Of a stretch of DNA of 64,000 nt, positions 1 to 64,000 are shown one piece after another (the first letter of the stretch is position 1; each line of letters opens with the position of its first letter). Where the stretch lies: positions 36,013,854 to 36,077,853 of the forward strand of contig CM037871.1 of NCBI GenBank assembly GCA_021292105.1. Direction: 5' to 3'. This stretch comes from Anadara kagoshimensis. Its lineage: Eukaryota; Mollusca; Bivalvia; Arcoida; Arcidae. The notes beneath the pieces were generated by a model that saw only the letters and a list, made by a program, of their open reading frames with translations, had not been told where the DNA came from and ran no database searches. Made by a program: the position numbers and the translations under genes.

Positions 1-56
1 AAGGGGGGGTTGCAACCCCCGCAACCCCTCCCCTAAATCCGCCACTGGATCCTACT
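1..56 (-). repeat. Fragment of dispersed GTGGCGGAT repeat
   Basis: Read on the minus strand, the first bases carry a GTGGCGGATTTAGG-like start followed by G-rich sequence. The same start occurs at about 41154 (GTGGCGGATCCAGG), also followed by a G-rich stretch. It is probably one end of a dispersed element cut by the window edge. No coding content is seen. Confidence 0.4.
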
Positions 57-1827
57 GAGGAAACCACCGCTCACCGCTCACGCCCAATCACTTGCTTGCC
101 TGCTTCGATCGTCGTTCGACTAGAAATGTGCTGACATTTTATTTATGCGTATATGTGTAAGCCTGGTCCACGCAACTGGGTTCGGGAGCATTTTCCTCCT
201 GAAAATTTTGAAATAAAATTTTTGGCTGGGTATGGGCATTTAGCCATGAACTCGCATACATTCAATAACAACAGAAATAAATGTACATGTACACGTCTTA
301 TCATCTGAGCTAGGCGAAAATATTGGCTTATCACTAATAGATTGAAAGCGAAACGAAATCTTTTAGATGTGCAAAAAAAAACTTTTTGCTGGATTTTGCT
401 CCTTTTTTTCATGTCTACAGTTTACAATTACAGAAAGACATTTGTATCATTGTAAACGAAATTTAGGACAGAATGACAAATGACATAATTATTGGAGTAG
501 TTTTTTTATCAATAAAATATGTGCAAGCACAGGATTATTGGCTTATATGCACGCTACGCCACTGACACGGTCTAGTTTTTTTGCAGGTATTGCATGTAAC
601 TTGTTGGTGGAGATAGCTTGCCCAGCCACTTGATCGTCTGCTCTGCCTGCTGTTGATCTAGAAGCGTGTCGCATAAATGCACGCATATAAAAATGTCTTG
701 TCTTTATGTAAATACATGTAATATGTATAATGAAAGTATTTGTTTGCGTAATTATGCAGTTAAATTTATTGTTTATATTCTGTCACGGTTTATAATTTTC
801 TTATCGCGACATTGTAATCTGTTTAATATATGATGAGTTTCAAAACTTTTAGCCTTGCTTTGAGATTGTGGTTTAGACATGGATTAGTATGCTTGTTTTT
901 TTATTTGTAATAAAAACCTTAAGCAATCAACAGAATATGTATATAAATAAGAGTTACTAGGCATTCTTTCCATTAAAAACCAAATTTTCCCATTTTGATG
1001 ATATTGTCCAAGTAATCAAAAACAAACATACTTACTCATGTCTAAATCACTGTTAAGAAATTTTTCTTTTCTTTTTGACGATCTAATAAAACCTATAATA
1101 ACCCAAAGAACTGACGTATGGTTATCTGTGACTATAATATTTATTTATGAAATCTCCACAACTAGCCAATTAGTGAAATTAAATCATAAAATATTAAAGC
1201 CTGATGTTTTGAAAGTACGAAGACAATCCTCAGTCAAATTTAGCACGCAGAACCGAATGCAAATGCTAGTAGATTTTATTTTACTTCTGACCACGCAGTC
1301 AGGCACTTGTTTTCATGTTTAAATTTTTTATTCAACTCACAAAAAAGATATATAGATGGTAACAGACATTGCGCATATAATACAGACAAATGGCTATACA
1401 TATAATTAATTTCCCTGGTTTGCTGTCCTTTGTAATAATCCCAAACGGAAATAAATATATCCACATACAAAAAATACCACAGCCGGAGAGATAGAAGGAT
1501 GTTAGTTGCGAAATGGATGTAAAGTTAGGTCATGTTCTGTTCTTTAGTTCTACCGAGTAGGTTCATAGCGTTTGATTGTTTTTTTTACTGTCCGTTTCCA
1601 GATAAACTTGCTGATAATTGCACCGTTGTAAACAAACTGATGAATGTACGGGAGTAAATTATATTGATCGAGGAAAAGTAAAATATTACTGGAAAATCCA
1701 CCATGTTTATAGTTTAGATTGAGGTTACATTGAAAAAGTCTACATATGAAAATATATTTTGAGAGTCCCGCGTTCTGGACGTGTTCTGCATTAACAAAAA
1801 CTGTACAAGACATTTGCAAACATACTT
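57..1827. other. Gene-free AT-rich stretch
   Basis: No ORF here has recognisable protein similarity. The 94-codon frame on the + strand at 1038-1322 and the short minus-strand frames have no domain, signal or family motif that I recognise, and look like chance openings in AT-rich DNA. No tRNA-like or inverted structure stood out. Confidence 0.4.
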
Positions 1828-2943
1828 TTACTGCATTGGTAATATGACATTTCGTCTTCTCAAAAAAGCATATAACAGATTTGTGAACCGTATTCGATAC
1901 TCCGAACTAGATTTAATAAACAAAAGACAATTGAAACAAGAATACGAAAAATCGGCTAGTCTTGCTGCACATAATGTTAACACATTATAATCGGTTAACC
2001 CGAAGTTTTTCATATTATGCATCACCAGCATACTCATGACTATCACGTTACAAACCAGGAACAGAACACACATTTTACATATGACCATTGTCAGTTTTTT
2101 TTCTTTTATCAATAAACGATTGCATGTTGGGAAAATCTTTCTGATGAGCATTTTGAGTTTGATAATTACGAGTAACGTGCTTACTGCAACCAACACAAGT
2201 GATACCAACATCACCGACAAGTAGATTATACCACTAACCTCTTTTGAGAGGAAAAATGGCATAAAAAGCAAGTTCATCAAAATGGTACTCACATAGGTGA
2301 TTTGTACGAGTCTTAATCCAAATTTTGGTGTCCAAATAGTTCGAAAATCAATGGGTTTAAACACAGCAAAAATTCTCTCAGTGACACAGATGGATGACAT
2401 TATTCTTGAGATAAGTACTGGAACATTAAGATATGGTAAAAAATAAGACAAAACGTCGAACCCGACGAGTATAGCTGGGTCCAGTTTATAGATCACCATT
2501 AACGTATATCCACAAACAATAGCTAGTAAGTCAGCTACAGTTAGTCCCATCACGATGTAAATGGTGGAAGTTTTCGGTTTATACGTATATAATACTATCA
2601 ATGTTACTATGTTAACGACAATACCAAATAAAGCTAGAGAAGGCAAGATTATGAAGACTATGACTCCAGAAATAGTGCCAATCCAATCCACTCCAACAAT
2701 GCTGGTTACATTGGTATTGGGAATGTTCATGTCTGTATTACACAGTACATTTACTGTAGTAATTGTAGAAATATTCATAATAACCGATTGTAATAAATCT
2801 GAAACTTCGAATAATATATCTAGGTATGTCTCGCTCAATACCTGTTGGCTGCTGTAAGGATATGCTGCACATGTATACATGATTAGCAGTTCACATGTTC
2901 TATTACAAGCAATCAGCACTGACACGCCCACTTGACCTCTCAT
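1828..2943 (-). CDS. Intronless class A (rhodopsin-like) G protein-coupled receptor
   Basis: A 371-codon frame with seven hydrophobic segments. TM1 (about 93-118) contains the conserved Asn in GIVVN (residue 111). TM2 has the LxxxD pattern in LTVADLLA (Asp 138). The DRY position at the end of TM3 reads ERI (189-191), followed by a KP turn. The TM7 NPxxY position reads NCLLF. These point to a divergent rhodopsin-family receptor at the plasma membrane; ligand and G protein cannot be inferred. Single-exon divergent receptors of this kind are common in molluscs, often as chemosensory or peptide receptors. The first Met is doubtful: the codons around it lie in DNA that matches a MITE arm near 37840. 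Met 56 (about 2778), followed by NIS and NVT glycosylation sequons, is a better start and leaves a normal short extracellular N-terminus of about 35 residues. No frameshift is seen. I do not recognise the exact subfamily. Confidence 0.75.
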   Translation of the reverse strand: MRGQVGVSVLIACNRTCELLIMYTCAAYPYSSQQVLSETYLDILFEVSDLLQSVIMNISTITTVNVLCNTDMNIPNTNVTSIVGVDWIGTISGVIVFIILPSLALFGIVVNIVTLIVLYTYKPKTSTIYIVMGLTVADLLAIVCGYTLMVIYKLDPAILVGFDVLSYFLPYLNVPVLISRIMSSICVTERIFAVFKPIDFRTIWTPKFGLRLVQITYVSTILMNLLFMPFFLSKEVSGIIYLSVMLVSLVLVAVSTLLVIIKLKMLIRKIFPTCNRLLIKEKKLTMVICKMCVLFLVCNVIVMSMLVMHNMKNFGLTDYNVLTLCAARLADFSYSCFNCLLFIKSSSEYRIRFTNLLYAFLRRRNVILPMQ

Positions 2944-2947
2944 TAGG
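2917..2947. repeat. Solo MITE-B arm overlapping receptor ORF start
   Basis: Thirty-one bases match the left arm of the MITE at 37840-37870 at 27 positions, including the shared stretch CTTGACCTCTCATTAGG. The first ATG of the receptor frame lies inside it, so the N-terminal dozen codons are probably transposon-derived or untranslated. Confidence 0.55.
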
Positions 2948-2973
2948 AATACAGTCTTGATTTTATTTATTGG

Positions 2974-2999
2974 TATTTTATTTATTTATTTATTTATTT
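2974..2999. repeat. (TTTA)n microsatellite
   Basis: A short TTTA tandem run just upstream of the receptor ORF on the minus strand. Confidence 0.8.
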
Positions 3000-3059
3000 T
3001 TCCTGTATAGTCTCTATATGTAGACGGTGTTTAAGTGTCATCAGACTAACACTGAGAAA

Positions 3060-3735
3060 GCCAGTGTTTGGGAATTGGAAGAACTCGCTAGGAGCTAGGT
3101 CGGGCATATAACAATTCATACCCGTTTCGCTCTACAACATCTATTGCAACTTTGCAAGTGTGGACTCTCGCGTTGTCCTGTTGCAGCAAAACACCTTTAG
3201 TAGACAGTTTACTTTGAAAATTTTCACTGATGATGGTTCTCGGCAGCTGGTCTAGCAAGTTTTCATAGTACACTCCAGTTATTGTACTTCTCTTGGGTAA
3301 AAAGCTCAATATAATACCACCTTTTGCGTCCCAAAACACCGAGGCCATCACCTTGCCATTTTGAACTTCTCTGGACTCAGAGACCCAGGCCCTATCCACT
3401 TACGACTTTGAGTTTATTTTCTGGCTCATAATAAAGTATCCAAGTCTCATATACAGTCGTCAGGCACAAGACAAGCTTACCCTTTGACCTAAAATGTTTC
3501 AACAAGGCGCTGCATACTGATGCTCTGGTTGTCATTTCCTCACCACTAATAAATTTTGGGGACCAACGGGCTGTTAACTGTGAAACGATCATGTATGATT
3601 GTTAAAACGCCACCATGTGAAATAACTGCGCTATTTCTTCCGCCTGAATTCGCCTATTAGAGTACACCAAATCCCGAACTTTGAAACAATGTCTTCGTCG
3701 CAGACATCCAGTTGGCATCCAGACCTGGCTTCATC
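3060..3735 (-). mobile_element. Decayed mariner transposase relic A
   Basis: Minus-strand fragments match mariner-family transposases (DDE/D superfamily, cut-and-paste at TA). In order they give a helix-turn-helix-like part (RRIQAEEIAQLFHMV, 3640-3600 area), a TARWSPKF segment, the first catalytic block, KVMASVFWDAKG, and LLQQDNARVH with the second Asp. In the first block the usual DETW reads YETW, so the first catalytic Asp is lost. The last block (PDLAPS) lies in a shifted frame and its Asp is replaced by Glu. In-frame stops and frameshifts separate the pieces, so it is a pseudogene. It differs in sequence from the second mariner at 13.4-14.5 kb, so at least two mariner lineages invaded. 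Confidence 0.8.
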
Positions 3736-3760
3736 TTCTAAAGACGTTCCACCGCGTTTA

Positions 3761-3780
3761 CCCCCCCCCCCCCCCCCCCC
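3761..3780. repeat. Poly-C tract
   Basis: A homopolymer of about 20 C lies just 5' of the mariner relic (minus-strand sense). Its length is likely to be imprecise in the assembly. Confidence 0.8.
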
Positions 3781-4185
3781 GAATTTAACCCGAGCATAAG
3801 ATGATGCAGAAGACCCACGAACATCGGCTAACTTTGCCTAGTTTTTCCTTGCCTGTTTTACCTTTCAAATACAAGTAGCGAATTACAGCACGGTACTTAC
3901 TTTAGAAGAAAAGCATGCCTTCGCAATCAATATCTTCTTAAAGAATGGCTCGATACTTGTACAATTTTGAAACGAAGCACGGAAATCATGGCCGTGTCGG
4001 ACAATCGGAAATAGGATAGGCTGGTTACTCGTATGTACTGAAAATCGGAGGGGAAGACGCGAATATAAAACTTTCGCGATTATTTTATTTTGATGTAATT
4101 TACTTGCATTTGAACGGACCATCGTCCGACGCAAAAATAAAGATACGCGGTAGCTTTTTGTTCTCCATCATAGAATAGTGCATCA

Positions 4186-4415
4186 AGTTTGACCTGACCG
4201 CTTTCGTTTTGACCATAAATATTCAAATTAGATTGGGTTTAATAGACTGTGTGGTTTAGGCAAGGCAAACGTTTCATTGCCATACTGAACACCCGGTAAC
4301 CATTATTACTATCATCTACCCGTATATATCAACTTTATATAGCCCCTAAACAACACAATGGATGTCTGTTTGAATATTCAAATTGAAGGTCAAACGGCCA
4401 GGTTAAATTTGCGGC
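4186..4415. mobile_element. MITE-B copy (degenerate)
   Basis: The left arm around 4186-4240 (TTTGACCTGACCG, AAATATTCAAATTAG) and the right arm around 4366-4415 (TTTGAATATTCAAATTGAAG, then GGTCAAACGGCCAGGTTAAA) are imperfect inverted copies. They match the GACCTGTCC/GGACAGGTC arms at 21.8-22.0 kb and 37.8-38.1 kb. No ORF lies inside, so this is a non-autonomous inverted-repeat element. Confidence 0.5.
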
Positions 4416-4458
4416 ACCATGCCTGTTTACCTGATTGACTTTTAACGTTTATTTCAGC

Positions 4459-4463
<5 letters not shown>

Positions 4464-4519
<56 letters not shown>
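4464..4519. repeat. (AT)n microsatellite
   Basis: About 28 uninterrupted AT units. Confidence 0.95.
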
Positions 4520-4521
<2 letters not shown>

Positions 4522-5775
4522 GGTAATTATATTTTGTTATGCTCAAGATAAAAAAAACCAAACATACCAAACCAAGTACAAATCACAAAACTAAAGCAAA
4601 ATAAAATCTTTAATTGAAACTGGCAAATTAAGTTAAACGCGTGAATTTTCATCAGGGAAGTGAGGCCGGGTGTTCAAGAAAGGTAAGCACCTCCTGTTTA
4701 GCTAGCTACACCCGCCACGTTTAAAATCGATATTGAAAATGAAATAAAGGAACGAAAATAATAACATTTGCTTCAGAAACGTGAATAAAAAATAATTAGC
4801 CAGGCCTTAGCCTTACTGAACTTAAATGTTCTTAATGAATAATGGTATATTTATCAGCCCTACCAAAGTTTAAACATCGGTGACTCTGCTCTTGTTACCC
4901 ATTATGATTTTCTTCAAGCATAATTATATCGGTCCAGGTTAACCATTAATAACATGTTAGATTATAATTCTTCAGTTAGAATGTTTGGTCTTGATAATTA
5001 GCTCAAATCACCATATAGCCACCTGAGCTTACTGTATGATGCGTTCGAAGACATAAACAATGACAATATAATATTTAAGACTAGGTTGTTGCCAACTTTG
5101 GATAATCAATTTAGTATGTATCCATGGTGAGCATTTTGTGGGATTGGAAAATTACATCTGCACGTACATCTGCACGTAAAAGAAAATTATACTGATTTTC
5201 AGGATAAAACGGTTAATTAATGTCTAATTTCTTTGTCTTTCTTTTCGTGTCACGACAAATTACAAATCCCATAATTATTAATCAGAGTACTATAGAAATT
5301 GGTGATGGAATATATCTCTTTCTCTTCCTCTCTTGACTTTCTGTGTGCTCTCTTTCTCTCTCTCTCTCTCCTGTATAATTATCCACAAGTGTGAAAAAGC
5401 AGAAAACTGTAATTAATTTTAAGAAAATGTATGTACGTATCTTGTATATTATTTTTAAATTCGATCGTCTTTTCGTTGTTCTGACTATTGTCAAGTAAAA
5501 CTTGTTAACAACAATTGCTACTTTATTTTCATAATACATGTACATGTAAAATCTCCGTCTATATTTTTATTCTTTGTTTCCAATATGTATTTGTTTGTCT
5601 TACATCATTGTCTTATTTAGCTGTTTCAAACTAAAACTTCCATGTTACAGGCCCTTTTCACAGCCTCGGTGAATATTTAATTTTTGGGGTTGATAAATCC
5701 TTATGTCTACCTCATCGAGTGGTAAAAATAATTACAAATTTGCAATATCATTTCTAGATGGATAAAAAGATAATA
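4520..5775. other. Gene-free stretch
   Basis: AT-rich DNA with no ORF of recognisable similarity. It includes a short CT-rich microsatellite at about 5343-5370. Nothing else was supported. Confidence 0.4.
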
Positions 5776-5919
5776 CAGTCAAACCTGTCTATAAAGGCCA
5801 CCACAGGGAACCAGTAAAAGTGGCCTTTATGGGCAGGTGGCCCTTATATACAAGTTCAAATAATGTGAATAAAAACAATTGGGATACAATTCTACTGGCC
5901 TTTAAGGTAGGTTGGACTG
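5776..5919 (+). mobile_element. MITE-A (CAGTCAAACCTG ends, TA flanks)
   Basis: Begins CAGTCAAACCTGTCTATAAA and ends GGTAGGTTGGACTG, with a TA dinucleotide on each side as in Tc1/mariner/pogo insertions. The interior carries the signature 'GGAACCAGTAAAAGTGG' and 'ATACAATTCTACTGGCC', shared with copies at 20.1, 23.9, 49.4 and 60.3 kb. It is too short to encode transposase, so it is non-autonomous. Confidence 0.8.
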
Positions 5920-6360
5920 TAACTGATGAAAAAGACTATAAAATTGAGGCCCATATGATTAACAAGCACTTTCTAAGAATAACATATCATTTAATCTGCA
6001 AACCCTTCATGAATTGGAAATTATCCCTGGTAAAAAAAATCTAATTTATGTTGGTACATGCGTCAGTATTTTACAGAGGTTTATTTATAAAAAAAATTTG
6101 CGTAACATTTGACGTAAAAAGAACCATCAAGTGCATAGTGTGGAAACTGAAGTTCTGTAAACTTGTAGCGATTGTGTATCTAATTAAATAGATTATTATT
6201 CTTAGAAAGTGCTTGTAAATCATATATGGGACTCAATTTGCAATAATATAACCTTTTTCGTCAGTTTTCATCCTTTTATACTGTTTTCTGAAGCGAGAAA
6301 CGAATGAAAAGTAATATGTCTGAAAAGGTTGGCGAGTACTTTTTGATCAGTATTAAACAC

Positions 6361-6361
6361 A

Positions 6362-6392
<31 letters not shown>
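6361..6392. repeat. (AC)n microsatellite
   Basis: A CA/AC run immediately left of the 6446-6627 palindrome. Confidence 0.9.
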
Positions 6393-6393
<1 letters not shown>

Positions 6394-6445
6394 CATATAT
6401 ATTTCAAATAATAAAAAAGTCTTGCACAAGGTAAGTATATAATCC

Positions 6446-6627
6446 AAAAAATTAAAAGACTTCACTAGAGTTTAAAAAAATATGTATCACTTCATTTTAC
6501 TCAACTAGTTTCATTGACATTCATCAGGAGTATGGTATGATACTCCTGATGAATGTCAATGAAACTAGTTGAGTAAAATGAAGTGATACATATTTTTTTA
6601 AACTCTAGTGAAGTCTTTTAATTTTTT
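6446..6627. repeat. Perfect 88-bp inverted repeat with 6-bp spacer
   Basis: Arms 6446-6533 and 6540-6627 are exact reverse complements as far as I could check base by base, separated by GGTATG. Such identity means a very recent inverted duplication, or a foldback artefact of library or assembly. It is bordered by (AC)n on the left and (AT)n on the right, both fragile, hairpin-prone sequences. Confidence 0.9.
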
Positions 6628-6628
6628 A

Positions 6629-6630
<2 letters not shown>

Positions 6631-6677
<47 letters not shown>
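6631..6677. repeat. (AT)n microsatellite
   Basis: A TA/AT run directly right of the palindrome. Confidence 0.9.
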
Positions 6678-6679
<2 letters not shown>

Positions 6680-8024
6680 GAACAAACTTTTATGGGAAAA
6701 CAATTAAAATGGAAATTGTTTAACATTTAAAGAAATCAATATCATATATATCTGCATTTATTTGACAATTTGACATTTTACATTTTACTTGAACACGAGA
6801 TAAAAAAACAAAATACCTCGACTGGTTGTGGAAAACGTGTAAATTCTTCAATGTGTTGCATTTTTTATTGAAACAAACGATACTCAAGGTATGTAGCAAC
6901 CCACTTTGAAAAAATTACGCACATAATGGCACATATTTATTAAGAAGACATCACGCTCATTTAAATGGTTATCGCTGAAAATAAGATTTTTCTTTGCACC
7001 TTGGAAATTGTTTACTATACAGGTAGCTTGAATCATACTGCACAAGTAGTATGACAAATCATACCCCCCAATAAGTCAAAAATCAAAATGGGGGTTTCCG
7101 TGGTCTGGTTAGACGGGCTACTGTACAGGTAACACAAAAATAACAGTAATTTCTCTGTCCAGGTACTTCAAAATTATAACAACATAATTCAAATGAATGT
7201 TTATTTTATTATTTATTGTAGTTTTTGCAATTATTTTTTGAATAGTTTAATATTGATTAATTTTTTTAATTCCAGACGCTAAAAGAGCATAGAAACACTT
7301 TGACCAATTGTTTACACTGCGAAAATAAAACATAAAATTTTGCTGAGATTGCCCACCATTGCATAATATTCCACAAGCTCTACAAGTAGATTGTTCGCTC
7401 CGTATGCTGGTATGTTGGAGGCTTAGTCCGTAGGGTAGGTGGGCCCACCGTGCACCCTAGGATCCTCCGACACCACTTTTTTGGTACCGTAAGGTATCTA
7501 GCAATGGATTCAGGATGTTCCCCAGAAATAAATTGGGCCCTACTACATCCAAAACTTTTATACTCATCCATATTTAAGGGTACTAGATAGCTCTATTCGG
7601 GTTAGGGGGCGTTTAAATTATGTTTGTTTTCAATGATAAATATAGATCATATTTGGTATTATTGTAAAAGTAACATGTTCAGCTTTTATAAAATACAAAG
7701 TTGGTTGGTGTAGCTGCTAATATTACGTAACCATTACGCCATAAACTCAATTTTTGGGAAAAACTGTTATAGAATCGTGTCAAATTATGCTTTATAAAAT
7801 TAATTCTGTACAACATAATAAAACACATTAACACCATATGCTTTTCGTTTGCTTTATGAATTGCAATTATAAATGAGCATAACTCTCACCTTCAAGAACA
7901 GACGCCACTCCGTTAAGAAACATATTAAGATTAAGATTAAGATGGTTCGCCATTTAACAATGTTATAAAAATTTGATTTAAATTACAAATATAAATACAT
8001 TGAAAATGTATTGTATGAAAATAG
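6678..8024. other. Gene-free stretch
   Basis: AT-rich, with no ORF of recognisable similarity. A short CCCCCCAATAAG / GGGGGTT inverted motif around 7063-7096 may belong to a dispersed repeat. Nothing further was supported. Confidence 0.35.
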
Positions 8025-8759
8025 CTAAAATGTTCTATCAAAAACAAACATACAAATCCATGTCCGATTCAGAATCCAGAAGCAAAGTAAAACTTTTGGA
8101 AATGACAGATTATCTAGACATGTGAACTTCCGGCAGAGAAGTGAGATCGTGTGCCCCGGAAGGGTAGACATCAAACTTATTAACAATACTATGGTGACGA
8201 GTCTGACGACCATAAAACTTTTTAGGGCTTTGATAAGCCTTGGCTTACAATATCCCTGGGTCAACATTTTTTGCAAGCAGCCTGCTTCGTTGCACAAAGT
8301 CCTCGTAGTGGGAACAGTCTCTACCACAGCGTTAATTAATTGGGAAACCAAAAACACCATAAGCAGAAGAAGCATGTATATTGCTGCATATAAAGGAAAG
8401 TTGACAATAGAAAAAAAGAAGTCATCACGTTTGTTATAAAGTTTCAAATGTAGCCTTTCGTGGGCTTCATAATTGAGGTACAAGTCTAAATATGAAGCAT
8501 AACTTGAGGTATCAGTCGTATTTTTTATTTCACGCTCCAAAGGATAGATGGCATTAACGTACATGTAGTCTCTAAATTTAGGATTGTTAAGAAACAGAAC
8601 GTCATTTATATATGGGCCAGCGGCTGACAAAAGGGTCCTTAGGACAATTCTGACCAAAATTGTGTTTTTTGCATTTTTGTATATTTTAACATATGCATAT
8701 GAAAAAACAAAAAGAGAAAATTGTCTACTGCATTCCAAATTTATTCTACAGCCAGTCAA
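8025..8759 (-). mobile_element. Reverse-transcriptase retroelement relic, C-terminal part
   Basis: The 244-codon minus-strand frame looks like a membrane protein at first sight, but aligns by eye to a retroelement RT family common in invertebrate genomes (Penelope-like type is my best guess). Recognisable blocks are YINDVLFLNN (usual form YIDDVLSLNN, the RT catalytic box), IYPLEREIKNTTDTSSYASY, LDLYLNYE, LKLYNKRDDFFFSIVNFP and VSQLI. The catalytic YIDD is changed to YIND, so the enzyme is dead. After KALKSF the expected KKFYGR block continues in a neighbouring frame, so the final 50-odd codons are a frameshift product. A partner fragment with the upstream RT box (GIPMGTNC) lies at 13.1-13.3 kb, and a second copy of this region lies near 55.0 kb. 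Confidence 0.7.
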
Positions 8760-9752
8760 AGTTAGACCTCTTCTGGCATTTTTCAGAAAATAAATACTTA
8801 TTTCTTAACATGTATAAATTGTATTTTATGGAAATTGGCTCAATTTTGTATGAACTTCAAATATATAAAAATAATTCTACCTTTAAAGGTTTCCTGTTTA
8901 ATGTTTGATGAACATGTCAATTGATGCATTTTTTTAAAAAAAAGTAAAGAAAAAACAAACAACAATATATCTGTAATATCAATTTGTTGCCATGGCAACA
9001 TACCTTTATCATACATGGTTGCAGTTAACATAAATACAATTACAGCAAAGATAGAGGTCAAATGATCAATGATACAACTCTAACCTACCAAACTTATGTT
9101 GACACTTAATAGTAGAGAATACTTATCAAAGTAAAGATAATCAATTCACAATATGGTTACCATGGTAACACCCTTTAGTTGCAAAGACAATATATACATT
9201 TTTCACAGTTTTCTGCATTTAACAGATAAATAACATCATCATATTAAAGTTTACTGTATTTGACAAACAACCATTGCACCACCAAATTAAATATGTTAAT
9301 GGTATTTAAATAACAGTTAAAATTGTCAACATTGTTGCCATGACATTAGAATTTTAAAACTGGTTTTCAGGATAGTCTAAAACAGTCTTGTTAAATCAAA
9401 TAATTAATGTACTTGAGCATAGCAACTGTTGTTCATTCTTCAGCCACATTAGACTCTGGCTGACGAGCAGATGGCAAAGGACATAGCATATCTTTCTTTG
9501 GATCTTTGACATAGGTTCTGATGTTGCGGTATAATTACCAGACCCTGTTAGATGATAGCCCCCCCCCCCCCCCCCCTGCCCTACTTCCTGACTGTTAGGC
9601 AATTCAGATGGAATGGTTTTTCCTCTTTTTAATATGGTGACCGACTTTTCCACACATTGGGCTGATGTTTTCACTTTAACAATTCCTGAAACAGAAAAAT
9701 GCACAACCATTAACTGCAGGCCAGTTGTTGTTAGACACTGCTGACATATTTA
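8760..9752. other. Gene-free stretch
   Basis: AT-rich DNA without recognisable genes. A poly-C run of about 18 at 9560-9577 is the only notable simple repeat. Confidence 0.4.
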
Positions 9753-9756
9753 AACC

Positions 9757-11803
9757 AGAGGCTCAGTGCGGCTGAGCCTGTATCGCTCACCTGACTAAAA
9801 TGCTTTTAAAGCAAATTTGTATTCCAGTGATGAAAAAATGCACTGTTTATATCAGACAGAATGGCTAAGGAAATCACTGTAGAACTATATGTACCATTCA
9901 CAGTTTTTTCAATCTGATTAAAATCACATCTCTCACTTGCTCCCCCATTTTTGATATAGGTGCGGAGTGGGAGATCTGAGGAAACACCGTTTAGGGGCAT
10001 ATGTGAATGAGCCATTGTTGTAACATTTATTGTCCAATGAAATTTCAGTTTCCGAGATTTTGAAAGTGTTTTGCCTTTATTGTAAATGAAACGGGCAATT
10101 TGAATTTGTCAATTTAAGTAAAGGACCTTCCATACATCATTCCCATAAAGTTTGGTTCAATTTGCTTCAGTAGCTTTAGAGGAGATAGCAAATGTATGCT
10201 ATTCCCATAGGGTTAAAATATGTTCTGTGCTGGCAGCCATCTTTTTTGGCGGATCAAAAAAATGTCCACAATCTAAGTAAAGAACCATCCATACATCATT
10301 CCTGTAAAGTTTGATTCAATTTGCTTTAGTAGCTTCAAAGGAAATAGCAAATATATGCTTTTCCCATAGAGTTCAATGTGAAACAATGTTCTCCACTGGC
10401 AGCCATGTTTATGGCAGATCAGGAAAATTTTGGCAAACTATGTAAAGGACCTTCTATACATCATTCCTGTAAAGTTTGGTTCAATTTGCTTCAGTCATTT
10501 CTGAGGACATAGTCAAAAAACCTTTTTTCCTATAAAGTCCGATGTTAAACTATCTTTTGTGCTGACAGCCATGTTTTTTGGCAGATCAGAAAAATTTTGG
10601 CAATCTATGTAAAGGACCTTTTATACATCATTCCTGTAAAGTTTGGTTCAATTTGCTTCACTAGCTTCAGAGGAGATAGCATATATATGCTTTTCCCATA
10701 GGGCCAAATGTGAAACTATGTTCTCCGCTGGCAGCCATGTTTTTTGGCGGATCAGAAAATTTTTGGCAATCTATGTAAAGGACCTTCTATACATCATTCC
10801 TGTAAAGTTTGGTTCAATTTGCTTCAGTCATTTCTGAGGACATAGTAAAAATTGCGTTTTTCCCATAGGGTCCAATGTTAAACTATCTTCTGTCCTGGCG
10901 GCCATGTTTTTCAGCGGATTAGAAAAATTTTGGCAATCTAAGTAAAGGACCTTCTATACATCATTCCTGTAAAGTTTGGTTAAATTTGCTTTAGTCATTT
11001 CTGAGGAGATAGCCAAAATGTGTTTTTCCCATAGGGTCCCATGTTAAACTACCTTTTGCTCTGGCAGCCATGTTTTTTGGCCAATCAGAAAAATTTTGGC
11101 AATCTATGTAAAGGACCTCCAATACATCATTCCTCTAAAGTTTGCTTAAGTTTGCTTCAATAGTTTCAGAGGAGATAGCCAAAATGTGTTTTTCCCATAG
11201 AGTCCAATGTTAAACTATGTTCCCCGCTGACAGCCATATTTTTTGGCGGATCAGAAAAATTTGGGCAATCTTCGTAAATGACCTTGCATACATTATTCCT
11301 GTAAAGTTTAGTTCAAATTGGCTCAGCGGTTTCAAAGAAGATAGCAAATATATGCTTTTCCCATAGGGTCCAATGTTAAACTATCTTCTGCTCTAGCGGC
11401 CATGTTTTTCGACGGATCAGAAAAATTTTGGCAATCTAAGTAAAAGACCTTCCTTACACCATTCCTGTAAAGTTTGGTTAAATTTGCTTCAGTCATTTCT
11501 GAGGAAATAGTCAAAAATGCATTTTTCCCATAGGGTCCAATGTTAAATTATCTTCTGCGCTGGCAGCCATGTTTTTTGGCGGATCAAAAAAATTTCGGCA
11601 ATCTAAGTAAAGGACCTTCCATACATCATTCCTGTAAAGTTTGGTTAAAATTGGTTCAGGGGTTTCAGAGGAGATAGCCAAAATGTGAAAAGTTTACAGA
11701 CGGACTGACAGACTGACGGACGGACTGACGGACGGACTGACGGACGACGGACGCCGAGTGATGGCAAAAGCTCACATGGCCTTTAGGCCAGGTGAGCTAA
11801 AAA
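9757..11803. mobile_element. Bivalve-type repeat element with CTCACCTG/CAGGTGAG ends
   Basis: The left end holds GCTCACCTGAC (about 9784) and the right end CCAGGTGAGCT (about 11789), so the termini are inverted. Just inside the right end is a GACGGACGGACTGACGG tract, then GATGGCAAAAGCTCACATGG. From general knowledge this layout is a recurrent dispersed repeat in bivalve genomes. The interior is the 166-bp tandem array annotated separately. The small frames inside (for example 10643-10837) are read-through of the repeats and not genes. Confidence 0.65.
10110..11690. repeat. About ten tandem copies of a 166-bp monomer
   Basis: The phrase 'GTAAAGGACCTTC' recurs near 10119, 10270, 10440, 10608, 10774, 10941, 11106, 11270, 11438 and 11605, a period close to 166 bp. 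Each monomer also carries 'CATCATTCCTGTAAAGTTTG', 'CATAGGGTCCAATG' and 'GCAGCCATGTTTTTTGGC'. Monomers differ by scattered substitutions, so the array is not brand new. It lies wholly inside the element with CTCACCTG ends. Confidence 0.85.
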
Positions 11804-12950
11804 GGAAAAAGATATTTGTAAATGAAAAATATGTGCTTGACATCAACCAACACAATCCAAGAACACAGTACAATGCAACATACAATTGAAACAGTAAAAT
11901 AAGAAAAGACAAAAATAAAATACACATATAAGACCAATGATTATAAAAAATTCCAAACTGTGCAAGGCACTGGTGTAACTGTCATGTGGTGTGGTTATAG
12001 TACTATCAGAGGATAATCAACAATCATTGGGCATAAATATAATTATATTTAAAATGAGCAAATAAAGTATGGAAAAGCTTATATAAACTAAACTCTGTTT
12101 TACAAAGAGTCGGTTATTATTAACAGGACCAAATAAAAATGGATCACATTTAAATAGCAATTATAAACAGGTGATCTTATACTGTGATGCATATACACTA
12201 AATGTCCTGTAAGTGTAGTGTTGCTTATTAGGCTGTCAAAAAGTTTCAGCAAAAATTTGTATCACAAATAGTCAGTTTCAAAAATCTGTGAATATTACAA
12301 GCCTGTGAAAAGTTTGGACATTACAAAACCTTATTATTTGAACCCGTGAAATTAAGTACATTTACAGTATCTAAAATTATAGCTATATTACATAGCATAA
12401 GGATATTCCACCAAGACTTTTTGATATCCATAATGATTCTATATATGATAATACTTTTTGTGTTGTACTAACCAGGAAAAGTTGATGAGAAATGAAAATG
12501 CTGGTATTTCTGAATCCCTGGAATGGCTTTGAATGTTGTTTTGGCATATGCCTTCCAATCTCTCCAGTCCCATTTATGGTGTGAATAAAATACTATCTTC
12601 AGTATAAATTTGTTTGAAATCCGTATGATGCGTGACAAAATAACCAGAATCCCTGTTCAGCACTATATATTTGTATCTTGTCTTACTGTTTTTGTAAAAG
12701 AAAGACAAGTGAATAATTTCTTTAAGACATTGTTTCAATTTTGAATGAGGGATAGTGGTGTATAGTGTAGAAAATATTTTTATACTTTTTACATGAGGTA
12801 AAGTATTAGAAGCAAGATATTCGAGTTATTCTTCAGAATTTTTAAGAATCCACGTTTGGTTCATTCCAGATGTAGAATAGACTTTTTTCTGAATACGACT
12901 GACGACCATCTTTTACATTTTCAAAATCGTATTCGATAAATCATAACTGC
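11804..12950. other. Gene-free stretch
   Basis: AT-rich DNA. A 30-odd base inverted similarity links about 12695-12720 (GTAAAAGAAAGACAAGTGAA) with about 13023-13050 (TTCACTTGTCATTCTTTTAC). It may mark debris of the adjoining retroelement. No gene is recognised. Confidence 0.35.
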
Positions 12951-13074
12951 ATTTACTTATTGAGATCCGTGCATGTATGATCAAATATCTCGGTTCATAA
13001 GGAAAATAATTTATAAAAAAATTATTCACTTGTCATTCTTTTACAAAAATGGTTAGTCAAGATACAAAGATCTA

Positions 13075-13350
13075 GTGTTGAATATTGATTGTTATTATGT
13101 CAATCGCCATACAGATTCCAAACAAAAAATTATACAGAAGATACTATCAACAAAATGTCGGGAGTTTTTGATAGCCAACATATTTAATATGTTTAGTTAT
13201 ATAATTTTCAGCAAACAACCGGTATACCAATGGGCACAAACTGTCCACTATTGCTTGTTGATTTGTTTCTTTATTCGTATGAAGCAGAATGTATGCAGAA
13301 CTTTATTAAACCTGGAGAAAAGACTGTTATTCCAAATACTTATACATGTA
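13075..13350 (+). mobile_element. Reverse-transcriptase relic, upstream RT box
   Basis: Frames around 13085-13320 give HTDSKQK, then a YTEDTINKM-like block, REFLIANIFNMF and QQTTGIPMGTNC...VDLFLYSYEAE (catalytic Asp in the LLVDLF position). This is the upstream half of the same RT family as 8025-8759. At least one frameshift separates the REFLIA part from the GIPMG part. The element breaks off at about 13352, where a mariner terminal sequence starts, so the mariner probably inserted into it. Confidence 0.65.
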
Positions 13351-13352
13351 TA

Positions 13353-14475
13353 TACGAGGGGAGGTCAAGAAGTTCATAGAACGGGGTATATATTGCCGCA
13401 ACAAACCATACATTTTATAATTTTTCTTCAATATAGTCCCCATTTACCCCAATGCACTTAGCCGACTTTTCTTTCAGACTGTCTATACCTTTGAAATAGA
13501 AGTCTTTGGTTTGGTCCTGAAAACATACCTCTGTGGCAGACTTAAGTCCATCATCATCAGGAAATCTGATTCCCCGTAAATGGGATTTCAAATTTCTAAA
13601 TAGGAAATAATCACTGGGTGCCAAATCGGGACTGTAGGGTGGGTGAATAAGTTGTTCGAACTTGCATTCACGAATCGCTGCTTGTGCAACTCTTGACTTG
13701 TGCACAGGAGCATTGTCGTGAAGAAGCAATACCCCTCGGCTCAACTTTCCTCTCCTTTTTTTAATTTGATAGCAGCTTTCAGCTGCTTCATTAGATCAGC
13801 ATAGTAAGCTCCAGTGATAGAGATTCCAGCAGGTTTATAATTGATTAACAGAGCACCCTTAGAATCCCAAAAACACATTGGCCATGACTTTGCCAGCTGA
13901 TGGTTGGGTTTTGAATTTCTTTGGTGGGGGTGAGCCAGGGTGCTTCCATTGCATGGACTCTTTTTTGGTTTCTGGGTCCCAATGATAAATCCATGTTTCA
14001 TCACCAGTTACTAAACGTAAATGGAAGTTCTCCGGGTTATCATTATAAATGCCAAGAAGTTCCCGACTTGACTGGAGTCTTTGGAAGCGATCCTGCACAT
14101 TGAGGTTTCTGGGGACCCATCTTGCGGATACTTTTGACATCCCAAGATGCTCGTGAATAACCGTGTATACACTTCCATAGCTATGTCATCAATCCTTATT
14201 CGGCGATCATTCATGACGAGGGTCTCCACAGACGTGACAATTTCCTTTGTGATGGCATCAGCTGGCCGACCTGACCGTGGGTCATCCTTCAGTGAGGTGC
14301 GCCCACGTTTAAATTCAGCTGACCATTTTGCCACTGTGGAATAGACAGGACCACTGTCACCGTACACCTCGGCCATTTGCTGGCGAATTTCTTTGGCATT
14401 TGGTCCCTCTACTGTGAGAAACTTTATTACTGCCCTAAACTCAACATTTTGATTTCCCATTATTGCTTGATGGTC
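13353..14475 (-). mobile_element. Mariner element B, near full-length but frameshifted
   Basis: Three overlapping minus-strand frames together cover a mariner transposase. They are an N-terminal HTH part (14460 to about 14170, including EIRQQMAEVYGD and SGRPADAI), a middle part (14140 to about 13860, with ARWVPRNL and LRLVTGDETWIYH), and a C-terminal part (about 13900 to 13415, with GVLLLHDNAPVHKSR and PPYSPDLAPSDYFLF). The three catalytic Asp positions of the D,D34D triad (GDETW, HDNAP, PSDYF) are all still present. At least two or three frameshifts make it inactive as assembled. The 3' end has a mariner-style terminal CGAGGGGAGGTCAAGAAGTT at 13355 next to TA. A matching inverted end beyond 14460 was not found, so the other terminus may be lost. 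Confidence 0.85.
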
Positions 14476-15130
14476 ACCAACTTTGAATGCTTTTGAGAAT
14501 TACACAAATATGTTGTGACAAATCACAGGGACCAGTTTCATAATAAAATTTAAAAAATACCCCTAAGTATAAAAAAAGAGTAATGGGAAACAACGGATCT
14601 GATCTTTCACTTGTAGGTACTCCGACAAAATTCTACATTACTTTTTTATTTCGTGTCCAGTCATCGTGATCTTGGTGTCATTTTGTTCCCAGATAAATAT
14701 TCTTTAAAATGACATTCAATTTTTGGACATAATTTAAAATCCTAATAAAATGTTCACACGGAAAACACAGAAAAACGTTGTAATTTTGCCCGATGTAGCT
14801 AGGCCCGTCCATGTAAAAGTAGCTTAAGATTCGCATTACGGTATGTTTTTCACTACCAGCGTCCATGTCAACTACAAATGCTGATGTGGATCGCAGAAAT
14901 AAATAAAAAGCAAGAAATCTCAAAGGTAACCGTTACTCACTTCTACCTGTACAAGCTATTGTATCCTATTTTGTATATTTATATAGACGACTAATAATTC
15001 TATCTACAGTAAGTTCCAACGGAAACATCACATTTCAAAGAGCTCTGTCTCACGTTGAGCTGGGGGGATTAATTATATATCTATCATATGGCGTATTTTT
15101 CTGATGCTCCAGGAGATGCTGCTGTGAAAC

Positions 15131-15132
<2 letters not shown>
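14476..15132. other. Gene-free stretch
   Basis: AT-rich DNA with no recognisable coding or structured feature. Confidence 0.35.

Positions 15133-15178
<46 letters not shown>
15131..15178. repeat. Poly-T tract
   Basis: About 47 T, possibly the poly-A tail of a retrotransposed sequence on the minus strand, though I recognised no body next to it. Length is likely to be imprecise. Confidence 0.85.
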
Positions 15179-15963
15179 TATTTTAACCTTTTATCTAATT
15201 TATGACTGATATTGCGAGAAAAGCCTTTGCGATGTTTAATCTGGTACACAGGCACAATGGAAATATTATACCACATTTCTTTCACTTGTTTTACTATCTT
15301 TCTGTGCCTAGTGCTCAACTTCAAAGTCCTAAAACAATGCATTCCATAAAGCCGTTAATTTTACGTCGAACCATTTTCAAATATCATGCAAAAAATTTCT
15401 ACTCGAACACTTGACGAGCAAAATTGTTTTGTACAGAATTCATGCTTGAAAAAGTGAAGAAAATCACGGGTGATAGGTGTTACATTATCCGCATTGAAAT
15501 TGAACAGGCAGTCTCGTATATATGCAACATTATATAAATACTTGTCACCGTCGAATAAGTCATATACGTTGAATATTGTTTAAAAATGTTTGGTCTCTAA
15601 ATATTGAAAGCTTTTCAATCCCGTTTTTATTGAATGTGTATATCTAGCAAGTAGACCGTCGCCGCATACCCTGGCATCCCCGGAAATATGGTATCTTTAC
15701 CGTTTTTCTCTTCGGAAATTACCTAAAGTGTCCGACTTCCGTACAGCGTTTAAAATCTGTTGAGGATAGATAATTTTAGTAAGTAACAGTTATTACATGG
15801 GCATGATAACTATAACAATTAACTGTAACATCCTTTACAGTTCCCCTGTGACCCAATAATTTCTTGGTAAGCTCGTGGAAACATTTTTTCCTGACGAAGA
15901 AAGCTCATTTTTCAAATCACAGAAGTCAGTTTCACAACAAGCAATGGTTTTCTGAAGAACTTG

Positions 15964-16720
15964 TATAATAATAATAATAATAATTTATTGCTCAAACACA
16001 ATTTACATAATTGGTTAAGGCAATATAAAATATTTAACAAAACAAACACCATTCAAATTTACAAATAAAGAAAAAACATGTTATAGATAAAAGTGGATTT
16101 AAAATCAATGTGCAACATTCGAAGGGTTTTGATTGTCTCATTTTTTAAGTTTGTGAGTCATGTGTTGTTTCTGATGTCAAGACTGCTAGTTATGAAGGTT
16201 ACTATTTCTCTAAATATCTTTTCATTTTTATTGTTTAATAAATATTTTATTTTTGATATATCTGACATCTTCATAAAATAAGGATTGTGATTTGAAATTT
16301 CTTTAAATAATATATTCCTATTTTGTTTGTATTGTTCGCAGGATAACAAGAAATGAATTTCAGTTTCAATTTGGTTTTTGTTACAACTTAAGCATATTCT
16401 GGAGTTAACATCTAAATTATTATATCTTCCCGCTTCAATAGCAAGTTTATGTGCGCTTAATCTGAGTTTAGCTATGGTAGATCTGTCTTTACGCGTATGG
16501 AGAAGATTAAGGTATGGGGGTTCATATTGTGATTGTATTAATTGATTGAATAATTTGAGTTTATGAGACATTGTTATCATTTTGAGTTGTTCTTGGTTTT
16601 CTATATCAATGATTCTTTGTTTAATGTTTGTAAGATGCAAGTTTATAAGTTCTGGATTATTTATGATAAAAGAGTAACCTAATCGATTTAACATATTTTT
16701 CACATGTGTTGTCTACACAT
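15964..16720 (-). mobile_element. 5'-truncated LINE, 3' end with zinc-knuckle ORF
   Basis: The minus-strand frame 16703-16158 (181 codons) has the C-terminal pattern of many non-LTR retrotransposon polymerases: LRLSAHKLAIEAGRY followed by CLSC-x9-H-x4-C. That is a CCHC-type knuckle after the RT domain. A 3' UTR of about 190 bp ends in an (ATT)n tail at 15967-15990, as expected for target-primed reverse transcription. An in-frame stop lies just upstream of 16703 and no RT domain is present, so this is a dead-on-arrival copy. I cannot place it in a clade from this part alone. Confidence 0.75.
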
Positions 16721-16997
16721 TTGTTTTATAAGTTTCTTTATATATCTTGTATAACAGAGTATTTTCTTGTGAAACGATATGGGCCAAGCATTTAATCATG
16801 TTATGTATATATATATATGGTACGGTTATTGACCAAATAATCGCCTAAAATGCAAGATATTCAGACGATTTTAATTGATTCTCAATATTCTGTAAAAGAA
16901 TTATTCAGTATGATAGCACATGTCTGAAAATAGTCACACAGTAGCCCAGAGGGAATCTGTGACGTACCCATACAGATAAATATACAGAATCTGTTGT

Positions 16998-17150
16998 GTA
17001 GCGGGGCTGGGCTAGTCGTGGTATAGTTTGTTGTGTAGCGGGGCTGGCTAGTTGTGGTATAGTTTGTTGTGTAGCGGGGCTGGGCTAGTCGTGGTATAGT
17101 CTGTTGTGTAGCGGGGCTGGCTAGTCGTGGTATAGTTTATTGTGTTGTAT
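16998..17150. repeat. Four-copy 36-40 bp tandem repeat
   Basis: The unit TGTTGTGTAGCGGGGCTGG plus CTAGTCGTGGTATAGT occurs four times. Copies alternate between GGGCTAG and GGCTAG, suggesting duplication of a two-unit block. No protein-coding sense is apparent. Confidence 0.85.
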
Positions 17151-17174
17151 TTAGAAGATATAAAAGAGTGATTT

Positions 17175-17290
17175 ACTGCCAGACTTTCTTGTCCGAATGA
17201 TTTACCCTTGTGATGGAATGCTCGCTTTTCACCTAGGAGGGCCAGGTTCAATCCTCATTCGGGGCACTCGGTGAGGAAGTGTTTTTTTTC
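17175..17290 (+). repeat. Possible tRNA-derived SINE head
   Basis: GTGATGGAATGCTCGCTTTT followed by GGGCCAGGTTCAATCCTC resembles a tRNA, with a B-box (GGTTCAATCC) at a plausible distance from a D-arm-like segment. The A-box is weak. It could be an old SINE 5' end. No other copy was found in this window. Confidence 0.35.
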
Positions 17291-17953
17291 AGGTGTTTCC
17301 TCCCCTCCGTTACAGTTGTGCACAGTGTTCAATTCAGAAATGCAGTTGATTATGTTATTCTGGGTATTGAAAAAATGTGATCAAATTTTCAAAAATAAGG
17401 TGGATGTTATAAAATGTCTGATGCATTTATTCTATATGAAAAAGATCTGACAGCATAAAGAAAAGGCAGGGTTAGAAGTAAGAACTAAAAAGATGGATCC
17501 ACACAGTATTTTTGCAGGACAATATTATTATTTGGGGGCTAATGATCCAAGGGCCCCGTCTTGGTTGAAACTGTACTTGTCCCAACAAGAGTTTTACTCA
17601 TTTCATTGAGCTAAGTCCTGCATAAACAGTAAACACAATCACCACTGCAGGAATAATATCTACAAAATATCAACTTTAGCATTTATGATTATTTTTATTT
17701 CAACTTAATGTATGTACAATGTACTTTACAAAAACCTGCAGGGTACATGTACATATATGTATCAAGATGAATTGGTTTGAAATAAGCTTATTTACAAACC
17801 ATCATATGTATTGAGCAATTTTTGGCCAGTTGAAATTTGATATAACGATGCTTCTGTACACAAAAAAAAACTTTTTAATTTTTAATTGAAATTTGAGGGA
17901 AACTCTAATTTCTTTAAATTGTTAAATTAAAAAAAACTAAATTGTTTTTACAG

Positions 17954-18687
17954 GTGTATTTTCTATCATGAGTGAAGACATGTATCATCCTCTAGAACAG
18001 ACAAAGAATCTGATGTCTTGGATCTTAATGAGACATCATTAGAACTTAAACTGTCAGATACAATGGAATCATCTCTGGATCTTTTGAAAGATGGATCCTC
18101 CAAAGAATCAAAATCAACTGCTAGCTTGTTGGAGCTTAAGAAAGGTTCAGAAAATAGTTCAGAAAATGATGGATTAAATCTCAACTCTGAACCAATAAAT
18201 CAAGCTGTTCAAGATCAACTTGATTCAGCATGTTCAGGTGCCAATGTTTCAAAAACACATCAGTTTGATAAACAATTTTACTATGGAGATCAGGAAACTG
18301 TTAAAGCAAGAAGTGAAAATTTTTCAAAAACAACTGATAAAAAAGAAGGCGGTATTCAAAGTGAAGTCAGCAGTTGCCATGGAAATGACAAGGAATTACC
18401 AGTGTTGAATGCAGAATCACAAGAAGGATACACCTCAGCTACTCATTCAGAAACTAAAAAACAAATTACAACTTCAAATATTACATCTATAGACTACAAA
18501 GGTCAACTTGACACTGCTTTAAAAAAGTTGTCAAGAGTGGAACGTCAACTGGATAAAGCTAACAATTATAACGATGAATTGAGAGCAGAACTGGAGAAGC
18601 TAAATTCTGAGCTACATAAATACAGAACTTCAGCACGAAATAAAGTAGATGTGGCTATACAGGTCATGGAGAGTGGTCTCACAACAG
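17954..18687 (+). CDS. AGGF1: AGGF1 exon 1 as seen (acidic region and coiled coil)
   Basis: The acceptor TTTTTACAG ends at 17953 and the donor ACAACAG/GTATTG falls after 18687 (phase 1). The open frame runs from 17976. Its first ATG is 18063; another frame has ATG at 17968, giving MSEDMYHPLEQ before a stop at about 18042. The coded part is acidic and Ser/Leu-rich, then forms a heptad-type coiled coil ([20 protein letters not shown]) ending in [10 protein letters not shown]. That end matches the human coiled coil plus KSDVEVQTE. The acceptor implies an upstream exon, probably 5' UTR or the true start, which I could not find. Confidence 0.8.
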
Positions 18688-21600
18688 GTATTGTACATAA
18701 GAGAAAAATTAACATATGTTTTCCATACAATTTTATACATGTAAAAAACACATGTAAAACATGCATTGGCGGTTTAGAGCCCACATGGAGAACATTTTTA
18801 AATAAACCTATGTATATATGGAATTATGAAAACATATGGAGATTTTCTGTTAAATTATGTATTCCATAAATGAATTGGGGAAGACTTGGTGACTGTGTGT
18901 TTTAAAGTATTTAATTATACGTTGCAGCATCTATTGCCTAGATTTTAAAATTTCTGGCTTTGTGGTGTGAGAAAGTCCAAACATTATGGTTATCTCCACC
19001 ATCCAAGAACTTACCACCTTATTATCATAAGGTTAACCCCCAGTATACTTGATTATACACATTCATTTTGCAGCTGTAGCTCAGCTTGTAGAGTGTTTGC
19101 TCCTCAAGTGGGATGTCGTGGGTTGGAACCCCAACCGGGTCTGACCCAAGACTCGAAAGTGGGTAGTGACTGTTCTTTCACCAAGCACTTGGCATTACAA
19201 AATGAAAGTCACAGTTCTTTCGGATGGGAACTTAAAACAAACAAGGTCCCATGCCACGGTAGACTTGGCACAATAAAGAACCCTACTGTATAATGCCATC
19301 AGCGCAATGCACAGGCAAAACTTCTGCACCTCCCCTGTAGCTGGCAATGTCCCAATATAAGTGAAATATTCTTGACTGGAATGTTAAACACCATTACTCA
19401 ACTCAACTCATTTGAAGCTGGGTTGACTGAAGCAATGTGACATTAAATGTCTAGATCTTGAAAGGAAATACTACACAGCTGAGCTGCGGTCATACCAACA
19501 GCAACTGAACCATGAATCACAACCTTATCCACTCTGCCACATGACTTGTGTATATACATATCTCAATTTAATACACTTGGCTTTAGGGTTCTTATCGGGG
19601 CATTTTTGGTGTCGGTATTGGGTCCTATTCACAATTAAAATTTTTATAGTCTTTTAACAAACTCTGGCTGATTTTTATACATGCATGTAATTTGAATTTT
19701 AAATTCAATTTGAAATAAAAACTAAAAATAAATTCTTGTCAAAAAAAACTTTTTGTAGCAATAATGGTATTTTTCATTCTCACACTTTTGGCTGTTACAT
19801 TGCTTCAACAACCCTTCCCGGCTACTCCCCTCACCACCCAAAAAATCCACAATTGCTATTGTCATGACTCATGGTGATACACTAAAATTAAATATTGTAT
19901 CTTTTTAATATATAACATCAAATCTATATGTTTCAGTTATATATTTTATACAGAATAAATATTATATCTGCATTAAACATGTACATGATGTAGCTACTTG
20001 TCTTTACCCAAATTATGTTTTAATTAAATCAGATTGTGAGATATGTGGTATCTATATGTTTCATTGAAATAATTTGATACAATTTTTATAGCAGGTTATG
20101 TCCATCTTGCCTTAAAAGCCACCTCTATATAAGGGCCACCTGCTTATAAAGGCCAGTAGAATTGTATCCCAATTCTTTCTTCATATTATTTACACCTGTA
20201 TATAAAGGTCACTTGTCCTTAAAGGCCACTTTTTCTGGTTCCCTTGGGTGACCTTTATAGATAGGATTGACTGTATTGTAGCTACTTGTCTTTACTCCAA
20301 TTATTTTTACTTTTATAAGATTGTGATATGATATGTGGTACTTCAGAAGAAAATCCAATTTTAGGTAAAGAATATGATGGTGGTGCCGGTCTTCATCCAA
20401 AGTCTGATGACAATGATAATAAGGTTAGTGTTACTATATACTGTATAAGAAGTAATCCACATTGTACATGTTTCATTATCCAATAATGCAATATACATTT
20501 ATTGCCTTTTTATGAGAGAGATATGAACATTTGTTCAACCCAAACAAGTCATATTTCCCGAGGGCGAAAAGATATATATTATACCGAAAGATAACCATGG
20601 TAATAAAAAAAACAGAAAGAAAAAATATTTCAAAAAAAGACAGTCTGAAAACATCAGTCCATCTCAGAGTCATTGTTTTTTCTCCTATCGGAACTCATCG
20701 GAGGCAAACGGTAGAACGTCGTGACCGATTCTCCATCGATGACGTCATATCATTGTGACGTCATGGTGTGCTCCGAAGAGGTGGGATATGATGTTTTCAG
20801 AGGGATACACGATGTTTTCTCCACCCTGATCACATGATACAACGATCCAATCAAATTACAGATAGTGTCGTATTTTTCTAATGAGGTATAATAATGAGCA
20901 GTATTCATATGTCAGGTCTAGGATAAAGCACTGAGACATGTGTCCTGAACAAGTTAAAACCATCCTGGGGCAGTGACAAGTGGAATTTTATTCAAAATCA
21001 ACCTAGTGCCAAGTACATTGCTTTTGTGAGCTTGTGGCTCACAGTTTTTCTGGTTATAATTAAATTTTCTTCATAATATAATGCTAAAATAAAAAATTAG
21101 ATGACTTAAAATATTATATTTATATAGCTAAGTGTCAACTACATTTACTTGGTTTGGAGTACACAACATCTTATTAATTGGCACCGGAGTCATTATAAGT
21201 GCGGCTCAGGGTACATTAATCTTCGACAGGGTACATTGGGCTGTGTAACGTGCCAAGTCCTGTATAATTTTTTGTCACCCTTCAAAACATTACCAGTTTC
21301 TTTTTAACTTCCATTTCGTATTTGTGTGACTTGCGTACCTTGTCCCCATGTTTGTTTACCGTAACTAGACGTCAGAGATGTACAAGTTACTTCCCTTTTA
21401 CCGCTAAATGTCGCGTGCGTTCATGTACCCCGGCAGATTTCGGACCATAGTGTTATGTACCCCGGCTAGTTAACCAATCGCTATGTGAGAAATTTTTTTG
21501 AAGGGTGACAATATTTTATGTTATTGTTATCATTAAAGCCTAAATATCAAACTTTTGTTTTAAGTTTAATCATTTTAAATAGAGTACTAGTATTTAGTAA

Positions 21601-24600
21601 AGCATTATAAATTGTGATTATTTTAATTTTGAATATTTATCTACAGCCTGAAGAATCTAAGTCTATTGCCGACACACTAAGAGAGACGGCTGAAGAGGCT
21701 GTAGCACAATCAGGATATGTTTACGATGAAAACTCCGGCTTGTATTACGACTATAACACAGGATATTATTATAATGCTGTGAGTATATGTAGGCAAACAA
21801 CTTTGACCTGTCCACTTGATCTTTTATTTAAATATTTATCACGGACCAAGTTCATCTGTGTATAGGGGACACAGGTGTTTATTTTGTATACATCATGAGA
21901 TATACTCACCTCATAGAGTAAACCTATGCATTGTGTATGTATTAACAGTGAATAATACTACTTACCATTTATTGGGCGGACCTTCCTATATGAATATTCC
22001 TAATGAAAGGTCAAACGGACAGGTCAATATTGTTTACCTATACATGTATATCATACAGGATCCAGTTGTTTGAAGCTTGATTAGTTTATTAAGACCAATT
22101 TAAAACATTACTTAAAATCAACATATCATTATTGAATCAGTACACAGCCAAATTTTGTTCACATGAGTTTCATGAGAAATTAATATGAAGTTCGCATGAA
22201 AAATTTCAAGTGAAATTAACGTGAATCGAGTTTATACGTTAAACTCATGTGAAAAATATCACTTCAAATTCATGTTAATTTCATGTGAATTTAACATGAA
22301 ATGTTGGCTGTGTAGACATTTTTGGTTAAAGAACTTTGATGGACTAAATCATGTACATTGTAAAAGTTTAAAAATTTCCAGTTAAAGATAAAGATGTGCA
22401 GGTTAGGTACAGGGTAGTGGAATAACTGTTGTTTTTTTGTTTCAGGAGAAAGGGTTATATTATGATCCACGGACAGGGACTTATTTCTATTATGATCAAC
22501 AAACGGGAGAGTATCAGTTTCATTCTCAAGTTGACCTTAGTTATTACACAGGTCATCACCATGGTAACACAGATGACTCTCAGCAAACTACATCAAGGCC
22601 CCAGACAAATAACACACCTGATTTAAGGAAGAAACTGTCACAGAAGAAGAAAGAAAAAGTTAAAGGACAAAAAAGTCAGCAGCAAAAAGAACAGGTTTGT
22701 TTTGTGTCTCTGAAACTATAACAGGCATTTGAGAAGTTTGGTGGCTTATTTCATAAATTTCATGATCTCCTGTTTGTATGAACACTGTAGTAGATCGGTA
22801 GAGTGTAAGTGGGAGGTCGTGGGTTCAAACCCAGACTGAATCTGACCCAAGACTTAAAATAAACAAGGTCCTGTGTCACTGTAAGCACGGTACAATAATG
22901 AACCCTGCTGTATAATACCATCAGCACAACTCACAGGCAAAATTTCTGCACCTTTGCCAATAGCTGGCAATGTCTCCATATAAGTGAAATATTCTTGACT
23001 GGGACATTAAACACCATTACTCAACTCCTGTTTGAATACATGAACAAAACACTTTATCATTTATATATTTTGTTATATCCATGAATAACAATGTTGATTC
23101 CACAGGGTTCCCACAGTCTTGAAAAGTGCTTGAAAAATGAGCCTTGACTGGAAAAGTCCTTGAAAATGAATAAAAACAAGCAGAGTCTTTGAAAAGTCCT
23201 GGAATTCTGTCAGTCTGCCTTGAGAAGTCCTGGACTTTTAAACTAATCAACCTGAAACTCGCGGTAAAAACGCAGCTGCAACGTTTATGATAAATAACAA
23301 AAACGTTGAGTTATCCCTCTTGTCTCTGTCAATATCATTTGTGAGTCTATGACTTGTAATGGAAGAATTCTGGGTGGTGTTCCACTGAAGGAAACTACAG
23401 TGAAAAAGACGCACAATTTGATTTCAGTGGTCAAAAATACCAATTTCAGAGTCCTTAAAAATGGTCAAAGAGTCCTTGAAAACTCCTTGAATTTTGTCAG
23501 GCATTGGCTGTATGAAACCTGTAATCCAAAAAATATGATTTGCCAAGCTGTTCGTCTATTACATTTATTATGTCCCCGTAACAAACTGGTCACAGGGGAT
23601 GTAAAGTGTTTACTCCATTTTTTTGCAAACATTTTGTCTCCCACTTTTCTTGAAATCTGTTTAAAAGATGTTTCTGAAACTTCACAGGAACAGTCTTTGG
23701 GTGGAGGAGATGTGTCACTGGTTATTCGTAGTTTGATCATACACATGGTTGGGAAAAAAGGGATTTCCCAGTTGGGATTGTTTAGGCGACAATTTTTAAA
23801 ATGGCATCCCATTTCATTTTATGACTTGTTACTATTGATTTCACAAAATTATCTACAGTCAAACTTGTATATAAAGGCCACCCAAGAGAACAGTAAAAGT
23901 GGTCTTCATGGGCAGGGGACCTTTATATACAGGTTCAAACAATATGAATAAAGAACAATTGGGATACTATTCTACTTGACTTTAAAAGTAAGTGGTTCTT
24001 ATATTTATAGGTGACCTTTAAGACAGGTTGGACTGTATATATAACACTTTTTAAAACCATTTATTTTATTATTTATTTTTTTTGCAATCCACAATGGCCT
24101 TTAGGCTAAAAGGTGAATGTTATTTTCCACAGTGAGTATTGATATGTAACTTACAACTGTGACAGGAAACATCTTTTGATTTTTCACCAGGTGAACCATG
24201 ATATAGATGAAGTCACTGCCGGTATTGATAAACTTAATTTCACCAGTACAAGACCAAGAAAGAGAGGTTTAGGTAAATATCATTGTAGTGTTTATATTTT
24301 TGTTTTATTTAGGGGAAACGGAAACATCAACAAGAAAAGAAAGACGAGAAACATGCCAAAAAGAGGAAAAGGAGAAGGAAATCAAGGTTGGAAAAATGGC
24401 AAGAAATCTGTCAATCTAAAGTGAAAGAAATTGATAAAGATAGCAGCGTGGGAAATCAGATAGAGCTCAGTTCTTCCAGTAATGAGTCACAGGCTGTAGG
24501 GAAGTCAACTCCAGGATCAAGTAAAGATAGCTGTAAAGAGGGTGTCAGTATGGACGATGTTTACAAGGACATGCCAATCTTTGAACTGTCATCGGAGAAT

Positions 24601-27331
24601 GCCGATGCCCAGGTAGCCTCGGATGAAAATGTGTCAAATAATTCAATCAGGATTTGTGTTAATCCTGCAGGTCAAGGTCAAAGTAGTGACATTAGTAACA
24701 AAGCAGATAGTTCAAGGACACAGAAAGTAAAGTTAATGAACGGGGATGAAATGGAACAGGGAGAATTAAGTAGTGACTATACGAGTGACAGTGAGGGAGA
24801 ATCTAGTAGTCTCTGTACGGGAGAATCAGAGTTAGAGTCTGGTGAACTCACTGATAGTGACAGCGAGGAATCGGTAATAGAAGTATCAGATGATAGTGAT
24901 GATAATGATAATATCATTACCCAGGAAGAAGGTATAGTAAAACCTCAGTATAATGCCCCCTCGATAACTTTGCCACCTCGCTTATTACCACATTATTTTG
25001 AAGTCAGAAAATTTGTTTCTTTTTACTTTTATGCTTTTCTTTACAAGTTTCCTTTCGATTAATTGCCAAAATTTTTATAATACCAAATTTGGACTTGGTA
25101 AATAGTGGTGAAGAATCAAGGTACCATATTTATAAAGCTGTTCATCTTTTTTTCTATTAAAAGGGAGGTGCAGTATACTTTGAATGTACATGTATTTGTC
25201 TATTAGTGGAGTGGAGTAAAGGTGTTTTATGCCCCAGTGAAGATTCTTTCAATTATATCAAAGTGGTCATCTCAGAAAAACTCCGAGTACACAAAGAAAG
25301 CCACCATCAAGTGATATACTTTCTTACACTAGAATCTGTCTTAAGTGGGATTTAAACCTAGGCAGTGAAAGGCACTGTGATGCATAAGCATGCTCTTTAT
25401 ACCTCTCGCCCACCTACGTGTAGTTCTCCTTCATAAAAAAAACATTTCTTTTAGTTTACAAATGTATTATTGACGTGAATCACGCTAATTGTTGTTTATG
25501 CATGCCAAAAAAATTATTATAATGCATGCATTCACGCTACATGGAGAAATTAAATTTAAATTCTCAACAATGAAACTGTCTAGTAAAATCTTGGTCCGGG
25601 CGTGTGAAAATTTTGCTAACTAGCCCGACTGGTCTAGTCTTTAAAAACATTGTGTTGAACCCTGGTCCCAGAAGTAAAAAGCAGTGTACCCCATTATTTC
25701 ATGACTATACCCCAGTTTTTAAAAATCATGGGGTACAAAACTTCATTTCTTGAAAGGTGGTGGGAACCCTGATTTGAACCACACCACTTGGTACTATTCT
25801 ATTAGTACATGTATATCCATTGATCAACTGTTCTTCATAAGAGAAGTTACATTACAAAATATATTTTGAATCCAGGAAGGGTGGCCACCTTTGTGTAATA
25901 GCTATGGAAATACTATGGTCAATTCCTCATATTTAGAGTGGATAGTGGAAAACAAAATAGAAATGAAAGTACAAATGTACATTTTTATCCCATTTCTGTT
26001 TATTTCAGCTCTAATAAGAAAGTGTCAATGTAATGATATCAAATCTAGCAATAAGTTAGAGGTCAAGTTTGAAAATGAGTATATTAAATGTGTTTTAATG
26101 CATAATGATGGTTCATATCAGTTATCAAATCCTTTTTTCTTGCATTCCATATAGAAAAATAAGGTTGAGTTTTCCATCTGGTACCACAAATAGTGATGGA
26201 TTCTATTGTAATCATGATCACACAATATGTTTCAGTAACCATTGGGTGATAATACTCATATTATATGTAACACGTAATTTTCTTTATTTACAGACCTAAC
26301 CATAAGTTATCCCCCTTGTATAAGGGTGATAGTCACTGATTCCGACTGTTTAGATATTGGTAATTTATACATCATCACTGTGACAGGCACAGCTATAGGC
26401 AGGGAAGCAGGTCAAGGTATCCTGATACCCGACATTAATATTAGTAAGGTATGGAAATTAAAGAGTGATATTAAAATAGCCCACAAAAGTCTTTAAGAAT
26501 AACTTTACTCACTTGGTGCACTTGACTTGTAACCAATTAGACATCAACATCTCCCATATCTCTCTGTAAGTGTTTCTTTGACATCGATCAGACATCAACA
26601 TCTCCCATATCTCTCTGTAAGTGTTTCTTTGACATCAATCAGACATCAACATCTCCCATATCTCTCTGTAAGTGTTTCTTTGACATCAATCAGACATCAA
26701 CATCTCCCATATCTCTCTGTAAGTGTTTCTTTGACATCAATCAGACATCAACATCTCCCATATCTCTCTGTAAGTGTTTCTTTGACATCAATCAGACATC
26801 AACATCTCCCATATCTCTCTGTAAGTGTTTCTTTGACACCAATCAGACATCAACATCTCCCATATCTCTCTGTAAGTGTTTCTTTGACATCAATCAGACA
26901 TCAACATCTCCCATATCTCTCTGTAAGTGTTTCTTTGACATCAATCAGACATCAGCATCTCCCATATCTCTCTGTCAGGAACTGTGCATTGAATGTCGGA
27001 CAAGTTTGGTTAGATATTAATCTTTAATGTTTTCAATTAATATGTGTAAAATCTAATAAAAAATCTGATAAAATCATCATTAATCTGGTATTTCCATGCA
27101 TATTGTTCTTGGCCTTTGACCTCAGGCCAATATGACACACTATGACCAAATAACTAGGTCAATATGGAAATACATGATTTATTTTTTTACATGTATTTTA
27201 ATTATAGTTACAATATGTAGTGTCTCGTAGGCCACATGTGGCCGGATATAAAAATTTTATAAGGTTTTTTATGTGTATGTGAACATTGAATTTTTATATG
27301 TGACACTTAAATAAAATAAATTATTAATTAA

Positions 27332-27365
<34 letters not shown>

Positions 27366-30300
27366 TATAATATAATTAATATTATAGACTCTAAGAACAA
27401 AAACCAGTTCATTAGAAATTTTTCATCTGGAAAGTTTTATTTCACAAGTTACTTAACTGTTTTACTGTTTCAGGATCATGCCTTTGTTGGTTTTGATGAG
27501 GATAAGAAAAAATATGTAATAAAGGATAACGGAAGTCAAAATGGTACATTTCTAAATGAAGAGAGATTATCAGAGGTTAGTAATTAAGTATTAAACTGTA
27601 AAGAAATACCTTCCAATGACGTGCAAAGAAAACTGAATATAGCGTGCAAATGTTCAGATTAGTTTGCTTTGCATGTTGATGAAAATTATGGCAATACAAA
27701 CACTATTTCTTGTCCATTGATTATGGACAAACAACATTGTCGTGTCCGCTTGACCTTTAATTTAAATATTTATTATGAACCAGTAGTGCTAAAACTTCTA
27801 CTTACATGTAAAGCTCAGAAACTTGTCAAGGAAGTTATGGCCAGTTTTGTTAGCATGACCTGAAAGCTATAACAGGCATTGGTTTCACAATAATTTCTTA
27901 GTTAAGAATTTCCTTAACTTCAATGTGTCAAATTTGAAATCTGAATAATTTTATTAGTTTTCAAGATACTCTTGAATTTAAGGTGTCATTTTGGAGATCA
28001 TTTCGAGCTTAAATTATCTTTAGTCTAATTTTGTTGAAATTTTCAATTTAGTATGATAAAAGATCAACAAAAATTGCCAGATTTAAGTTAAGGAAAATCT
28101 TAGTTAAGGACAGATTGTAAAACTGGATCCAGATGCTATTTTTAAGCCGGCTGGCTAAATCTTTTAAGAGTAATTTGATTTCATTTCTTTAGGTTTTTTG
28201 GACCTGCAACATAAAGACCAATTTGATATGTTGTTTTTGTTTATTGAAATGTTTAAAAGACCCTGCAAGCCTCATCTGAAATCTTGTACCAGAGTTGGGG
28301 TGGGTGGGGGATGGGGGCTGGGGTGGGGTGTTTATGATCATGACGATATAAATCCCCTCATTATGACAAATGAATTTTGTCATCAGAGCACCAAATAAAC
28401 AGTTGTTCTATGACATTGTTTGATACAGTTACTAAGGCCTCTATGACATCATTTGATACAGTTACTAAGGCCTCTATGACATCATTTGATACAGTTTCTA
28501 AGGACTCTATGACATCATTTGATACAGTTTCTAAGGACCCTTATTTTTCTTGTACATGTACTTGGATATTACAAATTCACAAAGGTCACATGACAGAACT
28601 AAGAAACTATACAATTTTGGACTTTTTAGTGGTTGTATACAGCCTCTGTCAGTATTTTATTTTTGGTCAATATCAAACCATATACAACCACTACAATGTC
28701 CAATTTAACTGTTTTATTATATAATTTAGTCACTGTGGCACTTTGGTTTATTTGACCAGGAAATCTAGATATTTTACTAGTTCCCTGTTATGCCCTGGGG
28801 TAGAAAGATCACATGAATCTCCCGCATTATTAGATGTTTCTGACTTTTAAATCTGATTCTATGAAAAATATAAGGCATTCTGGATGAAACAGAATCACTT
28901 GTGCACACTAAATTGATGACGTCATAATCAATTTATGTGAGAACGTAAACAAAAATTGATGATGTACACCAAATTTGATATACACTAAATTTTTCAGCAA
29001 TTCATGATATCATGTAAGATCAAATGACCATGTGTAACCATACTAGCCTATCATAAAGATTGAATTGATTAAATATATAATAATTATAATTATTTTTTCT
29101 TTAATTTGTTTTCATAACCAGTCAAAATGTGCAAGTGATTTAAAGGAGCTTAACCATGGTGACACATTACAGTTTGGTTGTACACGGTTACTGTTACACA
29201 TACATATGGGGACAGACACATGTGATGAATGTGAACCAGGAATTATAAAAGCAAACCTAGAATCTCAACAACCTAAAGGTACTGAAATTAATTCTAGAGT
29301 AAACAGCTGTAATAATGGAATTTAATTTAATTTTCTTGCAATTCATGAAAATGTTATAGTGTATAGTTGTTTAATTCTGTGGGGAAAACTTTCGCGGTTT
29401 AGACTCTTGAACTTATTCATGAATATAAAATTTTGCAATGTAGTGGCCACAATTTTTATACGAATTATTTCAGTCTACGTTTCATGAATGATACATGAAA
29501 AAATTCACTTTGTATTTAATTGCACGCTATAGATTCAAATAATGAATATAGTGAAATTAAATCCCCAGTGAATAAAAGCAACTATATATACAGTATATAG
29601 ATATTTGATTTCCTGGTTGTTAAAATGTCTGGAACTAGCCCCATTTAAAGAATTGTGTTTTGGTTACTAAATAATAATAAACATTAGTGTTGGGGAAACA
29701 ATCACTGTTTTCATCTTCTTAACTATTTCGTTGTAAGAAAGTTTCATGGTTCCAACTGTAGGGAATGTGTACCAAGAGAAATACAAAATTTTCAATGAGA
29801 AGATACATTGATGGTACAGGAGTCTTTATGAAAATCGTGAATATTTATGCCTTGGGAATGTTTCTTATACACTTATGGGGTTCGCCGCTGTACCATGTGA
29901 TGCCCTCTAACATTTATGCGGAACACTCATTTCCAATGGATATGGAATCACATGAGATGACATTTTTCCGTAAAAGTGACGTCATTCTGTGACGTTGATG
30001 TTTTCCATAACGTTTCGCACAAGCGTTAATAGGTATTGATCACGCGGTACAGTGGCGAAGCCCATTGACCAAATGCTGCAGCTGCACAGTATACTTTTTT
30101 AAAATGAGTAGTGACAGAAAATGGTGAACACTTAAAACACCTTTGTGTCATTTATAATGTGGAAAAGTTTTGTTTTGGCTCAAAATTAAGTATGAATTGC
30201 AGTTGGTATTGGTATGCATGTTATTCACTGGTTTCCTATACTTTGTTGATATTCTTTTTGAGCTGTATGATAAAAAGGTTATAATACTGCCTTTTCCATA

Positions 30301-33300
30301 TCATACCAAACATTTGCCAAACACATACAGTATGTAACAGGAAAGAAAAAAAATGCAGGGTCGGACCTGGGATCCAACCTTGGACCTTCCACACTATAGG
30401 CAAGTGCTCTACCATTGAGCTACCCTGACTGCTACATTCCTCCCTTCCTTTTTTCGATTCAACTCCTTTGAATTGAAACCACTAGGTTCCACCCTGGGAC
30501 CAACCTATTGGTTGGCAAGTCCCAGGGTCAGACAAGCCCTCAAATGTAACAAGAAAGAGGAAAAAATGCAGGGTCGGACTGGGGATCCAACCCGGGACTT
30601 CCTTCACTATAGGTGAGTGCTCTACCACTGAGTTACCCAGACCGCTACACATATACATTTGTATATTGGCTCGAGGGTCTTTTAAAAAGACATATGATAA
30701 CCCTTATGTATTGAATTATTACTTGGTTAAAACCCCATTATTACTTGGTTAAAACCCCATTATTACTTGGTTAAAACCCCATGTTGTTATTTCAGAGATT
30801 ATCATACTGTCAAAAGAAGAAAAGAAAAAACAATACAAAGACCAAATGAAATTAATAAAAATGAAATATGGATTAAAGGTAAATAGTAGATTTGGTATTC
30901 CTAGTACTCATTTATATCCATTGGAGTTGTAAACTGCCTCAATGGCTCAGAGCTAAAGTGTCCACCTTGATAGCAGGAGGTTTTGGGATCAAACTCCAAC
31001 TGAGTCATACAAAAGAATTAAAAATTTGAGATTTTGCTTTCTCGCCTGGTGCTTGATATTAAGAGGACAGAGTATTGACTGGTTCACCTGGTGTCTGTAT
31101 AATGTAATTTGGGAGTGGTATGCTTATCTGTGACTCCATGACCTAGCATCTTAGAGTTGCCTTGAGTGTATGTAAGTACAAGGCAAAGCATAAAAACAAA
31201 ACTTGCGCATCTCTTACATATATGTACTTGAATCTGTTCTCAGATTAATCCTTAGAGTTTAATAAACTTTATATTGTTGTGAATAGTTGAACCATTGCTG
31301 ATGCATCATTAAACAAAATTACAACCAACCAAACAATGGTGTAGCAAATATAATTTGTTAGTGTGAAGTCATGGGGATTATTCTTGACTGGGTCTCTAGC
31401 TAGATTTTAAAACTGCTGACCAGACAGAAAACCTGATGAAAGATGTTAAATTTGAATTGAAATACTAAAATTCTATCAGAAAAATATTTTACTTGTTTTG
31501 GACAAGCTAAACAGTTTATGTCAACAAATAATTATACACACTAAAACTATAGTCATTTGTTGTAGAATGCAGCTTATGTGGATAACGTGTCTGCCTTAAA
31601 GAATCCAGCATATTCTGATAAAGCACAAGAAAGAAGAAAAACGGTTGGAAGTGACAATCCTTATCAACCTGACGAGGTCCCAGCCTCTGTACATAGGTAA
31701 GAATTCATTAATATGATGAGGCCCCAGCCTCTGTACATAGGTAAGAATTCATTAATATGATGAGGCCCCAGCCTCTGTACATAGGTAAGAATCCATTAAT
31801 ATGATGAGGCCCCAGCCTCTGTACATAGATAAGAATCCATTAATATGATGAGGCCCCAGCCTCTGTACATAGGTAAGAATCCATTAATATGATGAGGCCC
31901 CAGCCTCTGTACATAGATAAGAATCCATTAATATGATGAGGCCCCAGCCTCTGTACATAGGTAAGAATCCATTAATATGATGAGGCCCCAGCCTCTGTAC
32001 ATAGGTAAGAATCTATCAATACAGGCCTTTGTCTGAGCATTAAGGGTGTGCCCGGCTATCAGTCAATTCAAATCTGGGAAAGCTATAAAACTTTGGATAA
32101 CTAGACAACCTGGTAAATATTGATTAATTATAGAGATAATATCAAAATTGTGTTCCATTATGAATGCTGTAGAAGCTGAAAAATTGATATTGCAAAGTAT
32201 GCAAAAAACCTGTACCAGTCTTTTTCATTTTTTAAAGGCCTATTTCTGAGAAGAATGTTGGACACAAACTATTGAAGAAGTTAGGTTGGTCAGAAGGAGA
32301 AAGTCTAGGAAAAGATAACTCTGGCATACAGGAACCAGTAAGTTGTCTATTACTATATATTGTATTTTTTAAAAGAGAATTTAATGTCACTTTTATTGTT
32401 TATTACAAGTAGGGATTTAAATTTCCTACGTCAAAAATGTTTACTTTGTGTCAGCCTATGTGATTCTGAAGACTTGTTACACTGTGATCTGTGGTGAGAT
32501 CTGATTTCATATTTCAGATATATACAATGTGTAAGAATGTTTTAATTTTCATTTCTAGACAGGCAGTTGAGTAATTTATGGTCTTTAAAGTCCAGTCAGG
32601 ATTCTTTCACTTATGTTAAGGTAGTCAGTTCTGCAATGGTGGAAGAAACTGGAGTGCCAGAGACAACCCCGAAAAACCTTGTGAATACTAAATTTTGAGT
32701 GAAAAAGTCTAAACTGAATTACAATAGGGTCTGCAGACTGAAACATAAGTAAACAAAACTAAACAGAAAAAATAAACCTGTTTAAACCAAACTACAGTGA
32801 AATACCCTAAGAAAACAAGGAAGTGAATTAGGATCTCCTGTCAGTTGTTTTTTTTTTTGTGATTTGCACTTAGGTTTGATAATGTGCATATCATCTATCA
32901 CTGTTGATGCTTTCTGCTAAGTCTTTAAACAGAGTTTAAATTTCTCACAGGCCACCATAGTTCAGTTTTCACAGGTTCCACAGTAGTTCAAATTATATAG
33001 GTTTTCTGTTTACTCTAAGTTCAGTTTTCACAAGTTATTACTATTTTTTGGTTGGATTTCAAAGTCAATCAGTAAGAGTTGCTTTTCTTGATCTGTTTAA
33101 AATCATTCATCACTGCCAAAGTGAGATGATAAAATGGCTAACTGATATCAAATGAGTCTATATTTATGCTGTAAAAAAGTTATTAGCCCAACATATGAAA
33201 AATGGCATTTGAGGCATAATATCATTTTAAATTGTAATTTAAAAGATATTTGATATGTTGAATTTGTGTAATTTTATCAACATTTTACTTTTCTATATAT

Positions 33301-33350
33301 AAAATACAGAAGATCTAATGTGAGCCCACATTACAGAAGGTAATGGAGGC

Positions 33351-33381
<31 letters not shown>

Positions 33382-36300
33382 CTTGGTGGCCAAGTGGTCT
33401 AAGTAACTTGTGCTCCTGTGATTATCAGTTTGAGTGAATGTAATTTGCAAAATTATTGCCATTTCCAGGCGTAGATTTTTTGACACTTACAATTTTGCCC
33501 TAATTTTACAATTTTGCCAAGAAGTTTATTTAGTTATGTATCATCCGATTTTTCTGAAACTATTCACAAATGTTAAGCATCACAAGAAACCATCACTTTC
33601 AATAAATTTTTTCCACCAAAATTTTGGGGTGGGGGTGTTAATCTCCTCAAAATTTATGTATGGTGTAACAAAGTGGAGACATTTCAAATTGTTTCAGTGA
33701 ACATGCCATATCTAACACTGCAAGACAAAGCCTTACAGATTTTCGTTGAGTTTTAAAACTCCAGGCATTAGATCGATTTCTCACAAGAAATTGCCATTCC
33801 TTCCTTTAATTTTTCCAAATTCACTTGGATTTTACTGAAATATCACCTCACCCTGAAACAAATGTGCATCAGGAATAGTGTGCACTGGAAATGAATTAAC
33901 TTGAATTAAATCAGATATGTATCATCAGATATATAATGGATCTGTTGACATTATAGACATTGTGAATGAAATAGCCTGTACAGCATGGTTTAATAATTTA
34001 AACCAATAAAAAGTTGTTCTTAATTCTTATGGTGTATCAATATTCCTTAATATCAATGTTTATTTTTATTGAGAATTGTTACTGTTTGTCCTTTCAATTT
34101 CTTCATCCTTATAAACAAAATGCTAAAAAGAATGTGTCATGAACCAAGAATAATCTTCCAAAAAACAACAGCTAATAGTTTTCCTACATGATAAAGTGTA
34201 GCAAAATTTGTGCATTTTTTAAAATGAATCAATTGAGATGTAAAATTTGAGTATAAGGTAATTGTAATATATCACCCATGGTGGTATTTGCCACCTAACA
34301 ACATATTTTTAACCATCAACCTGGAAACATACATCACAAGAGGACATTAGTGTGGACACAAAATAGTTCAATTATCATCAAGAAGGGACTACCACTGGTA
34401 CTCATTCTTTCCACAAACTGTCACCCAGTGGAACAAGCTGTGGTGTGACATAGCCCATGCAGAGACGTTGGAGACATTTAAGAACCAGATTGCCAACATA
34501 TCTCATGACCAGCTTGCATTTTAAACTTTCTCTTATTTTAGCACTATCCTTCCATTCTTTCTCGTCTTTTCTATCTTCTTCTTACTAACTTTTCTGCACG
34601 CACACTGGTGATAAGCTTAGTTGACGAAGGAAACCAGTATAGTTGGTAAATGGCAAAATGGCAAAACTATGGCAACCATAGATCAGTGTGTCAATTTTAT
34701 GTTAAAACAAAGTTACTGAAGGTTTTTATAGTAACTATGAATTTAAAACTGTGTCTTATTAAAACAGACACCTCTTTTTTGTCCCTTTCTTGAAATTCAG
34801 GGATTAATTTTATCTCATTTAAAACAAAATTAGCTATTGAAATTTAATATAAATAAAGGTAATAACAATGGCCATCTATTTGATGGATTAAGTATTTACA
34901 CATGGTATATAAAGTTAAAAAATTGGATATTAGATAAGTGTCATCCATCAATCATATCTCGTTTAATTCTTCAGATGTGGTGAAATAACATTCCTTATAA
35001 AGATAATAATAAATATATACATACTTGTAATATTTACTTATATTGCTGTTCGTAACTAGACAATCATGAAATCTGAAGATTTTTAGGAAGAGTGGGTAAA
35101 TAAAACTGGATTTAGTTCAAATAAATCGGGTGGATTTACTCAAATCTCTTAATTCTCTTTATTTTAAATTGAGAATTCTTTTGACATTAAACACTTGAGA
35201 TCAGGAAACCACAAAAATCTGTTTTGTTTCACTGCATTAGTTTGAAAATTTAGCATCATTTTCTTGAAATTTATGGATAACTTGGTCATAATTTTGTCCC
35301 AAACACGTTTTCTCTTTCAATTACTTTCCTTCATTCTGTAGTTGTAAGGACCCTGTCCTGCTCTGTCTTCGGGTTTCACTCTTGAGTTATGGAAACTTAA
35401 ACATAGAAAGTGTTTCTAGGTTTTCACAATTTACAGTAGTTGCCAAATGTCCTAAATTTGTGAGATATAGTCTGTTTTAAAAGAATTTTTCACAAATTTG
35501 CAAAAATAGGTTACTTTTTAAAAACTTTTCCCAGAAATTAGTAGTCATTGATGATTTTGACTACTTGCAGGAATAGAAACAGTTAGGTGTTAATACTGCA
35601 GTTGTTAAGTCCCTGCCAGGATTTGTCTCCAGATGTGTACTCAAAATAGCTAATCTAAATTAATTGTTAATATAGTTCCAAAAATGACCTAATTGTTCTA
35701 TGCAATCTGTACACTTTTGCCTATAGTTGATGGGGTAAAAAGTCTGGACTTCAAGCTCACATAGAGGCATAGTTATCAATCCATTTGAACCTTACACCTA
35801 CAAATTACATTTTTCAAGCATTTTATATGCATGTATGTGTTTTTAGATGGATATTTTTGTACAGTAAAACCTGTTATAGTGATCACCTTTTTTTCAAGAC
35901 TACTTGTCTATTAAGACCAGTGTATTAAGGTCCCTTTGCTTGAAATTTCAACCAAAAAGAACCTCTATATAAAGAACACCTAGTACCTGTCCATTAAGAC
36001 CAGTGTATTAAGGTCCCTTTGCTTGAAATTTCAACCAAAAAGAACCTTTATATAAAGAACACCTAGTACCTGAGTACCTGTCCATTAAGACCAGTGTATT
36101 AAGGTCCCTTTGCTTCAAATTTCAGCCAAAAAGAACCTCTATATAAAAACCAATCTGTCCATTAAGACCAGTGTATTAAGGTCCCTTTGCTTCATATTTC
36201 AACCAAAAAGAACCTCTATATAAAGAACACCTGTCCATTAAGACCAGTGTATTAAGGCCCCTTTGCTTCAAATTTCAGCCAAAAAGAACCTCTATATAAA

Positions 36301-39300
36301 AACCAATCTGTCCATTAAGACCAGTGTATTAAGGTCCCTTTGCTTCATATTTCAGCCAAAAAGAACCTCTATATAAAGAACACCTGTCCATTAAGACCAG
36401 TGTATTAAGGTCCCTTTGCTTCATATTTCAACCAAAAAGAACCTCTATATAAAGAACACCTGTCCATTAAGATCAGTGTATTAAGGTCTCTTTGCTTCAT
36501 ATTTCAACCAAAAAGAAGTTTTATTTAAAAACCATTCTGTCCATTAAGACCAGTGTATTGTTGTCCCTGCAATTTGCTTCATATTTCAATCAAGAACTTC
36601 TGTGCACATTGTGTCATTGGTCTGTATATAGTCAATTATTCTAAGTTTCATGGGTGGTCTTTATATACAGTTTTTACTTCTACGTTTCATGGGTGGTCTT
36701 TGTATACAGGTTTTACTTCTACGTTTCATGGGTGGTCTTTGTATACAGGTTTTATTGTTGTCATTTTCAATTATTCAGTTATTTTTTTATATTAACTGTT
36801 GACGTCTGGTAAACAGATACATGCTCTATTTTAGTTCATTATATGTTAAACCATACAAAACACATCAATTCATCAAGTAGAGTTAAATGATTAATTTACC
36901 TGACACATAATGATTTGATGACAAAAATCACCTGTTAAAGTTTTATCAGTGTGTCACTCACCTGTCTAAAGGCATTGTTACTGTAGCATGTGTGATTTTA
37001 GATTATTGTAATATATAGGTATATATGAGAATCTTTTTCCAAACCACTATCAGATGGTCAGTGTGGTTGTTGTGTGGTCAAAGTTAATATGGCCTTTACA
37101 TGTATAGAGTCCAGTTTAAAATACCCATTTTCCCAACTCCAGTCCCAATAATAAACTTATTTGTAATTTCAATAACCTGAAAAAATATGTTTAGGAAACA
37201 TAAACTTTATAATCATCTGTTTGTCTAAATTTAAAATATTTATTTCATTTAAGTCATTAGATTATTTACATTTTCAACAAATATAACTGACCATGGTGCT
37301 TTTGAATTTGTAAACAGAATCTGTGTTATTTTTATCCTTGAGGTCATTTAAAACCGCCCATGTCCATATAGACTTAATCCTTTACCTGGTGGTAAATTTA
37401 ACAGGTCAGACCTGGCTTTTTTTCCCTTAGATGACCATTTCTCACACCTTTGACCAGGTATATTACAGGTATCAACATGATAAGCACCAAGCTCCGAAAC
37501 AACGCACACTTCCTAGCTCCGTATGTCGCAAGGTAGAAAAAAGGTACGAATGTTGGCCGCTGTTCGGAGCTTGGATAAGCACTTATACAGGGTTATCAAA
37601 ATATCATCTTACTGTGCCATATGGTACATAAAAGTGAACCCAGTTGCACTAAAAGTATAAATAATAATTGTCAAAACATTTTGAAGTAAAACCATAAATG
37701 GTCCATAAAACTAGAAAAGAAATTAATTATGAAATATGACAAACTGATGACTGGCCCATTATACTCCTATATCATATAGCTGCTGTTTATAATGATGGAT
37801 TAAGTTGATTAAATTGTTGTGGGGGGTATAGGTAAACAACACTGACATGTCTGCTTGACCTCTCATTAGGGGTCATCAGTATATAATGATCTACTCAAAA
37901 GTCTGTAGTGTTAGGATTAACAGTTAATACATAAACAAGGCATGCTCCCCATGATGTAGATGAAATAACACCCATGTTCCACATACATACATGCATACAT
38001 CCATTATAAATATTTAAACTAAAGGTCAATTGGACAGGTCAATGTTGTTTGACTTTAATTATCAGCTTTATCAGATGACAGAAAGTAATGGAATAAATTG
38101 TGTAATTATAACTAATATGAAAGGCAGTTCATATAAATGTTCAGATTTCATAAAGATAAACACTGAATTGCTGCAATTTAAGATTGCATTTAAACAATTT
38201 ATGTTTAGGAATGGCCTTTAAAGAGTGTTTTTATTAAACACAATACCGTTTTGTCTTAATACAATGGGATTATCATAAGACTGTCATATAAATTGTTTGA
38301 ACACACACGTTAACATAGATAAAATGACTACAATGAATCTACCATTTATCAAAGCTGATTTAAGTTGTTCTTCATATTACCTGTTCCTGGGTTGTTGTTG
38401 GTGTAATATGAGACAAGCTATGATCTATTTCCACTCTTGACAAATCTCTCTCCTATTATTAATGGACATTTTTTAACAATGACTCGACTTACACTTCACT
38501 TACATTCCCTGTTTATAAAATAAATCTGATCAACTGAACTGCACCAAGAAAAACTAGAATGAACTATCTCTCTTGAGAGCCAAATACCCCTCCCTCCCCA
38601 ATATTAAATGTTTTCCTGCGACCTTAGCCTTTCTGATATGACCTTGGTGCAAGGTCATTCATTACATACCTTTGGACCATGAAGCTTATTTGTGTGAAGT
38701 TTTATCACAATCATCCATAGCAATTATGAAATATGGCCCAGAGACAGACAGACATGGTGATTCCTATATACACCCCTCAAACTAGTTTGCGAGGGGTAGA
38801 ATCATAGCTAGGTGGCCATCTGCATACAAAGAATACTATATTTTAATTCAGTCTGTTCAAATAAACATAATCAGATACAAACATACTTACTGTTAACACA
38901 ATCTAAAAAACAAATTGAAAACTTTGAAAACTGGCAAATCATGTTAAATGTGTGAACTAAAGAGAGAGAAAGAGAAATGAGTGTATGACTTTACACTGGT
39001 TAATGTGTACCACTGTGCATTCAGTCAGTGTTATCAAGTATCAAACCCATGATCTACCATTCGGTTACCACTGAGCCATCAATGTACTTGTATGACCCAG
39101 ACAAGGATGAAACACATGATCTACCATTCTGTAACCACTAAGCCATCAATGTGGGTGTATGACCCAGACAAGGATCAAACCCATGATCTACCATTCTGTA
39201 ACCACTGAGCCATCAATTTGGCTGTATGACCCAGACAAGGATCACACCCATGATCTACCATTCTGTAACCACTAAGCCATCAATGTGGGTGTATGACCCA

Positions 39301-42300
39301 GACAAGGATCAAACCCATGATCTACCATTCTGTAACCACTAAGCCATCAATGTGGGTGTATGACCCAGACAAGGATCAAACCCATGATCTACCATTCTGT
39401 AACCACTGAGCCATCAATTTGGCTGTATGACCCAGACAAGGATCAAACCCATGATCTACTATTTTGTAACCACTGAGCCATCAATTTGGCTGAATGACCC
39501 AGATAAGGATCAAACCCATGATCTACCATTTCGAACCACTAAGCCATCAATTTGGCTGTATGACCCAGATAAGGATCAAACCGATTATCTATCATTCTGT
39601 AACCACTAAGCCATCAATTTGGCTGAATGACCCAGATAAGGATCAAACCCATGATCTACCATTCTGTAACCACTAAGCCATCAATTTGGCTGTATGACCC
39701 AGATAAGGATCAAACCCATGATCTACCATTCTGTAACCACTAAGCCATCAATGTGGCTGTATGACCCAGACAAGGATCAAACACATGATCTACTATTCTG
39801 TAACCACCAAGCCATCAATTTGGCTGTATGACCCAGACAAGGATCAAACCCATGATCTACCATTCTGTAACCACTGAGCCATCAATGTGGCTGTATGATC
39901 CAGACAAGGATCAAACCCATGATCTACTATTCTGTAACCACTAAGCCATCAATATTGATGTATGACCCTAGACAAGGATCAAACCCATGATCTACCATTC
40001 TGTTACCACTGAGTCATCAATGTACTTGTATGACCCAGACAAGGATCAAACCCATGATCTACCATTCTGTTACCACTGAGTCATCAATGTACTTGTATGA
40101 CCCAGACAAGGATCAAACCCATGATCTACCATTCTGTACCACTGAGCCATCAATGTACTTGTATGACCCAGACAAGGATCAAACCCATGATCTACCATTC
40201 TGTAACCACTGAGCCATCAATGTGGCTGTATGATCCAGGCAAGGATCAAACCCATGATCTACCATTCTGTAACCACTAAGCCATCAATATTGATGTATGA
40301 CCCAGACAAGGATCAAACCCATTATCTATCATTCTATCATTCTGTAACCACTGAGCCATCATAGTGGCTGTATGACCCAGCCAAGGATCAAAACAATGAC
40401 CTCTAATTCTGTAACCACTATGCCATCAATGTTGCTGTATAACCCAGACAAGGATCAAACCCATGTCATTCTGTGACCACTGTGCCATCAGAATGGTGAC
40501 TTAGGAGTGGACGTGATTCCGTGTTCAGGGTTTCTTGTTGAACTGTAAAGTTACACCTACATTAATTGTATAGATTTTTGTTTGTGATATCACCTACACA
40601 GATGATATAATTTTTATTTCATTAGATTATTTAGATCAATTAAGACTTAACAGGTTTCATGCTGTCTGGGTTTTTCTTTTTGCACTTTTAGACATTGTCT
40701 GGAGAAATTACCTCTGTCAACAAGTGCTGATAAAAATCGTTGGTGTTTTTTACCACAGACCAAATTATTTGACTTATTTTGAGTCAGTTTTAGGACTGTT
40801 TGGAGAAAACCACTGACCTTCATTTTCACATGACCTTGGTTAGGTCAAGGTCATTCATTTTTCATCTTCTGAAGAGTCTTAAACTGGTGGAAAATTCTGT
40901 AAATGTCATATTGATGTCATCAGTCACACAAGTGTTATTATTTTAACAGCAATAGTCTTGACTATGATTTAAACTTTAAATGGATATGTAATCCAAATTA
41001 AAAATTTTTATTACTATTTGGGGTTATTTTTGAAAAACCATGGAAACTGTCAGAAATGTTACAAAAAAAAAAGTCTGCAATGAACAATGCAATAATGGTA
41101 ATTTCTTTAGATAATTGATGTGCAACAGCAAAAAGGAGTTATGATTCCTAATCAGTGGCGGATCCAGGATTCTATGTTGGGGTGGGGGTGGGGGGATGGG
41201 GTTGGGGGCACTGACAAATTTTTATATAATTTGTGTTTGGGGACAAAAGCTATAAGAGCAGTCCTTATCCCATTTTATAGTATGGTGAAGAGCTGCGACA
41301 TTGTTCAGTGGGAAATTAGGGGACTTCAAATTTTAAATGTCAGTTTCACTCAAAGGATTTAAAAAACATTCTTCTAGGGTGCTTTTTGGCATATGCAATA
41401 TACCCGAAAATTTCAGGGGGGCACAGGCCGGATGTGCTCCCATCTGGATCCATACCTGCTAATGCATGACAGATATATGATGGAATCAGTTTCCAATTGA
41501 TTTGGACTTTGATATATGGACAAGAACTTAATATGGAAAACATTGTGGAAAATTTCTTAATAATTTGGAACACCTATTTTGATTAAAAATAATTTTTATG
41601 GCATGTACTACAAGTATATCAATTGAGCTTCCTGGTTTTTGTATGTATTAAAGTAATTTGAGCCTCCACAATTTTTCATGAAAATACTGTTTTTAGGGAC
41701 AATATTCGCTGATTTAGTTTAATACCAGTTGCTTTATAATGGGTCTACTAATAATATGGTAGTAATACCCTATCTTTTTGTCATTGAAATTTTTATTATC
41801 CCCCACCTTTTGAAGAATTAGGGAGATATTAAATTCTAGTTTCTGTTGGTCATTCCTTTCTTCCTTCTGGCCATCATTCTGTCCATTTGAAATTTTTTTG
41901 TCTGTGCAAATTCTCCAAAATGATGAAACACTATTTTACGAAATTTGGTGAAAAGTATCAACATAGATAGGAGATGCGCATATCATTAACTCCAGTTGAT
42001 TTAGTCATTTTCCTTGGAGTAATGGCCCTTTGAACATAAGTGCAAATATAACCTGCTGGGAGGAGATCCTAATTCACTGAATTTGCTTGTTGAATTTAAT
42101 TTCAAACATATGTATTGGATGGTAAACAAAATATTATGTTTTAACTAATTTAAAATCAAGAATTGACTCAATATATTAATAAGAAATTCCTTCATTCAAA
42201 GTTTCAAGTCCATAAGTCCATAAAAAAAATTCCTGTGTAAATTAATGAGATTAACATGAACATGATCAGAGCTTGGCAAAAAAATATTAAATTATTGATA

Positions 42301-45085
42301 TTATATACTCCTTGATCCTGAGAGCATAATTATGGAATTTCCACACCCTTAATTGTTAATTATTATATTGTCTTTGTTACAATGTACACAATACACATTA
42401 GATCTGAAAAAATTACAATAAACGTGATCAAATTTCTGTTTCAAGGGTTTTGATTACGTGCGTAATAAAGTGTATCTTGTTTCAAAAAATATGTCTAAAT
42501 GTTTTAACTTGAAAAAATTGTACATTGAAGGATTAAAAAGAATGTGTAAATTATACGTTATTTATGAGTTTAGTCACAGAATTTTGACACAGACCATTTA
42601 ACTTTATGAATAACATTTAGAAATGCTCCTAATCTAGTCTTTTGAAACTGTGAACTCTGTAAAAAATAATTATAAGAATTAATTGCATATTTGAAGGTGC
42701 TTATTTTCTTTTTTTTCAATATCACTTTGCAGAGATTTACTAACCATATTGTCATTTTTTGAACATGAATGCAGATGATTAGTGTTTTAAATCATGAGAG
42801 TTGATCTTGAAAAGCCCCACACTGAGTCTACTACCGGTCTGATATTATCCGCCATACAATCCGAGTCGTAGTTAGTGTATTTAGAGATTAAAATGGTTTA
42901 ATTACCAATATTCACTCGACAAATTGAGATTATCAGTCAGGACAATAAAATTTAACTTATGTCAAAAAGTATTGATTATAAAACCTACCCAGTCCTTTCT
43001 ATTGTCAAACTATATCATTATACACTGAATTGATTCATTTACCCCTCCTGATAAATGAAAAAAGTTGAGAAATTCATGCGGAGTTCATTTATTTGATGTC
43101 ATATATTAAATTCCTTTGTGTTCCCCAGATTTGCACCCTATGTGTATGTTTGTGAAAATATAATAAACTTATTGATTGAAAATAATATAAAATATTTTGT
43201 AAAAAAAACTGTATTGTTATTTATTGATTTCAGTGCCTATCATTTTCAGTATATTTCTTTAATTTCTTTCAGTTTTAAAATTTGTTACCTGTTGTGAAAT
43301 ACATTTCATTATATTAATCTGATTTAGTCAATTTATTTGTGTAACTTCACTTTTACAAAGTACTGATACATATATCAATCTACCCTTATTTTCCTTGGAA
43401 AAATTTTCTTTATTATATTCAGATACAAAGTTGAAAATAGTGGAATAATGGATTTTTAGGCACCTGTCAATTAATATTCTTTCACCTATATCAAAGTGCA
43501 GGTCATTTCATGGAATAAGAGTTAGTCAAATTATGTGTAACATAATTCACTCTACAAAGTACTTGTACATAAAAATTGATGCCAAACTCTTGATTTCCAA
43601 TTACATAGAAAGAAACTAAACAGTGGCCTAGCTGTTAACATCTAGCTTTTTAGCTCATTTAAACCATTGTTATGATTTACTATCCATCATCCACTTTGTC
43701 CCCTTGGGTCCTCATAAATAGGGAAATAGTGAAAGTGTTTAAAAATGTTGTTAAAACCTATGAATGCTACAATCGCATGTAGTTTCTAATTTGCACATAC
43801 AGCCCTCAATTTTGTCTACTAAAGTGGTGGCCAAATCGAGCTGTAATTGTCTGGCGACCTAAAATTTGTAAATGGTGGCCAGCTTGTCCACTTTTAATTT
43901 AAACTTTTGTGACAAGATATTATTTCTGTGTTACAGAATTTTCATGAAACTGTTACCATTTTAGGCAATATAATGGACACTTTACTTTCATTATTAGTCC
44001 CCTACCAGCAAAAATCGAAGGGAACTTTAGGTTTGCACTCTGTCTGTCTGTCCGTCCGTCCGTCTGTCATGCCTCAGTTTTCCACACTTATTTTCTTAAA
44101 TCTTTTAGATAATGAACTGATTTTTGGTATGTGAGTCTACCATGATGAATTACAGATCAAGTTAGCGTTTCATTCTGGTCTGCAAATTTTTACATGAGTT
44201 ATGACCCTTTGAACGATGAAAATTCACTGAAATATCAGTTTTCCGCTCTTTTTTTCTAAATGCTTTTAGATAATAAACTGATTTTTGGTATATGAGTCTA
44301 CCATGATGAGTTACAGATCAAGTTTAAGTTTTGTTTCCATCTGCTAATTTTTACCGGAGTTATGGCCCTTTGATCTTGAACAACACGTATAATTTATAAC
44401 TATAAATCTTTGGGATTAGTGAAATATGCGACCGGTAGGGGAGTATGTATTGTTTTGCAATACTCTCAGAATGCTTGTTGTTATAAATAACACTGATGTT
44501 TGTAAGTGACTGTAAGTCAATTTTAAAAATGTGCATGTTTGTTCTCCATACCTAAAGATGCCTTAATTTCCTTCATTTAGAAGAAAAGGTTGCCTGGCCA
44601 CTTGGAATTTCCACTGGCCACCTGAAAATTTAAATTGGTGGCCAACTGGCAACTTAGTTTTGAAACCCACTTTTAGGGCTGACATATTTTTGAATTTGGT
44701 CCAAAATAGAAATAAACTATTGGGACACTATAAAAAAGTGTTGTGTAGTAATGATTGGGCATTACTTGATATACTAGCAAACCCCATTGTGTCCTCATCA
44801 ATAAATATCTACAGTATGTGCTAGAAGAATGAGAACGAGATCAAAAATTACATGTTATGAACATTCTACTTCTAGGTACAGGCAAATATCAGAGCCAATC
44901 AGGCAGCAGGTTTAGGGTCAGAGGTTAACAGACAAAGGTCGCTGGATGATGTTGCTGACCTTTCAAAAGCACAGAGAATGTTACAGACTCAGCTCAGATT
45001 TTTACAAACTGAAAAGAAGTCTAAAGGTCAGAAGTCATCAAATGCAGTAAGATTTGTTCAAGGGCCAACACAGGAAAATACCTGA
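18063..45085 (+). CDS. AGGF1: AGGF1: angiogenic factor with G-patch and FHA domains 1 (12 exons)
   Basis: CDS join: 18063-18687, 20347-20423, 21647-21778, 22446-22694, 24313-24931, 26294-26448, 27474-27575, 29122-29278, 30796-30878, 31566-31696, 32238-32337, 44876-45085 (about 879 codons; human is 714). Every internal boundary is AG/GT and the phases fit. Order: coiled coil (about 144-202), OCRE octamers (257-305), a Lys-rich then acidic Ser-rich linker, FHA (about 577-690: TAIGRE, SKDHA, GSQNGT), DTCDECEPG, a LSKEEKK...KYGLK segment, a Pro/Ser-rich part ending VPASVH, and a G-patch (785-827: [14 protein letters not shown]). In vertebrates AGGF1 is reported as a secreted angiogenic factor and also a nuclear OCRE/G-patch protein. 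OCRE domains bind splicing factors and G-patches activate DEAH helicases, so a role in splicing is the likely ancestral one (inference). The start is uncertain: 18063 is the first in-frame ATG after an acceptor at 17953. Confidence 0.93.
19071..19411 (+). repeat. tRNA-derived SINE, copy 1 (in AGGF1 intron 1)
   Basis: The head resembles a tRNA: A-box region GTAGCTCAGCTTGTAGAG and B-box GGGTTGGAACCCC. A conserved body follows (GTCTGACCCAAGACT, ATGAAAGTCACAGTTCTTTC, TAATGCCATCAGCGCAATGC) and a tail with ATTCTTGACTGG and TTAAACACCATTACTCAACT. Three further copies occur in this window. Confidence 0.85.
20097..20273 (-). mobile_element. MITE-A copy (AGGF1 intron 1)
   Basis: A reverse-oriented copy with CTTGCCTTAAAAGCC at the left and ATAGGATTGACTG at the right, carrying the AGTAGAATTGTATCCCAATT signature. 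The left terminus has diverged. The right flank is TA. Confidence 0.7.
20347..20423 (+). CDS. AGGF1: AGGF1 exon 2
   Basis: 77 bp between TACTTCAG and AAG/GTTAGT. It takes phase 1 and returns phase 0, coding a Gly/Asp-rich linker ([13 protein letters not shown]...). The weak polypyrimidine tract makes it the least certain internal exon, but the phase fit to both neighbours supports it. Confidence 0.7.
20740..20763. promoter_or_regulatory. Two palindromic TGACGTCA (CRE-type) sites
   Basis: TGACGTCA occurs at 20740-20747 and 20756-20763, spaced by 16 bp start to start, in AGGF1 intron 2. These match the CREB/ATF consensus. Activity is unknown, and they may simply belong to a repeat. Confidence 0.3.
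21021..21052. repeat. Solo end of GTGAGCTTGTGGCTCAC repeat
   Basis: TTTTGTGAGCTTGTGGCTCA followed by CAGTTTTTCT is identical to the end of the element at 63018-63280. Confidence 0.7.
21140..21515. repeat. Probable inverted-repeat element in AGGF1 intron 2
   Basis: TTTTTTGTCACCCTTCAAAAC near 21268 and TTTTTTTGAAGGGTGACAAT near 21491 are inverted copies about 200 bp apart. Between them are repeated 'GTACCCCGGC'-type phrases. The limits are uncertain. Confidence 0.45.
21647..21778 (+). CDS. AGGF1: AGGF1 exon 3 (OCRE, first half)
   Basis: 132 bp, phase 0/0, between CTACAG and GCT/GTGAGT. It codes [20 protein letters not shown] followed by tyrosine octamers, very close to human SLAESLRAAAEAAVSQTGFS. 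A MITE-B starts about 15 bp after the donor. Confidence 0.95.
21792..22040. mobile_element. MITE-B copy (AGGF1 intron 3, next to donor)
   Basis: The left arm (CAAACAACTTTGACCTGTCC) and right arm (GGACAGGTCAATATTGTTTA) are inverted, about 45 bp each with mismatches, and enclose about 150 bp with no ORF. It begins about 15 bp from the exon 3 donor. Confidence 0.65.
22446..22694 (+). CDS. AGGF1: AGGF1 exon 4 (OCRE, second half, basic linker)
   Basis: 249 bp, phase 0/0, acceptor GTTTCAG, donor CAG/GTTTGT. It completes the OCRE repeats ([29 protein letters not shown]) and enters a Lys/Gln-rich linker. Confidence 0.95.
22783..23027 (+). repeat. tRNA-derived SINE, copy 2 (internally deleted)
   Basis: Same family as copy 1 (GTCGTGGGTTCAAACCC, TGACCCAAGACTTAAAATAA, ATTCTTGACTGGGACATTAA). 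It lacks most of the D-arm region and the segment holding AGTTCTTTC. Confidence 0.8.
23098..23515. repeat. Dispersed repeat with GGGTTCCCAC start
   Basis: Begins CAGGGTTCCCACAGTCTTGA and carries many variants of 'TTGAAAAGTCCTTGAAAA' in both halves. The GGGTTCCCAC motif begins several metazoan DNA-transposon families (general knowledge). The 200-codon + frame starting inside it shows no known domain. Confidence 0.5.
23856..24035 (+). mobile_element. MITE-A copy (AGGF1 intron 4)
   Basis: From CAGTCAAACTTGTATATAAA to GACAGGTTGGACTG, flanked by TA on both sides, with the shared interior signatures. Confidence 0.8.
24313..24931 (+). CDS. AGGF1: AGGF1 exon 5 (nuclear-type basic run, acidic linker)
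   Basis: 619 bp, phase 0 in and 1 out, from TTTATTTAG to GAAGAAG/GTATAG. It begins with a strongly basic stretch ([13 protein letters not shown], a likely nuclear localisation signal), then a long Ser/Asp/Glu-rich low-complexity region with [16 protein letters not shown], comparable to human EPEEGEITDSQTEDS. Confidence 0.93.
25210..25405 (-). repeat. SINE family 2 copy (AGGF1 intron 5)
   Basis: The 3' segment 'AAGATTCTTTCAATTATATC' and the 'GGGATTTAAACCTAGGCAGT' segment match 61109-61310. On the minus strand the latter reads as a B-box-like AGGTTTAAATCCC. Probably a second tRNA-derived SINE family. Confidence 0.5.
26294..26448 (+). CDS. AGGF1: AGGF1 exon 6 (FHA, N-terminal half)
   Basis: 155 bp, phase 1 in and 0 out. 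It codes [20 protein letters not shown] and TAIGREAGQ, matching human WPPCIRVIV and ATIGREK. The Gly-Arg of the phosphothreonine-binding loop is present. Confidence 0.95.
26533..26983. repeat. Nine-copy 51-bp minisatellite with GTAAGT in each unit
   Basis: The unit CAGACATCAACATCTCCCAT plus ATCTCTCTGTAAGTGTTTCT plus TTGACATCAAT repeats with very few changes. Because 51 is a multiple of 3, one frame stays open for 149 codons, but the product is pure repeat and not a gene. Eight copies hold CTGTAAGTG, a strong 5' splice-site match; the last reads CTGTCAGG. It begins 85 bp after exon 6. Confidence 0.95.
27331..27365. repeat. (ATT)n microsatellite
   Basis: About 11 ATT units in AGGF1 intron 6. 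Confidence 0.9.
27474..27575 (+). CDS. AGGF1: AGGF1 exon 7 (FHA core)
   Basis: 102 bp, phase 0/0. DHAFVGFD completes the SxxH motif begun as ISK in exon 6, and [11 protein letters not shown] is the conserved FHA Asn-Gly loop. Confidence 0.95.
27724..27780. repeat. Solo MITE-B arm (AGGF1 intron 7)
   Basis: ACAAACAACATTGTCGTGTC followed by CGCTTGACCTTTAATTTAAA matches the MITE-B left arm. No right arm was found nearby. Confidence 0.5.
28412..28545. repeat. Four-copy 33-bp tandem repeat
   Basis: The unit TATGACATCATTTGATACAG plus TTWCTAAGGMCTC repeats about four times in AGGF1 intron 7. It stays open in one + frame only because 33 is divisible by 3. Confidence 0.9.
29122..29278 (+). CDS. AGGF1: AGGF1 exon 8 (FHA end and CxxC element)
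   Basis: 157 bp, phase 0 in and 1 out. It codes the last FHA strands ([19 protein letters not shown]) and DTCDECEPG, matching human DTCDGCEPG. Confidence 0.95.
29873..30066. mobile_element. MITE-C copy (AGGF1 intron 8)
   Basis: The ends ATGGGGTTCGCCGCTGTACC and GGTACAGTGGCGAAGCCCAT are inverted. The interior carries TATGGAATCACATGAGATGA and GTGACGTCATTCTGTGACG. A second copy lies at 46297-46507. Confidence 0.75.
30333..30652 (-). repeat. Two tandem tRNA-like SINE heads (AGGF1 intron 8)
   Basis: Two copies about 210 bp apart. On the minus strand each reads as an A-box-type segment (GTAACTCAGTGGTAGAG in the second) and a B-box-type GGGTTGGATCCC, at a distance consistent with a tRNA. Between them CCACCCTGGGACCAACC and GGTTGGCAAGTCCCAGGGT form a hairpin. 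Probably tandemly duplicated SINE sequence. Confidence 0.65.
30717..30782. repeat. Three exact 22-bp repeats before exon 9
   Basis: TATTACTTGGTTAAAACCCC plus AT occurs three times without a mismatch and ends 13 bp before the exon 9 coding start. It therefore fills the branch-point region. Confidence 0.95.
30796..30878 (+). CDS. AGGF1: AGGF1 exon 9
   Basis: 83 bp, phase 1 in and 0 out. It codes [20 protein letters not shown], ending YGLK, the charged segment matching human LSKEEKELERRKELKKIRVK. Three 22-bp direct repeats lie only 13 bp upstream of its acceptor. Confidence 0.93.
31566..31696 (+). CDS. AGGF1: AGGF1 exon 10
   Basis: 131 bp, phase 0 in and 2 out. It codes [20 protein letters not shown] and ends VPASVH, matching human NPKYKDRAGKRREQVGSEG and APASVH. 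Its last 25 bp plus donor have been duplicated into a 44-bp tandem array that starts immediately downstream. Confidence 0.95.
31672..32015. repeat. 44-bp tandem array of exon 10 end plus splice donor
   Basis: The unit is GATGAGGCCCCAGCCTCTGT, ACATAG, GTAAGAATCC, ATTAATAT, with eight copies counting the genuine exon end. Donor-position dinucleotides are GT at 31697 (real), 31741, 31785, 31873, 31961 and 32005, and AT at 31829 and 31917. The alternation suggests that an 88-bp pair was duplicated. Confidence 0.97.
32238..32337 (+). CDS. AGGF1: AGGF1 exon 11 (G-patch, first half)
   Basis: 100 bp, phase 2 in and 0 out, acceptor TTTTTTAAAG, donor CCA/GTAAGT. It codes [18 protein letters not shown], the conserved glycine-rich helix of the G-patch. 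Confidence 0.95.
32575..32700. repeat. SINE family 2 fragment (AGGF1 intron 11)
   Basis: GTCCAGTCAGGATTCTTTCA followed by CTTATGTTAAGGTAGTCAG is the conserved tail seen also near 25230 and 61115. No tRNA head is seen. Confidence 0.4.
33350..33379. repeat. Poly-G tract
   Basis: About 28 G in AGGF1 intron 11. It is a potential quadruplex site, and its assembly length is doubtful. Confidence 0.9.
34333..34524 (+). mobile_element. LINE 3' remnant (jockey/CR1-like ORF2 end)
   Basis: The frame 34336-34524 reads TRGH, stop, [20 protein letters not shown] then [10 protein letters not shown] and [10 protein letters not shown], ending in TAA. This matches the very C-terminus of many non-LTR retrotransposon polymerases (TRGHxxK...YSFFPxTxxxWN.L pattern). 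One in-frame TAG and the absence of the RT domain show it is a dead fragment inside AGGF1 intron 11. Confidence 0.7.
35862..36760. repeat. MITE-A-derived tandem array (AGGF1 intron 11)
   Basis: Starts with a MITE-A-type terminus (TA, CAGTAAAACCTGTTATAGTG). About nine copies of a 75-90 bp unit follow, containing TCCATTAAGACCAGTGTATT, AAGGTCCCTTTGCTT and AAAAAGAACCTCTATATAAA. It closes with three 45-bp copies of TTTCATGGGTGGTCTTTGTA plus TACAGG. The interior of one element seems to have expanded in place. Confidence 0.75.
37486..37574. mobile_element. MITE-F copy (AGGF1 intron 11)
   Basis: The ends CCAAGCTCCGAAACAACG and CGCTGTTCGGAGCTTGG are inverted. The interior shares CCTAGCTCCGTATGTCGC and TACGAATGTTGGC with 56812-56900. 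The element is about 90 bp and has no ORF. Confidence 0.7.
37831..38051. mobile_element. MITE-B copy (AGGF1 intron 11)
   Basis: The left arm (GTAAACAACACTGACATGTC) and right arm (GGACAGGTCAATGTTGTTTG) are inverted, with about 140 bp between. It is the source of the match to the receptor start at 2917-2947. Confidence 0.65.
39030..40500 (-). repeat. About 22 copies of a 67-bp tRNA-like unit
   Basis: On the minus strand each unit contains TGGCTTAGTGG, an exact fit to the Pol III A-box consensus TRGYNNARYGG, and 20 bp later GGTTTGATCC, a B-box match lacking one base. True tRNAs have a wider A-B spacing, so each unit looks like a tRNA-derived head with a deletion across the anticodon arm. Copies vary at a few sites, and some carry TGGTGGTTA or deletions. 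The short + strand frames through the array are repeat read-through and not genes. Confidence 0.85.
41153..41460. repeat. GTGGCGGATCCAGG dispersed repeat
   Basis: Begins AGTGGCGGATCCAGGATTCT with a GT-rich run, and ends with GGGGGGCACAGGCCGG and a CATCTGGATCCATACCTG phrase. The same start is seen reversed at position 1-56. Confidence 0.5.
41796..42090 (+). repeat. Repeat family H, copy 1
   Basis: Shares its whole length with 49077-49357: TTATCCCCCACCTTTTGAAG, GGGAGATATTAAATT, ATGAAACACTATTT, TTGGAGTAATGGCCCTTTGA and CCTAATTCACTGAATTTGCT. No ORF of note. Confidence 0.75.
43996..44446. mobile_element. Element with CCCCTACC/GGTAGGGG ends
   Basis: Inverted ends AGTCCCCTACCAGC and GACCGGTAGGGGAG, about 450 bp apart, with a (GTCC)n-type tract after the left end and an internal duplication of 'TAATRAACTGATTTTTGGTA'. 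A non-coding dispersed element in AGGF1 intron 11. Confidence 0.6.
44876..45085 (+). CDS. AGGF1: AGGF1 exon 12 (G-patch end, C-terminus, stop)
   Basis: The acceptor CTTCTAG is followed by [16 protein letters not shown], finishing the G-patch. A Gln/Lys-rich tail [17 protein letters not shown] follows, with TGA at 45083-45085. A first AATAAA lies at 45369-45374, so the 3' UTR may be short and end before the minisatellite. This is unproven. Confidence 0.93.
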   Translation, partial: VQANIRANQAAGLGSEVNRQRSLDDVADLSKAQRMLQTQLRFLQTEKKSKGQKSSNAVRFVQGPTQENT

Positions 45086-45432
45086 AAGTATGTTGAAAGG
45101 AACCAATGGAATTACTTTGATTTTTGCCAGAGGAAAGAATAACAGGTTGGAGGTTAAGCACGTGAGATTACTCAGAACCATGGTAACATATGATATAAAT
45201 TTGCCTGTGAGAGACTAATTGGTTGTCTGTGTCTTGCTAAGGAACATGTTGTTTCTGGCAGTGGTTTGTTAGTTTTGATAGCAAGCATGACATTGATGGA
45301 ATAATGTTTAGCTCAGTTGATAGAGTTTGAAGTGGAGATAGGTATTGGGTATACTATCACGGCTTCTCAATAAATGGAAGGAAATATATTGCTGCATGTG
45401 TTCCAAAAACCAAAGGATAGTTAGCACTGAGA

Positions 45433-45995
45433 ATCAAAAACTATAAGATTTGATTGAATAGGGTTTTACTGTGACAATCAGCACCACTGATGCCCAAAAA
45501 CTAGCAGGTTTGATTGGATGGTGTTTTACTGTCACAGTGACAATCAGCACCGACACCCAAAAACTAGCTGATTTGATTGGATGGTGTTTTACTGTGACAA
45601 TCAGCATCACTGATGCCCAAAAACTAGCAGGTTTGATTGGATGGTGTTTTACTGTCACAGTGACAATCAGCACCACTGACACCCAAAAACTAGCTGATTT
45701 GATTGGATGGTGTTTTACTGTGGCAATTGGCACCACTGACACCCAAAAACTAGCTGATTTGATTGGATGGTGTTTCACTGTGGCAATTGGCACCACTGGC
45801 GGCCAAAAACTAGCAGATTTGATTGGATGGTGTTTCACTGTGGCAATTGGCACCACTGGCGGCCAAAAACTGGCAGATTTGATTGGATGGTATTTTACTG
45901 TGGCAATTTTCATCACTGGCGGCCAAAAACTAGCAGATTTGATTGGATGGTGTTTTTTGTGGCAATTGGCATTCATAGCCAAAAACTGATTTGAT
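45433..45995. repeat. About nine-copy 60-66 bp minisatellite after AGGF1
   Basis: The unit contains CCAAAAACTAGCAGATTTGA and TTGGATGGTGTTTTACTGTG. Copies vary in length by multiples of 3, so long frames stay open on both strands (172 codons on + and 182 on -). Both are repeat read-through without a recognisable domain. It lies 348 bp after the AGGF1 stop, in the 3' UTR or just downstream. Confidence 0.9.
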
Positions 45996-46296
45996 GGTTA
46001 GCAGCCAAAAATAGCAGACATGATGGGATGGCATGTAAAAGAAAGTTTAAGAACTGAAATAGTTAGATGGGCAAATGTCTAGTCAAAGGTGAAAAACATT
46101 TTAATATTTGATAATTAAATCAGTTGATTATTACACAATTGTTAAAGTGATTTCTGTTTACAAGGAATAGCCAGTCATTGAACTGGATATTAAAAAACTT
46201 ACATTTTGTAAGCTTGTTAAAAGTTTTTAAGTCAATCACAATGAGATTTTGTTTTTTCTTTATTTATTCTCTTCAAATATCAACTTGACCAACCTT

Positions 46297-46507
46297 TTAA
46301 ATGGAGTTGTAGCTGTACCACATGATACCTCCTAATATTTGTGCTGAACTATTATTTCAACTCGATATGGAATCATATCAGTTCACGTTTTCCTGTAAAG
46401 ACGAGGTAATTCTGGGAATTTGCTGTGTCAACTTTTTTCAAAAAGTCCTGCACAAACAAACGTTAAGGGGCATTGATCATGTGGCACAGTGGCAAACCCC
46501 ATTTAAT
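46297..46507. mobile_element. MITE-C copy
   Basis: TTAAATGGAGTTGTAGCTGT with TACCACATGAT, and ATCATGTGGCACAGTGGCAA with ACCCCATTTAA, form inverted ends. The interior shares TATGGAATCATATCAG with 29873-30066. Confidence 0.65.
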
Positions 46508-47889
46508 TAGTAATTGTTTTCCAGCTTTTTCATTATTCATGCATCCATAAATACCATGATGGTGTGGCGTTGCAGAACTATTTTTCAGCTTTTTACAATA
46601 TATGATCTGACTGCTTTTCTGGTCTAGCTGGTCCATTTACTGTGTAATGATACAAAAGTTGCTATGAAATTCGAAGGAGTTACTTAAATCATAAATATTT
46701 TTAAAGCAGATATTTAAAAATTGACAGAAATAATTGCAACCATTTCCCATGATCATAAAAATGACAGATAACTTAAAAATTTAACAATGATCTATATAAT
46801 TATAGTATTCACTTTAATTGATATAATCTACTGAAGAAAACCACATATTTGAAGGAAGTAGTCATTTCCTACACATAACGGTTTCTCAATATTTTTTTTA
46901 AATTTTACACACACCTGATATTTTTGTTAAAAATTACAGGTAAAAACTTTATTGATAAGTCATAAGTAAACAAACACTTCAGGCCGTTATTATATTTTCT
47001 TTATTTGATCTTTGATGAGAAATCCCAAATACGTCTATTGGTTGTCATTTGTATCTTCAGTGAAATCAACGTGACACTTCAGAAACAGGTGCTCTGTCTA
47101 AGTGTATACATATACTCAAGTTATGATAACAAGGGGAAATTGTTTCCTACATAAAATAATTTGTTACTCACTTTTTTTCCTTCTGGATTTTTTTTAATGA
47201 CGTGTGCATTTGTTGTTCTTTTATCTTTGTTTGCATTTAAGAAATAATTTTGAAAAAAAAAATATTTGCAATATTGGAATTAAAAGAATTTATTTACAAG
47301 TGATTAAAATTTGTTTTTATTTAAATGGGTTGGTATATTTGCTTAATTCTTGCAATTTGTTGTAATAGTACAAAAATCTACAAATGCACTTTAATGGTTT
47401 TTGAGGTATGTAGCAGTCAACAATAGTTCACTTTCTGTTAATAATTTTTTTTTTGAGCAAATAAATTTCATAATATTTGCCATATACTTATGACACTTGA
47501 CAATAAGTACACCAAAATCATACTTCATTTAGTAATACATTTGTATTAAGTAAATATTACATTCATAATTCAAATTATTTGACAGCAAATTCAAATATTA
47601 AATTTTTTTTTTCAAAATATGTAACAAAGAAAACTTATTATTTATTGTAAAGCATGTTTTTGTCCCTCGAAAAATAATAATGAACTGGTTTTAAAAAAAA
47701 TATTTTTCTGAAATATTACAAAATATCATCTAATAATGTATCATTCAAATTTAAATGCCATATGTTCATAAACTGTATTACCATGAATCACAAGGTAGGG
47801 TTGTGCTGAAAGGTTTAAATGATTTTCTGTTTTTAGCCGTAAACAACATATTCCATGGCTTAAAAAAGTGGAAACGGCAATGTAAGATT
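46508..47889. other. Gene-free stretch
   Basis: Very AT-rich. No gene, structured repeat or tRNA-like sequence was recognised. Confidence 0.4.
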
Positions 47890-48105
47890 ACTGTAAACCA
47901 ACTTTTATTCATGTAAAATTAACTTTCGCATATTTCGCAAGGGCAAATAAACGTGAAAGTTAAACGACGCGAACTTGTTTCAGAAAATGCTTATATTAAT
48001 ATCAAATATTCAGTTTAAGTCTATATCATGAAAGTTTATAGTCATGAATTGTTTTGGTAAGAAAATCGCAAAAGTTAATATCCACGAATAAAAGTTGGTT
48101 GACTT
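47890..48105. mobile_element. MITE-D
   Basis: The ends GTAAACCAACTTTTATTCAT and ACGAATAAAAGTTGGTTGAC are inverted. The interior holds further paired phrases (TTTCGCAAGGGCAAATAAAC; ATCGCAAAAGTTAATATCC). About 215 bp, no ORF. Confidence 0.65.
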
Positions 48106-49076
48106 TATACAAGGTTCAATGTTGTAATAGATGACTATGATCATAATGGCAAAAGAACTTTTTAAGAGCCATGAAGAAACAGACCAGTTATTGTCAGTGC
48201 ATCTTGAACCTTGAATGTTATATCAATTAAAATGTTATGCCATAAAACAGTGTTTGGAAGAAACTCAGGCTGACCAATCAAATTTATTTATTTGTCCAGA
48301 TTTGTACATTTTTACTGCACAAGGTTGTCATTTAGGTATTTTTTTTATGGTTAATTGTTTGATTTTGGTACAATTTCCAAATAATAAATCTGAATTTTTT
48401 GTACTTTTAATTAAAAAAAAATCCGTCTAATTTGACCTTTTCTTTTTGTCTGTCTGTTTATATGGTACAAATCCATCAAAAACAGATAAATCCGTCGAAT
48501 TGGTCAGCCTGGAATCTTGTGAAAAATTGAAAAGTTTAATGTCTCATAACAGATTTAATTCAAATAAGTGCCAAACTGGTGTTCAAACATTGAAAAAGAT
48601 TTTATTGAAATTTCAAAGAGTATTCTGCTTTGCTTAAAGATAATTGTTTTAGTTAAAGATTAGGGATTAGATTTTTACTCTCGGCATTATTTTAGGAATC
48701 TTTAATATTTTAAGAATCCTTCATCCTAATTTAGAAAGTTTGCTTGTCATTTTTTTTTGCCACTTCGGTTTCCTCCGCCATTCAGGAACTGATGGCGTCA
48801 ATATAAGTAAAAAAGAATTGACAGGGGAATATTAAAACTCAATAACTCCACTCCATTTATTGAATTTTTAATCTGAAAATACATATTGTTATTTATTTAT
48901 TAAATAACTTTTTGAACAAAGAATCAAAGTGCTGTCTCTTCATAATGAGATTTCACCTTTTCTTAATAGATTGTTTTAATCTTACTATTGTGTAGAACAT
49001 TGCTGAATCCAAAAGTTTTAAAGAAAAACCCTTAGGTCAGAACTTTTTTTTATAGGAATGTCATATCAAAGTATTT
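48106..49076. other. Gene-free stretch
   Basis: AT-rich. The + frames at 48215-48430 and 48446-48637 have no recognised domain and look like chance openings. Confidence 0.35.
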
Positions 49077-49357
49077 ATTATCCCCAACTTTCAAAGAAAG
49101 AGAGAGGGGGATATTAAATTTGAGTTTCTGTCAGTCCATCCTTCCGTACGAACTTGTTATCTATGCTAATTTTCCAAAACTTTGAAGCATTATTTCATGA
49201 AACTTGGTGCAAAGCTTCAACATTGCTAGGACATGTGCATACTGTTAACCTAAGTTGGTTTGCTCATTTTTCTCGGAGTAATTGCCTTATGAACATAATT
49301 GCAAATCATTAAAAATAACCTGTTGGCGGAGAATCCTAATTCACTGAATTTGCTTGT
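49077..49357 (+). repeat. Repeat family H, copy 2
   Basis: Co-linear with 41796-42090 (TTATCCCCAACTTTCAAAG, ATATTAAATTTGAGTTTCTG, CTCGGAGTAATTGCC, CCTAATTCACTGAATTTGCT). It ends 9 bp before a MITE-A. Confidence 0.75.
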
Positions 49358-49366
49358 AATATTATA

Positions 49367-49545
49367 CAGTCAAACATGTGTATAAAGGCCACCCAAGGGA
49401 ACCAGTAAAAGTGGTCTTTATTGGCATGTGGTCTTTATATACAGGTTCAATGTATACGAATAAAGAACAAATGGGATGCAATTCTGCTGGCCTTTATAAG
49501 CAGGTGGCCCTTATATAGAGGTGGCCTTTAAGGCAGGTTGAACTG
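49367..49545 (+). mobile_element. MITE-A copy
   Basis: From CAGTCAAACATGTGTATAAA to GGCAGGTTGAACTG, TA on each side, with the full set of interior signatures. Confidence 0.8.
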
Positions 49546-50905
49546 TATATGACATATTTTTATTTTCCAACATGATTTGGAAAGGAAATATATAATGACT
49601 TGTTTGTTTCTTGTTGTTATTTATTTGTTAAACTTGGTTGTTATTGCAAAAACAGAGTGAAAAGAATCTATTAAAACAATCAAAAACTACCTAATGTATT
49701 TGTTGTTTCATTTTTATCTTACCTGGCTATAGCTAGCTGACCCTATCACATGGTGAAGTATGCAATCACCATTGTGTACATACATAACAATTAGATTTGG
49801 TGAGAAAGATCTTTGTTTGTGCAGATTAAAACTTACAGTCAGCTGTCACCAAGTGTTCAAAACTACCTGGGTCCAAGGTTCTGGACCTATTGATTTTTGT
49901 AAAGGTCTGATGGACCTGACATTTTTAACTGCATCATAAATGCTACTTTTTCTGTATGATAACATAATTGGACATAGACCATTGGACCTTTCAATAAAGA
50001 TATTGGACTTTCAAAACTTTTTGTGGGACCTGCAAAAATAAGGACAAAAGGAAAATTAGCTAAGGAATGATTGTGAAACTGGGCCTGGTTGACCTTGATC
50101 TACATTCAAGGTCACTGTAACCTGACGGAGTACAACAGTATTACACCCTCTTGCCAAAGGTCTAGGAATTTGTAACTTCAAATATAGCATTGTAGCAACG
50201 TAAGCTGTCTGACAACTAGAAAAGCGTCTTAACACCCTACAGTATAACGGAAATTTGGAGCCAGATTAAGATTCTACTTTTCCTCTTTATATCTGTATTT
50301 CTCAGAAATAAGTATTATTGCGTCGTAATTTGCGTGTTGAATTTTACTACACGCGAGAAATAACTGCCTCCGTTATTTGTAAGTATGATAAAAACGCGAC
50401 AAAGAAAGAATAAAAGTACACCGACTTTAGCGACTGTTTATGGATAAAAATCAAGTTCATAAATACAGTCTGCAGTCTGAGACGGAATTTTCAATTATAA
50501 TTTAATAATTTTAATAATTTCTGTTTAGTGTTGACCCTTTTTAATAATGCACGATAATGCACGCAAAAAGAATTTTTAAAAAGTCCATATGAAATTGACT
50601 CTAGTTTTAGAGACTGTGTTTTCACTAATTGCGATTTAATTTAATATATTTGTTATTTCGCTAGTGCATTTTAAAGACCTAAAGTATGTTTCTTTAGTAT
50701 TGTTTCTTTACAAACCTCCCTAGAATTTTCCTCTATAACCCTTAATTCATACCAAACAAATGGTGACAATGAACAGGCGTGTGTTGGTTAGTACGAAGTC
50801 AACATTCACACTTGATACCATATAACTCAGTGCCGTTTTATTTCCTTTTATTTATTGACATTTTCATTTTTGATTACACTGGCTATATACATACATTTAA
50901 GAAAT
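49546..50905. other. Gene-free stretch
   Basis: No recognisable coding sequence. A degenerate GGACCT/AGGTCC-rich patch around 49860-50040 may be an old repeat. Confidence 0.3.
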
Positions 50906-51054
50906 AATCAACATTTACCTGTGGTATATCGTCAAATAATACACGGGCCGGAGTTCACATGCGGAAGAATATATCACGAGGTGGCTTTTATTCGCCGCAT
51001 GTTAACGACGGCCCGTGTTTTATTCGACGATATACCACGGGAAAATGTTGATCA
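50906..51054. mobile_element. MITE-E: inverted-repeat element
   Basis: The left arm (TCAACATTTACCTGTGGTAT, ATCGTCAAATAATACACGGG) and right arm (CCCGTGTTTTATTCGACGAT, ATACCACGGGAAAATGTTGA) pair over about 70 bp with few mismatches. Inner CATGCGG and CCGCATG also pair, so nearly the whole element folds on itself. Confidence 0.75.
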
Positions 51055-52844
51055 TTTCAATTCTAACATGACTTAGATAAAAAGAATTGAAATAAACATT
51101 GCGAACTCTTTCTTCGGAAGAACATTTACTATTTATTTTCAAAAAGATCCATTGAAACAATTCGGCTGTTGAGATTAAACGAATTTATAAATGAACTGAA
51201 TTACGTCACAACCATTGTTCGCGGAACAAAGCATGATGTCATAAGATAAGCAAGGTAGTACGTCATTAACTGGAACAGCGATGGGTTAATCGTTTGTTAT
51301 ACCACGGTTGGCTCTCTTCATGTTTCACATGAAGGAAAACCCAGGTCATGTTAGAATACATATTCTTCTGAGATAGAGATTTCCCCTTGAAGAAACGATG
51401 AAAGAAATTTCTATCTTCACCTCCACGTGTTTATCTTCACCTCCACGTGCAGCTTTCGGTGACGTCACAATCAAAGGACAATTAAATGACGTCACGAGAC
51501 GTGGAGACATGACGTCGTCTTGCGGGAAAATGACACCCGAGTCTTCAACAATTAGATATTTTCACTGCGTTTCAAATGTTTATTTTGGGATATTAGAATA
51601 AATGGCTTTGTTTTCTAGTTTATACATATTGTATAAACCAAAATCAGGTACATTCTGTCCGATGGATTGGTCATATTTATTTTCATGTAAAACGTTAAAT
51701 AACAAAGTTAGATTTACAAAGATGGCGTCGATGTCGATGTGATTGATAATTCAAGCGAAAAAGCAAGCCTCGTCTCAGACTGAAATATTCAACCCCTCGG
51801 GTGAGATTTCCCTATCCTACATGGATACTCATGATAGATTCTATTATTATACCATTGTTGATTTTACAGCACTATACGGTAGGTTTTACCACAATTCCTC
51901 ATCAGTAGTGCTGGGACCAAAATTGTGAAACCATTTCTCCAAGAGGTTGAAATAATATCCAAAAGACCAAAATACATTTAACCAAACTTAGCTAAGGAAA
52001 TACTTTGCATCAGTGAGTAAACCTTACTTTTTGGGGCTTTTCAGAATAATCTTAGTAAATGTTTTCTGGGATTGCAGATTATTTTATTTCTTTTTAAGAA
52101 TTGTAATTTAAGCCATGATCATCTATGTAGTCTAAATTGTGATTATTCGTGTTGCAACGACATAGTCATGGAACATTTAGGGCTTTTGGTTTGCAAAGCA
52201 CATTGCAGCGCTAGACGGCCTTTTGGTATGTCATAAACATCTTACAATCCGCGATTTATATAAATGTTCACCTATTGGTGTTTTAGCTTAATGTTACAGA
52301 TGAAGAGGAACATAAATTATAACCTTGAAACAGATGATTGAATGGAATAATGGTGTTTGCACCCCAATGCTACTGTAATTTTAGATATCTCATTATTTAG
52401 AAACTAAACATTATTATTAAAAGACATGGAAAAAAATAAATCTATTTATAGGAAACCGAGAAATGTTAAGTATTACATGATGTGATTTATTTATCAAGAC
52501 CATCTGATGTAAGTTTTGTAATACCAGGGACAATACATACCTTCCCCAGTGACAATATACCTTTTCCGTTGACAGTACATACCATTCCCTTATTGTCACT
52601 GGTTATAAGGTGTTTGTGTACATGCATAAAGAAACTGTAGCGTAAATAAGACAATCACGTAACCATCAATTAACTGTATCATAATTAATTGGGCGATGCA
52701 TCGTAAGGTCAAATCAGCTATCACTATTGTGAAGAAAACATTCTTATATAGTAAACGAGTTAACCTAAGATGTCCATACATAAAAAATCAGATACTTTAA
52801 CTGTAATTAAGCACACCTCATTAAGTGTTTAAAATATTGCATTT

Positions 52845-52955
52845 TTCTTTTTTTATCTTTTGAAAGTGCACGTAGGGTTTGGAATGTTAAACATTGGATA
52901 TGGGGTATGTTGGAAGTAATTATAAAACGCACGCAAATTTGACTTAAATGTGATT
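52845..52955 (+). repeat. Direct repeat X, copy 1 (left of the 24-26 bp array)
   Basis: Shares 'TTTTTATCTTTT', 'GGTTAAAC/ATGTTAAAC', 'TGGAAGTAATTATAAAACGC' and 'ACGCAAATTTGACTTAAA' in order with 54670-54780. Confidence 0.6.
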
Positions 52956-52989
52956 ATGATGTACCATGGCATTCAAATTATAAAATTCA

Positions 52990-54110
52990 AATGTAGAATT
53001 TTGAAAAGAAATAAAGAACACTGAATAAAGAAACAAAGATCACAGAATAAGCAAAGTTAATAAAAGAACACACAGTAATCAAGAAACAAAGAACATAACA
53101 TAACAAAAGAAGCAAAGAACACAGCCAAAGGTAACCAGCGAAACAAAGAACACACAATAACCAGCGAAACAAAGAACACACAATAACCAGCGAATCAAAG
53201 AACACACACAATAACCAGCGAAACAAAGAACACACAATAACCAGCGAAACAAAGAACACAATAACCAGCGAAACAAAGAACACACACAATAACCAGCGAA
53301 ACAAAGAACACACACAATAACCAGCGAAACAAAGAACACACAATAACCAGCGAAACAAAGAACACAATAACCAGCGAATCAAAGAACACACAATAACCAG
53401 CGAATCAAAGAACACACACAATAACCAGCGAAACAAAGAACACACAATAACCAGCGAAACAAAGAACACAATAACCAGCGAAACAAAGAACACAATACCC
53501 AATTAAAAAGAACATAATGACCAGCGAAACGAAAAACACACAATGACCAGCGAAACAAAGAACACACAATAACCAGCGAAACAAAGAACACAATACCAAA
53601 TTAAAAAGAACATAATGACCAGCGAAACGAAAAACACACAATGACCAGCGAAACAAAGAACACACAATAACCAGCGAAACAAAGAACACACAATAACCAG
53701 CGAAACAAAGTACACACAATAACCAGCGAAACAAAGTACACACAATAACCAGCGAAACAAAGAACACAATACCAAATTAAAAAGAACATAATGACCAGCG
53801 AAACGAAAAACACACAATGACCAGCGAAACAAAGAACACAATACCAAATTAAAAAGAACATAATGACCAGCGAAACGAAAAACACACAATGACCAGCGAA
53901 ACAAAGAACACACAATAACCAGCGAAACAAAGAACACACAATAACCAGCGAAACAAAGAACACACAATAACCAGCGAAACAAAGAACACACAATAACCAG
54001 TGAAACAAAGAACACACAATGACCAGCGAAACAAAGTACACAATACCAAATTAAAAAGAACATAATGACCAGCGAAACGAAAAACACACAATAACCAGCG
54101 AAATCAAACT
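52990..54110. repeat. 24-26 bp minisatellite, about 45 units
   Basis: The unit is AACCAGCGAAACAAAGAACA plus CACAAT. Variants include GACCAGCGAAACGAAAAACA, AAAGTACA, CGAATCAAAG and a spacer AATACCAAATTAAAAAGAAC, which recurs several times and shows a higher-order repeat. Minus-strand frames through it look like Leu/Val/Cys-rich membrane proteins but are only repeat read-through. Confidence 0.95.
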
Positions 54111-54264
54111 TTCAATATGGAAAGAATATTGAGCGCCAACATATCAAACTACAAGAAAGAGTAGAATTGTCTTTAAACAAACTTCATAAGATCCTTTTAA
54201 AATATTTCAAGAAACATAAGACATTATTATGCATTAGGACGTTATGGAACATTTTGTAATGCAA

Positions 54265-54600
54265 GTAACAAGGTGACCTTTTGCCATCGTCCTTTTGTGC
54301 ATACACAGAAAGAAATTCAATATAACTAATGAACTCACGTATGCCGGGATGCTGTAATGTAAGACCAAACTAGTAATTAAGAATGAAGAAATAATTCTAA
54401 TGTAGTAAATGGGGTTACCACCATCCTTTCACATATTGCCCTTTTGTTCAGATACAGAAAGACACGACACCATAAAATACAGGCCAGGTCCTAACTAGTA
54501 GAGTAAATAATTAGGTGCTGCAGTGCTAGGCCAAAGAATCAAGAATGTTGGATTGCTGTTATGATATTATTTAAATGAAATGTAGTAAATAGAGTAACCA
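54265..54600. repeat. Diverged two-copy tandem duplication (about 165 bp)
   Basis: 54265-54425 and 54430-54600 share, in order, 'CCTTTTGTKCAKAYACAGAAAGA', 'GTAGTAAATRGRGT' and an intervening 'AAGAATGAAG/AAGAATGTTGG' segment. Much diverged. Confidence 0.5.
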
Positions 54601-54669
54601 TCCAAATCCCACGCATACAAACCTTTTTTCGCCATGTACACCTCATTTAGTATGTAAAGAATTATTATT

Positions 54670-54780
54670 TTATTTTTATCTTTTCTCATCGACAGTAGGG
54701 GTTAAAGGTTAAACATGTGATATTGAGTATCTTGAAGTTAATTGTAAAACACACGCAAAGTTTGTCTTAAAACGAAAACG
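54670..54780 (+). repeat. Direct repeat X, copy 2 (right of the 24-26 bp array)
   Basis: The partner of 52845-52955. It holds TTGAAGTTAATTGTAAAACA and CACGCAAAGTTTGTCTTAAA. Confidence 0.6.
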
Positions 54781-54934
54781 TTATTTGTCATAGGAAACAT
54801 GTATAGATAATACAATACGGAGGCCGACAAGTTGCAATTACAAGTCGGACATTTTAAGTATGACATAATAAACTGAATTTGGACATAACATAGTATTTTA
54901 TTAATTCTTCAATCCATGTTGAAATCATAATAAA

Positions 54935-55205
54935 AGATCTAAAACAAACATACAATTCATTACCAAATTACAATCTCAAACAAAATCATCTGAAGCTAGA
55001 GAAGCGTTAACAATAGAAAAATTGAATTCAGCACATTTGTCATATAGCTTCAAATGTTTTGTAGGTATAAGTGAAGATGACCTCTCAGGTTCACTAGGGT
55101 AGATTATTCAGAGATAGAACGCCAATTATGTATCTCAATATGGAGTTGAATGATTTGGTGACAGTGTTTATAATTGCGACATAACGTTTTGAAAAAACAT
55201 TTACC
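54935..55205 (-). mobile_element. Reverse-transcriptase relic, second copy of the 8-kb region
   Basis: Minus-strand frames give RYIIGVLSLNN (catalytic YIDD lost), then with a frameshift IIYPSEPERSSSLIPTKHLK, then LYDKCAEFNFSIVN. This is co-linear with YINDVLFLNN, AIYPLERE and HLKLYNKRDDFFFSIVN at 8025-8759. The similarity is also visible in DNA (GCTTCAAATG/GTTTCAAATG). The next 300 bp of the 8-kb copy are missing, but the 3' flank (AAAACAAACATACAA) is shared. It is a degraded, internally deleted copy. Confidence 0.65.
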
Positions 55206-56800
55206 AACTTCTATAAGACGTGTCATACCTGATTTTTGGCAGATCTTTCTGACATTCTGGCTAAATCACGCTAATATCAACACAACCCTTGTTAACTGCA
55301 ATTACCAAATAGACTAAGTAATTTAAACTTAAAATTACTTAACGTGTAATTACTAGTAAATTAATTTTTAACCCAATCTTAAATTATCCTTACGTATTTG
55401 TTACGTGAAGTAAAAGAATGTCCACTATGTTAATATACCAATAATTCTTACGTCAATCACGCCTGATTACGCTAATTATAATATACTTAAAGTTTCAAGG
55501 TCACGGTGATTAGGCTACGGAGCTTTTGAATGTAGGTTCATTATAATCATAGTATACTATTACAAACTTAATTGATAAAGTTATTATCATAAACTTAATT
55601 GATAAAATTCAATAACTAACTTAACAATTAGTTTTTGCACTACTTTTTCTATAATACGGTATCAAAAAGCAATACATTTTCTATAATATAAAACATTTTT
55701 TTACCACCAAAAGTCATTTTTAATAGAGGGATAAATATATTAAAGAATAACACAAAGTTTTTGTAAAATCTTCAATTACTTGAAATGTCAAGCAGAAAAC
55801 CCCTAAGTGACATGTACTTGATAATCTTTAGAGCACCAAGATGACACCACCATCGCCGAAGCCGTTGTCATCACCACCACCAACACCAATTCCATTATAA
55901 CAAAAAGAACAAGAATGCATGTGATCTCATTATGTAGAAAGCCATGGAAGGTTTTGCGTACAATTGACACCATAAAACCATTATTTGGTGAAAAAAACAT
56001 ACACGTAACAATACATTTTCTCAAGAATTTAGATTTGATAAAAACACGTTTTATCACATAAAAATTAAGACAACCTCATGTTCATAAAATGGAATAGGGT
56101 TAAAAGAAAATATATTCTATTCACCCACTCATCAGCCGTACACAAGAGAAGAAACTCCAACAAGTTGTACGTTCCCCATATTCAAGCTTTATCCTGTGGT
56201 TTATTTATGTGATCATGTTCAGGAGAGATCTGCGAAAGTATGGAAGAGTAGAGTAGACAGAGGTAATTGTGATTTACGCCACAATCATTTTATTCAGACG
56301 GTCAATTTTAGGGTGGTAGATCAGAGAAAAAGTACCTGCTCGAGCAAGATCCGAAACTAGAGGCTAGATGGGGGCAACAATTAGTTGCTAGTTGAAAAAC
56401 CGAAAGTGTTAAGTGATGATAAATTGTTATTGCAATAATCCGGTAGACATTTTTTTAGAATCTAAATGCTTTTAGTTGCATGGATTTTTATATATAATAA
56501 AATTAAATATAAAAAATTACACCTTTTTATTTCCTGCTAACGCTTCAGGCAGGTAAAATAAATTAAACTTGTTGATTTCATTTGACGTTACCATGTGGCA
56601 CTTAATGACGTCATTAAACAGGAAATATACTGTTATCATTTACCGTAGTCGCATATTAATAAATTAAAAAAAAACCCAGTAAAAATCTATAAAATTTATA
56701 TTTCTAGTCTGTATTGATAAATACATTGTTTGTGTACATTCGGGTAAACTATTTACAATTTACGTTTCATTTCGTCAATAATTCACTATGGTTGGTGTCC
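55206..56800. other. Gene-free stretch
   Basis: AT-rich. The minus frame 55803-56057 has no recognised domain. TGACGTCA occurs once near 56605. Confidence 0.35.
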
Positions 56801-56811
56801 ATCTCAAGCTC

Positions 56812-56900
56812 CGAAACAGCGCCCTACTCCTAGCTCCGTATGTCGCGAGGTAGAAAAGCATAAAAGAGATACGAATGTTGGCCGCTGTTCGGAGCTTGGT
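56812..56900. mobile_element. MITE-F copy
   Basis: CAAGCTCCGAAACAGCG and CGCTGTTCGGAGCTTGG are inverted ends, and the interior matches 37486-37574. Confidence 0.7.
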
Positions 56901-56922
56901 TTCCATCTGTCGAAAGTTTAAC

Positions 56923-56970
56923 ATGGAGTTAACGAGAAAGAGACGAACCTCGGCTGCCGTGTGGCTCCAG
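56923..56970 (+). CDS. Candidate first coding exon of an unidentified gene
   Basis: ATG in a favourable context (AACATGG) opens 16 codons, MELTRKRRTSAAVWLQ, ending at CAG/GTACGG, a fair 5' splice site. It lies 22 bp after a MITE-F and in a locally GC-richer patch. I did not find a downstream exon, so it may be chance. Confidence 0.2.
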
Positions 56971-57284
56971 GTACGGATAGATAGCTAAAGACTTAAAAGG
57001 TGCCAAGAGATAAATATAGCAGCTAACTAGATATAGATCTAGTCAAATATTTACAATTGAAATACCTTTACTTCAATAAAGTGACAACGACTAACTTCAT
57101 AGAGACATTGCTCCATGCGCTGATGACGTGATGACGTCAGATTCGAATGCTCACGTTGACGAACAGGAGACGACCCATTTTTATGAGAAGGTGCACCAAC
57201 TTCAAATTGTATTTCAAAATTGTTTTCTACCTAACATGGAAAATGTGGGACGGCAATAGATTACTTTTTATAAATATTGTAAAT

Positions 57285-57395
57285 CTAAGAAATAAGGTAT
57301 TTTTCCAATGTCTTTATGAACTTGCCTCGCGTTACAGCCCATTATACTTTGCAAGTTCATATAGACATTGGGAATTTACCTTATTTCTTAAATAC
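57285..57395. repeat. Inverted repeat, about 40-bp arms
   Basis: AAGAAATAAGGTATTTTTCC with AATGTCTTTATGAACTTGC, and GCAAGTTCATATAGACATTG with GGAATTTACCTTATTTCTTA, pair with a few mismatches around a 25-bp loop. A 103-codon + frame spans it but has no known domain. Confidence 0.7.
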
Positions 57396-57644
57396 TTGCA
57401 ATATGAGTGTATCTCATACAGAAGCAATTGTATTGCAATTCCTGTTGAAAGACAATAGGGGTCATGACCCTTGATGAGTATCAATTTTCCTGCAACATTA
57501 CGTCATGTCCCGCACAAGGGATCACGTGATCATGTGAGATAGCCGATCTCGCATGGCTAAAAACCCTATATCACACGAGCAGATATGGAAAAATAGCGCC
57601 AATGTACCAAATCTTTATTAAAAAAAAGAATTGTAAATATAAGA

Positions 57645-57816
57645 AATGACATTTCTGCTCATGGTATTTCAAGGGGTAATGAAAGATAGTGTGGCGCGTG
57701 CCAAATTAAAAATGAAGGGCTTAGCCCTTCATCGAATTTAAGCCCTTCATTTTGAATTTGGCACGCGCCACACTATCTTTCATTACCCCTTGAAATACCA
57801 TGGTCAGAATGTCATT
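57645..57816. repeat. Inverted repeat, about 78-bp arms
   Basis: AATGACATTTCTGCTCATGG to ATGAAGGGCTTA pairs with TAAGCCCTTCATTTTGAATT to GTCATT, with only a few mismatches. It includes the GC-rich block GTGGCGCGTGCC / GGCACGCGCCAC. The loop is about 15 bp and itself contains GCCCTTCA. Probably a foldback element or very stable cruciform. Confidence 0.85.
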
Positions 57817-58964
57817 TGTTAAACCAGGGGCCGAGATGAGCTGTAAATTCGGCCCTAATTCTTAAGCTCAATGTTAAACTTTCATCTGCACTGTACTTCA
57901 TTTTATTAATTCAGTATAAGTGTGTATATATTTTTTAAATTTTATATATATATTTCCATTTCTTATTTCTCACGTAACCCGGATGTTTACCGTCAAATAT
58001 TATGCAACTTTATGACCAGACAGACACATTGAATGCGTACAATGGATGTAAAATAGTTTTGATCGTTAAAGGTTAACAATATTATCCTTAAATTTCTATT
58101 ATATTTTCAAGGTTTGGTTTTATATTTATCCATAAATCTCTTTTGTAGTAAACAATGGGTTTTTAAAATTCAATTTGTACAAAAACAAACTCTTTTATTT
58201 TACCTATCAATAGATTATATAATATTTAATACCATTGATGTACCATTAAAAAGTCGCATAAAATACGATTTTAACTCCGCGCCTTATAGACAGCTATCTG
58301 CGTCGTTAATATATAGATATACGCACGTCACAAAGTGCGTTATAATAATTCTATTTCTCCAACTTGAACACAATCTTGTGGTGAAATACGTGCTATTTCG
58401 TGTTTTTATCATACACATGTCTTGAAAAAGTTAGCGCTCGTTTGGGGTACACTGTTGAAATGACATCCCATTTCATTTTATATGCATTTGGTCTACATTA
58501 AGAAAAGGGTTGTTCAAAATGAGTTTAACAATATATATATATATATATTGTATTTAATTTTGGAGATTTCACAGATGGCTGAATGGATATTCAATAAAAC
58601 CGAAAAATAGTTTTAAAAGTTCTTTTGGTTGACACAATTGAAATGGCATTATACTTCGGCTATAACTTGTTAAAATCATTATTGTTACCAGTGCCGATTT
58701 TTATATACTTTTTTATTCTGACTAATTTTCGGTGCAATTTTGAAAAAAAGCAAGCGCATGCTTTCTACAAACGTTTTGTTTTGTCATAATTATTGGTATA
58801 ATCTGGGTCTTTGACTCCTGAAAGTAGTAAATATTTCATGAAATTTTAGAAGTTGAATTACGATTAAAACGAAATAAAAGTTGATTTCCCACTTACCATT
58901 CCGAACCAATTGCAACCGGTGCCTGTATGACCTGGTGTTTAAGTTAATTTCCTGATTTTCAATT

Positions 58965-59050
58965 TTTACCGTCCAACCTGCATAAAAGGGCTGCTTATGA
59001 AAGTCAGTAGAATTGTATCGCATTTAGTCTTTAGTCATATTATTTGAACC
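58965..59050 (-). mobile_element. MITE-A fragment
   Basis: ACCGTCCAACCTGCATAAAA and GTAGAATTGTATCGCATTTA match one end and the interior of MITE-A; the other half is missing. Confidence 0.55.
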
Positions 59051-59322
59051 AGGCCCCAGTTTCACAATCATTCCTTAGCTAAGATTTTCCTTAACTTAAA
59101 TCTGGCAAAATTTCAAATCTTTATAATTTTGTTAATTTTCAAGATATTTAGAAATTCAAGGTGTCATTTTGAAGATCATTTCTAGATTAAAACATCTGCA
59201 TTTAGTTTTGACACAAATATTCACCAGTAGTTCCAAAAAGAGATTACAAAAATTTGCTAAAGTTAAGTTAAAGAAAACCTTAGCTAAGGAATGATTGTGC
59301 AACCATCGATGTAGATAAAAAA

Positions 59323-59433
59323 TAGACAATGTACGATCAAACCTGTATATAAAGACCACCTGTCCATAAAGACCACAATTACTGTTTCCCTTGGGCGGTC
59401 TTTATAGACAGGTTTGACCGTACATCGTCTATT
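59323..59433. mobile_element. Short MITE-A-like foldback element
   Basis: TGTACGATCAAACCTGTATA with TAAAGACCACC, and GGTCTTTATAGACAGGTTTG with ACCGTACA, are inverted. The outer flanks ATAGACAATG and CATCGTCTAT also pair. It has little interior beyond ACTGTTTCCCTTGGG. Confidence 0.75.
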
Positions 59434-60280
59434 TTATAGTTTATGATTAGATGGAAATAACCAATAAATTGGCAAGTTTGGGAAATACTAATTATGTATA
59501 TAGTTGTATGCCACTTAATATTTTTTGTTTAATTTACAATTTATGTCGAAATTTCTTTATAATTTTTTATTGACACTAAACCTTGGGAAGTTAAATACCA
59601 AGATCGGTGTGACATCCCATAAAGTGACAAAAAGAAAATGACAAATGTTTTAAAAACAAATTGCCGACGGATGTTTTAAGTTTGTGATAATAATAAACTA
59701 AGGATTACAACTTAAGATTGTCGAATTCTGGAATGGGAAAGACGAATCAAGATGTATTTTTATCATAATAGTCAGGGGGCAGATCCAAAAATGTGACACC
59801 CCCTAGTTTTTTTTTTGTTAAAAGCAGCAAATTGGTGGATCTTGTTGCCCTATGTACTTAGTTAGGCTAGGAATGTTTCCACCTTGACTTTTCCTTTTAA
59901 TGAAAATATGGCTGCCAATCCAAGATGGCCACCAAAAAGTCTAACTAAGTACATATAGGGCAATAAGATCCACAATGTTTCCTGCTTTTAACAAAAAAGT
60001 TTAGGGGGGTCAAAAAAGGAGCTACTTTTTGCGATATGCCCCTGACTATAATTCCTATTTAGAAATGTACTAATAAGTTTTCTACAGAAAGAGAAATTTA
60101 TATCCATTATATTAGAGTTCTCTCCCTTTACACATCGTCTACAAAGTCCTTTACGATCAACCCTTTTGATATTTAAATATTGTACTGAATTTTTTTCACA
60201 TGAGACCGGTGCCGACAGAAAATATTACAATATACATATAACTATATGTGAACTTGATAAAAACTGTTTTAATTTCCATC
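59434..60280. other. Gene-free stretch with one inverted patch
   Basis: Inverted phrases near 59770-59850 (GTTAAAAGCAGC, GGTGGATCTTGTTGCCCTAT) and near 59940-60010 (AGGGCAATAAGATCCACAAT, CTGCTTTTAACAAA) indicate a further old foldback repeat of about 290 bp. No gene is seen. Confidence 0.4.
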
Positions 60281-60282
60281 TA

Positions 60283-60460
60283 CAGTCAAACCTGTTTATA
60301 AAGGCCACCCAAGGGAACCAGTAAAAGTGGCCTATATGGGAAGGTGGCCTTTATATAAAGGTTAAATAATATGAATAAAGAACAATTGGGATACAATTCT
60401 ACTGGCCTTTATAAGCAGGTGACTCTTATATAGAGGTGGCCTTTAAGGCTGGTTGGACTG
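60283..60460 (+). mobile_element. MITE-A copy (best preserved)
   Basis: From CAGTCAAACCTGTTTATAAA to GGCTGGTTGGACTG, flanked by TA, with all interior signatures. Useful as the reference copy for the family. Confidence 0.85.
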
Positions 60461-61108
60461 TATCTTGTTAACCGTTTCTAGATACTGAAACATGTATGTA
60501 ATTCAATTCCCATTTTCTCATTTTTCATTCATTCTACTTCGTTCACTTAATGCAATGAAGGTCATTCGAAGTTCATAGAAAATTCGGTGAAAACCCTATT
60601 AATATTGCTGACATGACAGTAAACTTGACCGGGAATAGTTAGTTTATCACACAAAAGGAAAAACACTAATTATTTGAACACACATTCATGGCGTTTGATT
60701 GTCCTTTTGCTGTTATAATTTTTACGGATTGATCACGATTTCAAGCTAGAATCGGTAAATATAGCACAAACATACGTATTGTAATAACAATTACGACCAA
60801 TCAGCAGCATATATTACCAGATATTTCATGTAATGTTCTAAATAACCCTGATTCAGTTCGGTAAGATATCTAGAGACATTGCCTTATAAACTTATAAAAC
60901 GGTCGGATTTGTTAGTTTTTAAATGTTTTTACTAATGAATTACTAATTCGTCTGAGCGATTAAACTAATTCGTTCGAACGAAATACTAAGTAATATTTTA
61001 TGTGACCCTTCCACGCCGCCGTACTTAACAATATTCACACAAGAAATTAAACATACGAAACAAGTTCATTTTTGTAAATTTAATAATTGTGGAGATGGAG
61101 TAATGGAG

Positions 61109-61310
61109 TTTTAAGTCACAGTCAAGATTTTTTTCACTACACTTATATCGAAGTCCATGGTTGTTGGAGGAAAGCAGAGTGTCCTTAAACACCAACCTTC
61201 GGCAGTCGAACTGAAAAGCTTTGTCACACTTGGATCTGCCCGAGTTGGATTTAAACCTAGGCGATGGGTGGGCGCCATGACCCTGTAGACTATTCAGATA
61301 CTGGATTATG
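61109..61310 (-). repeat. SINE family 2 copy
   Basis: The minus-strand head reads CTACAGGGTCATGGCGCCCA followed by a B-box-like AGGTTTAAATCC. The tail is the segment GTCACAGTCAAGATTTTTTT / CACTACACTTATATCGAAGT shared with 25230. Confidence 0.5.
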
Positions 61311-61429
61311 ACTTATATTAATGAGGTGCAAAGAAAGGAATTTTCTCACAGACACATGTTATTTTGGGGAATTATAGTGGTTGTATTGTTGCACATTTTG
61401 TCTATAAATGCATTTTTTACGGTGGAAAA

Positions 61430-61512
61430 ATGTTATAAAATTTTCCTTAAATAAATTTGAGAAATGTTGATGTTATAAAATTTTCCTTAAATAAATTTGA
61501 GAAATGTTGATG
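61430..61512. repeat. Two-copy direct repeat (about 41 bp)
   Basis: ATGTTATAAAATTTTCCTTA plus AATAAATTTGAGAAATGTTG occurs twice in direct succession without visible mismatch. Confidence 0.85.
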
Positions 61513-62332
61513 TTAAAATTTTAGTTATAGATTTTAAGTGAATTACGTCACGTTGGCATTTGATGACGTCATTTTCATTAATTTTCCGTATAGTTTAGTT
61601 TTCTGATACCGAATTGCTTGCATGTCCCCTATTTTCAACCACATTGACTGTACTTTTGAATATGACATTCAAAAACTGAACAAATAGACAGAAAAGCCAA
61701 AATCATGACGTTAATATGTGTAACATGACTGATACTTCTCGTTATGTCGTTTATTACCAGACGGTATGCCACAAAATAAACAAGCTGTTCCAATGATCAC
61801 CAAACTAAGTACAAAAAGGCTTGGTCATGACATTGGTGTAAAATTTGTGATCGTTTTTTAAATAGAATTTAATTTATTATTGCAGGGTGTTTGTTTAATT
61901 ATTTGTATGGTGTTCGAATTCTGTTAGGTACAAAAAGAGCAACTTAATGAAGAAAACTGATGATTTCGCAATTTTATGAAATCTCATTCATTTATGGTTA
62001 ACTCATCGTTACTCAGCAAAAAGAAATCTTTTATTAAATATTCCTATGTTTATTAGATTTTTTTCTTTGATCACAAGGAATTGGGTGATTTTTAAATCCA
62101 CACGAACACTGTTTTATTATTATATCTGTCACTTAGATAGTTTATTTTTTAATTCACAACTGTATCACACTTTAATCGTTGGCGCGTTATATTTTAAGAA
62201 CTCCGAAATGAATGCATACATCGCAACCTAATGAAAATTGACTTTTGTATACTTGCAATGTAAGATTGTAACCTCATATCGACAAATTATGCATGCATCC
62301 ACCACATTTAACCGAGAAACACAAACAATGAA

Positions 62333-62679
62333 CTAATCACCAAAGAGTGAGTGAGTGAGTAATGGTTTTTAACGTCCCAGTCAAGAATATTTCACATATC
62401 GAGACGTAGCCAGCTATAGGCGAAAGTGCAGAAATCATCAGTTTGCATGTGCGTTGCGCTGATGGCATTATACAGCAGGGTTCTTTAGCGTGCCAAGCAC
62501 ACCGTGACACGAGACCTCGTTTATTTTAAGTTCCCATCTGAAAGAACCGTGACTTTCATTTCGTAATGCCGAGTGCTTGGCGAAAGAACAGTCACTTCCC
62601 ACTTTCAAGTCTTGGGTCAGAACCGGCCGGGGTTCGAATCCACAACCTCCCACTTACGGAGCGAGCTAATCACCAAAGA
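62333..62679 (-). repeat. tRNA-derived SINE, copy 3, with 14-bp target duplication
   Basis: The SINE body 62347-62665 lies on the minus strand and is flanked by CTAATCACCAAAGA at 62333-62346 and again at 62666-62679. Its B-box reads GGATTCGAACCCC. The 5' A-box region is truncated at GCTCGCTCCGTAAGTGGG. The (TCAC)-type 3' tail (GTGAGTGAGTGAG on +) abuts the left duplicate, as target-primed insertion predicts. Confidence 0.9.
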
Positions 62680-62867
62680 ATCAGGTAATTATATAAATTA
62701 CATATTATACCAGTTTTAATTTTACAGCACTAGACTAAAATTTCCAATCATTTTTTTTTAATTTATAATATTCACACTTATTTACACATGTTTCAAGATT
62801 TTTTGAATATTTCCTATTAAACTCTACTATTTCCACAAGGCTAGGGAAGTCTATTTACTAGGGAATA

Positions 62868-62944
62868 CAGTCCAACCTGCCTTAAAGACCACCTCTATAT
62901 AAAGGCCACCTGCTTATAAAAGCCATTAGAATTGTATCCATAAC
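62868..62944 (-). mobile_element. MITE-A fragment
   Basis: TA then CAGTCCAACCTGCCTTAAAG to TAGAATTGTATCC is half of a MITE-A; the rest is missing. Confidence 0.65.
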
Positions 62945-62972
62945 TATTTATAATTTATCAATAAATTCACAC

Positions 62973-62974
62973 TG

Positions 62975-63004
<30 letters not shown>
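62973..63004. repeat. (ATTT)n microsatellite
   Basis: About eight ATTT units. Confidence 0.9.
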
Positions 63005-63005
<1 letters not shown>

Positions 63006-63017
63006 CACACATGTTTA

Positions 63018-63280
63018 TACCCCCTGCTTAAAAAGTGGGGGGTATATAGTGATAGGGATGTCCGTCCGTGTGTCCGTCCGTCCTTCCGTTACACCTTAGG
63101 GTACCTATCTCTTATCCGCAACTCCTCCTAAACCCATCAATGGATTTTCATGAAACTTTCACACAATCTTTGTGATATAATGTAGATGTGCACCTCCTAT
63201 TTAAAAATTTGATACGATGGATTTTTTTAATGTGGGGGAGCGGGGGGTATTTTTGTGAGCTTGTGGCTCACAGTTTTTCT
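63018..63280 (+). mobile_element. Element with TACCCCCTGC start and GTGAGCTTGTGGCTCAC end
   Basis: A GTCCGTCCGTGTGTCCGTCC tract follows the GGGGGGTATATAGTGATAGG start. It ends GTGAGCTTGTGGCTCACAG, itself a short hairpin. That end also occurs alone at 21021-21052. Of general bivalve repeat style; no coding capacity. Confidence 0.6.
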
Positions 63281-63556
63281 ACTTTCTTTCTGTGACAAGC
63301 AAAATATTAATTGAAATGTAATAGTTATTGAGGAGATTTGTTACTATAAGAGCAGCACACTAGTTCCGGTATTCTCTGTTGTAGGAGATTTTTGTACATT
63401 TTCATGTAATTTCAAAAATAAAATATTGTTTAAACTAATAAAATGTAAAATGAAAAATTATACTTTGTTTCCTTTTTTCCATTTCTTTTTTTTTTCTTTT
63501 TAGATATAATTGATCTATCAAAACCGTATAAATGATAATTTATTAAGTTTGTAACC

Positions 63557-63883
63557 ACTGCAATAGCTCAGTTGGCAGAGTGCTTGCTCCGTAAGTGGGA
63601 GAGGTCGTGTGTTCGATCCAAGTCTGACCCAACGTCTTCGCCAACCACTCAACATTACGAAATGAAAGTCTCAGTTCTTTTGGACTGACATAAAATAAAC
63701 GGGGCCCCGTGTCACGGTAGGCATGACACGATAAAGAACCCCGCTCTCTCTATATATATAATGCCATCAGCGCAACGCACAGGGAAAATGTCTTTACCTT
63801 CAACTTTGCCTATATAGCTGGCGACGTATCGATATAAGTGAAAAATTCTTTAATCGGATGTTAAACATCAGTACTCCACTCAA
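63557..63883 (+). repeat. tRNA-derived SINE, copy 4 (intact head)
   Basis: The head AATAGCTCAGTTGGCAGAGT, CTTGCTCCGTAAGTGGGAG and GTGTTCGATCCA carries clear A- and B-boxes. The body and tail match copies 1-3 (ATGCCATCAGCGCAACGCAC; TTAAACATCAGTACTCCACT). It is the best head of the four. Confidence 0.88.
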
Positions 63884-64000
63884 GTATTTTTTTCATATGG
63901 AAATGGAAAAATTGTAACTTTCAGATATGGAGACGGGTTAATATAAGCACCTGGCTTGTTCCCGAATCCTATTTTCTACATTGTATATGTTATCTATTTA

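Follow-up and report, generated by a model that had tools for sequence, protein, structure and literature searches.

A 44-bp minisatellite spans the exon 10 donor of an AGGF1-like gene

The window that we analyzed is a stretch of 64,000 nucleotides from the genome of the bivalve Anadara kagoshimensis, and it contains a gene that, judged by its predicted domains, is AGGF1-like. Pfam matches to OCRE (2.2e-20), FHA (8.4e-15) and G-patch (2.1e-14), each over its cut-off, were found in this order within one gene, the order expected of AGGF1; the scan was run on three pieces of manually joined exons, in which the 5' exons, the start codon and the donor of exon E5 are uncertain. The gene also matched human AGGF1 exon by exon. 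These matches support the identity proposed in a first-pass annotation made from the sequence alone, and we follow the exon numbers used there. The AGGF1 exons examined in the window have open frames. Three of them, all on the forward strand, are referred to below: exon 10 (31566..31696), which is coding and ends in PDEVPASVH plus AG; exon 11 (32238..32337), which contains the G-patch; and the last exon (44876..45086), which encodes the C-terminus and the stop.

The end of exon 10 is the beginning of a tandem array. TRF identified a minisatellite at 31670-32021 (+) with a period of 44, 8.0 copies, 97% matches and a score of 648, which bears out the eight-copy array described in the first-pass annotation. 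The unit had been given there as 25 bp of exon and 18 bp of intron. Comparison of the units places the boundaries differently: each comprises 27 nt from the end of exon 10 and 17 nt from the start of intron 10, and in exon 10 itself these 27 nt belong to unit 1. Exon 10 ends at 31696, and the first intron bases of the eight units are spaced exactly 44 nt apart, at the first position of each hexamer listed here. Six of the eight units have the donor TAG/GTAAGA. The authentic exon 10 donor lies in unit 1 (GTAAGA at 31697..31702), and decoy copies of GTAAGA lie in units 2 (31741..31746), 3 (31785..31790), 5 (31873..31878), 7 (31961..31966) and 8 (32005..32010), all on the forward strand. Units 4 (31829..31834, +) and 6 (31917..31922, +) read ATAAGA, and the donor is lost. 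The five additional GTAAGA and two ATAAGA copies reported previously are thus confirmed.

Units 3, 5 and 7 are identical to one another, as are units 4 and 6, which fits a single 88-bp step. The G/A/G/A/G alternation in units 3 to 7 is most simply explained by duplication of one 88-bp pair, as the first reading of this DNA had suggested.

Downstream donors would end the protein ahead of the G-patch

We joined exon 10 to exon 11 from each unit and translated the products. From donor 1, the frame continues into the G-patch. From any of units 2 to 8, the translation is VPASVH followed by Arg and a stop (7 of 7 cases, a count that includes the two AT units), and this stop falls ahead of the G-patch. 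The truncation after VPASVH that had been predicted for use of a downstream donor thus holds for every unit. By these coordinates, intron 10 is 541 nt long when measured from donor 1 and 233 nt long when measured from unit 8.

Strength, accessibility and order of the donors

The predicted U1 duplex is -9.4 kcal/mol for all six GT donors and -2.7 for the two AT units. Pairing of the GT donors is predicted to be stronger than that of the eight other AGGF1 donors compared; in this set of nine, the 9-mer for FHAb is shifted by one base, the donor taken for E1 is uncertain, and E5 is not represented. Donor 1 is predicted to be the least accessible of the series, with an opening cost of 5.10 kcal/mol compared to 0.98-3.89 for units 2 to 8; for other AGGF1 donors, the predicted cost is 2.08-6.40. 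On this model, the higher opening cost would count mildly against the use of donor 1. It also leaves unsupported the idea that RNA structure conceals the decoys, because the opening energies are lower at units 2 to 8 than at donor 1.

The position of donor 1 in the transcript is a separate consideration. In classic in vitro work, the intron-proximal of two identical donors was favored. A designed human library in which both donors were consensus sequences is reported to have used the first predominantly, and the same report describes earlier evidence on donor order as conflicting (PMC6783452). In DOK7 intron 4, SRSF1 is reported to favor the intron-proximal donor, which is also the stronger one there (PMC5585400). 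As described, these systems resemble the AGGF1 locus in having more than one donor for an exon, one of them canonical, and differ from it in having two donors, whereas the AGGF1 locus has six identical GT donors and two that are lost. By analogy with the designed library, donor order argues for the use of donor 1.

A second copy of the locus has three units

A search of the genome with the array found a second array locus at C15:35205188, ~840 kb (~0.84 Mb) away on the same contig. A 501-base query containing the array had at least three matches, namely this locus, the second copy and a weak 55-base match just past the array. The search ignores simple and very common words, so the numbers of matches are lower bounds. 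With the same bound, the finding of only two array loci gives no support to a dispersed satellite or transposon as the source of the unit.

Positions 48-63997 of the window are mostly collinear with C15:35.170-35.243 Mb, apart from unmatched stretches, of which that at ~8.6-12.6 kb is the largest. The two copies differ at 1176 of 37033 aligned bases (3.2%) in the long alignments compared, with 9.6 indels per kb. The collinearity is not limited to the window. Each of the four outside probes that gave an answer is paired with a second site at a distance of 0.81-0.83 Mb (35.000 with 35.832, 35.400 with 36.214, 35.600 with 34.787, and 36.300 with 35.482 Mb). C15 therefore contains two adjoining, head-to-tail, collinear blocks of ~0.8 Mb, with a junction between 35.48 and 35.60 Mb. 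The blocks extend at least over 34.79-35.48 Mb and 35.60-36.30 Mb.

From their layout, the two blocks are probably two haplotypes retained in one unpurged assembly; alternatively, they may be a true 0.8-Mb tandem duplication. The 3.2% difference is in the range of heterozygosity in the Manila clam, estimated at 3.7-4% in a paper on that species, a likeness that is an analogy and not a test. If one block is an unpurged haplotype, then genes in these blocks may be counted twice in this assembly.

In the second copy the array is shorter, with three units that all have GT. The first of them reads DEAPASVH and is identical to unit 2 of the window. Unit 1 of the window, the one in exon 10, differs from it at two bases, one silent and one causing an Ala/Val difference. 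In the third and last unit, the exon part has diverged (CCTCATACAAAGG). The sequence 3' of unit 8 in the window (AATCTATCAATACAGGCC) also follows the last unit in the second copy, and because it is common to both we take it to be the native continuation of intron 10. The two copies, which are probably but not certainly alleles, thus differ in unit number, with eight in the window and three in the second copy.

Noisy long reads can give the wrong size for short arrays, and the unit number in one copy or both could have been inflated or collapsed during assembly; the second copy of the gene also has likely consensus errors elsewhere (see below). We consider such an artefact very improbable. The 44-bp register is perfect, the units carry distinct, structured variants (GT/AT and T/C), and the array is present in both copies.

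Coding constraint in the two copies

We compared the coding sequences of the two copies over nine gap-free exons (434 codons); E1 and E5 were excluded because of gaps in the second copy. There were 13 synonymous and 6 non-synonymous differences, for a dN/dS of 0.12. The constraint across these nine exons, as estimated from codon differences, shows that the AGGF1 protein has mattered. For exons 11-12, which lie beyond the array (103 codons), there were 3 synonymous and 2 non-synonymous differences and the ratio was 0.19, numbers too few to be firm. The G-patch exon has no differences between the copies over the 101 positions compared, 32238-32338 (P = 0.038 at 3.2% divergence).

The second copy has clustered frame-breaking indels, mostly of 1 nt, in E1 and E5, within coding DNA that is otherwise nearly identical. 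The clusters are at L008:194-810 and L008:6643-7316, the second copy of window positions 18063-18686 and 24314-24989. With E1 and E5 included, the assembled reading frame of the second copy is interrupted; this copy may be a pseudogene or it may hold consensus errors. Judging from the pattern of the indels, we think that they are consensus errors.

These observations bear on the possibility that one of the copies, either that in the window or the second, is a decaying duplicate gene in which splicing at the array is irrelevant, a reading that overlaps with neutrality of the array. Two copies on one contig, in tandem blocks of ~0.8 Mb, and the broken frames of E1 and E5 count in its favor. The examined exons of the window are open, dN/dS is low over the nine exons, the small clustered indels resemble consensus error, and the arrangement of the blocks is as expected for a second, unpurged haplotype, and on balance we regard gene decay as distinctly improbable. 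Both gene decay and assembly error overlap with the neutral, dosage and regulatory readings considered below, and the likelihoods that we attach to them are not additive.

Other arrays in the window also vary in length

Minisatellites with a period of at least 10 are common in the window, with 25 arrays covering 7190 of 64000 bases (11.2%). The array at exon 10 is the only one of the 25 that covers any of 20 AGGF1 splice sites tested. By circular shifts within the window, the one site of 20 found inside an array compares to a mean of 2.25 (P of at least 1 = 0.82), and two of the 20 sites are within 20 nt of an array; a few of the sites are off by one base, and two (18687 and 24996) are approximate exon ends. 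Overlap between arrays and these 20 sites is thus no greater than chance.

We could lift 22 of the 25 arrays to the second copy, and three with impossible negative spans were dropped. Among the 19 compared, including the donor array, 14 differ in length by at least 20 bp and five by at most 1 bp, and not all of these differences reflect a change in unit number. The donor array and the ordinary minisatellites of the window are alike both in the kind of array and in the turnover of length between copies. For example, a 22-bp array at 30715..30782 (+), which is outside the donor array and ends 13 bases short of the start of exon 9 at 30796, has 3.1 units in the window and 17.1 in the second copy. 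A 33-bp intron array has 3.9 and 90.1 units, respectively.

Some of the repeats in this region have features of their own. A 51-bp intron array at 26534-26975, which begins ~86 nt past an FHA exon, has TCT/GTAAGT at eight places and is a second ladder of donor-like sites. In the second copy, this array has 4.1 units with the consensus GTAAATG, and has a longer span with fewer units because other sequence intervenes. In addition, the acceptor and the start of the last FHA exon are duplicated in the second copy, at C15:35202219-35202384 (L009:7219-7384; ~90 bp, 1.8 copies), but not in the window; on inspection by eye, the upstream exon fragment leads into an in-frame TGA. Outside the arrays, translations of window positions 13415-14499 (-) gave broken open frames, which we take to resemble a mariner-type transposase.

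Is the array a regulatory switch?

The first-pass annotation had raised an autoregulatory or graded truncation switch as conceivable. Under such a scheme, AGGF1 would shift the choice of its own donor and produce either a protein without the G-patch or a transcript bound for decay, and the arrangement would have been selected. Poison exons do this kind of autoregulation for SR proteins. The array resembles poison-exon and NMD autoregulation in that the alternative choice, here any of units 2 to 8, brings a premature stop, and each of those stops truncates ahead of the G-patch. To our knowledge, the known poison exons are conserved, as is the alternative region in these systems generally; the array, which differs between the copies in unit number (three and eight) and in its diverged last unit, is not. 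The donor has also been lost in two units, and many other arrays in the window turn over in length as well. These findings leave a switch by conserved design unsupported, and the earlier suggestion gained no positive evidence from the comparison of the copies. A review, citing another paper, describes AGGF1 as a general splicing factor (PMC13111387). This is in keeping with autoregulation, but alone it is insufficient to make the array a switch, and we consider a selected switch extremely unlikely.

Comparison to the human ABCA7 repeat

A repeat described in human ABCA7 is similar in several respects. A 25-bp VNTR starts at the GT of the exon-18 donor, in intron 18; it has about 12-427 units, and its length varies between alleles (PMC5954066). 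Use of the donor in the next unit retains one unit and shifts the frame to a premature stop, and retention of a single unit is reported in 2 +/- 1% of transcripts, independent of VNTR size; longer alleles have lower expression and more skipping of exon 19 (PMC5954066). Both this VNTR and the AGGF1 array include the canonical donor of an exon, and in both the units offer GT donors. In ABCA7, a retained unit breaks the frame and leads to a stop, as is predicted, with Arg-stop, for AGGF1. The ABCA7 array begins at the intron GT, whereas the AGGF1 unit also carries 27 nt of coding exon, so that its decoys copy the exon context. The ABCA7 unit is 25 bp and C-rich and is present in up to hundreds of copies; the AGGF1 unit is 44 bp and is present in three to eight copies, two of them without GT. 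Finally, the effect on splicing was measured for ABCA7, whereas for the AGGF1 array it is predicted from the DNA. By analogy, the ABCA7 case supports the tolerance of a ladder of donors. It also warns that array length may act through another route.

That warning is relevant to the possibility that array length tunes dosage. More units would then mean more U1 binding downstream and more transcripts that end in Arg-stop or skip exon 11, and copies with three and eight units would give different levels of AGGF1 without any dedicated regulation. The six identical donors of high predicted strength, the greater predicted accessibility of the decoys, and the lower expression and increased skipping from longer ABCA7 alleles (PMC5954066) are all consistent with this. 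On the other hand, the decoy-donor isoform of ABCA7 was reported to be unaffected by array size (PMC5954066), and that array reaches hundreds of units, whereas here eight units compared to three add only about 220 bp. It therefore seems unlikely that length tunes dosage. A more specific version appears decidedly unlikely: the array would act as a naturally occurring titration of 5' splice sites that share one exon context and vary in number between alleles, and unit number would set AGGF1 dosage by how often the sole productive donor wins, like the human ABCA7 risk VNTR but with donor competition itself responsible.

Origin and significance of the array

The array is very probably a neutral, length-variable minisatellite that arose by slippage and is tolerated since the first donor is mostly used. 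The three units of the second copy, the length turnover of other arrays and the chance-level overlap with splice sites together favor neutral slippage, which the first-pass annotation had also named as the simplest explanation. Under this model, the first event would have been a tandem duplication of the junction between exon 10 and intron 10, with 27 nt of the exon and 17 nt of the intron. By replication slippage or by unequal exchange, the array would then have reached different lengths in the two copies of the locus, three units and eight, with one 88-bp step carrying a GT-to-AT change along. The gene would remain functional because donor 1 is strong, native, transcribed first and the only donor that keeps the frame. 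We infer that most transcripts use donor 1. A small fraction would use a downstream unit and end in Arg-stop, presumably leading to nonsense-mediated decay or to a minor truncated protein. Neutrality of the array is likewise our inference.

With the AGGF1 array, a VNTR that spans a splice donor, as in human ABCA7, is seen in one more animal. If the two copies are not alleles, the array is ordinary repeat turnover. If they are alleles, one heterozygous animal carries three and six GT donors in series in nearly the same exon context, and this pair of series could discriminate between first-come and intron-proximal choice of the 5' splice site.
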